Assembly (NCBI GenBank): GCA_946409635.1
Contig: CAMJXD010000003.1
Location: forward strand, 1-64,000
Source: an uncultured Prevotellaceae bacterium
Lineage (GTDB): Bacteria > Bacteroidota > Bacteroidia > Bacteroidales > Muribaculaceae
Length of the DNA: 64,000 nt
Direction: 5' to 3'
Position numbers and translations under genes: made by a program. Positions 1 through 64,000 of the stretch are shown here, one piece after another; the stretch's first letter is position 1, and every line of letters starts with the position of its first letter. The notes below the pieces were generated by a model. That model saw only the letters and a program-made list of their open reading frames with translations. It did no database searches and was not told the DNA's origin.

Positions 1-51
1 AGGGCGCGCTCGGGACTTACACCCGTTAGAACATGACCATGCCATGCGTAC
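1..51 (-). ncRNA. 5' end of a group IIC intron (runs off the window)
   Basis: Read on the minus strand from base 51, the sequence begins GTACGC, continues with GGCATGG, and then has a CTAACGGGTGTAAGTCCCGA block. This order and wording closely follow domain I at the 5' end of bacterial group IIC introns such as the Oceanobacillus one (GUGYG start, GGCAUGG, then GGGUGnnAGUCCCGA). The 5' boundary lies a few bases behind the T-run of a terminator hairpin at 54-87, which is the insertion preference known for IIC introns. The ribozyme core and any maturase gene would lie before base 1. The family call rests on recalled consensus. Confidence 0.7.
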
Positions 52-53
52 AA

Positions 54-87
54 CAAAAATCGCCGGCAGCATCACGTGTCGGCGATT
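54..87 (-). terminator. Intrinsic terminator, probably the original terminator of the tRNA
   Basis: On the minus strand ATCGCCG pairs with CGGCGAT around a 14-nt loop and is followed by TTTTTGTTG. Its orientation fits the tRNA at 4981-5054, which would read straight into it if the integrated element (89-4993) were absent. Confidence 0.75.
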
Positions 88-88
88 C

Positions 89-104
89 TTGTGGTCCCAC
101 TTGG
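89..104. repeat. attL: core repeat of the integrated element
   Basis: The 16-bp sequence TTGTGGTCCCACTTGG is repeated exactly, in the same orientation, at 4978-4993, where it is the 3' end of the tRNA. Identity stops on both sides (c/a before, a/g after). This is the pattern left by site-specific integration into a tRNA 3' end. Confidence 0.9.
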
Positions 105-220
105 ACCAATAAACATTTTCAACGATATTAAACAACAATAAATAATATCCCTATAAATCAAGTATTTATAACACACCAAAACAGAATACACCAATCATTA
201 TTTAACATTATATAACAAAA

Positions 221-243
221 TAATGACACGATACATGACACAA
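221..243 (+). repeat. Left arm-type repeat (probable integrase arm site)
   Basis: TAATGACACG, four variable bases, then ATGACACAA. The same 10+4+9 arrangement in the same orientation occurs at 4887-4909 near the other end. Each site holds two ATGACAC units spaced by one helical turn. It sits just before the integrase -7 box, so integrase bound here could also repress its own promoter (inference). Confidence 0.65.
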
Positions 244-249
244 AACACC

Positions 250-257
250 TATCTTTG
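250..257 (+). promoter_or_regulatory. -7 box of the integrase promoter
   Basis: TATCTTTG matches the Bacteroidota TAnnTTTG -7 element, 27 nt before the integrase ATG at 285. A clear -33 TTTG is not seen. Confidence 0.55.
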
Positions 258-284
258 CACCGTGAAACTTAAATACGATTTATT

Positions 285-1622
285 ATGGCATCTATTCAAA
301 CATCTATCAGCAAGAGGGGCGGCAATGTTGCCGAGGTCAAACTGCGTTTTGTAGCGACACAAACAATCAAGCCCAAGTTTTCTACTGGCATAGCCGTGCC
401 AAGAGCATACTGGAGTGATGCTAAAGGCGAGTTAAAGACCAATGGCATGAACGCTGACCAGGCAGACAAGAATAATGACACAAACAAGCTGCTCTCCAAC
501 CTCAAAGCACACTTGAAATCTCGTTACATTGAAAACGGCCAGGGCTACACCACAGCCGAAGACTTACGCAAGTTTCTTGAATTGGAGTGCGACAAGTTCT
601 TGCATCCCGAGAACTACGAGCCGCAAGAGGACAAGCCCAAAACGCTCATGGAGATTGTTGGCGACGTCGTTACACTTGTGAGCGAGAAGGGCGAGATAGA
701 TGGTGACACGCTCACAGCAAGCACCATAATCACTTACAAGCAATGCCAGAGCCACTTGAATGCTTATCTAAAGTATAAGCGAGTAACTGACTACGAAACA
801 AGCGACCTCACATCTGCATGGTATGATGATTTCACGGCCTGGCTATATGACAAGCAAGGCCTAAAGCGCAACAGCGTAGGCAAGCAGGTCAAGGTCTTAA
901 AATCAATCCTGCGCAAGCGCATACCGATGGCACAGCGAGGCAGCTGCGAGTTTATTGTTCCCCGCAAATGCCAGGTGGTACGCGACAAGGCAAGTGACAT
1001 CAATGCTGTATTTCTCAACGAGGAACAGCTAAAGGTCATAGCCGAACAAACCCTATCGCCTAAGCTGGCTGCGCAACGTGATTTATTTCTTCTGCAATGC
1101 TGGACCGGGCAGCGATATAGCGACCTGGGGAAGTTGGTAGCCGAAAATATTCGCACCACAAAAAAGGGCAATCATCGTTATTTCTCAATAGTCCAGCAAA
1201 AGACTGGCGAACCCGTAGCCGTGCCTATCCTACCCGAAGCCGAGGCGATACTGGCCAAGTATGGCGATGCGATGCCCAAGCCCTGGAGCAATCAAAAGTA
1301 TAACGATGCTATTAGCGACATTTGTCACATCATAGCCAACACCGCTAAAGGCCGTGAGGCGGGGTTTAACGACGAGGTGGAACACCGACACAATAATTGC
1401 CGACTGGTGACAAAGGAGCGTTTCTACGATGCCGTGACCAGTCACACAGCCCGTCGGTCATTCTGCACAAATTGTTATCGACGCAGGATGCCCATCGCCC
1501 TGATCATGAGCGTAAGCGGACACCAATCCGAAAAGGTTTTCTTTGATTATATCCGTGAGCCGTTAAGCGAGGGCCGCAAACGTATGGTGGAGGACTTTTT
1601 CAACGAGAGCGAAAAGCATTAA
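285..1622 (+). CDS. int: Tyrosine recombinase / integrase of the element
   Basis: 445-residue site-specific recombinase that should integrate and excise the element at the tRNA core site. The N-terminal part (about 1-110) is an arm-binding-type domain and residues about 115-215 look like a SAM-like core-binding domain. The C-terminal catalytic domain shows the expected residues: Arg277 in GQRYSD, His387 and Arg390 in HTARR, His413 in SGHQS and the nucleophile Tyr422 in FFDYIRE. Length and layout fit Bacteroidetes ICE/IME integrases. The gene begins 180 bp inside attL, the usual position. The remaining element genes follow in the same direction. Confidence 0.93.
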   Translation: MASIQTSISKRGGNVAEVKLRFVATQTIKPKFSTGIAVPRAYWSDAKGELKTNGMNADQADKNNDTNKLLSNLKAHLKSRYIENGQGYTTAEDLRKFLELECDKFLHPENYEPQEDKPKTLMEIVGDVVTLVSEKGEIDGDTLTASTIITYKQCQSHLNAYLKYKRVTDYETSDLTSAWYDDFTAWLYDKQGLKRNSVGKQVKVLKSILRKRIPMAQRGSCEFIVPRKCQVVRDKASDINAVFLNEEQLKVIAEQTLSPKLAAQRDLFLLQCWTGQRYSDLGKLVAENIRTTKKGNHRYFSIVQQKTGEPVAVPILPEAEAILAKYGDAMPKPWSNQKYNDAISDICHIIANTAKGREAGFNDEVEHRHNNCRLVTKERFYDAVTSHTARRSFCTNCYRRRMPIALIMSVSGHQSEKVFFDYIREPLSEGRKRMVEDFFNESEKH

Positions 1623-1645
1623 TAACAACCAAAACTACAATCATC

Positions 1646-1903
1646 ATGACACAAATCAAAATAAACGACAAGACGCAAACAGCAATCAACCTGCTGGCTG
1701 AGTTTGACGAACTATCAAACCGCATCACCAACGCGATTGACGAACTACTCTGCATAGAGTCATTAGACAACGAAAGAGTTTCTGTCGCAATGAACGGTCT
1801 CGATAGTGCCGAATGCAGCTACCGCAGTGAGATCGTTGATGCCATCACGCTTGCGATAGGCTTTCGGCTTGGGCACGGCCAATATCAAGAAACGGGACTT
1901 TAA
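1646..1903 (+). CDS. Small protein of unknown function in the element
   Basis: 85 residues, acidic and mostly helical in appearance, with no motif I recognise and no signal peptide or membrane segment. It starts 23 bp after the integrase stop and is followed by a good terminator, so it is probably co-transcribed with the integrase. Position suggests an accessory element function, but the sequence itself does not show one. Confidence 0.6.
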   Translation: MTQIKINDKTQTAINLLAEFDELSNRITNAIDELLCIESLDNERVSVAMNGLDSAECSYRSEIVDAITLAIGFRLGHGQYQETGL

Positions 1904-1926
1904 GCCGCGACGATACCAGGGATTAT

Positions 1927-1960
1927 GCCTCACGTTTAACAGCGTGGGGCTTTTCTTTTT
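1927..1960 (+). terminator. Terminator after the integrase transcript
   Basis: GCCTCACG pairs with CGTGGGGC (8 bp, one G-T pair) around an 8-nt loop, followed by TTTTCTTTTT. Confidence 0.85.
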
Positions 1961-2033
1961 ATTGTGCTATCATTGACATAGCATTTTTTGTACAATGTTG
2001 TAAACTTAGAAGTTTCTTACTGATGCCGCTCAC

Positions 2034-2041
2034 TAATTTTG
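2034..2041 (+). promoter_or_regulatory. Probable promoter -7 box for the HTH/DUF3987 operon
   Basis: TAATTTTG fits TAnnTTTG and lies 115 nt before the first HTH gene. A second possibility is the TATAAT directly before the ATG at 2157. No convincing -33 element. Confidence 0.4.
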
Positions 2042-2156
2042 CACCAGTTCCAGGCAGCGTGGACTGAGGTTTAACGTATCACCCCCGAGAGCCACAACGC
2101 TTAGAGCCGACCGCACGGAGCCAGTTTGATACACTAAGGCAAGGTGCGGATATAAT

Positions 2157-2435
2157 ATGGCAGACGATATTATTAATATCATCAAATGCACAGCCGAAGA
2201 AACGGCAAAGCGAGTAGTGGAGAAGTTAAATCCCTCACTACAGCACAACTCGGCAGACCCCGACGAACTCATTTCCCAGGACGAGGCCCGCATGATGCTG
2301 GGCGGCATATCGTCAATGACTTTGAGCCGATGGAATCGAGCAGGTATTCTACGCAAGCATCACATCGGCAAGCGCATAGCGTATCGTCGAGGCGATATTG
2401 ATTCACTACTAAGGAAAGGAGCTGGCCATGAGTGA
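2157..2435 (+). CDS. Helix-turn-helix (excisionase/MerR-like) protein 1
   Basis: 92 residues. After an N-terminal helical stretch, residues about 42-90 form a MerR/excisionase-type helix-turn-helix: an acidic DEARMMLGG segment, then MTLSRWNRAGIL, then a basic strand pair (GKRIAYRRGDIDSLL). Such proteins in Bacteroidales elements act as recombination directionality factors or local regulators; which role applies here is not shown. It overlaps the next gene by 8 bp and is clearly paralogous to it. Confidence 0.8.
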   Translation: MADDIINIIKCTAEETAKRVVEKLNPSLQHNSADPDELISQDEARMMLGGISSMTLSRWNRAGILRKHHIGKRIAYRRGDIDSLLRKGAGHE

Positions 2436-2742
2436 CGCAAGTGTAATAAACACCCTGCAAGCACTTTTCGAGAGGCTTGCAGATGAGGTGGCAGAGAGGG
2501 CAGCGACGCTGGTAGCAGAGAAAGTGGCGACACAAGTAGGCTGCATACCATCAAGTGTACAAGCAAGCCAAGATGATTTTGTGTATTGCGACGAGGCCCG
2601 CAAATTGTTGGGAGGGGTTTCATACATGACCCTTTCACGCTGGGACAAGACTGGCTACTTGCCTAAGCATCATGTCGGCAGACGAGTTGTCTACCGACGA
2701 GTAGACATCATTAATCTTCTAAAGAAAGGAAGTGAGAAATGA
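2428..2742 (+). CDS. Helix-turn-helix (excisionase/MerR-like) protein 2
   Basis: 104 residues, a paralogue of the gene directly upstream. The same DEARKLLGG, MTLSRWDKTGYL and GRRVVYRRVDIINLL elements occur at residues about 53-100, while the N-terminal thirds are more divergent (this one has an alanine- and glutamate-rich helix). Its start lies inside the end of protein 1 and its stop overlaps the DUF3987 start in an ATGA, so the three genes are translationally coupled. The pair may form a heterodimer or split excision and replication control (inference). Confidence 0.8.
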   Translation: MSDASVINTLQALFERLADEVAERAATLVAEKVATQVGCIPSSVQASQDDFVYCDEARKLLGGVSYMTLSRWDKTGYLPKHHVGRRVVYRRVDIINLLKKGSEK

Positions 2743-4115
2743 CACAAGAAAAAAAGGAGCCATTGGCCCCAACAAGAACTGACGCAAATATAGTAACTGA
2801 TTTTCAATCTACCAAAGGATTAGACAATTATTCATCTCCGCGAAGTGTAATAAGTACACACGTTCCTGGCTTTGCCAACATCTTAAATAACAGCAAGATC
2901 ATAGACAAACCCAAGTACGATGCCTCTAAAATGGCACCAGCAGATGAACTTCTAAACTTTCCTAATTGGCATTTGCCCGAAGATTTGAAAGAGGTTATTG
3001 AGTACGTTGCGAAGGGTTACAACGTAACACCCGACATCCCGACCGCGGCAATGTTCTCAGCAGCAGGGGCCGCACTTGGCAAGACGATAAAAGGACACAG
3101 CGGCAACCACACCAATCACCCATTTTTGTGGTTTGTCATTGTGGGACCTAAAGCCCTGGGCAAATCAAAACCCGTTGAGTTTTTCTACTCACCACTTGTC
3201 GAGGCCGACAACGAATCCGCGCGACGATACAATCAAGAACTGAATGCCTGGAAAGCAGCACCCAAAGACCAACGAGGTGACCCACCGATGCTGATGACCC
3301 GCGTTTGCCAAAACGCAACCGATGAAAGGGTATTCCATAAACTCGCCCAAAACGGAGGCGCGCTTGCATGGGTTTGTGACGAGTTTGGGACGCTCATGGG
3401 CGGGATGGGACGCTACAGCAGTGGCGGCAACAGCATGATGATAAACAACCTGCTATCTTTGCACACTGGCTTGTTGTTCAGCCGCGAGACCGTAGGCGAC
3501 GAGGCTTTAAGAGTTGAGGCACCAGCCGTGACCATCATGGCAACAACACAACCCGCAACAATTAAGAAACTCATGACACCTCATCTTGAAAATGGTTTCT
3601 TTGAAAGATTCTGCTACATTCGCGCTCATCGTTTGACTGAGGTGCGGCTACCATCAAAAATCCCCGACGAGGCGACCAGAACATGGCGCGATTATATAGA
3701 CCGCTTAACCCGCAACCAGGTAAGCGACATTTACGAAAACAATCGCGCGCAAGAGATACACAATAATGCCTTATTGAGATGGCAAACAACGAGCCTGGGG
3801 GCAGATGATGACACAATAGCAAGCATCTACACAAAAGCCAATTATGTGTGTTGCCGCTTGCTCCCCATTGTCGCAAGACTTAGAAACGAAAATGTCATTG
3901 ATGCGCCCACAATGTTGTACTCAGTTGATTGCACCGATTTTCTCATAAATCATCAGATTAGAGTATACCTTGAGATGAGGGGACCAATCGAATCGCAACT
4001 ATCTAAAAAAGAGGTTGGTCAGTTCCTGCTTGAAAAAGGACTGGTAGCCAACAAGTCGAAACTCGCTGGCATTTTAGGAGTCAGCAAGTCTGCAGTAACT
4101 CAATGGGGATTATAA
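2739..4115 (+). CDS. DUF3987 protein, probable element replication/primase-helicase-like factor
   Basis: 458 residues. Residues about 70-400 match the DUF3987 family found in Bacteroidales mobile elements. A P-loop-like GPKALGKS lies at residues 136-143, an acidic CDEFG (Asp214) could be a Walker B equivalent, and a TTQPAT segment resembles sensor 1. The last 35 residues look like a helix-turn-helix (NKSKLAGILGVSKSAV). The usual partners in larger elements, a CHC2 primase and mobilization proteins, are absent. It is the last gene of the operon, and possible iterons follow directly after its stop. Confidence 0.8.
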   Translation: MTQEKKEPLAPTRTDANIVTDFQSTKGLDNYSSPRSVISTHVPGFANILNNSKIIDKPKYDASKMAPADELLNFPNWHLPEDLKEVIEYVAKGYNVTPDIPTAAMFSAAGAALGKTIKGHSGNHTNHPFLWFVIVGPKALGKSKPVEFFYSPLVEADNESARRYNQELNAWKAAPKDQRGDPPMLMTRVCQNATDERVFHKLAQNGGALAWVCDEFGTLMGGMGRYSSGGNSMMINNLLSLHTGLLFSRETVGDEALRVEAPAVTIMATTQPATIKKLMTPHLENGFFERFCYIRAHRLTEVRLPSKIPDEATRTWRDYIDRLTRNQVSDIYENNRAQEIHNNALLRWQTTSLGADDDTIASIYTKANYVCCRLLPIVARLRNENVIDAPTMLYSVDCTDFLINHQIRVYLEMRGPIESQLSKKEVGQFLLEKGLVANKSKLAGILGVSKSAVTQWGL

Positions 4116-4127
4116 CCTTGCAACGAA

Positions 4128-4265
4128 CTTAACCTTAACTCCAAAATCGTCTCAAATCACTGATAAACAACATTTTTAGCAACAAAAAGAGTTAACTTAA
4201 CTAAAAAAACGCCATAGATTACTGATACACAATAATTTAATAATAAAAAGGAGTTAAGGGTTAAC
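4128..4265. repeat. Iteron-like GGAGTTAAGGGTTAA repeats after the DUF3987 gene
   Basis: Three related copies: 4128-4142 (CTTAACCTTAACTCC, inverted), 4189-4201 (GAGTTAACTTAAC) and 4250-4265 (GGAGTTAAGGGTTAAC). Between them is an imperfect pair, AATCACTGATAAACAACA and GATTACTGATACACAATA. AT-rich spacers and the adjacent replication-type gene make an origin or a regulator-binding region possible. Confidence 0.45.
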
Positions 4266-4268
4266 TAC

Positions 4269-4294
4269 GGGGCCACTCATTGTAGCCCCTTTTA
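4269..4294 (+). terminator. Terminator of the HTH/DUF3987 operon
   Basis: GGGGC pairs with GCCCC around an 11-nt loop, followed by TTTTATTAT. It lies 150 nt after the DUF3987 stop. Confidence 0.6.
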
Positions 4295-4295
4295 T

Positions 4296-4783
4296 TATAC
4301 CGCGTCGCCACCACCCTAAAAAGGGGTTCCAAAAGTTTGGAATCCTGGGGCGCGTGCTATCCCTCTTGGGGGTGTCTTGCCGCGCCCCCATGTGGGGGTC
4401 CCATTCGCCCCTGCTGTTTGCCTTGCCCTGCCCTGGTCCGCGTCGCCATCATAATACGAAACAGCAGCCCAACAACGCACCAACTATTCGGTGAGCGATT
4501 TTAAGCCGTTCTAAGAACACCGAACCATAAAGATAGCCATCCATGCCACCCAGGGGGAGAAAAGCAAGCAGGAGCAATCTATATGCCATTATTTGGACTG
4601 ATTCTAAATAAGACACACACGAAACACGCGTTATCGTGTTTTTCATGCATAACAACCTCTACTATATATATTATACTCAATTTATATATAGACTTAATAT
4701 ATTATGCTCAATATATAATAACGGCTGTACTTTGAAAATCACCCAGCAAGGCAGAGCAAGCACACAAAAGACAATCCAGGTAA
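4296..4783. other. Non-coding end region of the element with palindromes
   Basis: No convincing gene. It contains TTCCAAA-AG-TTTGGAA (4327-4342) and CCCCCA-TG-TGGGGG (4385-4398) in a GC-rich patch, then an AT-rich stretch (about 4660-4725) of TATATA-type sequence. Palindromes beside AT-rich DNA are what an origin of transfer or replication can look like, but no nick-site consensus is recognised. Confidence 0.4.
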
Positions 4784-4814
4784 TTGCACAAGTCAAAAAT
4801 AAGTTTTACCTTTG
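4784..4814 (+). promoter_or_regulatory. Orphan promoter near the right end of the element
   Basis: TTG (4784-4786), 20 bp, then TACCTTTG (4807-4814): a good Bacteroidota promoter. No credible open reading frame follows (the nearest ATG at 4821 gives five codons), so it may make a short RNA running toward the tRNA in antisense, or be the relic of a lost gene. Confidence 0.5.
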
Positions 4815-4886
4815 CACCAAATGCCGCAAGGTATTTAAGTTTCATTTTCGCCTCCGCTTTGTGAAAAGTGAGGGCGATTTCTTCAT

Positions 4887-4909
4887 TAATGACACGTATA
4901 ATGACACAA
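4887..4909 (+). repeat. Right arm-type repeat (probable integrase arm site)
   Basis: TAATGACACG, TATA, ATGACACAA: the counterpart of 221-243, in the same orientation, 68 bp inside the right core repeat. Confidence 0.65.
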
Positions 4910-4977
4910 TTCGCAATTCTAAAGAGAAAATAAAACTGCCTAACAAATTGAAAAACAACGTGTTAGACAGAGTTAAA

Positions 4978-4993
4978 TTGTGGTCCCACTTGG
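4978..4993. repeat. attR: core repeat within the tRNA 3' end
   Basis: Exact copy of 89-104. It includes the tRNA acceptor 3' strand and part of the T stem, so the tRNA stays intact after integration. Confidence 0.9.
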
Positions 4994-5054
4994 GCTTGAA
5001 CCAAGGACTCCCTGATTATGAGTCAGGTGCTCTAACCAACTGAGCTATAGGACC
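4981..5054 (-). tRNA. tRNA with anticodon CAT (elongator Met or Ile2)
   Basis: Read on the minus strand the sequence folds as a full cloverleaf. The acceptor GGTCCTA pairs with TGGGACC, the D arm contains AGCTCAGTTGGTTAGAGC, and the anticodon arm is CCTGA-CTCATAA-TCAGG with anticodon CAT. The T arm contains GGTTCAAGC, and the discriminator base is A. CCA is not encoded. CAT could be elongator methionine or lysidine-modified isoleucine-2; I cannot separate these by eye. The 3' end is the integration site of the element, and the tRNA has lost its adjacent terminator. Confidence 0.95.
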
Positions 5055-5987
5055 GGCTATTGATGGCCACAGCCATACAAAGCGGGTGCAAAGATACTAA
5101 AATAATATGAAACAGCAATCTGTGAGACGACTTTTTTTTAGATACAATTATCAATGAGTGCTTGGTCAGAAATCAGTCAGCCTGTCTCCATGACATCACA
5201 GGGCGGCAGTATACACTACTGGAATGAATAAAGTTTCAATAATTGTCGATGTTTACGGGCAAGCGAGGATCACAATAGCGCGAAACAAGTCATCGCTGCC
5301 ACTTGTTTTTACAGTCATCTGCCGTGAGCTACGAATACTGATATAAAGCAAAATAGACAACTTTTTTAGACAAATTTGAAACATGCCTGTAACAATTAGC
5401 GCATTTTATTAGCAAAATGCAACTAAAAACGGATTTTTCACATTTTTTAAAACTTAAATTTTCCACATATAGAGATTTTATTCTTTATTTGCATCGCGAA
5501 TTAAAGAAAGAATTTCAATCTCTGCTTAGACAGATTAAGCAGGAGAAAGAGTAGTAAATGCTTTTATGGGGTAAATATAGTTTTCAAGTATTAGTAATTA
5601 TTGAGGGTCTCAGCAGTGATGCTTGGACCTTTCTTTTTTCCCTGGACAAAACAGATTCGTGAGACTGATGAGGATTGACCTCACGACACCACACTATTAT
5701 TCCGCTGTCCCGATTGCTGGCCATGCCGACGAAAAGAAGGCGGTGCCTGTAAAAATTGCAGACAACGCCTTCAAGTGCCACTGCAACCTCGATTAGACAT
5801 TCACATGCTTCCTTCCGGTCCAATGGCGTAGGGAAATTTAGACTAAATGATTTCAATCTCTCTATGGTTATAAACTCGATTGCTTTAAAACCACTTTATG
5901 CTAGTTAAAATCACAACGCAAAAATATATCGGATTTCAACAAAAAGCAAATTTTTGAAAATATGTGATATTTTTCAAAATAAGCAAG

Positions 5988-6024
5988 TCCCGCTCACCAT
6001 CGGAGTCATCGTGAGCGGGATTTT
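5988..6024 (+). terminator. Strong hairpin terminator in the gene-free region
   Basis: TCCCGCTCAC pairs perfectly with GTGAGCGGGA (10 bp) around a 13-nt loop, followed by TTTTC on the plus strand. No upstream plus-strand gene is evident, so it may end a small RNA or a vanished gene. Confidence 0.6.
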
Positions 6025-6258
6025 CAAGGCGGCAATAGTTCGCTGCAATACAACTAGTTAATTTCAAACTTCAATGTAGCGATTGGCCGGTTCAACCCTG
6101 GGCAACAATTCATTAATTATGCACAGCGGGACGGATTTGGCAATATTTATTCGGCCACAGACCGAAAATTGGTATAAAAAGCAAGGCGATTTAACGATTT
6201 TTAACCTATTATCAGCCATTTGTCACCATTCGGCGAATCGGCACGACGCAAAACATCA

Positions 6259-6290
6259 CGCGAAGCCGCGAAACCGTGAAACCGTGAAGC
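6259..6290. repeat. Four tandem 8-bp units (CGYGAARC)
   Basis: CGCGAAGC, CGCGAAAC, CGTGAAAC and CGTGAAGC stand directly one after another, 55 bp beyond the stop of the WbqC-like gene. Confidence 0.8.
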
Positions 6291-6344
6291 GAGGCTGGGT
6301 TCAGTGAATTGTTGTGACCCGTTTGCGTATCCAGTACAGGCGCA

Positions 6345-6992
6345 TCAGAGCATCTGGGTGAGGGTGATGACACCCTCGCGGCCCATGTTCATCATCAAGT
6401 CAAGTATGCTCAAGTCATTGACAAAGCCCGATGTTGCCGTCCACATCTGGTAGTAGGGGACGTCGGTGATGGGCAAGTCGTCGGGCCGTTTCATGGCGAT
6501 ACGCCCCCTCAGGTCCAGAGCCTCGCAGGAGCCAGTGTCCTGCAAATCACCGCTGCCCACATACCGGGTCACGAGGGGCAAATCCATGAAATCAACGATG
6601 ACCTCATGCAGCTGGCTGTTAAACTCGTGCAGGAAGCGCTGGTTGCCATGGATGACTCGCGAGAGATCGTCGGCCACATAGTCGAAGTAGGGCGAGCGGC
6701 CATAGGCTGAATAGAGTGCCCCCCAGTGCAGCCGCCGCCAGTCGCCGTGTTCCGAGATGAGCACGTCGCGCAGCGGAGCAGCCATGTTGTTTGTAGCGCC
6801 CACAAGGGGCACGGTGAGGGTCTGCAGACCGTTAGGCCCGTCGATGCGGTAGCGATGGTGGCTGTGCCTTAAGGGCAGACGCCGCTCGTCCAGGTCGACC
6901 AGCAGCGTGCCAGCCTTGACGGCAGCGGCATAGCACCGGACGCTGCCGGCACACATGCTGCCCATGAGTACAGCTTCAACCGACGGCGTCAC
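6345..6992 (-). CDS. WbqC-like family protein
   Basis: 215 residues resembling the WbqC family, whose members are often linked to polysaccharide or O-antigen loci and whose reaction is not firmly known. Family-like elements are the HRYRI segment with a following TLTVPLVG strand, the DWRRLHWGALYSAYGRSPYFDY block (residues about 83-104) and the late helical part. The start is a GTG overlapping the TGA of the signal peptidase gene (GTGA), so the two are translationally coupled. The N-terminal residues are less typical than the rest. Confidence 0.8.
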   Translation of the reverse strand: MTPSVEAVLMGSMCAGSVRCYAAAVKAGTLLVDLDERRLPLRHSHHRYRIDGPNGLQTLTVPLVGATNNMAAPLRDVLISEHGDWRRLHWGALYSAYGRSPYFDYVADDLSRVIHGNQRFLHEFNSQLHEVIVDFMDLPLVTRYVGSGDLQDTGSCEALDLRGRIAMKRPDDLPITDVPYYQMWTATSGFVNDLSILDLMMNMGREGVITLTQML

Positions 6993-8434
6993 TTCTTGTC
7001 GGGATTGGGCAACTTGAAGATGCGATCCCAGCGAATGCCGCCGTTCAGCACGCTGTGGTCCTTGTCAAACGAGATGAGGATGATCGACGGCGTGCCCACA
7101 ATGTGATCCTCGGGCACAAAGCCCCAGTAGCGGGAGTCGAGCGAGTTGTCGCGGTTGTCGCCCTGCATCCAGTAGTAGTCCATCTTGAAGGTATAGCTGG
7201 TTGCCGGCTGTCCGTTGATGACAATCTGGTTGCCCTCAACCTTGAGGTCGTTGCCCTCATAGTTGCGGATGCAGCGTTCATAGAGCGGCAGATTCTGGAG
7301 CGTGAGGTTGATCTTGACACCCTTCTTGGGAATCCAGATGGGGCCATAGTCGGCATGGGTCCATCCATAGTCATGGCCCACGGGATAGGTAAGCAAGGCG
7401 TCGCGCGAGTCAGGCTGGACGCGCATCACGTTCTTGACCCAGGGCTTGGCCTTCAACGAGGTGAGCATCTCGCCGGTGAGCGGCAGGGCATATACGTTGG
7501 GAATGATGTTGCCATACATATCGATGGCATGCTCGCGGTCTTCGACGCTCACGCCCATCTCCTCAAACAGGTCGTCACCGATCTGAGTGCCGTCGGTCTC
7601 GACAAAGTACTTATACTGCACGTTCTTGGGTTGGGGAACGGCTTTGCCGTTGATATAGACGATGCCCCCCTTGATCTGCAAGGTTTCGCCAGGCAGGCCC
7701 AGGCATCGCTTCACGTAGTTGTCGCGGCGGTCGACCGGGCGATAGATGATTTCACCAAACCTGGCCTTATCGCTGTGGACCACGTCTCGGCCAAGTTCAA
7801 AGCACGACGTGTAGTAGTCGGGATTGGGCATATTCAGCGCCACGGTATCGCCAGCCGGGAAGTTAAACACAACGATGTCCATGCGCTCGACGTTGCGCAG
7901 GCCCTTCAATCGATGGTACTCAAGCTGCGGATGCTCGATGTAGGACTTGCAGCCCAGGATGGGCAGCGTGTTCTGAGCCAGGGGGAAGTGCAGCGGCGTT
8001 TGCGGCACGCGCGGCCCGTAGGTGACCTTGTTGACCCACAAGTAATCACCGGTCAACAGCGATTTCTCGAGCGAAGACGAGGGAATCTGGTAGTTCTGTC
8101 CAACGAACAGGAACAGGAAATAGACCAGCACCAGGGCATAGACGATGGCGTCGACCCAACTCATGATAGTGCGCAGCGTCTTGTTCTCGAGGCCCTTCCA
8201 GGCGCCCCAGGGCAGGAACTGCGTCAGGTAGATGTCGCCCAGCAGCAACAATCCCAGCAGCAGCCAGGGGTTGCCCATCCAGATGGTCCACAGCACATAG
8301 ATCAGCGCCACGGCTCCAAAGCGGCACCACCGCGTGGTTTTCACTCGCCCCAGTCGCTCCTTGAGCGAGCCAGTCTGCCTGACATATTCCTCTTCTTGCT
8401 TCTTATCCTTTTTTGTCTTGATGTCGTTTGCCAT
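6989..8434 (-). CDS. lepB: Signal peptidase I
   Basis: 481 residues. Cleaves signal peptides of exported proteins at the outer face of the inner membrane. N-terminal hydrophobic segments (about residues 45-110) precede the catalytic region. The nucleophile is Ser121 in IPSSSL, the general base Lys242 in NYVKRCLGLPGE, and the family box GDNRDNSLDSRYWGFVP lies near the C-terminus. The protein is much longer than the E. coli enzyme (324 residues), mainly through extra sequence around the Lys box and a large segment before the last box, as in other Bacteroidales. I chose the ATG at 8434 (MANDIKTK); a longer frame to 8521 would run through the divergent promoter region. Confidence 0.93.
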   Translation of the reverse strand: MANDIKTKKDKKQEEEYVRQTGSLKERLGRVKTTRWCRFGAVALIYVLWTIWMGNPWLLLGLLLLGDIYLTQFLPWGAWKGLENKTLRTIMSWVDAIVYALVLVYFLFLFVGQNYQIPSSSLEKSLLTGDYLWVNKVTYGPRVPQTPLHFPLAQNTLPILGCKSYIEHPQLEYHRLKGLRNVERMDIVVFNFPAGDTVALNMPNPDYYTSCFELGRDVVHSDKARFGEIIYRPVDRRDNYVKRCLGLPGETLQIKGGIVYINGKAVPQPKNVQYKYFVETDGTQIGDDLFEEMGVSVEDREHAIDMYGNIIPNVYALPLTGEMLTSLKAKPWVKNVMRVQPDSRDALLTYPVGHDYGWTHADYGPIWIPKKGVKINLTLQNLPLYERCIRNYEGNDLKVEGNQIVINGQPATSYTFKMDYYWMQGDNRDNSLDSRYWGFVPEDHIVGTPSIILISFDKDHSVLNGGIRWDRIFKLPNPDKK

Positions 8435-8497
8435 TATATTTCGGTCATTTTCAAAAAAATTCGCTGCGAAATTACTAAATAATGCGGAAATAAGCAG

Positions 8498-8505
8498 TAA
8501 CTTTG
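8498..8505 (+). promoter_or_regulatory. -7 box for the PH-domain gene
   Basis: TAACTTTG matches TAnnTTTG 31 nt before the ATG at 8537. It lies in the 102-bp divergent region shared with the signal peptidase gene. Confidence 0.6.
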
Positions 8506-8536
8506 CCCTAGTAAGAAACATTTTTTAGGATTCGTT

Positions 8537-8893
8537 ATGAAAATCAGCAAAATCATTGCCCCCGGCGAGACCGTCATCTACCAGCCACGACTGAGCAGGT
8601 GGGCCTATCTGCACCTGGGCAACCTGGTACGCAACTTGACCACGACCATCTTCCTGAGCGACAAGCGGTTTTTCCACAGTCATGGCTGGCTGCACCGCCA
8701 CGCCCACGAGATTGTCATCAGCAAGGTCGAGAGCATCCTGGTCGAGCAGAGCCTGTGGGGCCGCATCTGCGACTATGGCACCATCAAGGTCTCGGGAACC
8801 GGAGCCGGCACCATCGTGCTGACCCACATCAAGCGCCCCCTCGAGTTCCAGCGCCAGGTACGCTCCATCCAGGGCGCCGAGCCTCAGCCTTGA
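8537..8893 (+). CDS. Bacterial PH-domain (YdbT/DUF304-like) protein
   Basis: 118 residues with the layout of a bacterial pleckstrin-homology domain: an LxPGExVIYQ-like opening, TIFLSDKRFFHSHGWLHRHAHEI strands, then IVISKVESILVEQSLWGRICDYGTIKVSGTG, the conserved part that reads like YdbT/DUF304 proteins. Unlike many relatives it has no long transmembrane hairpin, so it is the domain alone. Function unknown. Followed after 33 bp by the RNA methyltransferase gene. Confidence 0.78.
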   Translation: MKISKIIAPGETVIYQPRLSRWAYLHLGNLVRNLTTTIFLSDKRFFHSHGWLHRHAHEIVISKVESILVEQSLWGRICDYGTIKVSGTGAGTIVLTHIKRPLEFQRQVRSIQGAEPQP

Positions 8894-8926
8894 CCCCATA
8901 CGCTCCCTTTCAATTCATCATTTTTC

Positions 8927-9748
8927 ATGCCTATCATTGAAATATCATCACTTGACCACCCAGGGGTGGAAGTCTATGGTACGCTCACCGAGGCTCAGCT
9001 GCGCAACCGGCTGGAGCCCGACAAGGGCATCTTCATTGCCGAGAGCCCCAAGGTGATCCACGTGGCCCTGGACGCGGGCTACGAGCCGTTGTCGCTGCTG
9101 TGTGAACGGCGGCACATCACCGGCGACGCTGCCGGCATCATTGAGCGCTGCGGCGACATCCCCGTCTATACTGGCGACCGAGAGCTGCTGGCTGCATTGA
9201 CGGGCTACACGCTCACGCGCGGCGTGCTGTGTGCCATGCGCCGCCCCCTACCCCGCCCTGCCAACGAGATATGCCACGGCGCCAGCCGCGTTGTGGTCAT
9301 CGACGGCGTGACCGACACGACCAACATCGGCGCCATCTTCCGCTCGGCGGCAGCGCTGGGCATCGATGCGGTGCTGTTGACGCCCACGGCCTGTGACCCG
9401 CTGAACCGTCGTGCCGTGCGCGTGTCGATGGGATCGGTCTTCCTCGTCCCCTGGACGTGGATCGACGAGCCCGTCACGCCCCACCTGCATGAGTTGGGCT
9501 TCAAGACCGCCGCCATGGCCCTGAGTGATGATTCCATTTCACTCGACGACCCGATCCTCAAGCACGAGCCTCGCCTGGCCCTGATTATGGGCACCGAGGG
9601 CGACGGCCTCGCCCACCACGTCATCAGCGAGGCCGACTTCACGGTGCGCATTCCCATGAAGCACGGCGTTGACTCGCTCAACGTCGCCGCAGCCGCCGCA
9701 GTCGCCTTCTGGGAACTGCGGAAAACACTGAACAACTCACATTCTTAA
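8927..9748 (+). CDS. TrmH/SpoU-family RNA methyltransferase
   Basis: 273 residues. SPOUT-class enzyme transferring methyl from SAM to a ribose 2'-OH in rRNA or tRNA. The N-terminal part (about 1-105) is the substrate-binding domain. The trefoil-knot domain shows motif 1 with DTTNIGAIFRSAAALG (Asn and Arg conserved), motif 2 around LALIMGTEGDGL and motif 3 in IPMKHGVDSLNVAAAAAV. The exact substrate (23S G2251-like or tRNA) cannot be told from sequence alone. Confidence 0.92.
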   Translation: MPIIEISSLDHPGVEVYGTLTEAQLRNRLEPDKGIFIAESPKVIHVALDAGYEPLSLLCERRHITGDAAGIIERCGDIPVYTGDRELLAALTGYTLTRGVLCAMRRPLPRPANEICHGASRVVVIDGVTDTTNIGAIFRSAAALGIDAVLLTPTACDPLNRRAVRVSMGSVFLVPWTWIDEPVTPHLHELGFKTAAMALSDDSISLDDPILKHEPRLALIMGTEGDGLAHHVISEADFTVRIPMKHGVDSLNVAAAAAVAFWELRKTLNNSHS

Positions 9749-9750
9749 TC

Positions 9751-9784
9751 ATACACAATAATACAAACAATAATACAAACAATG
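9751..9784 (+). repeat. 12-bp tandem repeat running into the next start codon
   Basis: ATACACAATA, ATACAAACAATA, ATACAAACAATG: two full and one shortened unit. The last unit contains the ATG of the gene at 9782. Confidence 0.75.
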
Positions 9785-10645
9785 AAAACCCCGAGAATAA
9801 AAGTAAGGATGCCGCGCACAGCCCGATACTGGGCGCAAGGCTCCACATGGAGAGAACTGCTGTTGACTGTGGTCGGCACCACCATCTCGATCGTACTCAC
9901 CTTTGGCACGGCGGCGCTATTGGACCGCTGCCAGCGGGCACAGGACCGCAAGATGTCGGCCATGATGGTGATGAGCAACATTGAGCAATTCTCACGCAAC
10001 GTGGAAGACATGTCGCAAAGAATCGCACGCTGCGACTCCATCGGGGCCTGGATGCGCAGCCTGCCGCAAGACAAACTTGACAACATTCCTCCCGAAGAAG
10101 TCGGCAACTTGATCAACGAGGTGCTGGCACTTGTTGATGTCATCACCCATGACAAGACTGCCGAGAACATCTTCAGCAACAATATCGAGACGTGGAAGAA
10201 CATGGGTAACTTCCAGTTTATCGACAACGTGGGTGCCTGCTTCTCCAAGATGAATGCCGAGGAGGCCAACTGGAGCCAGTGGGTCAACGAGTATGAGACA
10301 TGCATCAGCCAAGTGGTATCCCAGATGAAGCCTGGTGAGCACTCTTTGACCAAATTGTTGACCAACAACGTCTTTAGACAGAAGATTGAGGACTTCCACG
10401 TCCGCAAGTACTGGCTGGATTATGTTGCGGCCAACATCCGTTACTATAACCGTAAGAACATGGTGCTCATCGGCATCAGCGAGGATGAGGTCATGGCTTT
10501 TACCGATCAACGTACACAGGACATCAATATTGATGGCGAGCAACCGATACAATCTGACTTCAGGACCGACACACTCACGCTCAAGGACCTCAACACCCTG
10601 CGGCCCTTCATTCAGCACATCGACAGCATCATGCATGGCAAGTAA
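9782..10645 (+). CDS. Membrane-anchored protein of unknown function
   Basis: 287 residues. A basic N-terminus and a single hydrophobic segment (about residues 22-44) anchor it in the inner membrane. The remainder is soluble, helical and Asn/Asp/Glu-rich, with the look of a periplasmic sensor-like helical bundle. I recognise no catalytic motif; it resembles uncharacterised Bacteroidetes proteins with one N-terminal membrane helix. Its start lies in the 12-bp tandem repeat. The lipoprotein gene at 10659 follows after 13 bp, suggesting an operon. Confidence 0.75.
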   Translation: MKTPRIKVRMPRTARYWAQGSTWRELLLTVVGTTISIVLTFGTAALLDRCQRAQDRKMSAMMVMSNIEQFSRNVEDMSQRIARCDSIGAWMRSLPQDKLDNIPPEEVGNLINEVLALVDVITHDKTAENIFSNNIETWKNMGNFQFIDNVGACFSKMNAEEANWSQWVNEYETCISQVVSQMKPGEHSLTKLLTNNVFRQKIEDFHVRKYWLDYVAANIRYYNRKNMVLIGISEDEVMAFTDQRTQDINIDGEQPIQSDFRTDTLTLKDLNTLRPFIQHIDSIMHGK

Positions 10646-10658
10646 AATCCCCTCCATC

Positions 10659-11645
10659 ATGAAATCATCACTCCGCATCATCATCGTCATGATGGTTTGC
10701 CTGCTTTTCGCCCAATGCAGCAAGGATAATAACGAGCCCCGAGGGAATGTGGACTTCCTGCCCGCTGCGCCCGAGTATGCCGACCCGTCGCAGTGGTACA
10801 TCACCAGCCGCAATGCCGTGGCCGACGTCTTCTACATCACCTCGACCGAGACGGGCGACTACCGGCTGGCCGACGGCACCATGTGTCACTATGCCGACAC
10901 CCGCAACGACAGCACGCGAGGCCCCATCCTGAGCGAGATGCAAGGCGTGGACGCACTCATCGGCGGGACGCTCAACTTCTACTCGCCCTACTACCGCCAG
11001 TGCTCGTTGCAGACGTTCACCAGCGACAGCCTCATGCAGGCCCGCCTGCCCATCGCGACCGATGACGTGCGCCGCTCGTTCAGGTACTATCTTGACCATC
11101 AGAACGGCGGGCGGCCGTTTGTGCTGGCAGGTTTCAGCCAGGGAGCGATGATCATGCTCCAGTTGATGAAGGAGATGGACAACGCCACCTACAGCCGCAT
11201 GATTGCCGCCTATGCCATCGGTGTCACCATCAGCCAGGAGACCCTTGATGCCTGTCCGCTCATCGTCCCCGCTCAGGGTGCCGACGACACGGGGGTGACC
11301 ATATGTTACAATTCTGTGCGCGATCCCTCATGCGCCATGCCCGGCTGGACCCGCAGTGCCGTGGCCATCAATCCCGTCAACTGGCGCACCGATGCCACAC
11401 CCGCCACGCTCATCACCGAGCCCTCGCCGCTCATTCCGCTAGAGAAGCAGCGCCGTGACACCCTCACCATCACCCTCGACCCGTCGTCGGGCCTGCTGCT
11501 GGTGGACGGCTACACGGGCACCGACTACATCCTGCCCCTCATCGGCAAGGAGGGCAACTACCACAGCCGCGAGATCTGGCTCTACCGTGACCACCTGCGC
11601 GACAACATCGCCCGCCGCACCGCCCGCTTTACACGTCAAGACTGA
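10659..11645 (+). CDS. DUF3089 lipoprotein, alpha/beta-hydrolase-like
   Basis: 328 residues. A lipoprotein signal peptide ends in the lipobox LFAQ-C at residue 20 (start MKSSLRI). The body matches DUF3089 proteins: an early YADPSQWY segment, a conserved ADVFYI strand, TLNFYSPYYRQ, and the nucleophile elbow GFSQGAMI, with Ser as candidate nucleophile. Substrate unknown; an exported esterase or lipase role is inferred from the fold. The start at 10659 is preferred because upstream in-frame codons lie inside the preceding gene. Confidence 0.85.
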   Translation: MKSSLRIIIVMMVCLLFAQCSKDNNEPRGNVDFLPAAPEYADPSQWYITSRNAVADVFYITSTETGDYRLADGTMCHYADTRNDSTRGPILSEMQGVDALIGGTLNFYSPYYRQCSLQTFTSDSLMQARLPIATDDVRRSFRYYLDHQNGGRPFVLAGFSQGAMIMLQLMKEMDNATYSRMIAAYAIGVTISQETLDACPLIVPAQGADDTGVTICYNSVRDPSCAMPGWTRSAVAINPVNWRTDATPATLITEPSPLIPLEKQRRDTLTITLDPSSGLLLVDGYTGTDYILPLIGKEGNYHSREIWLYRDHLRDNIARRTARFTRQD

Positions 11646-11701
11646 TTTTTTCACTGCTAACGTAAAAAAAAGCGGTCCTCGTGTCTCTTCACTATATATA
11701 A

Positions 11702-12583
11702 ATGTCTAAAGTCATGAAACAAATCCTTTTTATCATGTTGATCGCATGGTCGCTTGCAATGCAGGCCTCTAGCGGAGCCGAGCCGTTCGACTCGCTGTCC
11801 TATGCCATTGGGGACTATTACACGCGCATCGTCGCCGAGAATGAGCCCAAACTGCAGTCCCAGGCCGACCGCGAGGAATACGTCCTCGGCCTGCAGGAGG
11901 GAATCAGCTTCTTCAACCAGGACTCGACCGCTGCCGAGTATTACGGGAAAGGGCTCGAAGTGGGCGGCTATATCATGATGATGATGAACAACGGCTCGGG
12001 CACTTTGAAGCAAGACCGCGACCTGAACTGCATCATCGAGGGTGTGAACAAGGTGATTGACGGCAACATCATCTTGCCGCAAGACACCATCGGCATCTAT
12101 GATTTTATGCTCCACATCTACGGCATGAAAGACGACAACGAGCCGCTAAACGACGAGGATAATTGCCGCTTGGCACGCACCTTTGGCGTCATGATGGCAC
12201 TGTATCCCGACCAAATCGGAATCACCGATCAGGACTTGAGTGGCAGACCCGACAGCATCGCCCTTCAGCGCAGATATGCCACAGGCATAGCCCATGCGAT
12301 AAAGGCCTACAACAATTACAATATCGGTCTCGTGTATGCCTACATGGTTTGGAGTTTGGGGGCGGTTGAGGACTTTGATGCCTGGTTGGGCGGCGTCCGG
12401 TGCGCCCTGGGGCTTGACCCGCGCAAGATGACCATCGAGCAGGTCGAGCAGTGCATCACGGCATGGCAGATCAAGCAATCGGAACCCGCCGAAGAGATGA
12501 CTCCCGAGGAATATGAGCAAATCAAAGCCGCCCTCGAGGTAGTCGAAGAAGCGGCTAAAGAAGAAGAAGTTAACGGCGACTGA
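11702..12583 (+). CDS. Secreted protein with FKBP-N-like helical repeats
   Basis: 293 residues. A signal peptide (about 1-24, ending AMQASSG) precedes two related helical segments. Each has a SYAIGDYY- or ARTFGVMMA-type helix, a DSIALQRRYATGIAHAI-like helix and an Asn/Asp-rich turn, which resembles the N-terminal dimerisation domain of FKBP-type peptidyl-prolyl isomerases. No FKBP catalytic domain follows; the C-terminus is a Glu-rich tail. Function unknown. Confidence 0.65.
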   Translation: MSKVMKQILFIMLIAWSLAMQASSGAEPFDSLSYAIGDYYTRIVAENEPKLQSQADREEYVLGLQEGISFFNQDSTAAEYYGKGLEVGGYIMMMMNNGSGTLKQDRDLNCIIEGVNKVIDGNIILPQDTIGIYDFMLHIYGMKDDNEPLNDEDNCRLARTFGVMMALYPDQIGITDQDLSGRPDSIALQRRYATGIAHAIKAYNNYNIGLVYAYMVWSLGAVEDFDAWLGGVRCALGLDPRKMTIEQVEQCITAWQIKQSEPAEEMTPEEYEQIKAALEVVEEAAKEEEVNGD

Positions 12584-12608
12584 CACCATCAAGCAACTGA
12601 TTGTCAAC

Positions 12609-13025
12609 ATGATGATACCTTCAAACAAGAAAAAAATATTCAACCTAGTGACAGTGCTATTCTCGGTGCTACTGGGTGTGGCGGCATGCTGCCTGCTCGT
12701 GATTTATGACTCCTCCTTCGCTCAGTCCATTCTGCCTTCAATCCTGGTCATGGGGTTCTCATGGCTGAGCATATACCTCGCCTGTCGCCGGGAGCACCAT
12801 GGCTCCTGGATGCTGCTGGGGATGAAAATGCTGCTATACTTCCTCGGGATGCCTTGGGTAACCTTCCTGCTCATCACGTGCAGCAGAGACCATGAGACCT
12901 ATCCCATGGTCGTGGTAATCCTCCTCAGTCTGGTCTTTCTGGTTCTCGCAGCCATCATCCTCATCATCCCCTTCGGCCTGCTCGCCTATTGGATCTCCTC
13001 CCTCGCAGCCAGCAATAAGCCCTAA
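12609..13025 (+). CDS. Small integral membrane protein, unknown function
   Basis: 138 residues with four hydrophobic segments (about 11-33, 37-58, 68-89 and 97-131). No recognisable family motif. It starts 25 bp after the preceding gene and is followed by a CGCCAATT/AATTGGCG inverted repeat (13026-13043) without a T-run. Confidence 0.7.
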   Translation: MMIPSNKKKIFNLVTVLFSVLLGVAACCLLVIYDSSFAQSILPSILVMGFSWLSIYLACRREHHGSWMLLGMKMLLYFLGMPWVTFLLITCSRDHETYPMVVVILLSLVFLVLAAIILIIPFGLLAYWISSLAASNKP

Positions 13026-13183
13026 CGCCAATTAAAATTGGCGCAATCGCAGCAAAATATAAATTTGCAGACGGCAATAACCTGAATTATTTGATGTAAC
13101 AATGGAGATGAATCACGGCGAAACAAGGAGTAAATTTTCGGGAATTTTGATGTTTTCGGGCTGAAAACAGCCCCATGAAAAAA

Positions 13184-13230
13184 ACAAGAAAGACAAAAAA
13201 CAAAAAAATTGTCCTTCTTGTCTTTCTTGT
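13184..13230 (-). terminator. Terminator downstream of mgtE
   Basis: ACAAGAAAGACAA (13184-13196) and TTGTCTTTCTTGT (13218-13230) are perfect 13-bp inverted arms in the 3' region of the minus-strand mgtE gene. Confidence 0.65.
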
Positions 13231-13267
13231 CTTCACCCCCTGTTCGAGCGGGGTATGCCGTTTCCCG

Positions 13268-14662
13268 TCAGCCCATGAAAGAGGAGAAAATCTGGATGAG
13301 CCAGCCGCTGATGGCCATGTAGATGGTAATGCCCACGATGTCGTTGGTCACGGTGACAAAGGGGCCTGTAGCAATAGCAGGGTCGATCTTCATCCGCTCC
13401 AGCACCAGCGGCACCATCGTGCCAAACAACGAGGCGAACATCACCACCAGGAACAGTGAGGCGGTCACTGCAGCGGCTGCGATATTGGACTTGGTCGCAT
13501 TGTCATCGACAGGGAAGAAGCGGGTGTACAGGAAGATGAGCAGCCCCATCACCAGGGCATTGATCAACGCTGTGCTGAACTCCTTGAACAGGTGCTTGCC
13601 CACGTGCTTGATATCCAGGCTGCCATTGGCCAGACCCTGGACGACGATAGCGCTGGACTGGGTGCCCACGTTACCGCCCGTGCCGCCAATCAAGGGGATG
13701 AACAGTGCCAGGCCGGGCAGGATGCGCAACAGGTCGGCATCGCCCTCGCCGCCGCCCAGGATCAGGGCGTTGATGATACCGCCAACCAGGCCGATGAGCA
13801 GCCACGGCAGGCGGGCACGCACCTGGCGGAAGACGTTGTCATTGGTCTCGATGTCGCCCCAGATACCTGATGCCAACTGATAGTCGTCCTCTCCTTGCTC
13901 GCGCACGCGGTCGATGATGTCATCAACGGTGATTCGGCCCACCAGACGACCAATGCTATCGACGACGGGCATCGCCACGAGGTCATATTTTTCAAAGTCG
14001 AGGGCCACGTCCTCGATGTGGGTGTCGGTGCGCACGCTGATGGGGTCAGGTTCCATGACGTGCTTGATCTTGCTGGCCGATGGGTTGGTGATGGTGGTCT
14101 TGAGCGGGAAGATGCCCTTGAGGCGGTTGTCGTCGTCCACGACATAGATGTTGTAGATCTCGTCCAGGTCCTCGGCCTGCTGGCGCATAGCCTTGATGCA
14201 GTCGGGCATCGACATGTTCTCGTTGACGACGATCATCTCGGTGGACATGTAACCACCGGCGGTGTCCTCGTCATACTGCAGCAGGTCAACAATGTCACCG
14301 GCCTGCTCCACGTCGTCGATGTGGCTGATGACGTCCTCGCGGTCCTCCTCGTCAAGCTCCTGGATGACGTCGACGGCGTCGTTGGCGTCCATCTGCTCCA
14401 CCTGCTTGGCGATTTCCTCGTTGGGCATGAGTTCCATGAGGTCGTGGCGCTGGTCCTCGTCGAGTTCGATGAGGACGTCGGCGGCGGTCTCATCATCGAG
14501 CAAGAGCATGATGAACAGGGCTTCCTGGTCGTCGAGGTCGCCCACGAGTTCAGCGATGTCGGCCGGGTGCAGGTCCTGAATGCGGTTGCGCACCTGCTCC
14601 TCGTCCTTGTTGTCAATCAGTTGGTTGAGCTGATGCAGATATTCCTCGGTAAATTCTTTCAT
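13268..14662 (-). CDS. mgtE: Magnesium transporter MgtE
   Basis: 464 residues, full family length. Magnesium-gated inner-membrane channel. The N domain (about 1-125) has the repeated DLHPADIAELVGDLD and LMPNEEIAKQVEQMDA helical hairpins. A CBS pair (about 135-260) contains GGYMSTEMIVV and the MEPDPISVRTDTHIEDVA-type motif. Five membrane helices (about 285-460) include the conserved PLIGGTGGNVGTQSSAIVVQGLA pore segment and IDPAIATGPFVTVTNDIVG. Acidic residues in the N and CBS domains provide the cytosolic magnesium sensor. It is followed by rsmA upstream on the same strand (89-bp gap). Confidence 0.97.
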   Translation of the reverse strand: MKEFTEEYLHQLNQLIDNKDEEQVRNRIQDLHPADIAELVGDLDDQEALFIMLLLDDETAADVLIELDEDQRHDLMELMPNEEIAKQVEQMDANDAVDVIQELDEEDREDVISHIDDVEQAGDIVDLLQYDEDTAGGYMSTEMIVVNENMSMPDCIKAMRQQAEDLDEIYNIYVVDDDNRLKGIFPLKTTITNPSASKIKHVMEPDPISVRTDTHIEDVALDFEKYDLVAMPVVDSIGRLVGRITVDDIIDRVREQGEDDYQLASGIWGDIETNDNVFRQVRARLPWLLIGLVGGIINALILGGGEGDADLLRILPGLALFIPLIGGTGGNVGTQSSAIVVQGLANGSLDIKHVGKHLFKEFSTALINALVMGLLIFLYTRFFPVDDNATKSNIAAAAVTASLFLVVMFASLFGTMVPLVLERMKIDPAIATGPFVTVTNDIVGITIYMAISGWLIQIFSSFMG

Positions 14663-14751
14663 TGCGATTCTAGTGTCAAGGGTAAATGAGTGATGTGGTT
14701 TGGTTCTTAGCGGCAGTGGCCCAGCCGGGAAGGGAGGGAGGCCACAAGCCG

Positions 14752-15543
14752 TCAGGGAACCGATGATGGCTGCTCGAGTGCCAGCCTTGTCAGGGCAATG
14801 AAATCTTCCACGCCCAGCTGCTCGGGGCGTTGTCGGAACACGTCGCGCTCCATGACCGAAGGATTGGCGCCAAAGATGGGCTTCAACGAGCTGCGCAACA
14901 TCTTGCGCCGTTGCCCGAAGGCCGCCTTGACCACTCGCTTGAACATGCGCTCATCCACACCCAGGTCGGTGACCTGGTTGCGCGTGAGGCGTATGACACC
15001 GCTCTTGACCTTGGGCGGCGGGTTGAAGACGTGTTCGTCGACGGTAAACAGGTAATCGATGTCATACCAGGCCTGCAGCAGCACCGACAGGATACCGTAG
15101 GTCTTACTGCCCGGTGGCTCGGCGATGCGCTGCGCCACCTCGCGCTGCAGCATGCCGCTGCAGCATGCGACCTGGTCCCGGTAGTCGAGTACCTTGAAAA
15201 AGATCTGCGTCGAGATATTGTAGGGGTAATTGCCGATGATGCAGAAGGGAGCGTCGCCGTAGAGTCTCTTGAGGTCCATTTTGAGGAAATCCTCGCCGAT
15301 GATGCGCCCATGCAGCTGAGGATAGGCCGCCTCGAGGTAGTCGACACTCTCGCTGTCGAGCTCGACGACGGTCAGGTCCAGGCCCATGTCGAGCAGGAAT
15401 TGCGTCAACACGCCCATGCCGGGCCCGACCTCAAGCACCGGCAGGTGGGTGAAGTCGTCGAGGGTGTGCGCAATGCGCTCGGCGATCGACAAATCGGTCA
15501 AGAAATGCTGTCCCAGTGACTTTTTTGCTCTAACTTTCCGCAT
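14752..15543 (-). CDS. rsmA: 16S rRNA dimethyladenosine transferase RsmA/KsgA
   Basis: 263 residues. Transfers four methyl groups from SAM to two adjacent adenines near the 3' end of 16S rRNA late in 30S assembly. Seen: the conserved N-terminal KKSLGQHFL, SAM motif EVGPGMGVLTQ, the acidic VELDSE, and the catalytic GNYPYNIS motif (residues about 105-112). The C-terminal helical domain contains FGQRRKMLRSSLK. Length is normal. Confidence 0.97.
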   Translation of the reverse strand: MRKVRAKKSLGQHFLTDLSIAERIAHTLDDFTHLPVLEVGPGMGVLTQFLLDMGLDLTVVELDSESVDYLEAAYPQLHGRIIGEDFLKMDLKRLYGDAPFCIIGNYPYNISTQIFFKVLDYRDQVACCSGMLQREVAQRIAEPPGSKTYGILSVLLQAWYDIDYLFTVDEHVFNPPPKVKSGVIRLTRNQVTDLGVDERMFKRVVKAAFGQRRKMLRSSLKPIFGANPSVMERDVFRQRPEQLGVEDFIALTRLALEQPSSVP

Positions 15544-15560
15544 AATTGGTCATTTATTGT

Positions 15561-15568
15561 TACCTTTG
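15561..15568 (+). promoter_or_regulatory. -7 box reading toward the flippase-like gene
   Basis: TACCTTTG on the plus strand, about 105 nt before the start at 15674. It faces the rsmA promoter at 15602-15609, so the two early transcripts should overlap by some 20 nt. Confidence 0.65.
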
Positions 15569-15601
15569 CACGCTCCGATGCGTGGTAGAGATACCAATGT
15601 G

Positions 15602-15609
15602 CAAAGGTA
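15602..15609 (-). promoter_or_regulatory. -7 box of rsmA
   Basis: CAAAGGTA on the plus strand is TACCTTTG on the minus strand, 58 bp before the rsmA ATG. Together with the plus-strand box it makes an 11-bp inverted repeat, TACCTTTGCAC (15561-15571) and GTGCAAAGGTA (15599-15609). Confidence 0.65.
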
Positions 15610-15673
15610 GCCATTTTTTGGCGCATATGAGCACCAGAATTCACATTTTTAACGTAACAAAAATGAAAAAGGC

Positions 15674-16726
15674 GTGAAAAAGGCAATTTCCTACCTTGTG
15701 AAATACGGCATCCCTCTCGTCATAGGCGTGGGGCTGATGTACTTCCTATACAAAAACGTGGACATCACCAGCATGATGGACACCCTGAAAAACGATGTCA
15801 ACTACTGGTGGTTTGCGGCAGTTGCAGCCGTCAGCATCATGAGCCATGTGTTCAGGGCCATGAGATGGCAATTGCAATTGCGTGCCATCAACGTGAAACC
15901 GTCGTTCAGCGCGGTGCTCAACAGCATCTTTGGCACCTATGCCGTCAATCTGGTGTTCCCGCGACTGGGCGAGGTGTGGCGCTGCGGTTACATCGCCAAC
16001 CGCCAGAAGGCGTCGGTCACCCAGGTCATGGGCTCGATGGTTGCCGACCGCCTGACCGACACGGTGACGGTGCTGGCGCTGACGTTCGTCACCTTCCTGC
16101 TGGCGCAGGGGGCCTTTAGCCAATTCATGGACACCTACCCGCAGATGAAGCAGAGCATCATGGCCGTGGCCAGTGACGCCCGCGTGTGGCTCGGTGCAGT
16201 CGTAGTCATTGCCGCCGTGGGGTGGCTGATGATCATGAAGACCGAGAACAAGATCATCAAGAAAATCCAGCTCATGGCCCGCAACCTGTGGGAGGGTTTT
16301 GCCGGCATTTCTCACATGGAGGGCAAGTGGTGGTTCCTGCTGCTGACCGTCCTCATCTGGGGATGCTATTTCCTGCAGCTTTACCTTGCCTGCAAGGCCT
16401 TCAGTTTCACCGGCGACTTGAGTGTGCTTGCTGTGCTGGTGGTGTTTGTCCTGAGCAGCATCGGCATGGGCATTCCCACCAACGGCGGACTGGGAGCGTG
16501 GCACGTGGCCACCATCTTTGGCCTGTCGCTCTACGGCGTGGGCGTGTTCTCGCCATCACATTTCGACCCGCGCGCCTCGGCCTTTGCCATGTTTGTTTGG
16601 GGCTTCCAGCAGGTACTGATCATCGTGCTCGGCATCTACGCCTTTATCACCATGTCGATTGACCGGCGCCGCATCGAGAGCGGCAAGACCGTTGTCGACA
16701 CGACCAACGACGAGATCAAGCTATAG
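15674..16726 (+). CDS. Flippase-like membrane protein (UPF0104/lysylphosphatidylglycerol-synthase TM family)
   Basis: 350 residues with about eight membrane helices. It matches the UPF0104/YbhN family: FRAMRWQLQLRA, then the NSIFGTYAVNLVFPRLGEVWR block and the GSMVADRLTDT motif, with the later NGGLGAWHVATIFGLSLYGV helix. Relatives share the membrane domain of MprF, which flips lysyl-phosphatidylglycerol; the substrate here is unknown. The start is a GTG; an ATG 11 bp upstream sits in a duplicated TGAAAAAGGC and runs into a stop after four codons. Confidence 0.88.
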   Translation: MKKAISYLVKYGIPLVIGVGLMYFLYKNVDITSMMDTLKNDVNYWWFAAVAAVSIMSHVFRAMRWQLQLRAINVKPSFSAVLNSIFGTYAVNLVFPRLGEVWRCGYIANRQKASVTQVMGSMVADRLTDTVTVLALTFVTFLLAQGAFSQFMDTYPQMKQSIMAVASDARVWLGAVVVIAAVGWLMIMKTENKIIKKIQLMARNLWEGFAGISHMEGKWWFLLLTVLIWGCYFLQLYLACKAFSFTGDLSVLAVLVVFVLSSIGMGIPTNGGLGAWHVATIFGLSLYGVGVFSPSHFDPRASAFAMFVWGFQQVLIIVLGIYAFITMSIDRRRIESGKTVVDTTNDEIKL

Positions 16727-16757
16727 AGGTAAAGTTGACGATTGCCAGACTAATCCG

Positions 16758-16792
16758 CTGACAACTGAAAGCTGACAACTGAAAACTGAAAA
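16758..16792 (+). repeat. 14-bp tandem repeat in the leader of the next gene
   Basis: CTGACAACTGAAAG, CTGACAACTGAAAA, CTGAAAA, ending 7 bp before the ATG at 16800. The same kind of unit recurs at 37208-37235 and on the other strand near 44946-44980. Confidence 0.8.
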
Positions 16793-16799
16793 TAACAAA

Positions 16800-17360
16800 A
16801 TGGACGACAACTTCAACGACTATTTCACCGACGAGAACGTTCCCGACGAGGAGCAGCACGTTCATCAAGAGACCGAACAGGAGCGCGAGGAGCGCGAAAT
16901 CAGGGAAGCGACCATCGAGCGCCGCGGCGCCTCGGTCAAGGTGTTGCTGGCAATCATCATCGTCGCCATGGGCCTGTTTCTGGGCTGGTGGATATGGCAG
17001 TACTACTTCCATGCCTATCGCGTCAGCCAGGAGAAGGGATGGGTAATGAGCGTGAGCAACGAGGGCACGTTGTTCAAGACCTTTGAGGGCGAGATGATCA
17101 GCGAGGGATATATCCAGGAAGACATCGGCGTGATGCGCAGCAACTTCACGTTCTCGATTCCCAACGACAGTCTGGCCCGCATCGCTTCGCACTATGCCGG
17201 CGACGGGAAGCGCGTCATCCTCACCTATAACGAGTACAAGGGTCGCGTGCTGTGGCGCGGCAATTCCAACCATGTGGTCACAGCCATCGAGACGGACAGC
17301 ATGAAGCCCGTCAACAATCCCTACTGGGAGCCCGACACGGCCAAGGAAGCTAAGAAATGA
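16800..17360 (+). CDS. Single-pass membrane protein of unknown function
   Basis: 186 residues. A very acidic N-terminal tail (about 1-42) is cytosolic. One membrane helix (about 48-70, LLAIIIVAMGLFLGWWIW) is followed by an exported beta-rich domain with MSVSNEGTLFKTFEGEM. Similar proteins occur in Bacteroidales next to membrane genes, but I know no function. The last 11 bp overlap the end of the convergent gene at 17350. Confidence 0.78.
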   Translation: MDDNFNDYFTDENVPDEEQHVHQETEQEREEREIREATIERRGASVKVLLAIIIVAMGLFLGWWIWQYYFHAYRVSQEKGWVMSVSNEGTLFKTFEGEMISEGYIQEDIGVMRSNFTFSIPNDSLARIASHYAGDGKRVILTYNEYKGRVLWRGNSNHVVTAIETDSMKPVNNPYWEPDTAKEAKK

Positions 17361-18411
17361 CGATGCCCGCCTTGGCAAGCACAGCCTTGACGGCAGCCTC
17401 GGGCGACACCCACTGGTTGAAGTAGTCGAATGCGTTGCGCTTGAGCGACGCCACCAGCTGGGCATCATCGCGCAGCCTGATGATGGCCTGCTCCATCTGC
17501 TGGGGTGTGGACACTTCAAGATAGTGCACACCGTCCTGGAAGTTGCCCGGCATCACATTGTTGAGCGGTGTTGACACGATGGCCTTGCCCTCACACAGGT
17601 ACTCCCCTAATTTCCATCCGTGGCAACCGATGACCGAGGGCGTGTTGAAGACAAACCACGACCGCCTGTTGCGCTTGTCATACTGGGCCATCGAGAGCCG
17701 CTTGCGGTAAATCATGTCATGGTACTCCTCGAGATAGCCCGAATAGGTCTTGCTCTCACGCTCGGCATCAGCGACATAAAAGAAACCACCTTCAAATGTA
17801 TCCATGAGGCGTTGGCAAAGCCTCATGAAAGTTCCACGATAACGATTAGTGGTATTAAATGACAGATCACCCCACCACAATGTATTCAGCGAGAAGAAAT
17901 AGCCCTGCTGCTCATCTTCGGTGAAACGATGATAATGGGCATACCTCTTGCGGCGAATAATCATATAGGCATAGTCACGAGCAAACGACATTAACGGCTG
18001 CTTAAAATCCGCACCACAAAACTTCTTGATAATGCTATAATGCTTGACACATTTAAACAAGGTTGATACCGGATTCCACAAGCTGATGCCAAAGTTTGGT
18101 CCTATCGCGACCATCTTCTCCCTAGAAGCATCTTCTGGTCGAAGGTTAACCTTACCATACGCATCGGCCCACTGATACATACCCTCATTGATACCATCAC
18201 CATCGAAAGAATCAAAAAACAGTCGTTTTTCCCCATCATCAGTCTCGACCTTAGCGGCCATGCCGTTAGTAGTTCCTCCGACGATATCAGATAAACACAT
18301 AAATTCAATCTTCGATGCTCCAAATAAACTCCTAAGCCCTTCAACGCAGAAGGACGAGTAATTAATGCGACACCTGGGGTCTATGATTATCTTTTTTATC
18401 TTTGATGCCAT
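17350..18411 (-). CDS. Putative glycosyltransferase
   Basis: 353 residues. The C-terminal third has the pattern of GT-B glycosyltransferases: a VFNTPSVIGCHGWKLGEYLCEGKAIVSTPLNN segment (residues about 252-285) and a GVHYLEVSTPQQMEQAI strand-helix followed by FNQWVSPEA near the end. The N-terminal two thirds are not recognisable by family and, at 17860-18411, are clearly more AT-rich than the flanking genes, which suggests acquisition from outside. It stands alone, facing the gene at 16800. Likely role: sugar transfer in surface polysaccharide synthesis (inference). Confidence 0.7.
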   Translation of the reverse strand: MASKIKKIIIDPRCRINYSSFCVEGLRSLFGASKIEFMCLSDIVGGTTNGMAAKVETDDGEKRLFFDSFDGDGINEGMYQWADAYGKVNLRPEDASREKMVAIGPNFGISLWNPVSTLFKCVKHYSIIKKFCGADFKQPLMSFARDYAYMIIRRKRYAHYHRFTEDEQQGYFFSLNTLWWGDLSFNTTNRYRGTFMRLCQRLMDTFEGGFFYVADAERESKTYSGYLEEYHDMIYRKRLSMAQYDKRNRRSWFVFNTPSVIGCHGWKLGEYLCEGKAIVSTPLNNVMPGNFQDGVHYLEVSTPQQMEQAIIRLRDDAQLVASLKRNAFDYFNQWVSPEAAVKAVLAKAGIVIS

Positions 18412-18635
18412 CTGGTTTTAAAAGAGGGTTTTCATTACCAATTCTAACAACATGATGAGTTGCGTTGACTAGAAGATGCAAATTTCGGTATTCTTGAAAA
18501 GTTGTGCAAGCATTTGGGCACTTTTTTGGTGTTCATGGGGTCAAAGAACGGAGCGACAAGATACGACGAAGCCGATTTTCTGCCAAAATGTCACTTTTTA
18601 ACGGTTTTTAGATGTCAGTTCCCGAAAAAACTTTG

Positions 18636-18643
18636 TAACTTTG
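18636..18643 (+). promoter_or_regulatory. -7 box of the acyltransferase-to-secG operon
   Basis: TAACTTTG, a TAnnTTTG match about 108 nt before the ATG at 18752. Confidence 0.6.
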
Positions 18644-18751
18644 CATAAAAATTGCGACGGCCACGCTTCATCTCGTCATTACAAGCATGAGGGTCGCCAG
18701 AGATGGCACCGGTTTTGCATGGTCATAGCATCCCGCAACAGTAAAACAGAC

Positions 18752-19633
18752 ATGGACGAAAACAACATACAACAAGATAATCATACACAGCAGCCCGACA
18801 CCAAGCCTATCAAGCCCGATATTCTGGACTATGACGACGTGTGCCAGATGGCGCCCTTCTTCAAGGGTAAGCCCAAGCTGGTCAAGTGGCTGTTCCACCT
18901 GCTGGACATCGATGACGTGAACTGGATTCACGGCCACAACTGCGGCACGCCGGGCGTGCCCTTCTGCACCGGCCTGCTCAACGACCTGAATGCCACCATC
19001 TCCTACCAGAACGGAGAGGTGCTGGAACATCTGCCCGAAGGACCGTTCATCACGGTAACCAATCACCCCTTTGGCGCGCTGGACGGTGTGATGATGATCC
19101 ACATCATCGGCCAGCACAGGCCAGACTACAAGTTTATGGTCAACATGCTGCTAAGCAAGATTGGCGGCATGATGCCCAACTTCATCACCGTGGACGCCCT
19201 GGCCAGTGACGACCCTGCCAAGCGTGCCGTGTCGATGCAGGGCATCAGCGAGACGATGAAGCACGTCAAGGCCGGCCACCCGATGGGATTTTTCCCCGCG
19301 GGAGCCGTGAGCAAGCTGACGTGGAAACTGCGCGTGGAGGACCGCGAATGGCAACCCGTGATCATGCGCCTGATCATGAAACTCAAGGTGCCAGTCATCC
19401 CCATCTACATCCACGGGCACAACAGCATCACGTCGATTATACTGGGTGTAATCAGCTGGAAACTGCGCACGCTCAAGCTTCCCAGCGAGGTTTTCAGACG
19501 CAAGAACTACAACTTCCGCGTGAGCGTGCATGATCCCATCATGCCCGAACAATACGCGCAATACAAGACGCCCGAAGAATTGGGCAAATTCCTGAAAGCA
19601 GAAACCTATAAAATGAAGAAATGGCAACAATAA
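18752..19633 (+). CDS. PlsC-like lysophospholipid acyltransferase
   Basis: 293 residues. Membrane-associated acyltransferase of the 1-acylglycerol-3-phosphate/hemolysin-type family. The HX4D motif appears as TNHPFGALD (His and Asp spaced by four), the substrate-binding FFPAGAVS box follows about 110 residues later, and IPIYIHGHN is the later family motif. It may add an acyl chain to a lysophospholipid or an amino-lipid. The ATG at 18752 (MDENNIQ) is chosen because the longer frame would begin inside the -7 box. Its end overlaps the sigma-54 activator start by 13 bp. Confidence 0.88.
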   Translation: MDENNIQQDNHTQQPDTKPIKPDILDYDDVCQMAPFFKGKPKLVKWLFHLLDIDDVNWIHGHNCGTPGVPFCTGLLNDLNATISYQNGEVLEHLPEGPFITVTNHPFGALDGVMMIHIIGQHRPDYKFMVNMLLSKIGGMMPNFITVDALASDDPAKRAVSMQGISETMKHVKAGHPMGFFPAGAVSKLTWKLRVEDREWQPVIMRLIMKLKVPVIPIYIHGHNSITSIILGVISWKLRTLKLPSEVFRRKNYNFRVSVHDPIMPEQYAQYKTPEELGKFLKAETYKMKKWQQ

Positions 19634-20883
19634 ACGACAACAGCATCCGCGCCATCATGCAGCGCTTTGGCATCGTGGGATCATCTCCCGCGCTGCTTGC
19701 CGCCATTCGCCGCGCCATGCTCGTGGCACCCATCGACCTGAGTGTGCTCATCATCGGCGAGAGCGGCTCGGGTAAGGAGAACTTTCCCAAGATTATCCAC
19801 GAGAGCAGTCCTCGCAAGCACAAGCGATACATCGCCGTCAATTGCGGTGCCATCCCCGAGGGCACCATCGACAGCGAACTGTTTGGCCACGTGAAAGGCT
19901 CATTTACCGGCGCCATTGCCGACCACAAGGGATACTTTGAGGAAGCCGACGGCGGCGTAATCTTCCTTGACGAGGTGGCCGAGATGCCCATGAGCACCCA
20001 GGCCCGCCTGCTGCGCGTGCTGGAGAACGGCGAATACCTGCGCGTGGGCGACAGCACCGTGCGCAAGACCAACATCCGCGTGGTTGCTGCCACCAACAAG
20101 GACATGCTGCAGGCCGTGAAGGACGGCAAGTTCCGCGAGGATCTGTACTATCGCTTGTCGACGGTGCAGATCAATGTGCCGCCCCTGCGCGACCGCGGCG
20201 ACGACATCCTGCTGCTGTCCAGGCTGTTCATGCGCAACTTTGTCAACCAGAACCGCACTGCCGAGGTTACCCTGAGCGAGGACGCCCAGCGACTGCTCAA
20301 GTCCTACCACTGGCCCGGCAACGTGCGCCAGCTGAAAAGCGTCATTGAGCAAGTAGCCCTGTTTGAATCGGGCACCACGGTGGATGCCACGACCCTGAGC
20401 CGCTACATGCCCGACTCGCGCAGCACGGCGCTCACGGTGCAGTCGACGCCCAACTACGACTACAATGCCGAGCGCGAGCAACTCTTCACCCTCATCCTGT
20501 CGATGCGCGCCGAAATCGACGCCTTGAAGAAGCGCATGGACGGCGTGGGGCCCACGTCACACGTGAGCTCGAGCGCCCAGGAACTCAAGCGCGAGACCAA
20601 CCCGCTGCTTGACCTGAGAACCAGCGGCAGCGAACACATCATCACATCGCCCTACCGTGACATGCAGCAGCAGGAACCCCAGGAGCTGGGACACATCGAC
20701 GAGATTGCTGCCATGGACGTCGAGAGCGAGACGGTGAAGACGCTCGACGAGACCGAGCGCGAGACCATCGAGAACGCCCTGAGGCGCAACAACGGGCGCC
20801 GCAAGACCACAGCCCAGGAGCTGAACATCTCGGAGCGGACCCTCTACCGCAAGATTAAGCAATATAACCTGGAACGGCAGTGA
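19621..20883 (+). CDS. Sigma-54-dependent transcriptional activator without sensor domain
   Basis: 420 residues. AAA+ ATPase that remodels sigma-54 RNA polymerase. Walker A is GESGSGKE (46-53), Walker B is GGVIFLDEVAE, the sigma-54 contact loop is GSFTGA (93-98, the usual GAFTGA with Ala to Ser), and YYRLSTVQI and WPGNVRQL follow. A Fis-type helix-turn-helix closes the protein (NNGRRKTTAQELNISERTLYRK). No receiver, GAF or PAS domain precedes the ATPase, so control must come from level, ligand or partner protein. It overlaps plsC and lptE. Confidence 0.93.
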   Translation: MATINDNSIRAIMQRFGIVGSSPALLAAIRRAMLVAPIDLSVLIIGESGSGKENFPKIIHESSPRKHKRYIAVNCGAIPEGTIDSELFGHVKGSFTGAIADHKGYFEEADGGVIFLDEVAEMPMSTQARLLRVLENGEYLRVGDSTVRKTNIRVVAATNKDMLQAVKDGKFREDLYYRLSTVQINVPPLRDRGDDILLLSRLFMRNFVNQNRTAEVTLSEDAQRLLKSYHWPGNVRQLKSVIEQVALFESGTTVDATTLSRYMPDSRSTALTVQSTPNYDYNAEREQLFTLILSMRAEIDALKKRMDGVGPTSHVSSSAQELKRETNPLLDLRTSGSEHIITSPYRDMQQQEPQELGHIDEIAAMDVESETVKTLDETERETIENALRRNNGRRKTTAQELNISERTLYRKIKQYNLERQ

Positions 20884-21395
20884 AACGGCTCATCGTCATA
20901 TTGACTCTGGCAATCGCCATGCTGGGCTGGCAGGCGTGCGTGCCGCGTTACACGCTCAACGGCGCTTCAATCGACTACAACGTGTACAAGACCATCTCGA
21001 TCGGCGAGTTCCCCATACGCGCCGCACTGGTCTACCCGCCATTGCAGTCATTGTTCGAGAACCGAATCACCGACATGATTGCCCAGCAGACGCGCCTGCG
21101 CGTGACCGAAGGGCGCAATGCCGACCTGCAGCTGGAGGGCGAGATCACCAACTACCAGCTCTCGCCTCAGGCCGTGGGCGAGGATGCCTATGCCAGCCAG
21201 ACGAGGCTGACCATCAGCGTGCGCGTGCACTATACCGACAACCGCAACCAGGCCTTGTCCAAGGACCTGTCCTTCAGTGCCTACCGCGACTTCTCGAGCA
21301 GCGAGCTGCTGGTCGACGTGCAGGACGAACTGTGCAACCAGATCAGCAAGGACCTGGCCGACCTGATCTTCAACGCCACACTGGGCGACTGGTAA
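20880..21395 (+). CDS. lptE: LptE-like lipoprotein of the LPS assembly translocon
   Basis: 171 residues. Outer-membrane lipoprotein that plugs LptD during LPS insertion. Lipobox GWQA-C at about residue 20, then the Bacteroidetes LptE pattern: YTLNGASIDYNVYKTISIGEFPIRA, a long helix with NRITDMIAQQTRL, and ADLQLEGEITNYQLSPQAV. It starts with GTG in a GTGA overlap with the sigma-54 activator, so it is translationally coupled. Confidence 0.9.
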   Translation: MKRLIVILTLAIAMLGWQACVPRYTLNGASIDYNVYKTISIGEFPIRAALVYPPLQSLFENRITDMIAQQTRLRVTEGRNADLQLEGEITNYQLSPQAVGEDAYASQTRLTISVRVHYTDNRNQALSKDLSFSAYRDFSSSELLVDVQDELCNQISKDLADLIFNATLGDW

Positions 21396-21398
21396 TCA

Positions 21399-22172
21399 AT
21401 GACTGAGACGATGGAATGGATTGACGACATCAAGCGGCTCCATGAAGAGAAGACGGCCCAGCTCTCGCGCCAGTGGCTCGAGCAGTGCAGGCAAGAAGCA
21501 CCCTACTGCATCTTGCCCCAGCTGTTCTACCTCAAGCAAAACGGACTGAAGGGCAACGAAGACGTGCTCGAGCAATTGGCCATCAACCATCCTGACCGCA
21601 TGGCACTGGCCGCAGTGCTCGATAAAGAGGGGTATGCCCTCAACGACTTCTATCCACCGCAGGAGAAGCCCGAAACGCCTGATACAATCACCACAATCGA
21701 CCGTTTCCTTGACAACTACGGCAAGACCAGTCCAGCCGAGGTCGAGGCCATCAGCCGCGCCATCTTCAACCCGCAGCCCGACTATGCCGACGTGCTGGCC
21801 GCCCAAGACCAGCAGCAGATAGATGCCCAGGCAACCAGCGGCGATGCTCAGGATGAGTTGATCAGCAAGTTTATCGCCGAGCAGATGCAGCTGGGCGAGC
21901 AGGCAGCCCACACGCCCATCACCGCTCCCGTGGGCGAGCAGGAGAAGGCCGAAATTGCCGACGAGACCATCGACAATCCCAGCCTTGAGGACGACACGAT
22001 GCTGACCGAGAGTTTGGCCAAAATGTACATCGCACGACACAAATATCCTCAGGCACTTGAAATTATTAAGCGATTAAATTTGAAATATCCAGAAAAAAGC
22101 ATTTACTTTGCAGACCAAATTCGGTTTTTGACCAAATTGGTCTTAAATGAGACACTAAACGCTAAAAAATAA
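21399..22172 (+). CDS. Conserved TPR-like protein of the lptE-secG operon
   Basis: 257 residues, cytosolic, acidic. N- and C-terminal helical parts are joined by a Gln/Ala/Glu-rich linker (about 120-195). The C-terminal SLAKMYIARHKYPQALEIIKRLNLKYPEKSIYFADQIRFL reads like one to two tetratricopeptide repeats. The sigma-54 activator, lptE, this gene and secG stand together in Bacteroidales genomes as I recall them, which points to an envelope-related role, but its function is not known. Confidence 0.8.
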   Translation: MTETMEWIDDIKRLHEEKTAQLSRQWLEQCRQEAPYCILPQLFYLKQNGLKGNEDVLEQLAINHPDRMALAAVLDKEGYALNDFYPPQEKPETPDTITTIDRFLDNYGKTSPAEVEAISRAIFNPQPDYADVLAAQDQQQIDAQATSGDAQDELISKFIAEQMQLGEQAAHTPITAPVGEQEKAEIADETIDNPSLEDDTMLTESLAKMYIARHKYPQALEIIKRLNLKYPEKSIYFADQIRFLTKLVLNETLNAKK

Positions 22173-22178
22173 GAAAAA

Positions 22179-22574
22179 ATGTACACTGTTTTTGCAATTC
22201 TGATTATGATTGCATCGATTCTGCTGATCGGTGTTATCCTGATTCAAAAATCCAAAGGTGGCGGCTTGGCTGCCAACGTGAACAATTACAACCAGTTCAT
22301 GGGCGTGCGCAAGACCACCGACTTCATCGAGAAGGCTACGTGGGGCTTGGCTATCTTCATCTGCGTGTTGAGCATCCTTTCGGCATTTGTTTCATCACCC
22401 AGCATTGTTGAGGCTGCTCCTCAAATCAAGAAGTTACCCACCAGCGAGACCCAGGCTCCCAACTTCGGCACCCAGGCCGAGCAGGCTCCTGCCGCTGCAG
22501 GCGAGGCTGCTGCTCCCGCCCAGCAAGAGGCTGCCGCTCCCGCTGCTCCTGCCAAGGAGGAGGGTAAGAAGTAA
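22179..22574 (+). CDS. secG: Preprotein translocase subunit SecG
   Basis: 131 residues. Small subunit of SecYEG with two membrane helices (about 2-22 and 54-74) enclosing the conserved IQKSKGGGLAANVNNYNQFMG-type cytosolic loop. The C-terminal tail is an Ala/Pro/Glu-rich, low-complexity extension, typical of Bacteroidetes SecG. Last gene of its operon, followed by a strong terminator. Confidence 0.96.
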   Translation: MYTVFAILIMIASILLIGVILIQKSKGGGLAANVNNYNQFMGVRKTTDFIEKATWGLAIFICVLSILSAFVSSPSIVEAAPQIKKLPTSETQAPNFGTQAEQAPAAAGEAAAPAQQEAAAPAAPAKEEGKK

Positions 22575-22608
22575 TTCCCTATCGCATCATTACAGACCAA
22601 CTTTGAAG

Positions 22609-22663
22609 GATGCGGTATGTCGTATCCGCATCACAGCGGAGCAGGACATACCGCATCTTTTTT
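22609..22663 (+). terminator. Terminator of the plsC-secG operon
   Basis: GATGCGGTATGTC (22609-22621) pairs perfectly with GACATACCGCATC (22645-22657), followed by TTTTTT. Confidence 0.92.
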
Positions 22664-22688
22664 CCCCTTACGCCATTAACCCTGAACT

Positions 22689-23660
22689 ATGAAAATGACA
22701 TTATTATATATAGTCCTCATCGCAATGGTTACAGCCTGCGGGAGCAACAGCAGCTCTACCGGTACGGCCTCGGCAACCGACACGACCACAGCTGTGCAGG
22801 CTGCCACGCGGCAGCCCTTTGACGGCAACGCAGCGTTGCAATTGACACAGCAGCAATGCCAATTCGGCCCGCGCGTGCCCGCCACGCCGGCCCATGCCAA
22901 GTGTGCCGACTGGCTCCTTGCCACGCTACAGGCCTCGTGTGACACGGTCATCCTGCAGACGGGCACCGTGCAGACGGCTACCCAGGGCAGTCTGGGCATC
23001 AAGAACATTGTGGGCATCATCAATCCCGATGCCAGCCGCCGCTTGCTGCTGCTGGCCCATTGGGACACCCGTCCCTGGGCCGACAGCGACCCCGATCCGG
23101 CAAATCAGAGCAAACCCGTCATGGGCGCCAACGACGGTGCCAGCGGTGTAGCTGTCTTGCTGCAGCTGGCCCAGCAACTCAAGGCCGAGCCGACTGAACT
23201 GGGTGTGGACATCCTGCTGGTCGATGCCGAGGACATGGGCGTGAATGACAACGAGGAGTCATGGGGCCTTGGCACCCAGTACTGGGCCGCTCATCCCCAT
23301 GTGCCGGGCTACAAGCCTCTGTTCGGCATCCTGCTTGACATGGTGGGTTCGGCCAACGCCACATTCACTCGCGAGTACTTCTCGGTACAATATGCCCAGA
23401 GCTTTGTCGACCTGGTGTGGAAAAACGCCGTTGGCAACCACTTCAGCAACGCTCAAGGCGGTGCCGTGACCGACGACCACACCTTTGTCAACCAAGTTGG
23501 CATCCCGTGCATCGACATCATCGACATGCGCAGCGACAGCGACACGGGCTTCTGCCCCGAGTGGCACACCGTGCGCGACACGCCCGACGCCATCAGCGCC
23601 ACCACCCTGGGCGAGGTCGGACAGACCCTGCTCAACGTCATCGCCGCCCTCGAGCAGTAA
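22689..23660 (+). CDS. M28-family lipoprotein, glutaminyl-cyclase-like
   Basis: 323 residues. The lipobox VTA-C at residue 17 places it in the periplasm or outer membrane. Zinc-site residues of the M28/glutaminyl cyclase fold are visible: LAHWDTRPWADSD, GANDGASGVAVL, VDAEDMG and TDDHTFVNQVGIP. The HWDTRPW box and the later IIDMR are characteristic of glutaminyl-peptide cyclotransferases, which form N-terminal pyroglutamate. That fits the many exported Bacteroidales proteins that begin with Gln after signal cleavage. Confidence 0.88.
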   Translation: MKMTLLYIVLIAMVTACGSNSSSTGTASATDTTTAVQAATRQPFDGNAALQLTQQQCQFGPRVPATPAHAKCADWLLATLQASCDTVILQTGTVQTATQGSLGIKNIVGIINPDASRRLLLLAHWDTRPWADSDPDPANQSKPVMGANDGASGVAVLLQLAQQLKAEPTELGVDILLVDAEDMGVNDNEESWGLGTQYWAAHPHVPGYKPLFGILLDMVGSANATFTREYFSVQYAQSFVDLVWKNAVGNHFSNAQGGAVTDDHTFVNQVGIPCIDIIDMRSDSDTGFCPEWHTVRDTPDAISATTLGEVGQTLLNVIAALEQ

Positions 23661-23743
23661 CCCCCTAATCGTGGACCGAGAGATTCAATCATGCGATATT
23701 TCCTGTTCATGTTTTTTTATAACTCATATCAACAGATTTGGAT

Positions 23744-25042
23744 ATGACAAGAGATCCTGACAGACTATGGGCAGGGTTTGCACTAATGCCCTACTGCGTG
23801 TTTGGAACCGGTATTAGCCTTCTCGTTCTGCCCCTCGGGTGGAATAGGGCGAACATGGAGTGGCGGGTCTTGTTCGTTGTCATCGCGCTGCTGTCGTTTT
23901 ACGGGCTCTACAAAGCCGTCAGATTCTTGGTCGGGGAGACCGCCGATGAGGTCGAATTTGACAAAAAAAAGGCGAGTCACCACATTGATTTGCACATCAG
24001 AAAAATCAAAAAACTGATAGCCGCGAAAGTGCTGATTTCCTGCATGTTTGTCGGCTATTTTGTCCTCTTGTATTTCTGGTATCAGCAAGGCGACCCGGAC
24101 GCGCCGATGGTGGAAGCGCCGTTGACGATATGGATAGAGTTCATAGCAATACTTGTCTTGATCTTCGTGCTGGCTTACGCAATGGACAAAATCGACAAGG
24201 AATTCGAGAAACTCGTGCCCTTGCCCGAGGATACCGACGATGACGACGATGAGTTCAGATTAGACAAAAAAAAGGTGCGTCACTACATGGAGTTGCTCAA
24301 GTCCTTCAGCCGCAATGCCATTCAAATCTCATTGGTGGGAAACGGTAACGTCCCATTGACTGCCGGTTGCTCCAAATTAGGCGGACGCCCTGATGTTGCC
24401 GATGATTTTCAGTGGCCACATGACAATAGCGGCTACCCCCTGTCGTTGCTGCTGCAAATAGATTGTGCTGAACTCGCGTCCCTCGACCGCGAGGGTTTAT
24501 TGCCCACGAGCGGACACCTGTATTTCTTCTACGAACTCAGCGAGATGAGACGGGACGGCAAGAAGAACAGTGTCCGAGTCATTTATAACGACAAGCCTTC
24601 ATCACAACTGCATCCACTCGATTATCCTGAGAATCTCGGCAAACATTACCAGTTACAGGAATGCCGCTTGCAATTTTCCCAAAGAACGAGTTTCCCGTGT
24701 CTTGAAGAAGTTGGCCACTTGACACATAAGCGAGTCAAAACCAAAGATAATATTGAATTAGAAGTGGCATCTGACCGATTGGAGGAGAAATACTGTCCTG
24801 AGAGTGAAGGCATCGGCAATATGCTCGGTTATGCCTTCCTCATTGAGAAGCCCATTGTCAAAGACCTGCCTGATCATGTGCTCCTGTTGCAACTCGATTC
24901 CAGCGAGTATTGGCAAGAGGAAGACAAGACGCCTCATGACCTGCAGTTCGGCAACGGCGGCTGCATTTACTTCTACATCAAGCGTGAAGACCTGCTGGCA
25001 CGACGCTTTGACAACATAAAATTTGCCCTGCAATGCTTTTAA
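23744..25042 (+). CDS. YwqG-like (DUF1963) protein with N-terminal membrane anchor
   Basis: 432 residues. Four hydrophobic segments in the first half (about 8-30, 38-58, 88-110 and 128-150) with charged KKK-containing helices between them. Residues about 195-430 are a DUF1963/YwqG domain: LGGRPDVADDFQWP, LSLLLQIDCAELA, GHLYFFYEL, and the late LLLQLDSSE and FGNGGCIYFYIKREDL. The membrane part joined to YwqG is unusual; most members are soluble. Function unknown. The ATG at 23744 is preferred to a TTG two codons earlier. Confidence 0.85.
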   Translation: MTRDPDRLWAGFALMPYCVFGTGISLLVLPLGWNRANMEWRVLFVVIALLSFYGLYKAVRFLVGETADEVEFDKKKASHHIDLHIRKIKKLIAAKVLISCMFVGYFVLLYFWYQQGDPDAPMVEAPLTIWIEFIAILVLIFVLAYAMDKIDKEFEKLVPLPEDTDDDDDEFRLDKKKVRHYMELLKSFSRNAIQISLVGNGNVPLTAGCSKLGGRPDVADDFQWPHDNSGYPLSLLLQIDCAELASLDREGLLPTSGHLYFFYELSEMRRDGKKNSVRVIYNDKPSSQLHPLDYPENLGKHYQLQECRLQFSQRTSFPCLEEVGHLTHKRVKTKDNIELEVASDRLEEKYCPESEGIGNMLGYAFLIEKPIVKDLPDHVLLLQLDSSEYWQEEDKTPHDLQFGNGGCIYFYIKREDLLARRFDNIKFALQCF

Positions 25043-25109
25043 TCCATTATCGCACCGATATGACAATCCAATCAACCAATAACCATAAACAGTAAACAAC
25101 AATCAAACA

Positions 25110-27230
25110 ATGAAAAAAGAAAGGATTTTACTCATGAGCAGTGTACTCATCGCAGCGTCGGCTGTGACGGCGCAGGCTCGCATCAACTATCCCGACACCC
25201 GTCGCGTGGATAGCGTGGACACTTACTTCGGCACTCAGGTTCCCGACCCCTACCGCTGGCTCGAGGATGACCGCAGCGCCGAGACCGAGGCGTGGGTCGC
25301 CGCCCAGAACAAGGTCACGCAGAATTACCTGGCCAAAATCCCCTTCCGCAAGGACGTGAAGAAGCGCATCACCGAACTGGCCAACTACGAGAAGATGGGC
25401 GCTCCCTTCAAAATCAAGGACAAATTCTACTTCTTCAAGAACAACGGTCTGCAGAACCAGAGCGTGCTCTACGAATACCGTGCCGACGGCAACCACAAGC
25501 TCGTGCTCGACCCCAACACGCTGAGCGAGGACGGCACCGTGGCCCTGCAGCAGCTCGACTTCTCCAACGACGGACGCTACCTGGCTTATGTCATCACCCG
25601 CAGCGGCAGCGACTGGAACGAAATCTTTGTGAAGGACCTCAAGGAGGACCGCGTGCTCGACGACCACATCGTGTGGGCCAAGTTCACCGATGCCCAGTGG
25701 CTGGGCGACGGCTTCTTCTACAGCGGCTATGACGCCCCCGAGGATGCCAAGTCGTCCAAGAACGAGTTCCAGAAGGTGTATTACCACCGTCTGGGCACGC
25801 CCCAAAGCGAGGACTACATCGAGTATCAGGACAAGAGTGAGCCGCTGCACTTCCACCAGGTGAGCGTGAGCGAGGACGAACGCTACGTCATCCTGTGGAA
25901 GAGTGATGCCGAGGGCAATGACATCTACGTCAAGGACTTGAAGGACCGCAACCCCCACTATGTGCAGCTCATTGGCGGCATGAAGTATGAGCGCGGCATC
26001 ATCGGCATCGATGGCGGCAAGATCTACGTCACCACCAACGAGAACGCCCCCAAGGGCAAGATTGTGACCTACGACGCCGAGACCCTGTCTCCCGCCAGCT
26101 GCGCCGAGTTCATTCCTGAACAGGAGTCGGTGCTCACCGGTGCTGTGATGGCCGACCACAAGTTCATCCTCACCTACGACAAGGACGCGTCCAACCATCC
26201 CTACCTGTATGACCAGCAGGGCAAGCTCATCCGCGAGATTCAGTTGCCCACTTATGGTTCAGTAGGCTTCTCCTGCAAGAAGGACGCCAAGGAGGTCTTC
26301 TACAGCTTTGCCAGCTACACCTTCCCCGGTGCCATCTACAAGTATGACCTGGAGACGGGCAAGAGTGACCTCTTCTTCCAGCCCAAGGTCAACCTCAAGA
26401 GCGAGGACTACGTGACCGAGCAGGTGTTCTTCAACAGCAAGGACGGCGCCCGCATCCCCATGTTCCTGGTCTACAAGAAGGGCCTCAAGCGCGACGGCCA
26501 GCGTCCCACCTTCCTGTATGGCTACGGCGGCTTCAACGTGAGCCTCAACCCCGCCTTCACCTACACCCGCACCCTGTTTGCCATGCTGGACTGCGGCGGC
26601 ATCTGCGCCTATGTCAACCTGCGTGGCGGTGGCGAGTATGGCGAGGAGTGGCACCAGGCCGGCACCAAGATGAACAAGCAGAACGTGTTTGACGACTTCA
26701 TCGCCGCTGCCGAGTGGCTCATCGACAACAAGTACACCTGTCCCAAGAAGCTTGCCTGCAACGGTGCCAGCAACGGCGGTCTGCTCGTCGGCGCGGTAGT
26801 CAACCAGCGTCCCGACCTGTTTGCCGCAGCCGTGCCCCAGGTGGGCGTGATGGACATGCTGCGCTACCACCAGTTCACCATCGGCTGGAACTGGGCCCCC
26901 GACTATGGCCGCAGCGACGACAGCCCCGAGATGTTCCGCTACCTGCGCAATTATTCGCCCCTGCACAACATCAAGAACGACGGCACCCCCTACCCCGCCA
27001 TCCTGGTCACCACCGGTGACCACGACGACCGCGTGGTGCCCGCCCACAGCTTCAAGTATGCCGCCGAGCTGCAGCACTGCAACACCGGCGACCAGCCCAA
27101 GCTCATCCGCATCGACAGCAAGGCTGGCCACGGCCACAGCAAGCCCATCAGCAAGATCATCGACGAGTACACCGACATCCAGGCCTTCATCATGTACAAC
27201 CTGGGCGTCAAGTACAAGTACAAGAAGTGA
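25110..27230 (+). CDS. Prolyl oligopeptidase (S9A serine peptidase), exported
   Basis: 706 residues. Cleaves short peptides after proline. A signal peptide (about 1-23, ending AQA) precedes the seven-bladed propeller (about 75-430). The hydrolase domain has the nucleophile Ser554 in GASNGGLL, the upstream GGFNVSLNP and NLRGGGEYGEEWH boxes, Asp in GDHDDRVVP and His in KAGHGHSKP. Length is normal. Alone in its transcript: long leader, own terminator at 27254-27289. Confidence 0.96.
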   Translation: MKKERILLMSSVLIAASAVTAQARINYPDTRRVDSVDTYFGTQVPDPYRWLEDDRSAETEAWVAAQNKVTQNYLAKIPFRKDVKKRITELANYEKMGAPFKIKDKFYFFKNNGLQNQSVLYEYRADGNHKLVLDPNTLSEDGTVALQQLDFSNDGRYLAYVITRSGSDWNEIFVKDLKEDRVLDDHIVWAKFTDAQWLGDGFFYSGYDAPEDAKSSKNEFQKVYYHRLGTPQSEDYIEYQDKSEPLHFHQVSVSEDERYVILWKSDAEGNDIYVKDLKDRNPHYVQLIGGMKYERGIIGIDGGKIYVTTNENAPKGKIVTYDAETLSPASCAEFIPEQESVLTGAVMADHKFILTYDKDASNHPYLYDQQGKLIREIQLPTYGSVGFSCKKDAKEVFYSFASYTFPGAIYKYDLETGKSDLFFQPKVNLKSEDYVTEQVFFNSKDGARIPMFLVYKKGLKRDGQRPTFLYGYGGFNVSLNPAFTYTRTLFAMLDCGGICAYVNLRGGGEYGEEWHQAGTKMNKQNVFDDFIAAAEWLIDNKYTCPKKLACNGASNGGLLVGAVVNQRPDLFAAAVPQVGVMDMLRYHQFTIGWNWAPDYGRSDDSPEMFRYLRNYSPLHNIKNDGTPYPAILVTTGDHDDRVVPAHSFKYAAELQHCNTGDQPKLIRIDSKAGHGHSKPISKIIDEYTDIQAFIMYNLGVKYKYKK

Positions 27231-27253
27231 CATTTTCGTCCACTATCGACATC

Positions 27254-27289
27254 GAGGCAGGCCTGCTGGGGCCTGCCTCGGTTGTTTTC
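27254..27289 (+). terminator. Terminator of the prolyl oligopeptidase gene
   Basis: GAGGCAGGC (27254-27262) pairs with GCCTGCCTC (27271-27279), followed by GGTTGTTTTCT. Confidence 0.8.
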
Positions 27290-27290
27290 T

Positions 27291-27335
27291 CTAGATAATC
27301 TAGAACTTCTAGATTTACTAGATTAACTAGAAAAG
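27291..27335 (+). repeat. Five tandem 9-bp units CTAGAnnnn upstream of the UvrA-like gene
   Basis: CTAGATAAT, CTAGAACTT, CTAGATTTA, CTAGATTAA and CTAGAAAAG follow without gaps. They occupy the place of the -33 region, with the -7 box only 3 bp further on. Confidence 0.9.
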
Positions 27336-27338
27336 TGT

Positions 27339-27346
27339 TACCTTTG
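27339..27346 (+). promoter_or_regulatory. -7 box almost touching the UvrA-like start codon
   Basis: TACCTTTG ends 5 bp before the ATG at 27352, so transcription should begin at or within a few bases of the start codon (leaderless mRNA). Confidence 0.7.
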
Positions 27347-27351
27347 CAGCT

Positions 27352-29634
27352 ATGAAAGGCGACACCATCATCATCAAGGGGGCACGCGAGAACAACCTGA
27401 AGGACGTCTCGCTGGAGATTCCCAAGCATCAGATCACAGTGTTTACCGGCGTGAGCGGCTCGGGCAAGAGCTCACTCGTGCTCGACACCATCGCGGCCAA
27501 GTCGCGGCGGGAGTTGAACGACACGTTCCCGTCGTTTGTGCAGCAGTACCTGCCCAAGTATGGCCGCCCCCATGTGGATGCTATCGAGAACCTGCCCATC
27601 GCCATCGTCATCGACCAGAAGAAGCCCGCCCAGAACTCCCGCTCGACCGTGGCCACCTATACCGACGTAGCCGCACTGCTCAGGCTGCTGTTCTCCAGGG
27701 TGGGCCAGCCCTTTGTGGGCTATGCCGAGTCGTTCAGCTTCAACCATCCCGAGGGCAGCTGTCCGCGCTGCTCGGGCTTGGGCGAGATACGTGAGCTGGA
27801 CATCCACAAGCTCATCGACTTCGACAAGAGCCTCAACGACGAGGACACGATCCACTACATCGCCTTCGGCAAGGGTGGCTGGCGCTGGATACGCTATGCC
27901 CGCAGCGGCCTGTTTGACCTGGACAAGAAAATCAAGGACTACAGCCCCGAGGAGCTGGACCTGTTCCTCAACAGCCCGCAGATTCGGCTGAAGAATCCTC
28001 CGGCCGGCTGGCCCAAGAGCGCTAAGTATGAGGGTATCATCCCGCGCATGTACCGCAGCATCATCAACAGCGAGGAGGGCCTGCTGCATGCCGCCGTGCT
28101 GAACCCCATGCTCAACATGGGCGTGTGTCCCGACTGCCACGGCACCCGCCTGAGCCCGCGCGTGCTCTCATGCAAGATCGATGGCATCAACATTGCCGAC
28201 GCCTGTGCCATGTCCATCACGCGCCTGAACCAGTGGGTGCAGTCGCTCACCCAGCCCCTGGCCGTCGACATCAAGCAGGCCATCAGCGCCCGACTCACGG
28301 CGCTCGAAGAAATCGGCTTGGGCTACCTGAGCCTGGAACGGGCCGTGGGCACCCTGTCGGGCGGTGAGGCACAGCGCTGCAAGATTGCCAAGTACATCAA
28401 CTCGTCGCTGGCCGACGTACTCTACATCCTGGACGAGCCCAGCACGGGCCTGCACGACCACGACATCGAGAAGATGAAGCACTCAGTGAGGCGCCTGCGC
28501 GACGCGGGCAACACCGTTCTGCTCGTCGAGCATCACCGCGAGATGATAGGTATCGCCGACCATATCGTGGACCTGGGCCCAGGCCCGGGCAGCCAGGGCG
28601 GACAAATCATCTTTGAGGGCAATTACCAGCAACTGCTGCACAGCGACACCAGCACGGGACAGATGCTGAGCCGCCGGGGCGACTTCAAGGCCAAGCCGCG
28701 CGAGGTCAAGGAGACCTTCGCGCTGCGCCATGCTTCGCTGCATAACCTCAAGGACGTCAGCATCGACCTGCCACTGGGTGTGCTGGCCGTCGTGGCTGGT
28801 GTGGCCGGCTCGGGCAAAAGTTCGCTCATGGAGTGTTTCCGCCGCGAGCGTGGCGACGTCATCTACATCAGCCAGAAGAACATCGGCGTGAGCCTGCGCT
28901 CCACGCCGGCGACCTACATGGACGTGGCGCCCGACATACGCAAGCGCTTTGCCCGCGCCCACAAGATCAAGGAGCAGTACTTCACCTTCAACGGCAAGGG
29001 CGGCTGCCCCGTGTGCGGCGGCAAGGGCGTGGTCATCGCCGAGATGGCCTTCATGGACAACATCGAGACCACCTGCGAGGCCTGCCACGGCCTGCGCTAC
29101 AGTCCCGAAGCCCTGCAATATACCGTCGAGGGCATGAACATCGCCCAGGTGATGGACCTGTCGGTGCGCCGTGCCAGCGAGTTCTTTAAGGGCACCGTCA
29201 TCGAGGAGAAGCTGAAGCCCATGATGGACATGGGCCTGCACTACCTGCACCTGAACCAGGCACTGAGCACCCTCTCGGGCGGCGAGTTGCAGCGCCTCAA
29301 GATGGCCTCTTGCCTCAAGCAGTACACCATGCCCCTGGACCAGGGCGGCCAGCGCGGCACGTTTGTCATCGACGAGCCCACCGACGGCCTGCACCTCAAG
29401 GACGTGCGCCACCTGGTCGACTTGTTCGAGCAGATGGTGGACATGGGCAACACGGTCTACGTCATCGAGCACAACACCGACGTCATCAAGGCAGCCGACC
29501 ACGTCATCGAGCTCGGTCCGGGCGCCGGCGACCTGGGCGGCACCGTCATCTACCAGGGCACGCCCCACGGCATGCTCGCCTGCCCGGCCAGCATCACCGC
29601 CCGCTACCTCACGACAACACCTGAAAAGCCATGA
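27352..29634 (+). CDS. UvrA-like ABC ATPase, short form
   Basis: 760 residues against about 940 for canonical UvrA. Both ATPase halves are present: Walker A GVSGSGKSS (about 32-40) with signature LSGGEAQRCK, and GVAGSGKSS (about 482-490) with LSGGELQRLK. Zinc-binding CxxC pairs remain (CPRCSGLG, CPDCHG, CPVCGGKG, CEACHG). The missing length lies mainly in the first half, where the UvrB-interaction domain normally sits, so this fits the UvrA2 class linked to damage tolerance or drug resistance rather than the repair enzyme. Expression looks leaderless. Confidence 0.9.
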   Translation: MKGDTIIIKGARENNLKDVSLEIPKHQITVFTGVSGSGKSSLVLDTIAAKSRRELNDTFPSFVQQYLPKYGRPHVDAIENLPIAIVIDQKKPAQNSRSTVATYTDVAALLRLLFSRVGQPFVGYAESFSFNHPEGSCPRCSGLGEIRELDIHKLIDFDKSLNDEDTIHYIAFGKGGWRWIRYARSGLFDLDKKIKDYSPEELDLFLNSPQIRLKNPPAGWPKSAKYEGIIPRMYRSIINSEEGLLHAAVLNPMLNMGVCPDCHGTRLSPRVLSCKIDGINIADACAMSITRLNQWVQSLTQPLAVDIKQAISARLTALEEIGLGYLSLERAVGTLSGGEAQRCKIAKYINSSLADVLYILDEPSTGLHDHDIEKMKHSVRRLRDAGNTVLLVEHHREMIGIADHIVDLGPGPGSQGGQIIFEGNYQQLLHSDTSTGQMLSRRGDFKAKPREVKETFALRHASLHNLKDVSIDLPLGVLAVVAGVAGSGKSSLMECFRRERGDVIYISQKNIGVSLRSTPATYMDVAPDIRKRFARAHKIKEQYFTFNGKGGCPVCGGKGVVIAEMAFMDNIETTCEACHGLRYSPEALQYTVEGMNIAQVMDLSVRRASEFFKGTVIEEKLKPMMDMGLHYLHLNQALSTLSGGELQRLKMASCLKQYTMPLDQGGQRGTFVIDEPTDGLHLKDVRHLVDLFEQMVDMGNTVYVIEHNTDVIKAADHVIELGPGAGDLGGTVIYQGTPHGMLACPASITARYLTTTPEKP

Positions 29635-29738
29635 GGGCCTCCGCACTCATTCTTCCAGACAACCCTAACAACCAGGATGACAACAAGGGACAACCTTCAC
29701 AACAGGATTATATTCACCATGGGTGAGTTGTTCGATGG

Positions 29739-30290
29739 TTAAAAGCCGCGGTTATTCTTTCTCATGCGGTTCATTCTCTCGGCAAAGCCACCGTTGTTGA
29801 GGAAGTCCTGCTCCAGCCGTTCGAGCTGCCTGAACAGCAAGTAATCGGCCTGATGAATGAGGATGATGGCCATGTTGGCAATGGTTTCGGGCGGACGTGT
29901 GGCACACAACTGCATGAAATAATCGGCATCGTTATGTTCCTTGCCCAGGGCTCTCATCGCGGTCCATTGGGGCGAGCTTTCTTCCCACTGGCTGTGTCCA
30001 CGGGTTCGCAGGTAGTCCATATAGTCCTCGAGCAATTCCTGCAGACTTGCCTTAGCGACATTGAGGAGTTTTATCTCGGTCTTGGCCGACGTTGCCGATG
30101 CGGCACACCCCTCGATAATGTTCTGCTTGCCGGAACGTGCGGCCTGCACCATCTGATCAATGGTGCGGTCTTTACCGTTCAGGTAGTTGTGGCAAAAGTA
30201 GTAGGTCATCTCGTAGATGACTTCGGCCTTCTGGTAAGAGAGCAGCTTGCGGTAATTGCCACTGTGACGGATGAGTTTCTCGTCGCCCAT
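29739..30290 (-). CDS. Four-helix-bundle protein (S23-like family)
   Basis: 183 residues, helical. The LLSYQKAEVIYEMTYYFCHNYL and IDQMVQAARSGKQNIIEGCAASATSAKTEIKLLNVAKASLQELLEDYMDYL segments match the four-helix-bundle/23S-intervening-sequence-type proteins common in Bacteroidales, here with a longer C-terminal part. Members are encoded as free-standing genes in many genomes; molecular role unknown. It stands back to back with ruvB, separated by a 63-bp array of 9-bp repeats. Confidence 0.82.
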   Translation of the reverse strand: MGDEKLIRHSGNYRKLLSYQKAEVIYEMTYYFCHNYLNGKDRTIDQMVQAARSGKQNIIEGCAASATSAKTEIKLLNVAKASLQELLEDYMDYLRTRGHSQWEESSPQWTAMRALGKEHNDADYFMQLCATRPPETIANMAIILIHQADYLLFRQLERLEQDFLNNGGFAERMNRMRKNNRGF

Positions 30291-30324
30291 GATTCCACTC
30301 GTTTTTTTCTAGTTAATAATTTAT

Positions 30325-30387
30325 GACGTTAAGGACGTTAAGGACCTTAAAGACCTTAAAGACCTTAAGGACCTAAAAGACCTTAGA
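30325..30387. repeat. Seven tandem 9-bp units (GACCTTAAG type)
   Basis: GACGTTAAG twice, GACCTTAAA twice, GACCTTAAG, GACCTAAAA and GACCTTAGA, without gaps, between the divergent four-helix-bundle gene and ruvB. Confidence 0.95.
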
Positions 30388-30431
30388 AACCGCAAATTTA
30401 GGGAAAAAGTGGATACTAAGAAACTTTTTTG

Positions 30432-30439
30432 TACCTTTG
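30432..30439 (+). promoter_or_regulatory. -7 box of ruvB
   Basis: TACCTTTG ends 9 bp before the ruvB ATG at 30449, predicting a leader of only a few bases. It also rules out a start at the TTG at 30437. Confidence 0.7.
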
Positions 30440-30448
30440 TGGTTTGGT

Positions 30449-31474
30449 ATGGAAGAGGAATTTGACATCAGACGGGAGCAGCTCAAGACCGATCAGGACT
30501 TTGAGCGGGCGTTGAGGCCCGTGAGGTTTGAGGACTTTGCGGGGCAGGATAAGATCATCGAGAACCTGCGCGTGTTTGTCGCTGCGGCCAAGCTGCGCGG
30601 CGAGTCGCTGGACCATGTGCTGTTCCACGGTCCTCCGGGCCTGGGAAAGACGACGCTGAGCAACATCATTGCCAACGAGCTGGGCGTGGGATTCAAGGTG
30701 ACGTCGGGCCCCGTGCTCGACAAGCCGGGCGACCTTGCAGGACTGCTGACGTCGCTCGACGAGAATGACGTGCTGTTTATCGACGAAATCCACCGCCTGA
30801 GCCCCATCGTGGAGGAGTATCTCTACAGTGCGATGGAGGACTACCGCATCGATATCATGATTGACAAGGGTCCTGGTGCCCGCTCGGTGCAGCTGACGCT
30901 CGCCCCGTTCACCCTCATCGGCGCTACGACGCGCAGCGGCCTGCTGACGTCGCCGCTGAGGGCGCGATTCGGCATCAACTGCCACCTGGAATACTATGAC
31001 CACAAGGTGCTCGAGGGCATCATCCGCCGCTCGGCACGCCTGCTGGCAGTCCCCATCGACGACAAGGCGGCCACCGAGATTGCCCTGCGCAGCCGCGGCA
31101 CGCCACGCATCGCCAACTCGCTGCTGCGCCGCGTGCGCGACTTTGCCCAGGTCAAGGGCAGCGGACGCATCGACCTGGAGATTGCCCGCTATGCGCTGGA
31201 GGCGTTGAACATCGACAAGTATGGCCTGGACGAGATCGACAACAAGATCCTGCTGACGATCATCGACAAGTTTGGCGGCGGTCCCGTGGGCCTGAACACC
31301 ATCGCCACGGCGATGAACGAGGACCCGGGCACGATCGAGGAGGTCTATGAGCCCTACCTGATCAAGGAAGGCTTTATCAACCGCACACCCCGCGGCCGTG
31401 AGGCTACCATGCTAGCCTACAACCACCTGAAGCGCGAACGCCCCGGCGGCGAAGTGGGAAACCTTTTTAGTTAA
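30449..31474 (+). CDS. ruvB: Holliday junction branch-migration ATPase RuvB
   Basis: 341 residues, normal length. Hexameric AAA+ motor that with RuvA drives branch migration. Seen: [14 protein letters not shown] at the N-terminus, Walker [10 protein letters not shown], Walker B LFIDEIHR, sensor and arginine-finger region [19 protein letters not shown], and the C-terminal winged helix with [10 protein letters not shown] and [10 protein letters not shown]. The start at 30449 (MEEEFDIR) is set by the promoter position. The flippase gene follows 28 bp later behind a heptamer repeat. Confidence 0.98.
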
Positions 31475-31502
31475 CAGTTAAGAGTTAATAGTTAACAATT
31501 AA
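31469..31502 (+). repeat. 7-bp tandem repeat (AGTTAAn) before the flippase gene
   Basis: AGTTAAC, AGTTAAG, AGTTAAT, AGTTAAC, then AATTAA directly before the ATG at 31503. It begins at the ruvB stop codon. Confidence 0.85.
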
Positions 31503-32993
31503 ATGGCAAATCTAAAATCACTGGCTAAAGACACCGCCATCTATGGCTTGAGCAGCATTGTGGCTCGTTTTGTCAACTACCTGCTCGTGCCGATACAGAC
31601 GTTGAAATTTGCCTCAACCGGAGGTGAATATGGCATCATCACCAACGTCTATGCCTATGTGGCGATTCTCATCATGGTGCTGACCTTCGGCATGGAGACC
31701 ACTTTCTTCAGGTTCATGAACAAGGAAGGCATGGATCGGAAAAAAGTATATTCTACTGTGCTAAGGATGGTAGGAACGGTGGGGGTGGTGACCTCTGTTA
31801 TCGTGTTGCTATTCAGTGGTGAAATTGCCGCATTGCTGGGTTATGGTGACCACCCGGAATATGTGGCGGTGATGTATATCACCGTTGCACTCGATGCCTT
31901 CACGGCCATTGCGTTTGCCTACTTGCGCTGTGAGCACAGGCCGATTAAATTCGCCACCTTGAAGATTGCCAACATCGGGCTGAACATTGTGCTCAACCTG
32001 ATTTATTTCTTCGGGTTGCCCATGCTGCATCTCAACCCCTTCGGCATCTATGGCGAGACCTTCCACTACGACGTGGTGTGGGTGTTCTACATCAATCTGT
32101 TCTGCTCGATGTTCAACCTCGTTTTCCTGCACAAGGAATTGCGTGGCATCAACTCAGGATTTGACAAGAAGATGTGCCGCCAGATGTTGTCCTATGCTTG
32201 GCCCATCCTGGTCATGGGTATCGCCGGCCAGCTCAACCAGAGCCTCTCGCAGATCATGTTCCCCAAGGTGTATCAAGGCGGCAACGCGATGAGCGAATTG
32301 GGCATTTATGGTGCCTGCATCAAGATAGCGATGATCATGATGATGATCACTCAGGCCTTCCGCTTTGCCTACGAGCCCTTTGTGTTCAGCAAGGTCAAGG
32401 ACAAGGACAGCAAGGAGGTGTATGCCCAGACGATGAAGTACTACATCATCTTCACCCTGCTGGCATTCCTTGTGGTGATGGCCTACATTGACTTGCTCAA
32501 GTACCTGATCGGTGAGAGCTACTGGAGCGGCTTGCGCGTGGTGCCCATTGTGATGGCTGCCGAAATCGTGTTTGGCGTCTTCTTTAACCTCTCCTTCTGG
32601 TACAAGCTCACCGACCGCACCATTTGGGGAGCCTATTTCTCGGGCATTGGTGCCGTTGTGCTATTTGTCATCAATCTGCTGTTCATCCCACACTTTAGCT
32701 ACATGGCGTGTGCCTGGGCAGGACTTGTCGCTTATAGCGTGTCGATGCTACTGTCTTATTTCATTGGTCAGAAGTACTTCCCAATCCGCTATCCGTTGCG
32801 CGACATTGCCATTTACACTGTTGTGGCTGGCGTGCTGTTTGCCGCGATGATGCTGCCCGTGGAGAACATGTGGCTCCGGTTGGCCTACCGCACGGTGCTG
32901 CTGTTGCTGTTTGTGGGACTCATCTACCGCAAGGAGCACCTGGGGCAGATGCTGGCCAAGTTGCCGGTCATCGGCCGACTGTTCAAGCAATAA
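31503..32993 (+). CDS. Polysaccharide/oligosaccharide flippase (Wzx-like)
   Basis: 496 residues, about 14 membrane helices, MOP-superfamily lipid-linked saccharide exporter. The opening LKSLAKDTAIYGLSSIVARFVNYLLVPI and the early TFGMETTFFRFMNKEG are typical of Bacteroidetes oligosaccharide flippases. Probably moves undecaprenyl-linked glycans across the inner membrane. It sits in a ruvB transcript rather than a polysaccharide locus, so its cargo is not predictable from context. Confidence 0.9.
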   Translation: MANLKSLAKDTAIYGLSSIVARFVNYLLVPIQTLKFASTGGEYGIITNVYAYVAILIMVLTFGMETTFFRFMNKEGMDRKKVYSTVLRMVGTVGVVTSVIVLLFSGEIAALLGYGDHPEYVAVMYITVALDAFTAIAFAYLRCEHRPIKFATLKIANIGLNIVLNLIYFFGLPMLHLNPFGIYGETFHYDVVWVFYINLFCSMFNLVFLHKELRGINSGFDKKMCRQMLSYAWPILVMGIAGQLNQSLSQIMFPKVYQGGNAMSELGIYGACIKIAMIMMMITQAFRFAYEPFVFSKVKDKDSKEVYAQTMKYYIIFTLLAFLVVMAYIDLLKYLIGESYWSGLRVVPIVMAAEIVFGVFFNLSFWYKLTDRTIWGAYFSGIGAVVLFVINLLFIPHFSYMACAWAGLVAYSVSMLLSYFIGQKYFPIRYPLRDIAIYTVVAGVLFAAMMLPVENMWLRLAYRTVLLLLFVGLIYRKEHLGQMLAKLPVIGRLFKQ

Positions 32994-33049
32994 GGTGGCG
33001 CTTCATCATTTGAAGTTCAGCCATCAGAACTGAATAATTGAATGATTTA

Positions 33050-33081
33050 TTTGCTTTTTTGGCAGGGGTGCATTACCTTTG
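33050..33081 (+). promoter_or_regulatory. Promoter of the phosphodiester glycosidase gene
   Basis: TTTG (33050-33053), 20 bp, TACCTTTG (33074-33081), 39 nt before the ATG: both Bacteroidota promoter elements present. Confidence 0.75.
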
Positions 33082-33119
33082 CATCAGTCAACATGTAGAA
33101 CCGTAAAAACTACTTCACA

Positions 33120-35579
33120 ATGAAAAAAACTGTACTTCTGTCACTGCTGCTGACTGCTATGGCCGTGCTGCCTGCCCGTGCCGATTTTGTCATCAAGGGC
33201 AAGACCTACCCTGCCGACACGCTGGTGCGCCGCCAGGTGGGGCCCGGCATGATGAACACCATCGTGCACATTCCCGGCATACCATTGAACATCTACATGA
33301 CCGAGGTTGACCTGAACAATCCCAACAACCGCGTCGAGACCACCTACGGCTACAACACGCTGGGCAAGACCGAGCTGCTGAGCAACGCCGTGAAGCGCCA
33401 CCGCACCCCCACCAAACGACCGCTGGTGGCCTGCAACGCCAACTTCTGGGTCGTGAACGGTTCCTACCCGTGGTGCCACTTTGAGCAGGGCACCCCTCAA
33501 GGCGGTGTGGTGTGCAACGACACGACCATCGTCAACGACAACAACACCCAGGACATGTGGTGCGGCGGCCCGTGGAACTCAGGCACCGCCGCCATCACCC
33601 ACGACAAGACCATCGTGATGGGCCGCCTGAAGTGGAGCGGCTATATCCAGAGCGACAAGCTGGCGCAGCCTCTGGAGTACCACAACGTGAACCGCCGCGC
33701 CGTCACGGGCGAGATATGCCTGTATGGTCCCCCGTTCACGCGCGACCGCCACTTTGAGAACAACTGGTCGAGCTTCAACACCTGGGGCAAGAACTACAGC
33801 GACAACTACTACCTGACCTTTGCCCAGGGCAGCCAGTGGACCACCAACGCACCCATGACCTTCACCGTGGCCCGCATCGTCAAGGGGCTGGACAAGCAGT
33901 CGCTGGGCGACTATGACGCCTGCCTGACGGTGACCGGCGACGGCAACAAGGCCATCATGGACGCCCTGGAAGAGGGCGACGTGATCACCCTGACGTCGAG
34001 CTGGACGACACTGGACGCCGATGCCACGGTGACCGTGGACAGCGGCATCGAGAACCTGGTGACGGGCAACGCCATCATCATGCACAACGGCGTGCTCACC
34101 GCACGCAACTATGAGGACGGCTACAACACGCCCAACTACTCGCGCACGTGCTACGGCACATCGGCCGACGGCAAGCACCTCTACATGATGGTCATCGACA
34201 AGAGCGCCAGCCCGCTCTACGGCCTGTCGATAGGCTGCCCCACCGACGACGCTTGTGAAATCATGCGCCAGATGTGTCCCGACGTCAACGAGATCGTGAA
34301 CATGGACGCCGGCGGCTCGGCCGAGATGCTGGTGATGGGCAACATCATCAACACCACGACCGAGAGCACCCCGCGCGGTGTGTCCTGCGGCTGGATGATT
34401 GAAGCCATCGGCGAGGAGGACAACGAGGTGGCCAGCATAGCGTTTGACCAGTTCAGGCTCGACGTGCCGCAGTTTGCCTCGACCACGCCCCGCATCCTGG
34501 GCTACAACAAGATAGGCGAGCTGGTTGACGAGGACGTGAAGGGCTTCACGCTCTCGTGCAGCGACAACGTGGGCACGACCAACGGCGACGTGTTCACCGC
34601 CAGCAACGAGGAGGCGCGCGGCACCATCACCGCCACGGTCAACGGCATGAGCGCCACGGCCCCAGTGCACGTAATGCCCGCCAACCCCTACATCCTGCTC
34701 AATCCGCTGGTGATCGACAAGCGCGAGTACCCGGTCGAGGTGGTCGCCAAGATGGTGAACAAGATCTACTTCTATGACCCGGCCAACATCGACTGGCAAA
34801 TCGACGACAGCAACGTGGCCACCATCAACGACGGCGTGATCAGCGGTGTAGCCAACGGCACGACCAAGATCCACAGTGCCATGGGCCCCTATGAAATCAC
34901 AGGCCGCGTGAACGTCGAGATCAGCGACACACCCTACCGCTACGAGGGCTGGGACGGCTGGACACTGCGTGGAACCGGAGCGACCAACCTGACCATCGAT
35001 GAGACGACGGGCCACATGACATTTAACTACGTCAACAACCGCCTGCCCAACATCAAGCTGACCAAGAACGTGACCCTGTACGGCCTGCCCGACACCATCG
35101 GCTTTGTCTTCAACTCGACAATGCCCATCGACTATGTGCAGATCGACACGCGCAACTTCTTCTACACCAAGACCAACTACGTGATGTTCACGCCCGAGGA
35201 GGGCCAGGCCTACTTTGAGCCCGGAGTCGACCACCTGCTGCTGCTCAACCTCAAGGAGCTGGGCGGCCCTGACTATGTGGGCACCTACCCCATCACCATC
35301 AAGGCCATCAAATTCACGCTCACCAAGACGGCCGAGGAACGCGACTATGCCATCGACCTGAAGAAGCTCTACTGCCACTATCCCGGCCTAGATGACCCGC
35401 AGCCTCAGGTGAGCGGTGACGTGAACACCGACGGCGAGATCAACATTGCCGACGTCAATGCCCTCATTGTGCTCATCCTCACCGGTGAGGGGAACGCCAT
35501 GACCGGCGACGTGAACGGGGACGGTGAGGTCAACATCGCCGACGTCAATGCCGTGGTCGACATCATCCTGGCCAAGTGA
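33120..35579 (+). CDS. Secreted phosphodiester glycosidase-family protein with dockerin-like tail
   Basis: 819 residues. A signal peptide (about 1-21, PARA) precedes a NAGPA/phosphodiester glycosidase domain (about 50-440) with CNANFW, GDGNKAIMDAL, IIMHNGVL, and the core MNMDAGGSAEMLVMG. Then come Ig-like modules (about 445-600, including a Big2-like INDGVISGVANGTTKI stretch) and a beta-sandwich. The last 55 residues are two dockerin-type calcium repeats (GDVNTDGEINIADVNAL and GDVNGDGEVNIADVNAV). Expected to cleave sugar-phosphodiester links in glycans; substrate unknown. Confidence 0.88.
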   Translation: MKKTVLLSLLLTAMAVLPARADFVIKGKTYPADTLVRRQVGPGMMNTIVHIPGIPLNIYMTEVDLNNPNNRVETTYGYNTLGKTELLSNAVKRHRTPTKRPLVACNANFWVVNGSYPWCHFEQGTPQGGVVCNDTTIVNDNNTQDMWCGGPWNSGTAAITHDKTIVMGRLKWSGYIQSDKLAQPLEYHNVNRRAVTGEICLYGPPFTRDRHFENNWSSFNTWGKNYSDNYYLTFAQGSQWTTNAPMTFTVARIVKGLDKQSLGDYDACLTVTGDGNKAIMDALEEGDVITLTSSWTTLDADATVTVDSGIENLVTGNAIIMHNGVLTARNYEDGYNTPNYSRTCYGTSADGKHLYMMVIDKSASPLYGLSIGCPTDDACEIMRQMCPDVNEIVNMDAGGSAEMLVMGNIINTTTESTPRGVSCGWMIEAIGEEDNEVASIAFDQFRLDVPQFASTTPRILGYNKIGELVDEDVKGFTLSCSDNVGTTNGDVFTASNEEARGTITATVNGMSATAPVHVMPANPYILLNPLVIDKREYPVEVVAKMVNKIYFYDPANIDWQIDDSNVATINDGVISGVANGTTKIHSAMGPYEITGRVNVEISDTPYRYEGWDGWTLRGTGATNLTIDETTGHMTFNYVNNRLPNIKLTKNVTLYGLPDTIGFVFNSTMPIDYVQIDTRNFFYTKTNYVMFTPEEGQAYFEPGVDHLLLLNLKELGGPDYVGTYPITIKAIKFTLTKTAEERDYAIDLKKLYCHYPGLDDPQPQVSGDVNTDGEINIADVNALIVLILTGEGNAMTGDVNGDGEVNIADVNAVVDIILAK

Positions 35580-35666
35580 GTCGCCCTTGAGCGATGAGCC
35601 CGCCACGCAGCGGCCCAAAGTAGTTATTTTTCGGGCAATAATTGCGGTGGGCTTGCGCAAAATGTG

Positions 35667-35674
35667 TACCTTTG
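35667..35674 (+). promoter_or_regulatory. -7 box of the suf operon
   Basis: TACCTTTG, 37 nt before the sufB ATG at 35712. No iron- or redox-operator motif is recognised. Confidence 0.65.
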
Positions 35675-35711
35675 TGGGCTCAAATCACATAGGGTAACTA
35701 TATTTGACCAA

Positions 35712-37172
35712 ATGAAAGAGACCGAAAAACCAGAAAAAGGAAACCAAATCATAGAAGAGGCGGCCCAAGCCGAGTATAAGTACGGCTTTGTGACCGACAT
35801 CGAGACCGAGGTCATCCCCAAGGGCCTGGACGAGGATGTGGTGCGCCGCATCTCGGCCCTGAAGGGTGAGCCCGAGTGGCTGCTCGAGTTCCGCCTGAAG
35901 GCCTATCGCCACTGGCTCACGCTCAAGGCTCCCACATGGGGCCATGTGCATGTGCCCGAGATCGACTACCAGGCCATCAGCTACTATGCCGCACCCCGGC
36001 AGAAGAAGGGCGGCGAGAAGAAGGAGATAGACCCCGAGCTCAAGAAGACGTTTGACAAACTGGGCATTCCGCTCGAGGAGCAGTTGCGACTGAGCGGCAT
36101 GGCCGTCGACGCCGTGATGGACAGCGTGAGCGTCAAGACCACTTACCGCGAGCGTCTGGCCGAGCTGGGCGTGATTTTCTGCTCAATCAGCGAGGCGGTG
36201 AAGGACTACCCCGACCTGGTGCGCAAGTACCTGGGCACGGTAGTGCCGTATACCGACAACTTCTATGCAGCACTGAACTCGGCCGTGTTCAGCGACGGCT
36301 CGTTTGTATACATTCCCAAGGGTGTGCGTTGCCCGATGGAGCTGTCTACCTACTTCCGCATCAACGCAGCCCAGACGGGCCAGTTTGAGCGGACGCTCAT
36401 CGTGGCCGACGATGATGCCTACGTGTCCTATCTGGAGGGCTGCACGGCGCCCATGCGCGACGAGAACCAGCTGCACGCCGCCATCGTCGAGATCATCGTC
36501 GAGGACCATGCCGAAGTGAAGTACAGCACCGTGCAGAACTGGTACCCCGGCGACAAGGACGGCAAGGGCGGCATCTACAACCTGGTGACCAAGCGCGGCC
36601 TGTGTCGCGGCGACCACAGCAAGCTGTCGTGGACCCAGGTCGAGACCGGCAGCGCCATCACGTGGAAATACCCGAGCTGTGTGCTCAAGGGCGACCACTC
36701 GGTGGGCGAGTTCTATAGCGTGGCCCTGACCAACAACTGGCAAGAGGCCGACACAGGCACCAAGATGATCCACCTGGGCAAGCACAGCACGAGCACCATC
36801 GTGAGCAAGGGCATCAGTGCCGGACACAGCCAGAACAGCTACCGCGGCATGGTCAAGATTGCCCCCAAGGCCGAGGGCTGCCGCAACTTCACGCAGTGTG
36901 ACAGTCTGCTGCTGAGCGACACCAGCGGTGCCCACACCTTCCCCGTCATCGAGGTGGGCAACGACACGTCGGTGGTCGAGCACGAGGCCACCACAAGCAA
37001 GATCAATGAGGACCAGATCTTCTACTGCAACCAGCGCGGCATCTCCACCGAGGACGCCGTGGGACTCATCGTCAACGGCTATGCCAAGGAGGTCATGGCC
37101 AAACTGCCGATGGAGTTTGCTGTCGAGGCCCAGAAGCTGCTGAGCGTCTCCCTTGAGGGCGCCGTGGGCTAG
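35712..37172 (+). CDS. sufB: Fe-S cluster scaffold SufB
   Basis: 486 residues. Core of the SufBC2D scaffold on which Fe-S clusters are built. Family blocks seen: [34 protein letters not shown], the [10 protein letters not shown] segment, [15 protein letters not shown] [21 protein letters not shown], and the C-terminal [22 protein letters not shown]. The ATG at 35712 is preferred because the longer frame includes the promoter. First gene of sufBCDS. Confidence 0.97.
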
Positions 37173-37207
37173 AACAGCAGAGACAGAGATGATAACAGAC
37201 GGCATAC

Positions 37208-37235
37208 GACAACTAAAAACTGACAACTGAAAACT
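37208..37235 (+). repeat. 14-bp tandem repeat between sufB and sufC
   Basis: GACAACTAAAAACT and GACAACTGAAAACT, followed by AAAAACCAACAACTG before the sufC ATG. Related to the repeats at 16758 and 44946. Confidence 0.75.
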
Positions 37236-37252
37236 AAAAACCAACAACTGCT

Positions 37253-38011
37253 ATGCTAATAATAAAGGACTTACAGGCCTCGATCGAGGACAAGCAGATA
37301 TTAAAAGGCGTGAACCTCACGGTCAAGCCCGGTGAGGTGCATGCCATCATGGGCCCTAACGGGTCAGGCAAGAGCACGCTCAGCGCCGTGCTCACCGGCA
37401 ACCCTGCCTACACAGTGACTGGCGGCAGCGTGGAATTTTATGGCAAGGACCTGCTGGCAATGCCCCCCGAGGACCGCGCCCACGAAGGCCTGTTCCTGAG
37501 TTTCCAGTATCCGGTGGAGATTCCGGGCGTGTCGATGGTGAACTTCATGCGCACTGCCTTGAACGAGAAGCGCAAGTACTTCGGTCAGGAACCACTGAGC
37601 GCTGCCGACTTCCTGAAACTCATGCGTGAGAAGCGCAGCATCGTCCAGCTCGACAACAAGCTGGCCTCACGCGCCGTCAACGAGGGATTCTCGGGTGGCG
37701 AGAAGAAGCGTAACGAGATTTTCCAGATGGCTATGCTCGAGCCACGACTGAGCATCCTTGACGAGACCGACAGCGGTCTGGACATTGATGCCCTGCGCAT
37801 CGTCGCCAGTGGCGTCAACACGCTCAAGAGCAAGGACAACGCCACCATCGTCATCACCCACTACCAGCGACTGCTGGACTATATCAAGCCCGACTTTGTG
37901 CACGTCCTTTACAAGGGCCGCATCGTCATGAGCGCCGGTCCCGAGCTGGCACTGGAGCTCGAGGAGAAGGGGTATGACTGGATCAAGGAACAAGTCGATT
38001 CACAGCAGTAG
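37253..38011 (+). CDS. sufC: Fe-S assembly ATPase SufC
   Basis: 252 residues. ABC-type ATPase of the SufBCD complex. Walker [11 protein letters not shown]-loop in [12 protein letters not shown], signature [14 protein letters not shown], Walker [13 protein letters not shown] and the switch His in [13 protein letters not shown]. Separated from sufB by 80 bp holding the repeat and from sufD by 12 bp. Confidence 0.98.
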
Positions 38012-38023
38012 AAGGGAAGAGAG

Positions 38024-39364
38024 ATGAACGCGCTCAAGCAATATATCGACCTGTATGACGAGAACCGTGCCCTCATCGACCAGCAGTCACCGGCACTGCT
38101 CAACACGCTGCGCGCCAGCGCACGTGAGCAGCTCGAGACGGCCCGACTGCCGCGCAAGGGCAGCGAAGACTATGAGGCGACCGACCTGGAAGCAGTATTT
38201 GCCCATGATTACGGCGTGAACATCAACCGGCTGCCCTTTGATGCCGACCCTGGCGAGACCTTCCACTGCGACGTGCCCAACATGAGCACTTGCCTGTACT
38301 ACAGCAGCAACGATGCGTTTCACAGCAGCGCCACCGCCGAACGTAACATCGGCCAGGTGGTAGTGGCACCCTTCTCGATGGCCGCGGTCGACTATCCCGA
38401 ACTCATGAGTGCCCACTATGGCCGGCTGGCCCGCATGAGCGACCCCACGGTGGCTCTGAACAGTCTGCTGGTGCAGGACGGCCTTCTCATCTATGTGCCC
38501 GACGGCGTGGTTGCCGAGCGTCCCATCCAGCTGGTGAACATCTTCAATGCGGCACTGGACATCATGGTGCAGCGACGACTGCTCATCGTCGTGGGCAAGA
38601 ACGCCAGCATCAAGATCCTGGCCTGTGACCACTCGCAGAGCGCCGACTACCACTACCTGAACAACCAGGTGATCGAGATTGTGGCCATGCAGGGCAGCAC
38701 GCTCGACTTCTATGACATGGAGGAGAGCACGCCCAAGACCAGCCGCGTGTCGTCGATCTACGTCGACCAGCACGAGGGCAGCAATGTACTCATCGACGGC
38801 ATCACGCTCACCAATGGCTTCACGCGCAACAACTACAACGTCGAGGTCAACGGCGAGCACGCACAGACCCAACTGCTGGGCATGACCATCGCCAGCGGCG
38901 AGCAGCACGTCGACAGCCACACCTTCATCAGCCACAACGCACCCCGCTGCAACAGCAACGAGATGTTCAAGTATGTGCTCAACGATCAGGCCGTCGGCGC
39001 CTTTGCCGGCAAGATTCTGGTCAAGCCCGACTGTCCCCGCGTCGAGGCCTATCAGGGCAACCGCAACCTGTGCGGCTCGCCCACGGCCAAGATGTACACC
39101 AAGCCCCAGCTCGAGATTTACACCGACGACGTGATGTGTTCCCATGGCTCGGCGGTAGGACAGCTCGATGAAGAGGCGGTGTTCTACATGCGCACTCGCG
39201 GCATCGGCCTCGACGAGGCCCGCAGGCTGTTGATGCAGGCCTTTGTGGCCGATGTCATCGACGGCGTACGCCTCGACGTGCTCAAGGACCGCCTGCACTA
39301 CCTGGTGGAGAAACGATTTGCCGGCACGCTGAGCAGCTGCGCCGGCTGCCTGGCATGCAAGTAA
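38024..39364 (+). CDS. sufD: Fe-S assembly protein SufD
   Basis: 446 residues. Paralogue of SufB that pairs with it and SufC. The N-terminal helical part (about 1-60) leads to a beta-helix core with VVAPFSMAAVDYPELMSAHYG, the VDSHTFISHNAP block and YQGNRNLCGSPTAKMYTKPQLEIYTDDVMCSHG, typical of SufD, including the conserved CSHGSAVGQLDEEAVFYMRTRGI near the C-terminus. It ends in a Cys-rich tail (SSCAGCLACK), a feature to note. Confidence 0.96.
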   Translation: MNALKQYIDLYDENRALIDQQSPALLNTLRASAREQLETARLPRKGSEDYEATDLEAVFAHDYGVNINRLPFDADPGETFHCDVPNMSTCLYYSSNDAFHSSATAERNIGQVVVAPFSMAAVDYPELMSAHYGRLARMSDPTVALNSLLVQDGLLIYVPDGVVAERPIQLVNIFNAALDIMVQRRLLIVVGKNASIKILACDHSQSADYHYLNNQVIEIVAMQGSTLDFYDMEESTPKTSRVSSIYVDQHEGSNVLIDGITLTNGFTRNNYNVEVNGEHAQTQLLGMTIASGEQHVDSHTFISHNAPRCNSNEMFKYVLNDQAVGAFAGKILVKPDCPRVEAYQGNRNLCGSPTAKMYTKPQLEIYTDDVMCSHGSAVGQLDEEAVFYMRTRGIGLDEARRLLMQAFVADVIDGVRLDVLKDRLHYLVEKRFAGTLSSCAGCLACK

Positions 39365-39393
39365 TTAGGAATGTTGCCAACTGAAAACTAAAA

Positions 39394-40605
39394 ATGGACA
39401 TCAACAAGATACGTGAGGATTATCCTATCCTGCAACGCCAGATAGAGGGGCGACCGCTCGTCTATCTTGACAATGCCGCCACGTCGCAGACTCCGCGCCA
39501 GGTCGTAGAAGCCATCGACAAGATGTACTACCACTACAAGGCCAACGTGCACCGCGGCGTGCACACCCTCTCACAAGAAGCGACCGACCTGGTGGAGCAG
39601 ACCCGCGAGAAGGTGCGCGGCTTTATCAATGCCGACAGCATCGAGGAGGTGATCTTTACGCGCGGCACCACCGAGGGCATCAACCTGGTGGCCTCTTCGT
39701 TCGGACAGATGCTCGAGAACGGCGACGAGATCATCGTCACCGTGATGGAGCATCACAGCAACATTGTCCCCTGGCAGCTCATCGGGCAGCGCAAGCGCGT
39801 GACGCTGCGTGTGGTGCCCATCAACGATCAGGGCGAGGTGGACCTGGAATCCTATGAGGACCTGTTCAGCGACAACACGCGGTTTGTGGCCATCGCCCAT
39901 GTGTCAAACGTGCTGGGCACCGTCAATCCCGTCAAGCAGATGATTGCCGTGGCCCATCGTCACGGTGTCCCCGTGCTCATCGACGGAGCCCAGGCCGCAC
40001 CCCACGTCACGGTCGACGTCAAGGACCTGGACTGTGACTTCTACGCCTTCTCGAGCCACAAGATGTATGGCCCGGCAGGGGTGGGTATCCTGTACGGCAA
40101 GCGCCATTGGCTGGACCGCATGCCCCCCTACCAGGGCGGTGGCGAGATGATTGGGCAAGTGTCGTTTGAGCGCACCACATTTGCCGAGTTGCCCTTCAAG
40201 TTCGAAGCCGGAACGCCCGACTTTGTGGACATTGCAGCTTTTGGCGCCGCCATCGACTACATCCAGGGCCTGGGGCTAGACAATATCGCCGCCCACGAGC
40301 ATGAACTGCTCACGGCTGCTACCCGAGGCCTGCAGTCCATCGACGGCATGCGCCTGTTCGGCACAGCAGCCCACAAGAGCGGCGTGATATCTTTCCTGGT
40401 GGGAGACATCAGCAGCTATGACATGGGACTGTTGCTCGACAAGCTGGGCTTTGCCGTGCGCACCGGCCACCATTGCGCCCAACCGCTGATGGCGCGCTAT
40501 GGCGTGACCGGCATGGTGAGGGCATCGTTTGCCGTCTACAACACGCTCGACGAGGTCGACGCCTTTGTCGCCGCTGTGCGTCGCGTGGCCGCCATGCTGC
40601 AATAA
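39394..40605 (+). CDS. sufS: Cysteine desulfurase SufS
   Basis: 403 residues. PLP-dependent class V aminotransferase-fold enzyme that takes sulfur from cysteine for Fe-S synthesis. PLP lysine is Lys223 in SSHKMYGP, the catalytic persulfide cysteine is Cys361 in RTGHHCAQP, and VYLDNAATSQTP and HHSNIVPW are conserved. The group-II type loop around the cysteine normally needs a SufE/SufU partner; none lies in this operon. Confidence 0.97.
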   Translation: MDINKIREDYPILQRQIEGRPLVYLDNAATSQTPRQVVEAIDKMYYHYKANVHRGVHTLSQEATDLVEQTREKVRGFINADSIEEVIFTRGTTEGINLVASSFGQMLENGDEIIVTVMEHHSNIVPWQLIGQRKRVTLRVVPINDQGEVDLESYEDLFSDNTRFVAIAHVSNVLGTVNPVKQMIAVAHRHGVPVLIDGAQAAPHVTVDVKDLDCDFYAFSSHKMYGPAGVGILYGKRHWLDRMPPYQGGGEMIGQVSFERTTFAELPFKFEAGTPDFVDIAAFGAAIDYIQGLGLDNIAAHEHELLTAATRGLQSIDGMRLFGTAAHKSGVISFLVGDISSYDMGLLLDKLGFAVRTGHHCAQPLMARYGVTGMVRASFAVYNTLDEVDAFVAAVRRVAAMLQ

Positions 40606-40648
40606 GATACATAGACAACCCATAATAGACCCAAAAAATACAACCATC

Positions 40649-42121
40649 ATGCAAAGGACAACGCTACTGTTGACGCTGTCGTTGTTGTGCCTGGGCATAG
40701 CCCGTGGCGCCGACACGTCGACGACCATCATTGCCGTGGGCGACACGGCCAGGATGCCCCTGCACGAGATCATTGCCAAGGGCTTGCCCGTGCTGGACAT
40801 CAACACTGTAGACGGCGAGGAGCCCACCTGTGACTATGTGTCGGCCCCGGCCGGCTGCATGGGATATGGCATCGCCAATGCCACCAAGGTGCCCGGCAGG
40901 CTCGTCATCTACCGCCTCATGGACGACGTGGACAGCGTCATGTATGACAGCGGCGACTATGAGAAGGATGCGAGCGGCATGACCATCAAGATGCGCGGCA
41001 ACACGTCGGCCTACGATCCCAAGAAACCTTACAAAATCAAGCTGCAGAAAAAGAATGACCTGCTCATGCGGGGCGTGGACAGCGTCTACAAGGACAAGGA
41101 ATGGCTGCTGCTGCGCGACGACTACTTCTCTACCCTATCGGGCCTGAAGGTGAACGAGCTGGTGGGCATGACATGGACACCACAGCACCGCTACGTCAAC
41201 GTGGTGATCAATGGCAGTTACCGCGGCATCTACCTGCTGTGTGAAGCCATCAAGCGCAATCCCGACTGCCGCCTGAACGTGGACAAGAACAGCGGCTTCA
41301 TCTTTGAGCACGACGCCTACTGGTGGAACGAGAGCGTGTATGTCACGTCAAACAAAGCACCGTCCTATAACTACACCTTCAAGTACCCCGACGACGAGGA
41401 CATCCTGCCCGAGCAGCTGCAATACATGCAAGACCTGGTGACGCGCTACGAGAACAGCTTGACGGCGGGCAACTACCCCGACCTGATCGACGTGAGGTCG
41501 TTTGCCGGCTGGTGTCTGGTACACGACATCGAGGGAACGCAGGACTCGGGCGGCGCCAACCGCTTCTTCACCAAGTATGACACGACCCTGTCGACCAAGA
41601 TCGTGATGCCGCTGGCCTGGGACTTTGACATGGCCGAGCGAACCACATCGGCGTGGTCGAGAAGCCACGTCAGCCACATGACCGTACTGTTCAACAACAG
41701 CAACCGCACGTTTGTAGCCGAGTTTGCAGCCTTATGGCGCCAAGTGAGAGGCTCGCTGGTCAACGACTTCAACGAGTACATGAAGGCCTTCAGGCGGTCT
41801 GACCAGGGCATCGGCCTCGAGAACAGCGTCCCGCTCGACAAGCTGGTGTATAGCCGTCCGATATCGGTGTTGGGCTACACGACCGCGCGCGCCGAATGGA
41901 TACGCAGCCGCCACACTTGGCTCGACAAGTCGATCAACGCGCTCAACCCGGTCGGCGACGTGAACGTGGACGGCAAGGTTGACGTGAGCGACGCCACCCT
42001 GCTCATCAACGAGCTGATCTCGGACGCAGCCGGCTGCACCATCGCAGCCGACGTCAACAGCGATGGACAAATCAACATCAGCGACGCCATCACTCTGGTA
42101 ACCATGCTGTTGCAACAGTAA
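40649..42121 (+). CDS. Secreted CotH-family protein with dockerin-like tail (1)
   Basis: 490 residues. Signal peptide about 1-20 (ARGA). The CotH domain shows MTIKMRGNTSAYDPKKPYKIKLQ, a WLLLRDDYFSTL helix, INGSYRGIYLLCEAIKR, and late acidic WDFDMAERT, the metal-site region. CotH proteins are atypical secreted kinases in spore formers; substrates in Bacteroidales are not known. Two dockerin-like repeats end the protein (GDVNVDGKVDVSDATLLI, ADVNSDGQINISDAITLV). The ATG at 40649 gives a clean signal peptide; the longer frame overlaps sufS. Confidence 0.88.
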   Translation: MQRTTLLLTLSLLCLGIARGADTSTTIIAVGDTARMPLHEIIAKGLPVLDINTVDGEEPTCDYVSAPAGCMGYGIANATKVPGRLVIYRLMDDVDSVMYDSGDYEKDASGMTIKMRGNTSAYDPKKPYKIKLQKKNDLLMRGVDSVYKDKEWLLLRDDYFSTLSGLKVNELVGMTWTPQHRYVNVVINGSYRGIYLLCEAIKRNPDCRLNVDKNSGFIFEHDAYWWNESVYVTSNKAPSYNYTFKYPDDEDILPEQLQYMQDLVTRYENSLTAGNYPDLIDVRSFAGWCLVHDIEGTQDSGGANRFFTKYDTTLSTKIVMPLAWDFDMAERTTSAWSRSHVSHMTVLFNNSNRTFVAEFAALWRQVRGSLVNDFNEYMKAFRRSDQGIGLENSVPLDKLVYSRPISVLGYTTARAEWIRSRHTWLDKSINALNPVGDVNVDGKVDVSDATLLINELISDAAGCTIAADVNSDGQINISDAITLVTMLLQQ

Positions 42122-42437
42122 GGCCTCATCACGATAGAGTTCATCAAAAAAACAGAAAAGACGGGTTTCACACCTGCCTTTTCTTTTCTTTAGTGTTCTG
42201 AAGCCTAAAAATACTTTTAACTAAACCCAAATGTTCATGGTATTTTCCTTTATAAACAAGCCTAAAAACAATTATTCTTCTTGATGTTGATGTAGTTGAT
42301 GTTGTTTCTCTTTTTACCACTACAAAGGAAACACTTTATCTCCAATATCCCAAATAAAATCTATCAACTGCAGCAATTTTTCAATAAAAATGCCAAACAT
42401 GGCACTTGCCTGCATATTTTTTAATAGAAAATGGTAG
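42122..42437. other. Intergenic region between converging CotH and GT2 genes
   Basis: No gene seen. A hairpin-like AAAAGACGGGTTTCACACCTGCCTTTTCTTTTC (about 42157-42191) probably ends the CotH transcript. The rest is AT-rich without recognisable features. Confidence 0.5.
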
Positions 42438-43418
42438 TCATGGCTTGGGGGTGTAGCGACGGCCCAGCACCGAGCACAGGAACCATCGTCCCAGATAGGA
42501 TGCCAAGATACCGGCCTTGTTTTTCAGGCGCACTCGTGGATCCAGCAGGCATGCGCCCCTGAGCCGCTTGATGCCTTGCCAGCAACGGTCCTGCAGGTCG
42601 TGGTGATCGGTGGCCTGGTCCTGATGGCTGAGCAACAGGATGTTGAAATAGGCGCTGAGAGTGCGGCTACGCACAGCCTGCAGGTACTGCCTGTCGCTAC
42701 AGAGCATGTCCTGCTCCAGCTGCTCGCACACGTCGATCACGCTGGAGCGGCGCGGCGAGAACACGCGCATGCTGTTGGTGGCATGCTGGCGATAGCCGTA
42801 GAGCACCCGTGCCACGCTAGTGACACGGCGGCATCGCTTGAGCAACGGGTAGATGATGGCCAGGTCCTCATAGATGATTCCCAGGGGAAAGCGCAGGCCA
42901 TCGAAGAGCGACGCCTTGAACAGGCGCCCCCAGGGTGAATGGGTGAGCCCATGCTGATAGAAGACAGCCAGCATGGCTTCATGCTGGTCGTAGTGCTTCA
43001 CGGCACTATCGGGAGTGCTGTCGGGGAACCGGGGCTCGCTGCCATAGAAGGCGACATAGTCGCCCACCACGATGTCGGCGTCGCTGCGATGCATGGCCTG
43101 CAGCAGGGTGTCGACAAACTCGGGGTGCAGCACGTCGTCACTGTCGACCATGGCGACCAGGTCGCCGGTCATCACGTCGAGGGCTGCATTGCGGGCCGCC
43201 GAGTGGCCTGCATTGGGCTGATGGATGACGCGGACACGCTCATCACGGCCGGCCCACGCGTCACACTTGGCAGCGCTGCCGTCGGTGCTGCCGTCATCCA
43301 CGACGAGGATTTCCAGGTGCCGGTAAGTCTGGTTGACGATGCTGTCCAGACACTGGTCCAGGAAATCCTCGACGTTGTAGACGGGAACGATAACCGATAT
43401 GAGCGGTGACTGCACCAT
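42438..43418 (-). CDS. GT2-family glycosyltransferase
   Basis: 326 residues. GT-A fold: the N-terminal ISVIVPVYNVEDFLDQCLDSI is followed by VDDGSTDGS, the HQPNAGHSAARNAAL segment and the metal-binding VDSDDVLHP. The C-terminal part is helical and Arg-rich without membrane helices. Likely adds a sugar to a cell-surface glycan. Last gene of the minus-strand run starting at lolD, separated from cysS by CTAGA-type repeats. Confidence 0.93.
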   Translation of the reverse strand: MVQSPLISVIVPVYNVEDFLDQCLDSIVNQTYRHLEILVVDDGSTDGSAAKCDAWAGRDERVRVIHQPNAGHSAARNAALDVMTGDLVAMVDSDDVLHPEFVDTLLQAMHRSDADIVVGDYVAFYGSEPRFPDSTPDSAVKHYDQHEAMLAVFYQHGLTHSPWGRLFKASLFDGLRFPLGIIYEDLAIIYPLLKRCRRVTSVARVLYGYRQHATNSMRVFSPRRSSVIDVCEQLEQDMLCSDRQYLQAVRSRTLSAYFNILLLSHQDQATDHHDLQDRCWQGIKRLRGACLLDPRVRLKNKAGILASYLGRWFLCSVLGRRYTPKP

Positions 43419-43432
43419 GAGCTGAAAAAAGT

Positions 43433-43464
43433 CTAGACCAACTGATTGACTAGACCAGCGATCT
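43433..43464. repeat. CTAGA-type repeats between cysS and the GT2 gene
   Basis: CTAGACCAA (43433-43441), CTAGACCAG (43450-43458) and a CTAGTT (43463 on), about 17 bp and 13 bp apart. They share the CTAGA core of the array at 27291. Confidence 0.6.
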
Positions 43465-43467
43465 AGT

Positions 43468-44943
43468 TCACTTCACCTTCCACTCAAAGCCGTCCTTAGT
43501 GTCCTTGACCTCAAAGCCAAACTCACCCAGCTTGTCGCGGATGAGGTCGCTCGTGGCCCAGTCCTTGGCAGCCTTGGCATTGCGGCGCATCTCCAGCAGC
43601 AGGTCGACGGCCTTGCGGTAGGGTTCCAGGTTCACGCTGTCGCCGCCGGCGGCATCGTCGCGGATGCCCAGCACGTCGAACAGGTAGGTCTGGAACACAC
43701 TTTTCAGCTCGTCGATGTCGGCCTGGCTGAGGGTGCCATGGCCATCGTTGGCCTGGTTGATGACCTTGCAGGCATCAAACAGGGTGGCAATCACGGTAGG
43801 CGTGTTCAGGTCGTCGTTCATGGCATCGGCGCAGCGCTGGCGATAGTTGTCGAGCGTGAGCGTCGACTGTGCTGCCGCCGTGAGGGCATTGAGGCGATGC
43901 CAGCCGTCGAGCATGCGCTCAAGGGCCTTCTCGGCAGCCTGCAGGGCCTCGTTGCTGAAGTCGACCGTGCCACGATAATGAGCCTGAAGGATGAAGAAGC
44001 GGATAGTCATGGGCGTGTAGGCCTGGGTGAGTGCCGGATGGTCTCCGGTGAAGAACTGCTCCAGGGTGATGAAGTTGCCCAGTGACTTGCCCATCTTCTG
44101 GCCGTTGATGGTGATCATGTTGTTGTGCATCCAGTAGTGCACCATCTCGTCGCCCTGGCTGGCCACGGCCTGTGCTATCTCGCACTCGTGGTGCGGGAAC
44201 ACCAGGTCCATGCCGCCGCCATGGATGTCGAAGTGCTTACCCAGATACTTGCGTCCCATGGCCGTGCACTCGCAGTGCCAGCCGGGGAAGCCGTCGCTCC
44301 AGGGCGAGGGCCAGCGCATGATATGCTCGGGCTGCGCCTTCTTCCACAGGGCAAAGTCGGCCTGGTTGTGCTTCTCGCCCACTCCCGACAGCTCGCGGCT
44401 GGCGTTGAGGATGTCGTCGAGGTTGCGTCCCGAGAGCACACCATAGCGGTGGTCGCGGTTATAGGCCTCGATGTCAAAGTAGACGCTGCCGTTGCTCTCA
44501 TAGGCATAGCCGTTGTCCATGATCTGCTTGACCAGCTGTTCCTGCTCGATGATGTGTCCGGTGGCGTGAGGCTCGATGCTGGGAGGCAGCACGTTGAGCA
44601 TCTGCATGGCGGCATGGTAGCGGTTGGTGTAATACTGTGCCACTTCCATGGGCTCAAGCTGCTCGAGACGCGCCTTCTTGGCAATCTTGTCCTCGCCCTC
44701 GTCGGCATCATGCTCCAGGTGGCCCACATCGGTGATGTTGCGCACATAGCGCACCTTGTAGCCCAGCTGCTGCAGGTAGCGGAACAGCACGTCAAACGTG
44801 ATGGCCGGCCTGGTATGGCCCAGATGAGGGTCGCCATAGACCGTGGGGCCGCAGACGTACATGCCCACCATGGGCTCACTCAGCGGCTTGAACTGCTCCT
44901 TGCGCCGCGAGAGGGTGTTGTAGATGAACAGGGGATGTTCCAT
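43468..44943 (-). CDS. cysS: Cysteinyl-tRNA synthetase
   Basis: 491 residues. Class I synthetase. The HIGH signature appears as [12 protein letters not shown] after the zinc-site CGPTVY, and KMSKS as [26 protein letters not shown] and [20 protein letters not shown] are the zinc and active-site blocks. Near-normal length. Its upstream region carries an inverted repeat and two kinds of short repeats. Confidence 0.98.
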
Positions 44944-44945
44944 GA

Positions 44946-45013
44946 TCAGTTGTCAGTTGTCAGTTTTTAGTTTTCAGTTGGTCCAATTGGGCAAATGAGT
45001 CCAATTGGACCAA
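44946..45013. repeat. Repeats and 13-bp inverted repeat upstream of cysS
   Basis: On the minus strand the 14-bp CTGACAACTGAAAAC-type unit recurs (44946-44980). Next to it TTGGTCCAATTGG (44978-44990) and CCAATTGGACCAA (45001-45013) are perfect inverted arms with a 10-nt loop; each arm contains the palindrome CCAATTGG. It could fold in the mRNA between DUF3467 and cysS. Confidence 0.75.
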
Positions 45014-45035
45014 TCTTGTATTATTCAGGATTCAA

Positions 45036-45365
45036 TCAAGCCTGGCCCTTGGGCAGGGGGAAGTCCATGATGCCGCCGTTAGCGGGAGCGCCAGCGGGAC
45101 GCACGATCTTGATCTCGCCGAAGTTCTGCTCATAGCGATGGATGTTCTCCTGCAGGGCGAGCATGAGTTCCTTGGCATGCTGGGGAGCCATGATGATGCG
45201 GCTCTGAACGCGGGCCTGGGGCATGTTGGGGCCACGCAGGATCATATCGATAAAGAAGTCGTTGGGACCATGTGCAATCATTGCCATGTTGGCATAGCGT
45301 CCTTGCAACTCTTCCTTGGGGATTTCAATCTTAATTTGGTTCTGGTTCTGATTTTCGTTTGCCAT
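45036..45365 (-). CDS. DUF3467 protein
   Basis: 109 residues. Reads as the DUF3467 family: IKIEIPKEELQGRYANMAMIAHGPNDFFIDMILRGP, then an RIIMAPQHAKELMLALQENIHRYEQNFG helix, followed by a proline-rich tail. Soluble, no catalytic motif; function unknown. It lies between a lipoprotein gene and cysS, all on the same strand. Confidence 0.9.
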   Translation of the reverse strand: MANENQNQNQIKIEIPKEELQGRYANMAMIAHGPNDFFIDMILRGPNMPQARVQSRIIMAPQHAKELMLALQENIHRYEQNFGEIKIVRPAGAPANGGIMDFPLPKGQA

Positions 45366-45396
45366 AATAAAATGTTAATGTTCTGTTATTAAATAA

Positions 45397-46065
45397 TTAT
45401 TTGATAAAATCATAATGCTCGGTATCGGGATAGGTCACGTCGACGAGGTGGACGCGCAGGCAGTGCACCGCATCCTGCTTCCACAACGCTCCCACGTTGA
45501 ACGACGCATAGCAGTCGCGCCAGAAGGCCGTCTGCTGCCCCTTGATGTCGTGCACCAGGTAGCAATGCACGGTGTCGTCCTCGAGCGTAGCACGGTCGGC
45601 AACGAGCATAAACGTGCGCGCCTGGGCCGTGTACTCGACCTGGCAGTGCAGGTTGATGAATTCACCCGTGCGCCACAGGCTACGCAGCTTCACGCGATGG
45701 CGCGCCAGGCTGTCGGCCGGCGAGGTGGCCACGCGCAGCGAGTCGCTCACGATGCGGCTGCACGAGAACACGTCGATGTCACGGTCAGGACCGCTCTGGG
45801 CGCCGGCATAGTCGTATCGCAACAGCACGCGCTGCTGGGTCTTCACCTCGCTCACGGTCACGCGTGACTGCAGCCTGACGGCCGCCGAGTCGCCATGACC
45901 CAGGTACTCAAACACTGCCCCGCGGTCGTTTTCGCCCAGATAGGTCACGATGTCGTAACGGTAGTCGGTATAGGCACGGTCGATGTCCTCCTGCTTGTCG
46001 CAAGAGGCAAAGGCCACGGCCATGGCCAACAACAATATGGCGGGCAGGTGTCGCAGGTGTTTCAT
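45397..46065 (-). CDS. NigD-like lipoprotein
   Basis: 222 residues. A lipoprotein signal peptide ends in lipobox AFAS-C (residue about 22). The body is beta-rich, with [24 protein letters not shown] and a C-terminal [16 protein letters not shown] like NigD-type proteins of Bacteroidales. Function unknown. Its ATG overlaps the lolD stop (ATGA), so the two are translationally coupled. Confidence 0.72.
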
Positions 46066-46748
46066 CGGTCGGTGCGGGTGGTTTGGTCAACTATCATGCC
46101 GTCACGCATGTGCAGCGTGCGATCGGCCTGGGCGGCAAGGCCCTCGTCGTGGGTCACGATGATAAAGGTCTGGCCCAACTCGTCACGCAGGTCAAAGAAC
46201 AGCCGATGCAGTTCCTGCTTGTTCTGTGAGTCGAGGCTGCCCGACGGCTCGTCGGCCAAGATGACCTTGGGGCTATTGATCAGGGCCCGTGCCACAGCCA
46301 CGCGCTGACACTCGCCGCCGCTCAGCTGCGACGGCTTGTGGTCGAGCCGGTCGGCCAGGTGCATACGTTCCAGCAGGCGCCGCGCCCGCTCCATGGCGTC
46401 CTTGCGGCCCGCGCCGCCCAGCAGTGCCGGGATGGCAACATTCTCGAGCATGGTGAACTCGGGCAGCAGTTGATGGAACTGAAACACAAAGCCGATGTTG
46501 CGGTTGCGAAAGCGTGCCAACTCCTTGTCCTTCAATGTCAGCACATTCTTGCCATCGTAGCACACCTGGCCCTGCTGCGGCGCGTCGAGCGTGCCGATGA
46601 TGTGCAGCAGCGTCGTCTTGCCCGCCCCGCTGGGGCCGACAATCGACACGATCTCGCCCTGCGAGATATCCAGGTCCACGCCCCGGAGCACCTCCAGGTC
46701 GCCATACCGCTTCACTATGTTCCTTGCCTCAATCATCACTTGTGACAT
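46062..46748 (-). CDS. lolD: LolD-type ABC transporter ATPase
   Basis: 228 residues. MacB/LolD-family ATPase. Walker [10 protein letters not shown], signature [13 protein letters not shown], Walker [12 protein letters not shown] and the switch His in [10 protein letters not shown]. The family signature GNVALPAL is here [14 protein letters not shown]. It would energise release of lipoproteins or a related permease, but no LolC/E partner is nearby; the neighbour is a lipoprotein gene. A -7 box (TAATTTTG, minus, 46769-46762) lies 14 bp upstream of the ATG. Confidence 0.9.
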
Positions 46749-46841
46749 ATCAATTGAATTGCAAAATTAGCAAAAAGATTTCAGTTCCCATCCATTGCAA
46801 CGGTATTTTCGAGACCAGGGGCAGGAAAAACAAAGAATCTT

Positions 46842-46872
46842 TTTGTAATATCGCCTGATATTGTTACCTTTG
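46842..46872 (+). promoter_or_regulatory. Promoter of the TIR gene, abutting its start codon
   Basis: TTTG (46842-46845), 19 bp, TACCTTTG (46865-46872): both Bacteroidota elements at ideal spacing. The ATG follows 6 bp later, so the mRNA is predicted to be leaderless. Confidence 0.8.
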
Positions 46873-46878
46873 CACTTG

Positions 46879-48255
46879 ATGGAATATGATATCTTCATCA
46901 GCTATTCAAGGACCGACAGTGCAATCGTCAACACCTTTGTCCAGCAGCTAGAAGCTGCCGACTATAAGGTATGGATTGACCGCGCCGGCGTGTATTCGGG
47001 ATCCCAATTCAAGTCTATGATTGTTAAAGCTATTGAGGATTCCAAGGTCTTTCTCTTCTTCTCTTCCAAGGACGCCAATGCCTCGCCATGGACTGCCAAA
47101 GAGATCGCGATTGCTGCCAACTATCAAAAAACCATCATTCCCATCAAACTGGACAACACACGCTATAACGGTACTGTGGAGTTTGACCTGATCAACCTGG
47201 ATTATGTTGATTACATAAACAAGTCCAATCGTGTTCAAGAATTCGACAAATTAATGCGCACGCTCAAGACGTTATTGGGCAAGATTCAAACACATACTCC
47301 GTTACAGCAACAGCAAACTCAGACTCAATCGCAACCAATAAATACTACAATGAAGTACGATGTGTTCATATCATCAAAAAGCGAAGATTATGGTCTAGCA
47401 GAAAAAGTCTATGATTTCCTTATCGAAAGTGGGCTAGACGTCTTTTTGGCAAGTAGAGAACTCGATCGGCTGGGCGAGTCGGAATATTCTTTAGCAATAG
47501 ATGATGCAATTGATAATGCCACTCATATGATAGTTGTTGCAACTTCAGTCGACAACATTAACTCTAAATGGGTTAAATATGAATGGAACACATTCAGCAA
47601 CGACCTTAAAAGCGGTTATCGCACAGGTAATCTCATCACCATTCATTCTCATGATATTGAACTAAGAAGGCTTCCAGCCAGTCTTAGACATCAGCAGTCT
47701 TTTTGGCTAGATACCTATAAACAACACATTTTGTCATATTTAAAGGATGACAATAGCGTGTTGGCCGCCAAACTTAAAGAGGCACAGAAAGAGATAAAAC
47801 GCCTCGAGGGCATCATTAAAACAAAGGATCATGAAATCATGGAGGCGCAGGATGATAAAAAACGTCTTATGAGTATCATCACATCAAAGAATGACGAAAT
47901 CAAAACACTCAAGAAGAAGCTTAAAGATGCAACTGCCAAAATAAAGGAACCGACAGCAGTTAAAAAAACAATTCAAAAACCTACTGAACAAGAAAAAACA
48001 ACATCTACTCTTTTTGATTTACTTGTAAAAAACGTTAAAAAATCACAAGAAGTAATTGTCCTCATCAAAAAGAATTCAGTAAGAGCCATGAATGATCTAT
48101 CATATGTTCTCTCAAATAATTCGTTATCACTATCCAATGCGCAGATATCTAGTGGTTTATGGCGAATGAAAGTAAAAGACCGTGCTGCTGCACAAAAACT
48201 GATTGCCGAGCTAAGGCAATATCATATACGAGCTGAAATTGAATTGAATCAATAA
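46879..48255 (+). CDS. Double-TIR protein with coiled coil and L7/L12-like C-terminal domain
   Basis: 458 residues. TIR1 (about 1-135): YDIFISYSRTDS, DRAGVYSGSQF, and SPWTAKE with Trp71 and Glu75, the position of the NAD-cleaving glutamate. A Gln/Thr linker follows. TIR2 (about 158-290): YDVFISSKSEDYGLAEKVYDFL and SKWVKYEW with Trp231 and Glu235. A coiled coil runs about 295-355. Residues about 386-458 resemble the ribosomal L7/L12 C-terminal fold (ending DRAAAQKLIAELRQYHIRAEIEL). TIR domains of this kind can hydrolyse NAD or make signalling nucleotides in phage defence; that role is inferred. From about 47340 the DNA is more AT-rich than TIR1. The start at 46879 is fixed by the promoter. Confidence 0.88.
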   Translation: MEYDIFISYSRTDSAIVNTFVQQLEAADYKVWIDRAGVYSGSQFKSMIVKAIEDSKVFLFFSSKDANASPWTAKEIAIAANYQKTIIPIKLDNTRYNGTVEFDLINLDYVDYINKSNRVQEFDKLMRTLKTLLGKIQTHTPLQQQQTQTQSQPINTTMKYDVFISSKSEDYGLAEKVYDFLIESGLDVFLASRELDRLGESEYSLAIDDAIDNATHMIVVATSVDNINSKWVKYEWNTFSNDLKSGYRTGNLITIHSHDIELRRLPASLRHQQSFWLDTYKQHILSYLKDDNSVLAAKLKEAQKEIKRLEGIIKTKDHEIMEAQDDKKRLMSIITSKNDEIKTLKKKLKDATAKIKEPTAVKKTIQKPTEQEKTTSTLFDLLVKNVKKSQEVIVLIKKNSVRAMNDLSYVLSNNSLSLSNAQISSGLWRMKVKDRAAAQKLIAELRQYHIRAEIELNQ

Positions 48256-48269
48256 ATAAAGTCAGAAAG

Positions 48270-48303
48270 TTTGGCGGTGATTATTTTTTTTGTTGTACCT
48301 TTG
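48270..48303 (+). promoter_or_regulatory. metK promoter
   Basis: TTTG (48270-48273), 22 bp, TACCTTTG (48296-48303). Transcription would begin near 48309 and include the riboswitch. Confidence 0.65.
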
Positions 48304-48329
48304 CAGCCACATTTTTAAGTAACATATAG

Positions 48330-48382
48330 TAACAGTGGACAAATTTGGCTGCTTGCAACCACTTGAAAAAATGCTAAAACTG
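48330..48382 (+). promoter_or_regulatory. SAM-II riboswitch upstream of metK
   Basis: H-type pseudoknot as in SAM-II aptamers. P1 is AGTGG (48334-48338) with CCACT (48359-48363). P2 is TTTGGC (48344-48349) with GCTAAA (48373-48378). The conserved TTGCAA stands before the 3' strand of P1, and the A-rich joining segment and GCTAAAA follow. SAM-II is known upstream of methionine and SAM synthesis genes in Bacteroidota. High SAM should lower expression. Confidence 0.88.
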
Positions 48383-48416
48383 CGATAATCAATCAATTTT
48401 ATCGGCTTCTTTAGCG

Positions 48417-48442
48417 TTCATGTTCCACATGAATGATTTTTT
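48417..48442 (+). terminator. Terminator just before the metK start (riboswitch expression platform)
   Basis: TTCATGT pairs with ACATGAA (7 bp, loop TCC), followed after three bases by TTTTTT, only 7 bp before the metK ATG. A second hairpin (CGATAA/TTATCG) lies between the aptamer and this terminator and could be part of the switch. Confidence 0.7.
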
Positions 48443-48448
48443 GGTACA

Positions 48449-49720
48449 ATGAACAGTAAGAATTATCTATTCACGTCGGAGAGCGTGTCCGAGGGACACC
48501 CCGACAAGGTCGCTGACCAGATCAGCGACGCCATCCTGGACAAGTTCCTGGCCTTTGACCCTCAGGCCCATGTGGCCTGTGAGACGCTCGTGACCACGGG
48601 CCAGGTTATCATCGCGGGCGAGGTAACCACCAACGTCTACATCGACCTGCAGCGCACGGCGCGCGAGATGATCCAGAAAATCGGCTACACCAAGAGCGAA
48701 TACCAGTTTGACGCCAACTCGTGCGGCATCCTCAACAGCGTGCACGAGCAGAGCGGCGACATCGCCCAGGGTGTGAACCGCGCCGAGGACGACAATGCCG
48801 ACCAGGGAGCCGGCGACCAGGGCATGATGTTTGGCTACGCCTGCAACGAGACGCCCGACCTGATGCCACTCACACTCGACCTGGCCCACGCCCTGATGCG
48901 TGAGCTGGCCGACATCCGCCACAATCACTTGAATCTGATGCCCTACCTGCGCCCCGACAGCAAGGCCCAGGTGACCGTCGAGTATGACGGCGAGACACAC
49001 CGCCCCGTACACATCCACACCATCGTCGTCAGCACCCAGCACGATGACGACGTGGACCAGCAGCGCATCGCCCGCGATGTGCACGACATCCTCATTCCCA
49101 GGACACTGGCCCACTACAGCAAGGAGATACAGGCACTGTACGACGACAAGACCGAGGAGTTTGTCAACCCCACGGGCAAGTTTGTCATCGGTGGCCCGCA
49201 CGGCGACACCGGCCTCACGGGCCGCAAGATCATCGTCGACACCTACGGCGGGCGCGGAGCCCACGGCGGCGGAGCCTTCAGCGGCAAGGATCCCAGCAAG
49301 GTGGACCGCAGTGCCGCCTACGCCTGCCGTCACATCGCCAAGAACGTCGTGGCTGCCGGAATCGCCGACGAGGTGCTCGTCGAGGTAGCATACGCCATCG
49401 GCCGAGCCAAGCCCGTGAGCTTCTACATCAACACCCACGGCACCAGCCACGTGGACATGAGCGACCCCGAGATTGCCGCCATGCTCGAGGGCATGGAAGA
49501 GTTTGACATGCGACCCAAGGCCATCATCAACCGCCTGAACCTGCTGCGCCCCATCTACACCGAGGCAGCTGCCTACGGCCACATGGGCCGCAAGTGCGAG
49601 CGGGTGACCAAGAGGTTTGAGTCGCTCTACAACGAGACTTGCGAGGTCGAGGTAGAGCTCTTCCCCTGGGAAAAACTCGACATGACCGAGACGCTCCGGG
49701 CCGCCTTTGGCCTCAGTTGA
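48449..49720 (+). CDS. metK: S-adenosylmethionine synthetase
   Basis: 423 residues. Makes SAM from methionine and ATP. Family blocks: [21 protein letters not shown], the [12 protein letters not shown] hexapeptide region and [28 protein letters not shown]. Longer than the E. coli enzyme (384), mainly by internal segments typical of Bacteroidota. Controlled by the SAM-II riboswitch and terminator in its 140-nt leader; ends at the terminator 49750-49783. Confidence 0.98.
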
Positions 49721-49749
49721 CCAGCAAAACAAATATTTGACATAAATAT

Positions 49750-49783
49750 AAGAGCTGCCCACATGCAACTGGGTGGCTCTTTT
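49750..49783 (+). terminator. metK terminator
   Basis: AAGAGCTGCCCA (49750-49761) pairs with TGGGTGGCTCTT (49770-49781; two G-T pairs), followed by TTG. Confidence 0.75.
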
Positions 49784-49943
49784 GCTGACTTTGTGAGTGC
49801 AATATCCCGCATCACGTCGATTTGTACCTCGGGAAATAGTCAATTATGGTGAGATTGACATGGCTTTTTCATCATTATTTGTGATTTTTTGGGTAGTCAG
49901 TTAGCTGTAATATTGCATGCGTTAATAACTACAGTATTCTATA

Positions 49944-51173
49944 ATGTCTAATAAATTGTTTTAAAATTCTCTTGCCTGCCTGTTGATGGGCACCGCAAGC
50001 GTTAATGCCGACAACCTGCTCGACAGTGCTGCCAGTTGCGTTACTGCCGTCGAGCAGCTCCAGCCGGTGAAGCACCGCCTGACAATCGGCGGCTATGGCG
50101 AGGCTGTTGCCAGCCGCATGTTTTATAGCAACAACTACAAGCGCTATACCAGTGCCGACATGTACAAGAACGACAAGGGCTTTGGCCAGTTTGACCTGCC
50201 ACATGTGGTAATCTATCTGGGCTACGACTTTGGCAAGGGCTGGTCGTTGGGCACCGAGATCGAGTTTGAGCACGGGGGCACCGAGAGTGCCGTTGAGGTC
50301 GAGGAAGAAGAGACTGGTGAATATGAATCTGAAGTAGAACGTGGCGGCGAGGTCGCTCTGGAGCAGTTCTGGTTGCAGAAGTCGTTTTCCCGTGCGTTGA
50401 ACCTGCGCTTGGGCCACATGGTAGTTCCCGTGGGTGGTACCAACAACTCCCACATGCCCACCGAGTTCTTTACCGTGTATCGTCCCGAGGGTGAGAATAC
50501 GATCATGCCTTGCACGTGGCACGAGACTGGTGTGAGCCTGTGGGGACATGCCGGTGATTGGCGCTATGAAGCCATGTTTATTGCCGGACTGGATGCCGAC
50601 CGGTTTGGCAACAAGGGCTGGATCCATGATGGAGCAGGTAGCCCCTACGAATTTAAGATGGCGACAGCCTATGCTGGTGCGTTGCGCATCGACAATCACA
50701 GCATCAAGGGGCTGCGACTGAGCCTGAGCGGCTACCTGGGCAACAGTGCCAACAATACGCTCAATGCCACGGGCAAGTACAAGGGTCTGCATGGCACGGT
50801 GGCCATTGGGGCGTTTGATTTCCTGTACAACGACCACAACTTTATCGCACGTGGTAACTTTGACTACGGTCACTTGAGCAACTCGCTCGAGATCACCTCG
50901 GCCAACATGTCGACCCGTGCCGACTCGCCCTCTCCCAAGACCAGCATCGGTGAATCGGCAATCGCTGTTGGCATCGAGGCGGGCTATGATATTTTCTCAC
51001 AGATCGCACCGATGCGTGCATGCGATCAGCGCTTCTACATCTTTGGCCGCTATGATTACTATGACTCGATGTTCACGACCGTCAAGAACATGACCGACGA
51101 GAAGATGTGGTCGCGTCAAAAGGTCACCGCTGGCGTGAATTTCGTCCTTGGCGGCATGCACAGCTATGCCTGA
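49944..51173 (+). pseudogene. Porin-like outer-membrane protein with a stop codon in its signal peptide
   Basis: An ATG at 49944 opens a frame reading MSNKLF-stop-NSLACLLMGTASVNADN, which would be a perfect signal peptide if codon 7 (TAA, 49962-49964) were AAA. The remaining frame runs uninterrupted from TTG 49983/ATG 49986 to 51173 (395 residues). It has the beta-barrel pattern of a porin (repeated aromatic strands, DNNYKRYTSADMY-like opening, final strand ending in an aromatic residue region). Relatives resemble phosphate-selective or general Bacteroidetes porins. As it stands the product lacks its export signal; a sequencing error is possible. Confidence 0.75.
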
Positions 51174-51197
51174 TGATTGCAGGCGTTACAAGAAAAC

Positions 51198-51273
51198 TGT
51201 GTCATCATTGTCAGCTGGTGGCTCTCATCGGGCCGCAACGCCCTCAATAAACCAGCAGGACAATGATGACACA
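51198..51273. terminator. Large hairpin between converging porin and recA genes
   Basis: TGTGTCATCATTGTC (51198-51212) and GACAATGATGACACA (51259-51273) are perfect 15-bp arms, extended by GCTGGT/ACCAGC past a small bulge. T-rich tracts flank both sides, so it can terminate both transcripts. Confidence 0.8.
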
Positions 51274-51280
51274 CTTCCTT

Positions 51281-52327
51281 TTACTTGGCCTTCATGGCCT
51301 CCTTGATTTTGGTCTCGAGTTCCTCGGCCAGCTCGGGGTTGTCGGCTACCATCTGCTTGGCGGCGTCGCGGCCCTGGCCCAGCTTGGTGCCCTCGTAGGA
51401 GAACCATGCACCGCTCTTCTTGACGATGCCAAACTCCACGCCCAGGTCGATGATCTCGCCCACCTTGCTGATGCCCTCGCCAAAGCGGATTTCAAACTCG
51501 GTCTTGCGGAAGGGAGGAGCCACCTTGTTCTTGACGACCTTGACACGGGTGAGGTTGCCCACCACCTGGTCGCCATCCTTGATTTGGCCCGTGCGGCGGA
51601 TGTCTAAGCGCACGCTGCTGTAGAACTTCAAGGCGTTGCCGCCGGTCGTGGTCTCGGGGTTGCCGAACATCACGCCCAGCTTCTCGCGCAGCTGGTTGAT
51701 GAAGATGCAGCACGTGTTGGTGCGGCTGATGGTGGCCGTGAGCTTGCGCAGGGCCTGGCTCATCAGGCGGGCCTGCAGACCCATCTTGCTCTCGCCCATC
51801 TCGCCCTCGATCTCGGCCTTGGGTGTCAATGCGGCGACACTGTCGATGACGATGATGTCGATGGCGCTGCTGCGGATGAGCTGGTCGGCAATCTCCAGGG
51901 CCTGCTCGCCGTTGTCGGGCTGACTGATCCACAGGTTGTTGACGTCAACGCCCAGCGACTCGGCATAGAAGCGGTCGAAGGCATGCTCGGCGTCGATGAT
52001 GGCTGCGATGCCGCCCATCTTCTGAGCCTCGGCGATGGCGTGGATGGCCAGCGTGGTCTTACCCGACGACTCGGGGCCGTAGATCTCGATGATGCGGCCG
52101 CGGGGGTATCCGCCCACGCCCAGTGCATTGTCCAGGCCGATGGAGCCAGTGGGGATGACCTCGATGTCCTCGACATGGTCGTCGCCCAGCTTCATGATCG
52201 AGCCCGAGCCAAACGTCTTGTCTATCTTGTCCATTGCCACCTGCAGGGCCTTGAGTTTCTCGGGGGAGACCTCCTTGCGCTGCGGCTGGTTGGTCATCTC
52301 TTCTTGATTAAAGATTTCTTCTGCCAT
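51281..52327 (-). CDS. recA: Recombinase RecA
   Basis: 348 residues. DNA strand-exchange ATPase and LexA co-protease. Walker [10 protein letters not shown], the IIDAEHAFD block, catalytic Glu/Asp region [20 protein letters not shown]2 loop with [18 protein letters not shown], and [15 protein letters not shown]. Normal length with a lysine-rich C-terminus. No SOS-box motif is recognised by eye upstream. Confidence 0.99.
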
Positions 52328-52390
52328 AATAATGTTGTCGTTGATTATGTATTTATGCTTATCAGTTGTTATTTAGTTGTCGGGAGAACA

Positions 52391-54109
52391 TCAGTTGCCG
52401 TTGAGCAACATGGAAATCAGCGCGATGACATCGGCGATATTGACCTGGCCGTCTCCGGTGACGTCGGCACCTGCCTCGTTGAGCGACGTAGTCATCGAGT
52501 TGAGCAAGCAATTGATGAACAGCGTGATATCGGCAATGTTGACCTGGCCGTCATCATTGACATCGCCCGGCTGGACGGTGCGGGCAAAGACATTCTCGTC
52601 GAGGAAAGCCATGCGCTGGGTAATCCAGTCGGCAACATACTTCATCTCGGCGCTGATGTCCAGCACCTTGCCTCCCAAGTCACTGTCGCCGCTCCAGCGC
52701 TCCTCTTCGCGAGCCGCTGCGCCACACTCCTCCAACTCGCTGACGGCGGTGCTGAAGCGGTCCACCAGGCTGGCAGTGCTGAGCCATGTCTTGCGCAGTT
52801 CCCAATAGCGCTTGATGATCTGGTCACGATGCCATGTGTGGTTGAACATGTCACCCAGTGCCAAGTGCATAATCCAGTTCACGGGCCGGTCGGGCCTGAC
52901 GTCAAGCCCGTCGACCGAGGTGGATCCCACGCTGATGTCGAGGTCCCACGGCGTGATCGTGAGGCACGGCGACACCTGCTTGTCATAGCAGCTGTAATAG
53001 ATGTTCTTGATCTCGTTGTCGATGGCCTGCAGGGCGACGATAAAGATATAGTAGTCCTGCATGACCGGCACGTCGAAGTAGTATCCCAGCGAGTCGCCCA
53101 TCACCTGCCAGTTGTCGACGGCATCGTAGCGGCGGGCAAACTCAAAGGCATTATAGAGCACACTCCAGTCGGTGGGAGCTACGTCCTCAAACTCGGGATA
53201 GGTGACCTCGTTGCCGTTCCAGGTGTCGAGACTGTTGTTGTAGGGCGGGAAGGCGTAGGTGGGAAAGCGCTGCTTGGCCGTCCACTGCTGCCCGTGGAAC
53301 ACACCGGCCACGGTGTCGTGCTTGACCAGAGCCAGCTGCTTGCGGTCGACGGGCTCAATCAAGCTGTAGATGCCGTGGTAACTGCCGTTGAGAAAGACCT
53401 CGGTGAGGCGACCGCGGGAACCATTGATGACCGTAGAGTCCTGAGCCTTGTACCAGGGGTCACGTGCCATGTCGAGCCACAAGTCGGTGCACACGCGGTT
53501 GCGAATGCGCAGCATGTCAATCTGTCCACCGTCGAGTTTCCAGTGGTTGTCCTTGCGCAGGTCGAGCAGGGTGCGGTTCTTCTTGTTGCCGTTCTCGTCG
53601 ACAAACTTGATGTGGTAGTTGCGCTTGTGCCTGTCGCCATCGTTGGTGATGCCGCCGCGCCACTTGAGTTTGGCCAGCATGCCGCTCTTGTCGGTGGCAT
53701 CGTCGGGTGTATACAGCGACACCGATCCCGGGGCATACTCGTCGCCGAACTCACCGTCGATCGCGAGCAGCGGCAGCCAGGTGAAGGTGATAGTACCCAC
53801 AAGGGTGCTGTCGCCGGCGACGGCGCTGAACGGATACTGCTTGCCGCCCTTGACGGCCTCAAAGGTGACCGTGTCGCCGCTGTTGACAGCCACACCGTTG
53901 ATGCTGCACGACGTCAGCAGGCTGTCGATGGTAACGACGGCCCGCCAGTCGGTGCCGAAGTGCTGCTTCTCAACAGAGCACAACCAGCGGTTGTGCAGCG
54001 CGTCACACAGGGCCCTGTGGCCGTCGATCATCAACGATTGAGCCCATGACGAGCAAGCCGCAGCTATCGCCATCGACACCATTACAAGTCGCAAAAAGGA
54101 GTGAGCCAT
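52391..54109 (-). CDS. Secreted CotH-family protein with dockerin-like tail (2)
   Basis: 572 residues. Signal peptide about 1-24 (SSWAQ). CotH domain: KLKWRGGITNDGDRHKRNYHIKF, NHWKLDGGQIDMLRIRNRVCTDLW, LNGSYHGIYSLIEPVDRKQL and WDLDISVGSTSVDG with the acidic metal site. Two dockerin-like repeats end it (GDVNDDGQVNIADITLFI and ADVTGDGQVNIADVIALI). It is a different subfamily from the copy at 40649 but with the same architecture. The start at 54109 (MAHSFLRLVM) gives a proper signal peptide; a longer frame contains the -7 box. Confidence 0.88.
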   Translation of the reverse strand: MAHSFLRLVMVSMAIAAACSSWAQSLMIDGHRALCDALHNRWLCSVEKQHFGTDWRAVVTIDSLLTSCSINGVAVNSGDTVTFEAVKGGKQYPFSAVAGDSTLVGTITFTWLPLLAIDGEFGDEYAPGSVSLYTPDDATDKSGMLAKLKWRGGITNDGDRHKRNYHIKFVDENGNKKNRTLLDLRKDNHWKLDGGQIDMLRIRNRVCTDLWLDMARDPWYKAQDSTVINGSRGRLTEVFLNGSYHGIYSLIEPVDRKQLALVKHDTVAGVFHGQQWTAKQRFPTYAFPPYNNSLDTWNGNEVTYPEFEDVAPTDWSVLYNAFEFARRYDAVDNWQVMGDSLGYYFDVPVMQDYYIFIVALQAIDNEIKNIYYSCYDKQVSPCLTITPWDLDISVGSTSVDGLDVRPDRPVNWIMHLALGDMFNHTWHRDQIIKRYWELRKTWLSTASLVDRFSTAVSELEECGAAAREEERWSGDSDLGGKVLDISAEMKYVADWITQRMAFLDENVFARTVQPGDVNDDGQVNIADITLFINCLLNSMTTSLNEAGADVTGDGQVNIADVIALISMLLNGN

Positions 54110-54157
54110 GTCAATTGTTTTCAGTAATCTAATGATTAAGCTATCGCAGTCAACCTG

Positions 54158-54165
54158 CAAAGTTA
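54158..54165 (-). promoter_or_regulatory. -7 box of the second CotH gene
   Basis: CAAAGTTA on the plus strand is TAACTTTG on the minus strand, 49 bp before the ATG at 54109. Confidence 0.55.
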
Positions 54166-54281
54166 GTGAAATTTTTTGGGCCGCATGGCCTTGAAGGACG
54201 GATTTTTTTGATTCCGAGACTCACTTTTTGCAACAATAAAAAAATACAGTCAATCATGGGATTCTTGTGAGAAAAAAGCAC

Positions 54282-54289
54282 TATCTTTG
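54282..54289 (+). promoter_or_regulatory. -7 box of the gene at 54346
   Basis: TATCTTTG (TAnnTTTG), 56 nt before the ATG. Confidence 0.55.
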
Positions 54290-54345
54290 CCCAATTATAT
54301 AGATGTTGAACTTATCCATTATTAACCATTTAATAATTCATTGCA

Positions 54346-56820
54346 ATGAGGAAACTTTTTACTTTATTAACCATGTGTCTGTTGGCCAGCACAGCCTGGG
54401 CAACTGTCATCACGTTTGACGCCACCGTCGACGTGGGTACCGGCAGCGGCACCGCAGCCCCCTACACGATTGTCAAGGAGGCCGAAGGCGTGAAGGTCAC
54501 CATCGAAGTCTCCAAGGGTATGGCAAACGGTTCTCAATACCGTATCTACAAGGGAGAGACGATGACCATCAAGGCCGAGGGCGGCGACATCACCAACATC
54601 GACATCACCTGCACCGCCAACGGTGATGCACAGTACGGTCCCGGTTGCTTCACGAGCAACATTCCCGAGTACAACTACAAGGACAAGGTGGGTACCTGGA
54701 CCGGTGCCACAGGAGCAGTCGTGTTTACCGCCGCTACCAATCAGGTGCGCGCCACCCTCATTCAGGTTACCGTGGGCGCTGCCGGCTTGGCTGCCCCCAC
54801 CTTCACCCCTGGCGCAGGCGTGTACACCGAGCCCATCCAGGTGTCGATGAGTTGCCGCACCGCAGGTGCCAAGATTTACTACACCACCAACGGCAGCACC
54901 CCCACCACGAGCTCGACCCTGTACAGCGCTCCCCTGTCGCTGAACAGCAACACCACCCTCAAGGCCATCTCGGTGCTGGACGGCGAGACCAGCGATGTGG
55001 CTGAGGCTGTCTACACGTTTGTCACCCCCGAGAATGTTGCCAACATCGCAGCCTACTCGGGCCTGGCCGACGACAGCTACGCGAAATTTACCCGTCCCGT
55101 ATATGCTATTGCACAGAACGGCAACTACCTGTACGTGAAGGACAACACGGGCTTCGGCCTGTTCTATGGCAAGCTGGACCAGACCTACCAGCTGGGCGAT
55201 GAGATTCCCGCCGGCTTTATTGGCAAGAAGACCACCTATAGTGGTGAGCCCGAGTTGACCGACCTGTCAGGCTTTAAGGCTGCCAGCGGCAACATGGAAA
55301 TCGAGCCCGAGGAGTTCACTACCGCCATGGTAGATCACGCTCACTGGGCACACTACGTTCACTTCTCGAGCGCCACCATCGACCCCGATGCCAAGACGCT
55401 GACCGATGCCGTGGGCACCGCTCCCGTCTACTTCAGCATGGGCGTGGCCGCTAACCAGATCACCGCTGGTCAGGAGTATGAGGTTTGGGCCATCGTCGGC
55501 TCCTACAAGGCCGCCAACAGCGACAATGTCGTTTATCAGCTGCTGCCCATCAAGGTAAAGCGCAAAGGTCCCGGCATCGGTATCGGCAACATGGGCGAGT
55601 ATGAGGACGGCACGACGCTCGAGTTTGACTACGATGCCACCGTGCTGATTCACAACAACTCGCGCCTGTTTGTCAAGGACGAAACGGGCTTTGGCCTGAT
55701 CTATGGTGCTCCCGGCCAGACCTACAAGAAGGGCGACGTGATTCCCTCAGGCTATAGCGGCCAGAAGACCACCTTCGGCGGCGAGCCCGAGCTGGCCAAA
55801 CCCTTCGCTGGTTTCAAGGCAGCTACCAGCCACGTGGCGGTAACCCCCGAGCCCGCAACCCCGCTGGATGTCAACCACGAGCACTTTGCCCAGTATGTGA
55901 TCATGTACAACGTGACCATCAGCGAGCTCAACGGCAACAGCTTCACTATTACCGATGCCAACGGCAACACCTGCAAGGGTTACAACCAGTTCAACCAGAA
56001 CGTTACCGAGGGTACGTTTGAGACGTATGAAGGCATCGTAGGCTCCTACGGCGCTACCAACACCGTATATCAGCTGTTACCCATCATCGAGGAGCCTGCC
56101 GTTCCCGTTGCCAGCATCAACGAGCTGTATGCTTTAAACAGCGGCCGCAAGGGCAAGTTCACCACTGCGCTGACTGCTATCTACCAGAAGGGTCTCAGGA
56201 TGTATGTACAGGACGTTCAGGGCACACAGACCCTCGTCTATGGCAGCGTTCCCGGCACCTTTGTCAATGGTGACCTGATCAACGGCGCCGTTGCAACGTG
56301 GAGCATCTACCAGAATGCCAAGCAAATGATTCCTCAGGAGAACTTCGTTAACGCTGGCCACGGCACCGAGGTTCAGCCCGACGAGCCCATGCCCATCGAG
56401 GAGATCTCACAGGACATGATCCACCGCTACCTGAGCTTTGAGGATGTTGAAATCATCGAGGAAGACGGCACCCAGTATATCGTCGACGAGACCGGCCGCA
56501 TCAAGCTGTTCAACCAGTTTGAAATCGAGTATACCGGCAAGGCTCCCTACTATGTAGAAGGCTTCCTGGCCCTCCACAGCGGCGAGCTGGAGATCTTCCC
56601 CACCAAGGTAGAAGGCGAGCCCGAGTTTGACTGCGGCATCAAGGGTGACGTGAACAACGACAAGGAGATCAACATTGCCGACATCAATGCCCTGATCGAC
56701 ATCATCGTCGGTGCCAACGTGGATGACTGCACCCGCTGGCGTGCCGACGTTGCCGAGGACAACGAGATCGGTGTTGCCGATGTCAATGCCCTGATCGACT
56801 TGATCCTCAACGGCAACTAA
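54346..56820 (+). CDS. Large secreted modular protein with chitobiase-C-like module, repeats and dockerin-like tail
   Basis: 824 residues. Signal peptide about 1-19 (TAWA). An N-terminal beta domain (about 20-143) is followed by a chitobiase/hexosaminidase C-terminal-type module (about 145-225: YYTTNGSTPTTSSTLYSAPLSL). Then come three repeats of about 150 residues (around 235, 415 and 590), each with a LYVKDNTGFGLFYGKLDQTY-like core and a GDxIPxG turn, suggesting OB-like beta barrels. The end has one clear and one degenerate dockerin-like repeat (GDVNNDKEINIADINALI, ADVAEDNEIGVADVNALI). No catalytic motif is recognised; probably glycan binding or surface structure (inference). Confidence 0.85.
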   Translation: MRKLFTLLTMCLLASTAWATVITFDATVDVGTGSGTAAPYTIVKEAEGVKVTIEVSKGMANGSQYRIYKGETMTIKAEGGDITNIDITCTANGDAQYGPGCFTSNIPEYNYKDKVGTWTGATGAVVFTAATNQVRATLIQVTVGAAGLAAPTFTPGAGVYTEPIQVSMSCRTAGAKIYYTTNGSTPTTSSTLYSAPLSLNSNTTLKAISVLDGETSDVAEAVYTFVTPENVANIAAYSGLADDSYAKFTRPVYAIAQNGNYLYVKDNTGFGLFYGKLDQTYQLGDEIPAGFIGKKTTYSGEPELTDLSGFKAASGNMEIEPEEFTTAMVDHAHWAHYVHFSSATIDPDAKTLTDAVGTAPVYFSMGVAANQITAGQEYEVWAIVGSYKAANSDNVVYQLLPIKVKRKGPGIGIGNMGEYEDGTTLEFDYDATVLIHNNSRLFVKDETGFGLIYGAPGQTYKKGDVIPSGYSGQKTTFGGEPELAKPFAGFKAATSHVAVTPEPATPLDVNHEHFAQYVIMYNVTISELNGNSFTITDANGNTCKGYNQFNQNVTEGTFETYEGIVGSYGATNTVYQLLPIIEEPAVPVASINELYALNSGRKGKFTTALTAIYQKGLRMYVQDVQGTQTLVYGSVPGTFVNGDLINGAVATWSIYQNAKQMIPQENFVNAGHGTEVQPDEPMPIEEISQDMIHRYLSFEDVEIIEEDGTQYIVDETGRIKLFNQFEIEYTGKAPYYVEGFLALHSGELEIFPTKVEGEPEFDCGIKGDVNNDKEINIADINALIDIIVGANVDDCTRWRADVAEDNEIGVADVNALIDLILNGN

Positions 56821-56860
56821 TCGACGCCACCTAGGCTGCCACACAGCCCATCACATCATC

Positions 56861-56902
56861 GGGAGGCCCGCATCAGTCCTGCGGCGCCTCCCGCTTTTTT
56901 TT
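56861..56902 (+). terminator. Terminator of the gene at 54346
   Basis: GGGAGGC (56861-56867) pairs with GCCTCCC (56886-56892), with CGC/GCG inside, followed by GCTTTTTTTTC. Confidence 0.92.
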
Positions 56903-56949
56903 CGGACAGGCGGCATTCCCTGGAGTAAATAATAAATTTCGGCAAGCTA

Positions 56950-56980
56950 TTGTATAATTGAAGATTATGTAGTAATTTTG
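56950..56980 (+). promoter_or_regulatory. Promoter far upstream of the gene at 57346
   Basis: TTG (56950-56952), 20 bp, TAATTTTG (56973-56980). It implies a leader of about 360 nt for the next gene. Confidence 0.5.
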
Positions 56981-57085
56981 TGACCGAAATCTAAACAAAT
57001 CCACATTTTATATAATGAATCGGGACCGGAACAAATACCGCCGTCATTCCCTCATGGAGTATCTGAGAGCGTTATACACTCCCAC

Positions 57086-57162
57086 GTTGTCACGTGTGAC
57101 AACTCCCGAGCCCGATGTCCGAATCACAAGAGCGCAAAGCCTGACATGCCTGGTTTTGCGCT
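57086..57162 (+). promoter_or_regulatory. Structured leader: palindrome and possible attenuator
   Basis: GTTGTCAC-GT-GTGACAAC (57086-57103) is a perfect 8-bp palindrome with a 2-bp centre. Further on AGCGCAAA (57131-57138) pairs with TTTGCGCT (57155-57162) and is followed by TTATTT, a weak terminator shape inside the leader. No known regulator or RNA motif is recognised. Confidence 0.4.
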
Positions 57163-57345
57163 TTATTTATCCATGCAGCCAAGCCACGAGTCTGTGGTCC
57201 ATGGCTGTGGCCGACTTAACGCCATCACCACCATATGAGGGCCGCAACAAGAGGTTCATCAGGGTCAGCCTCACGGGACGGCCTCCCCAAAAGAGCGTTT
57301 ACATGACCCCGTATTATTAATTCCAACCATTATCAACTTCTCTCA

Positions 57346-58770
57346 ATGAAACGATTTACATTCTCATTACTGTGCACGCTGTCACTGATGCTGGCAGCCG
57401 GAGCCGACCACAACAGCGGCCAGAGCGGGCTGTTCGGCGACCTGAACAATGACGGCGAAGTCAACCTCGCCGACCTGAATGTGCTTGTCGAGGTCATCCT
57501 CAACGGCCAGCCCCAACCCGGCCCCGGTCCCGTGGCCACACACACGCCCAACATGACCATTGCTGAGTTCAAAGCCAAACATTGGCAAGACGACCTGAAC
57601 TGCATCGACACGGTGACCTCCAACGAGATTATCCACGGCTGGGTGACCAGCAGCGACCGGAGCGGCAACATCTACAAGATGCTGTATATCGCCGACGAGT
57701 CGGGCCAAGGCCTCGCCATCAGCATAAACAAGAACTACCTGTGCAATGAGTACCCCATCGGACAGGAAATCGTGCTGCCCATGCAGGGCTACTTTATAGG
57801 CAATTATAGCAACATGCAACAGATTGGCTATCCCACGTGGTATGAGGGAGGACAAGCCTGGGAGCCCACCTATCTGCCCGCCTCGATGTGGGAAAGCATG
57901 GCCGAACTCAACGGTGCACCCGACCCCGACCGTCCCGAAGTACAACCGCTCGACATCAACATCAGCGACCTCATGTTCGACAGCGAGACCAAGCGCCAGT
58001 ATCAGGGACGCCTGGTGCGCATCAAGGGTGTCACCTTTGTCGAGGCTGACGGAACAGTCACCTATTCCGGCGCGAACAGTATGACCAACCGCACGATTCA
58101 AGACGAGAACGGCAACACGCTGATCATTCGCAACAGCAACTATGCCGACTTTGCCTCCACCCCGCTGCCGACCGGCCAGGTTGACGTCGTGGGCCTGATG
58201 AGCATGTACCGCACGACATGGCAATTATTCCTTCGCAGCATCGACGACGTGACAGCGTCGGCACCAACGCCCCAAGCGGTCAATGCCCTTGACGAGGGCT
58301 TTGACACCTCGCTGCCTGATGACTGGTTCAACATCGTGATCAGCGGCGACAAGCAGTGGTACCACACGGCATATCAGGGCAACGGCTATGCCGCAATGAC
58401 GGGTTACAAGGGCCAGCAGCCTCCGTTTGAGGCATGGCTCATCACACCCGCCCTTGATATCAAGAATGCCAGCAACAAGGTGCTGACATTCACCACCCAG
58501 GTTGCCCCGTACACCAGCACGACCACCCAGTTTGAGGTGTACGTCCTTAACTCGGCCGACCCGACAGCCGCCACTGTGAAGGCCAAACTGAATCCCATTC
58601 TGGCCACGCCGTCGGCCACAAGCACCTACAGTGATGTCACCGACAGCGGCGACATCGACCTGAGCCAGTGGACCGACGGCTGTTACTACATCGGATTCCG
58701 CTACTATGCCACCGAAGATGTCAACTACGGCACCTGGTGTGTGGACAACGTCCGCTTCAATGCGCAATAA
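57346..58770 (+). CDS. Secreted protein with N-terminal dockerin-like repeat, DUF5689-like and choice-of-anchor-like domains
   Basis: 474 residues. Signal peptide about 1-19 (LAAGA). Directly after it stands a single dockerin-like repeat (GDLNNDGEVNLADLNVLVEVIL, about 30-53) and a proline-rich linker. Residues about 65-300 fit a DUF5689-like OB-type domain (IHGWVTSSDRSGNIYKMLYIADESGQGLAISI). The C-terminal part (about 310-474) reads as a choice-of-anchor J-type beta-sandwich (LDEGFDTSLPDDW, EAWLITPALDI, WCVDNVRF). The repeat at the N-terminus is unusual, the other proteins here having it at the C-terminus. Function unknown. Confidence 0.82.
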   Translation: MKRFTFSLLCTLSLMLAAGADHNSGQSGLFGDLNNDGEVNLADLNVLVEVILNGQPQPGPGPVATHTPNMTIAEFKAKHWQDDLNCIDTVTSNEIIHGWVTSSDRSGNIYKMLYIADESGQGLAISINKNYLCNEYPIGQEIVLPMQGYFIGNYSNMQQIGYPTWYEGGQAWEPTYLPASMWESMAELNGAPDPDRPEVQPLDINISDLMFDSETKRQYQGRLVRIKGVTFVEADGTVTYSGANSMTNRTIQDENGNTLIIRNSNYADFASTPLPTGQVDVVGLMSMYRTTWQLFLRSIDDVTASAPTPQAVNALDEGFDTSLPDDWFNIVISGDKQWYHTAYQGNGYAAMTGYKGQQPPFEAWLITPALDIKNASNKVLTFTTQVAPYTSTTTQFEVYVLNSADPTAATVKAKLNPILATPSATSTYSDVTDSGDIDLSQWTDGCYYIGFRYYATEDVNYGTWCVDNVRFNAQ

Positions 58771-58785
58771 GCTTTAAGGCAATGG

Positions 58786-58822
58786 TTTTCGGTGCCAGTC
58801 GGTGTCTGGCACCGAAAACTTT
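58786..58822 (+). terminator. Terminator after the gene at 57346
   Basis: TTTTCGGTGCCAG (58786-58798) pairs perfectly with CTGGCACCGAAAA (58806-58818), 7-nt loop, followed by CTTTC. Confidence 0.85.
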
Positions 58823-58833
58823 CATCCGCCCTC

Positions 58834-58864
58834 TTGATTAATCAATTTCTATTATGTATTTTTG
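58834..58864 (+). promoter_or_regulatory. Promoter of the gene at 58891
   Basis: TTG (58834-58836), 20 bp, TATTTTTG (58857-58864), 26 nt before the ATG. Confidence 0.6.
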
Positions 58865-58890
58865 CAATTAAAACTAAAAACTTTGCGGTC

Positions 58891-60576
58891 ATGAAAAAAT
58901 TTGTTGTATCACTGCTCATATCGTTGATGGCCGTTATGGGGATGAAGGCCACGATTACAGCAACGTTTGAGTATACTCCAGGGACATATTATCCCGCTGT
59001 CATTCCTCTGCCACTGTACGATAATGGCGTCCGCCTGATACTCTTTGGCTCGATGGGCCCGAAGATAACTATCCGCGACACCTCATCACTGACTTCCGAT
59101 GTCGGGCCCATCACTGAAATTGTGTTTGAGCAGGCAGGGTCATCCGCCTTCACTTTCTCTAGCGGCACCTATCATAACGAAGGCTATAACCTGGTATGGG
59201 TTGGAAATGAGAGTGAGGTTACCTTCACACCCAACACCAGCGGGTCGGCAAAACGTATCGTCGTGACAGTCGATGACTCCGGACAAGGGTCCGACCCTGA
59301 GTTTGGCATCGGCGACCTGTTCAACATGTCCTCAGGAGACGAGTTCATCAGCGCTTTTCCGGCCACCGTACTGTGGCAAAGCAGCAAATACCTCTATATC
59401 AAGGATCCGACCGGTTTCGGACTCATCTATGGTGATGTGGGCCATGTCTATAAGCAGGGCGACGAGATTCCCCCAGGCTGGGGTGGCAAGGTCGGATATT
59501 ATAACGGTTTCCCGGAATTGATGCCACCATTCTTCGGTTTTGATGATCCCATCTTTAATGAGACTGTTAATCCCGAGGAGATTTCCTTCGCCCAACTTGA
59601 CCGAGCCCACTGGGCCCACTATGTCATGGTCAGGGAAGTAACGATTGACCCCATCAGGCATGTCCTGGTTGACAAGTATGGTAATGAGCTGCCCTACTAC
59701 AACCAGTTCCAAATCACGCTACCCAATGACCTGACAAGGACATACACCTTCTACGGTATCGTAGGAGTCTATCAGCCGTCTAGCGGTCAGCCCATCTTCC
59801 AGCTCCTGATCACCGACTATGACCCCAAAGACCCAATCAATGAGGTCGATTGTCTGGAAGACCTATACCTGCTGCCACAGGGCGAGGTGACCCATTTCAA
59901 GAGTCCGCTGGTGGTCATCAGCCAAGCCAGCTCGACCTACCTTTACGTGAAGGATCAACGCGGCCGGTATGGCCTCATCTACGGGAGCCAAGTCGGCGGC
60001 CCCTTCATGAACGGCGACTCCATCATTGGCGATGCCAGTTGGAGTACCTACCAGCAGATACCCCAATTGAAACCCGATGGCGAATGGGAGGTGGTGGGCC
60101 ATGGTCCCTTGCAGCAGCCTAAACGCATTGACGCCATCGAGGATGTCGAGACGGACTGGGCACACATGTATGTACAATTCAGCGGCGTGAGCGTCTACCA
60201 CGACAATGAGTCATTATCTTACATCATGAGCGACGAGACCGACGAGATGGCCTTGTTTAACCACTTTAACATCACGATTCCCACCTTTAGATACCCCGAT
60301 GTTGCACCCACTTATGACGACGAGCCCACCATCAGCACCGTAATGAATCTCATCAACTATATTCTGACCGGAGGGCCCGCCCAGTCCGACGGTACAGCGC
60401 AGCACCCGTGGAAGAACTGCTACGTAGCAGGCTTCCTGGGAGTCTTCGAGGGCAATCTGGAGCTCTACCCCACCGTGGTCAACACCGAGGCGATACACAA
60501 CTATGACATCAACGGTGACGGCGAAATAAACATTGCCGACGTCAACGCCCTCATCAACAACATCATCAATTATTAA
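58891..60576 (+). CDS. Secreted modular protein related to the gene at 54346, single dockerin-like repeat
   Basis: 561 residues. Signal peptide about 1-20 (GMKA). N-terminal beta domain (about 21-130), then two repeats of the same kind as at 54346 (cores YLYIKDPTGFGLIYGDVGHVY and YLYVKDQRGRYGLIYGSQ; AHWAHYVMVREVTI corresponds to AHWAHYVHFSSATI there). The last 22 residues are one half-dockerin (DINGDGEINIADVNALI). The ATG at 58891 gives the signal peptide; upstream codons lie before the promoter. Function unknown, probably cell-surface or secreted. Confidence 0.82.
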   Translation: MKKFVVSLLISLMAVMGMKATITATFEYTPGTYYPAVIPLPLYDNGVRLILFGSMGPKITIRDTSSLTSDVGPITEIVFEQAGSSAFTFSSGTYHNEGYNLVWVGNESEVTFTPNTSGSAKRIVVTVDDSGQGSDPEFGIGDLFNMSSGDEFISAFPATVLWQSSKYLYIKDPTGFGLIYGDVGHVYKQGDEIPPGWGGKVGYYNGFPELMPPFFGFDDPIFNETVNPEEISFAQLDRAHWAHYVMVREVTIDPIRHVLVDKYGNELPYYNQFQITLPNDLTRTYTFYGIVGVYQPSSGQPIFQLLITDYDPKDPINEVDCLEDLYLLPQGEVTHFKSPLVVISQASSTYLYVKDQRGRYGLIYGSQVGGPFMNGDSIIGDASWSTYQQIPQLKPDGEWEVVGHGPLQQPKRIDAIEDVETDWAHMYVQFSGVSVYHDNESLSYIMSDETDEMALFNHFNITIPTFRYPDVAPTYDDEPTISTVMNLINYILTGGPAQSDGTAQHPWKNCYVAGFLGVFEGNLELYPTVVNTEAIHNYDINGDGEINIADVNALINNIINY

Positions 60577-60594
60577 TAGGAAAATATAGGGAAA

Positions 60595-61668
60595 TTACTT
60601 GCCTACGATGAAACGGCGCCAGGGCAAGCGCCGCAAGAGCAGCACCAGCAGCAGACACACGCCAAAGGCCAACATGCCGCTGACCAGGCAGTCGACCACC
60701 CAATGGGTGCGACCCAGCCAGGAGGCGGTCAATGGCCAGACGACTTGACGCAGGACAAGCATCTGCGACAGGTAGATGCCAAAGGTGCACACACTGAGCA
60801 GGGGCCACCACGTCGCAGCGGCGGGGTGGTTCTTGCCGTCGTAGCGGGCAGGAGCGAAACGCTGCACGATGACGTAGATGAGCGTGGCCATTGCCACGTT
60901 GTTGACGCTGATGTCGCACGTGACCGTGTCGATGTGCTGTTGCCAGGAGATGCCGAAATGGCCCTGCACCATGAACTCCAGCATCGGCATCAGCACTATG
61001 CCCAGCAGGAATAACAATGCCCACTTCCAGCCATGCTCACGTGTAAAGACCGGCAAGCCGTAGCGATGCAGGTAATAGCCCAGCAGGACGTAGCCATAGT
61101 AGTTGGCAAACGCGCCAAACATGTTGTGGCTGTATTGCGAGGCTTCCATGAAGATGCCGTGCTGATAAGGGATAAACGACGAGAGAACCCAGAGCACGAG
61201 AACGACCTCGACCCCGCGCTTGCCGATGGCATCGATACACTTGCTCACCAGCGGCAGTGTCACATAGACGACCAACAGCACATACACATACCACAGCAAT
61301 CCCTCGACAGGATGGAACAGGATGGATGTGAGCAGGCGCGGCGTGAAATTGTGCAGCAACAGGGCATGCTCGAGCAGATAGACCACCGTCCACACCACGA
61401 GCGGCGGCAACACCACACGCAGGCGGCGCCTGACGAAGCGCTTGCCGGGCATGGTCACGGGCAGCAGCAGGGCGCCAGTGATCATGAAGAACAGGTTACA
61501 GTTGACAGCCACCAGCACGGTATAGACCGCACCGGCAATGGACGGCGTGTTATAGTAGACGGCATATTGCCTGATGGGTGTGTGAATGAGAATCACCAGC
61601 AGGCAAGCGATGACACGCAGGATGTCAAGATAAGGGATGCGCCGCTGGAGGCGGGACTCGCTCATCAT
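60595..61668 (-). CDS. Membrane acyltransferase (acyltransferase-3 family)
   Basis: 357 residues, about ten membrane helices. The opening IPYLDILRVIACLLVILIHTP carries the family's Arg and His (R-x10-H), and the later FMITGALLLP is typical. These enzymes O-acetylate or succinylate surface glycans. Its ATG overlaps the ispF stop (ATGA), so it is expressed with ispF, though the two are functionally unrelated. Confidence 0.9.
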   Translation of the reverse strand: MMSESRLQRRIPYLDILRVIACLLVILIHTPIRQYAVYYNTPSIAGAVYTVLVAVNCNLFFMITGALLLPVTMPGKRFVRRRLRVVLPPLVVWTVVYLLEHALLLHNFTPRLLTSILFHPVEGLLWYVYVLLVVYVTLPLVSKCIDAIGKRGVEVVLVLWVLSSFIPYQHGIFMEASQYSHNMFGAFANYYGYVLLGYYLHRYGLPVFTREHGWKWALLFLLGIVLMPMLEFMVQGHFGISWQQHIDTVTCDISVNNVAMATLIYVIVQRFAPARYDGKNHPAAATWWPLLSVCTFGIYLSQMLVLRQVVWPLTASWLGRTHWVVDCLVSGMLAFGVCLLLVLLLRRLPWRRFIVGK

Positions 61669-62156
61669 GGCTGCTGGGGCGCTATGGGTTCAACCAGAGC
61701 CACGGCATAGGCCGCGATGCCCTCACCCCGGCCCGTATAGCCCAGGCGCTCGGTCGTGGTCGCCTTGATGGAGACCTGATCGGTCGAACAGTCCATGCAG
61801 TCGGCCAGCTGGCGCTGCATGGCAGGGATGTGGGGGTTGATCTTGGGCTGCTCGGCACAGATGGTGATGTCGCAGTTGCCCAAGCGATATCCCCGCTGGC
61901 CTATCAGCGCCATCACGTGGCGCAGCAGCAGTCGGCTGTCGATGCCCTTATAACGGGGATCGGTATCGGGAAAATGGTAGCCGATGTCTCGCAGTGCCAG
62001 TGCGCCCAGCAGGGCGTCACACAAGGCATGAATGGCGACGTCGGCATCGCTGTGTCCCAGAAGTCCCTGCGACCAGGGGATATTCACACCCCCGAGCCAC
62101 AGTTCCCGCCCCTGGACCAGGCGATGAACGTCAAATCCCATTCCCACTCGTGTCAT
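61665..62156 (-). CDS. ispF: 2-C-methyl-D-erythritol 2,4-cyclodiphosphate synthase
   Basis: 163 residues, normal length. MEP isoprenoid pathway: cyclises CDP-methylerythritol phosphate. Metal site Asp and His in GFDVHR and GHSDADV, then DIGYHFPDTDPRYKGIDS and the C-terminal KATTTERLGYTGRGEGIAAYAV. The ATG at 62156 is preferred over a TTG three codons upstream. Confidence 0.97.
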   Translation of the reverse strand: MTRVGMGFDVHRLVQGRELWLGGVNIPWSQGLLGHSDADVAIHALCDALLGALALRDIGYHFPDTDPRYKGIDSRLLLRHVMALIGQRGYRLGNCDITICAEQPKINPHIPAMQRQLADCMDCSTDQVSIKATTTERLGYTGRGEGIAAYAVALVEPIAPQQP

Positions 62157-62195
62157 CGTTACCAACTGAGTTGACAGACGCTGTTACCAGCTATA

Positions 62196-63371
62196 CTAGT
62201 TGCGGCCGAACAAATCCTTGATGCCATCCATGTCAAACGACAGGGTAAAGCGCAGCGTCTGGTCGAGCGGGCTGTCCTGAGCCGTCGCAATTATGTAACC
62301 GGCATCAATCTGGAGGACCTTGAGCGCAAAACCGGCACCCAGACCGAAGTACTGACGATTGCCGGCAAACTTGCTCTCGTAGTAGTAACCACCGCGCAGG
62401 AAGAACTTGTGGTCATAGGAATACTCGGCACCCACCGAATAGGTGATGCGCTTGGCAAAGTTGTCCTTGAAGCTATCAAAGATACCCGAAATCGAGGACT
62501 TACTCTGCCATACCTCCAAGGCATCGCCATAGGCCTGGTTGTCGCCATCAAAGTCGGTCAATCGAGGCTTAGCAGGGACGAGCAGCTTGTTGGCATCGAG
62601 CGATAGCGTCAGGTTGTTAGCCTCGGCCAGGGGGAAGGTGAAGGCGGTACCGATCTTGAGGTTGGCAGGCAGGTAAGCGGGGTCGTTGCCCTTGTTGTAG
62701 GAGACCTTGGAACCGATGTTGGACAGGTTGAAGCCCAGCGACCACTGGCACTCGTTGCGTCCGATGATAGGATAGGTCGTGTAGTAGCCTGAAATGTCGG
62801 CTGCAAACGCTGTAGCGCTTGACGACTCGCCCGTGTTCATTGAGCTGTTGTATCCCAGGTCACTATAGATGAATCGCAGAGCGACACCCATAGAAAACTT
62901 CTCGCTCAGCTTGCGGCTATATCCGGCATCGACAGCCATCTCAAACGGGTGAATCGACGCTACAGCAGGGCCGTCGATGTCGGACAGCTGTACGTCACCC
63001 AACGAGAAATAACGCAGCGATGCGCTCACGGCCTGGTTATCGCCGCCACCCACCTTGTAATAACCGGTCAGGTTGGCCAGATAGATGTCGTTGACCAGCT
63101 TGCGCAACCAGGGCGTATAGGACAGGGAGACGCCCGCCTGGCTGTAGGCAAAGGCATACTTCGACGGATTCCAGAACTGGGAGTTGACATCGGGCTCGGT
63201 AGCGGCGCCCAGGTCACCCATCGAGGCGCCACGTGCATCGGGCGCGATGGCCAGAGATGTCACACCCGTGGTGATAGGGTTGAACTCGGTGTCCTTGATA
63301 TCAGTCTGGCCGACAGCCGTCATGGAGCATGCCATCAAGGCGGCAGCAACTATGCATTTGTTCAATTTCAT
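62196..63371 (-). CDS. porV: PorV-like outer-membrane protein of the type IX secretion system
   Basis: 391 residues. Signal peptide about 1-22 (AVGQ). Family-typical opening TTGVTSLAIAPDARGASMGDLGAATEPDVNSQFWNPSKYAF, then a 14-strand FadL-like barrel ending GIKDLFGRN. PorV shuttles T9SS cargo from the translocon to the attachment complex. Its presence implies this organism has a type IX system, although other por genes are outside the window. The ATG at 63371 is chosen over a TTG two codons earlier. Confidence 0.93.
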   Translation of the reverse strand: MKLNKCIVAAALMACSMTAVGQTDIKDTEFNPITTGVTSLAIAPDARGASMGDLGAATEPDVNSQFWNPSKYAFAYSQAGVSLSYTPWLRKLVNDIYLANLTGYYKVGGGDNQAVSASLRYFSLGDVQLSDIDGPAVASIHPFEMAVDAGYSRKLSEKFSMGVALRFIYSDLGYNSSMNTGESSSATAFAADISGYYTTYPIIGRNECQWSLGFNLSNIGSKVSYNKGNDPAYLPANLKIGTAFTFPLAEANNLTLSLDANKLLVPAKPRLTDFDGDNQAYGDALEVWQSKSSISGIFDSFKDNFAKRITYSVGAEYSYDHKFFLRGGYYYESKFAGNRQYFGLGAGFALKVLQIDAGYIIATAQDSPLDQTLRFTLSFDMDGIKDLFGRN

Positions 63372-63476
63372 TTCCAATCTCTATAATTTGGTTTGTCTTT
63401 ACCTAATTAACTACAAAAAGCCCATTTTATTGTATGCCCGTGTCGATTAATGCTACATATCGGTCACAAGCCGTGG

Positions 63477-64000
63477 TTAACCGCCACCCAGCAGCATGTT
63501 AATCATGTCCAGCACGTCGGTGACATTGACCATGCCATCGGCATGGACATCGGCTGCATCTAGGTCAAGACCCGTGGCATCACCGTTGGACAAATAGTTG
63601 ATGAGGTCCAAGACATCGGTGATGTTGAACTTCCCGTCGGCATTGACATCGCCGGTCACGGCCGGTGCATCGAGATAAGGCAGATAGACGTCGGTCACGT
63701 CACGCACCTGGTACTTGCTGGTCTGGGTCGTCACCTCAAAGAAGGCCGTTTGCCTGACACCGGTCACGTCGACCGTCTGGTGGGAGCTGGCCGTGCTGCC
63801 GCCCTGGTTGAAGACGAAGTTCACGCTATAGTTGGACCCCGTGATGGTAAAGGTCTTGTAATAGAACTTCTCGCCATGCACCATGCGGGTGTCGGTGATC
63901 ACCTCGCCAGGCCAGTTGCCGCACAGCTGGGCATTGCCGCTGTCCCAGCAGTAATAGGTCACGCGGGGCCAGTTGTTGGGGGCGGCGGTGGGATCCTTGA
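63477..64000 (-). CDS. C-terminal part of a secreted starch-binding-type protein with dockerin-like tail (partial)
   Basis: The frame continues past base 64000 (residues PTAAPNNWPRV are still in frame), so only the last about 174 residues are seen. A carbohydrate-binding-type beta domain (VTYYCWDSGNAQLCGNWPGE, FYYKTFTITGSNYSVNFVFNQGG) resembles the starch-binding modules near the C-terminus of Bacteroidales alpha-amylases. Two dockerin-like repeats end it (GDVNADGKFNITDVLDLI and ADVHADGMVNVTDVLDMI). Probably an amylase-type enzyme; the catalytic part is off the window. Upstream of porV on the same strand with a 105-bp gap. Confidence 0.75.
   Translation of the reverse strand, partial: KDPTAAPNNWPRVTYYCWDSGNAQLCGNWPGEVITDTRMVHGEKFYYKTFTITGSNYSVNFVFNQGGSTASSHQTVDVTGVRQTAFFEVTTQTSKYQVRDVTDVYLPYLDAPAVTGDVNADGKFNITDVLDLINYLSNGDATGLDLDAADVHADGMVNVTDVLDMINMLLGGG

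Follow-up and report, generated by a model that had tools for sequence, protein, structure and literature searches.

How a protein with two TIR domains of different classes came to be encoded in front of metK in a gut bacterium, and what it might do there, is the question raised by an intact open reading frame for 458 amino acids in the window, the whole 64,000-nucleotide stretch of DNA analysed here. An earlier note had described its product, from the open frame and its translation, as two TIR domains, a coiled coil and a C-terminal module resembling the ribosomal L7/L12 domain; the TIR-TIR-coiled coil portion of that description stands, and the L7/L12 end is not supported. The parts of the gene, together with the corresponding gene of metagenome-assembled genome (MAG) RUG12435 (G313) and that of genome G319 to which they are compared, are as follows:

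46865..46872, + strand: TACCTTTG, promoter-like element, also present in G313 and G319 (sequence, alignments)
46879..48255, + strand: whole gene, TIR1-TIR2-coiled coil-CTD, 458 aa (open frame)
46879..47253, + strand: TIR1, residues 1-125, with E75; resident TIR of the site (TIR_2, E75 alignment, G319 TIR1 in the same place)
47284..47349, + strand: Gln-rich linker between TIR1 and the start codon of the TIR2 unit (translation; G313 homology absent here)
47350..47751, + strand: TIR2, residues 158-291, with E235 (TIR_2 E 3.2e-11, alignments, pN/pS 0.08)
47755..47964, + strand: coiled coil, residues 293-362 (heptad test, 5/5000 shuffles)
47965..48036, + strand: fast-changing linker, residues 363-386 (18 nonsynonymous versus 2 synonymous changes against G313)
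48037..48252, + strand: C-terminal domain (CTD), residues 387-458, predicted beta-alpha-beta-beta-alpha-beta (AlphaFold2 pLDDT 84.2, VIA-align)
47350..48255, + strand: candidate exchange unit TIR2-coiled coil-CTD (separate 301-aa gene in G313/RUG12435)

The Pfam TIR_2 model matched two stretches of the protein (E 2.1e-35); when the two domains were run apart they scored 85.1 and 44.2 bits, both above the curated cut-off of 28, the second by itself (47350-47752) with E 3.2e-11. Direct reading of the sequence revealed W71-x3-E75 and W231-x3-E235. E75 aligns with the glutamate of the WVHKE motif of Caenorhabditis elegans tir-1, which we take to be the catalytic glutamate, with E75 and E235 presumably serving in the same role. 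E235 is invariant in 10/10 alignment rows, as is its equivalent, E78, in 10/10 rows of the TIR2 class, and the pN/pS of TIR2 indicates strong constraint. In the best register of residues 293-362, 60% of the a/d positions are I, L, V, M or F. Given the TIR_2 matches, the WxxxE glutamates and the heptad pattern, the TIR-TIR-coiled coil arrangement is real, and the earlier reading of two TIRs with catalytic-type glutamates joined to a coiled coil is upheld. As judged from their sequences, the two TIR domains belong to different classes, with the WxxxE glutamate in both. P0001 residues 119-245 are also matched in three stretches by phrog_15646, a phage family of unknown function (E 1.9e-19), which may represent a TIR-like family in phages or prophages.

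The gene is free-standing, as had been claimed: the upstream ABC ATPase gene runs in the opposite direction, and 193 bp separate the gene from metK, its downstream neighbour on the same strand. TACCTTTG, presumably a promoter-like element of the Bacteroidales -7 type, ends 6 bases before the ATG (window 46865-46881), and because of this short distance the message may be leaderless, starting at or adjoining the start codon. A SAM-II riboswitch (RF01726, 61.9 bits, E 8.7e-11) precedes metK at 48329-48387 (+), and the region in front of the G313 metK is strongly similar.

The region upstream of metK was examined in 36 of the 38 genus genomes with metK of at least 84% identity (G212 was left out). 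Both the ABC ATPase gene and metK were found in 26 of these; the other 10 regions have no ABC ATPase gene copy (three end at contig ends) and were excluded, giving, with the window and G313, 28 intervals. Thirteen of them are shorter than 400 bp and 15 carry cargo, in three cases TIR genes. This part of the chromosome is therefore a site of variable cargo. The pre-metK intervals of L132, L135, L138, L150 and L151 contain lipoprotein-like ORFs with repeated DKNDYYY-like motifs (by eye).

In G313 the TIR2-coiled coil-CTD unit is an independent protein of 301 aa, likewise encoded in the ABC ATPase-metK gap, and a TIR-Sel1 gene follows 203 bp after it. Homology of the two copies of the unit extends from its ATG (or at most about ten bases before it) to the stop codon, and homology to G313 was not found in the Gln-rich linker. 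Within these limits pS (synonymous differences per site) is 0.142, versus 0.484 for metK, 0.479 for the ABC ATPase gene, 0.484 for the NigD-type gene and 0.363 for recA. Since the unit is so much less diverged than these genes and its homology stops at the ORF, we infer that it was swapped between lineages or species as a gene-sized piece. The GC content of the unit is 36.5%, compared to 44.2% for TIR1, 55.3% for the window and 62.3% for metK, though low GC by itself proves nothing.

At the same site G319 (L146) carries a TIR1-Sel1 gene whose TIR1 is 72-74% identical to that of the window at a pS of 0.64, not below the core genes of this pair (ABC ATPase 0.491, NigD-type 0.461, part of metK 0.312), and by this comparison TIR1 is the older occupant of the site. 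G313 retains TACCTTTG and a piece of the TIR1 start that can still be aligned, but the TIR1 gene is gone; in the window TIR1 and the TIR2-coiled coil-CTD unit are fused via the Gln-rich linker. The sequences show that the gene arose when a TIR1 gene resident at the site was joined in frame to TIR2-coiled coil-CTD, an exchangeable gene. The ABC ATPase-metK gap is in this way marked as a variable-cargo site at which TIR genes appear to be swapped gene by gene.

The fusion could be a recent accident in which TIR2-coiled coil-CTD does the work and merely carries TIR1 along as passive cargo, or the gene could be without a defence role. That TIR1 of G313 has been reduced to a remnant beside an intact TIR2-coiled coil-CTD is consistent with such an accident, as is the rarity of the event: a search of 101 genus genomes at E<=1e-8 recovered no other TIR1-TIR2 fusion, and G193 and G316, which gave long matches, have TIR-Sel1 proteins there. 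However, the reading frame of the fusion is uninterrupted and TIR1 retains both its fold match and its glutamate, and we regard this explanation as unlikely. Tandem TIRs occur in one other case among 74 TIR ORFs (three of which are copies of the window gene), a TIR-TIR-WD40 protein in L068.

The fold of the CTD was predicted twice with identical topology, and among the 50 matches listed the predicted domain is closest to ACT/PII-type regulatory domains; L7/L12 is missing among those 50, an absence that amounts to no exclusion. We describe the CTD as a predicted ferredoxin-like (ACT/PII-type) fold. The AlphaFold2 model of the C-terminal residues, a predicted beta-alpha-beta-beta-alpha-beta end domain, seems unlike the ribosomal stalk domain. 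Pfam searches with residues 373-458 gave two matches, ACT_4 at the top (E 0.043; 14.9 bits, short of the cut-off of 27) and RRM_9 (E 0.08, also below cut-off), and no match to PF00542 (ribosomal L12) at E<=10. The best match in a PDB profile search was the RNA-recognition domain of hnRNP L, at E 0.19, and the ACT/PII-type domains BT0572, TM1266 and GlnK have no significant sequence relation to the CTD.

We also scored the CTD core against profiles built from relatives (19 L12, 30 ACT, 43 ArgR and 14 ClpS sequences), with 5000 shuffles of the CTD itself for comparison: 1) the L7/L12 profile gave 1.9 bits, with 200/5000 shuffles equal or better, and 2.5 bits (125/5000) with the G313 copy; 2) a profile of 9 L12 sequences against a longer CTD gave -0.7 bits (529/2000 shuffles); 3) ClpS gave -0.7 bits (1382/5000); 4) the RelA-type ACT profile gave 1.8 bits (487/5000); and 5) the ArgR N-terminal profile, chosen post hoc, gave 24.6 bits (0/5000).

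Under the earlier proposal the CTD would be an L7/L12 factor-binding domain through which the protein detects translation GTPases or stalled ribosomes and responds with NAD loss. L12 and ClpS domains have been reported from conflict proteins of Bacteroidetes (PMC7159879). Against the proposal, beyond the missing PF00542 match and the low scores, the first strand of L12 would have to sit in the fast-changing linker; in view of profile scores and conservation pattern we reject L7/L12 as the identity of the CTD, and the sensing mechanism built on it is highly improbable. PF00542 itself matched 21 of 26 relatives at E<=0.1, 19 of them above cut-off; inspection by eye of the seven sub-cut-off loci revealed no CTD-like ORF (the L184 ORF inspected is not the matching one).

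The ArgR score raises another origin, namely from the N-terminal winged helix of ArgR, which would make the protein a TIR that senses DNA or RNA. The CTD matches the ArgR of its own genus ungapped at about 33-35% over 43-52 residues, and the sole NCBIfam match of the CTD is an arginine repressor (E 0.1). Yet the shuffle test is not a fair one, since ArgR had been selected for being the top match out of about 400 genomes (best per-genome E about 1.5e-4); the arginine-repressor family is absent from the Pfam matches of the CTD, and the predicted domain, which is not a helix-turn-helix, has a strand at the position of the first ArgR helix. We consider this origin clearly improbable, yet the ungapped resemblance of the CTD to the ArgR helix-turn-helix stands.

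Searches with the CTD returned matches in 25/397 family genomes and 23/101 genus genomes, all weak except the gene itself and its G313 counterpart, which are the two family genomes with a high-identity CTD; all 43 weak loci hold an ORF recognised by the ArgR profile. An order-wide search matched 12/393 genomes, the gene itself and 11 scattered matches with E from 3.2e-4 to 8.2e-3. No CTD homologues were found in IMG/VR or, at E<=1, on plasmids, and phage records gave a single match to the whole protein, in TIR1 only, at 29.8%.

Many Bacteroidales TIRs bear other C-terminal modules, such as Sel1, WD40, response-regulator and transmembrane segments, and the window protein resembles them in combining an N-terminal TIR_2 domain with an exchangeable C-terminal part; it differs in its second TIR of another class and in a CTD seen in 2/397 family genomes. 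TIR NADases of gut bacteria have been studied (PMC9092222) and tandem TIRs are described in an amoeba protein (PMC13142454). The open-access literature searched gave no bacterial protein arranged as TIR-TIR-coiled coil-CTD, mostly at the level of listed records, and this order appears to be a new variant of a known modular repertoire.

With somewhat less than even confidence, we propose that the protein is a single-gene TIR effector of this repertoire, with CTD-gated clustering leading to NAD+ hydrolysis. The coiled coil and CTD would mediate oligomerisation; when the CTD reads a ligand or a cue made by a phage, the TIR domains would be packed together; and the packed TIRs would hydrolyse NAD+ or produce a cyclic ADP-ribose, halting the infected cell. 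The model for such a switch is SpbK, a one-protein antiphage NADase of Bacillus subtilis in which clustering of TIR domains activates NAD+ cleavage (PMC12847820). SpbK has one TIR and a sensor of its own that recognises a phage portal protein, whereas the window protein has two TIRs, a coiled coil and the CTD, and the PADLOC spbK match is weak (E 0.0034). As RUG12435 encodes TIR2-coiled coil-CTD by itself, TIR2 is the likely core enzyme and the three-part unit probably the complete core, to which TIR1 in the window may add a second catalytic or assembly partner. The putative antiphage function rests on family and site.

Instead of acting directly, the TIRs might work as in Thoeris and form a cyclic ADP-ribose by which another, separate effector is activated. 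ThsB profiles (E down to 1.2e-12) and the type III ThcB4 profile match the TIR domains distantly, and such signals can come from this enzyme class (PMC13232231). Nevertheless, the ThcB4 score (NF058526) of 55.9 bits is far below the cut-off of 220, no STALD ThsA-type domain (PF18185) was detected at E<=0.1 in the genome itself (84% complete), and 0/7 neighbours tested resemble an effector, so that a signal maker seems quite unlikely.

A bolder form of the CTD-gated clustering proposal, which we consider doubtful, is that this is an undescribed single-chain defence protein with a mixed pair of TIRs of different classes, gated by a small ferredoxin/ACT-like sensor in which the coiled coil ends, and that its TIR2-coiled coil-CTD part is a mobile core recruiting any TIR gene next to which it lands, either as a neighbour acting in trans, as in RUG12435, or through in-frame fusion, as in the window. 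The pair of genomes offers a natural experiment, in which one TIR-coiled coil-sensor core has a second TIR fused to it and the other has none, that lets one test if mixed TIR pairs alter the product, threshold or spectrum of immunity. Another TIR gene lies within 500 bp on the same strand at 5/12 TIR2-class loci versus 3/22 other TIR loci (Fisher p 0.098, with unequal flank lengths and some contigs ending early), which is suggestive only of TIR2-class genes pairing with another TIR gene.

The TIR-TIR-WD40 protein of L068, from a Prevotella sp. MAG, shares the tandem N-terminal TIRs and adjoins a TIR2-class gene, but continues with a WD40 propeller where the window protein has its coiled coil and CTD, and both its TIRs score higher with the TIR1 profile, unlike the mixed classes of the window protein. 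The adjoining TIR2-class gene encodes a TIR with two response-regulator receiver domains, and the stretch (L068:1-16519), with sigma-factor-like and AAA-like ORFs (by eye), looks like a large conflict locus. In L219:2-1902 a TIR2-class gene is directly adjoined by a DUF4062 gene, a family reported in 2026 (PMC13174449) as a TIR-like NADase defence family.
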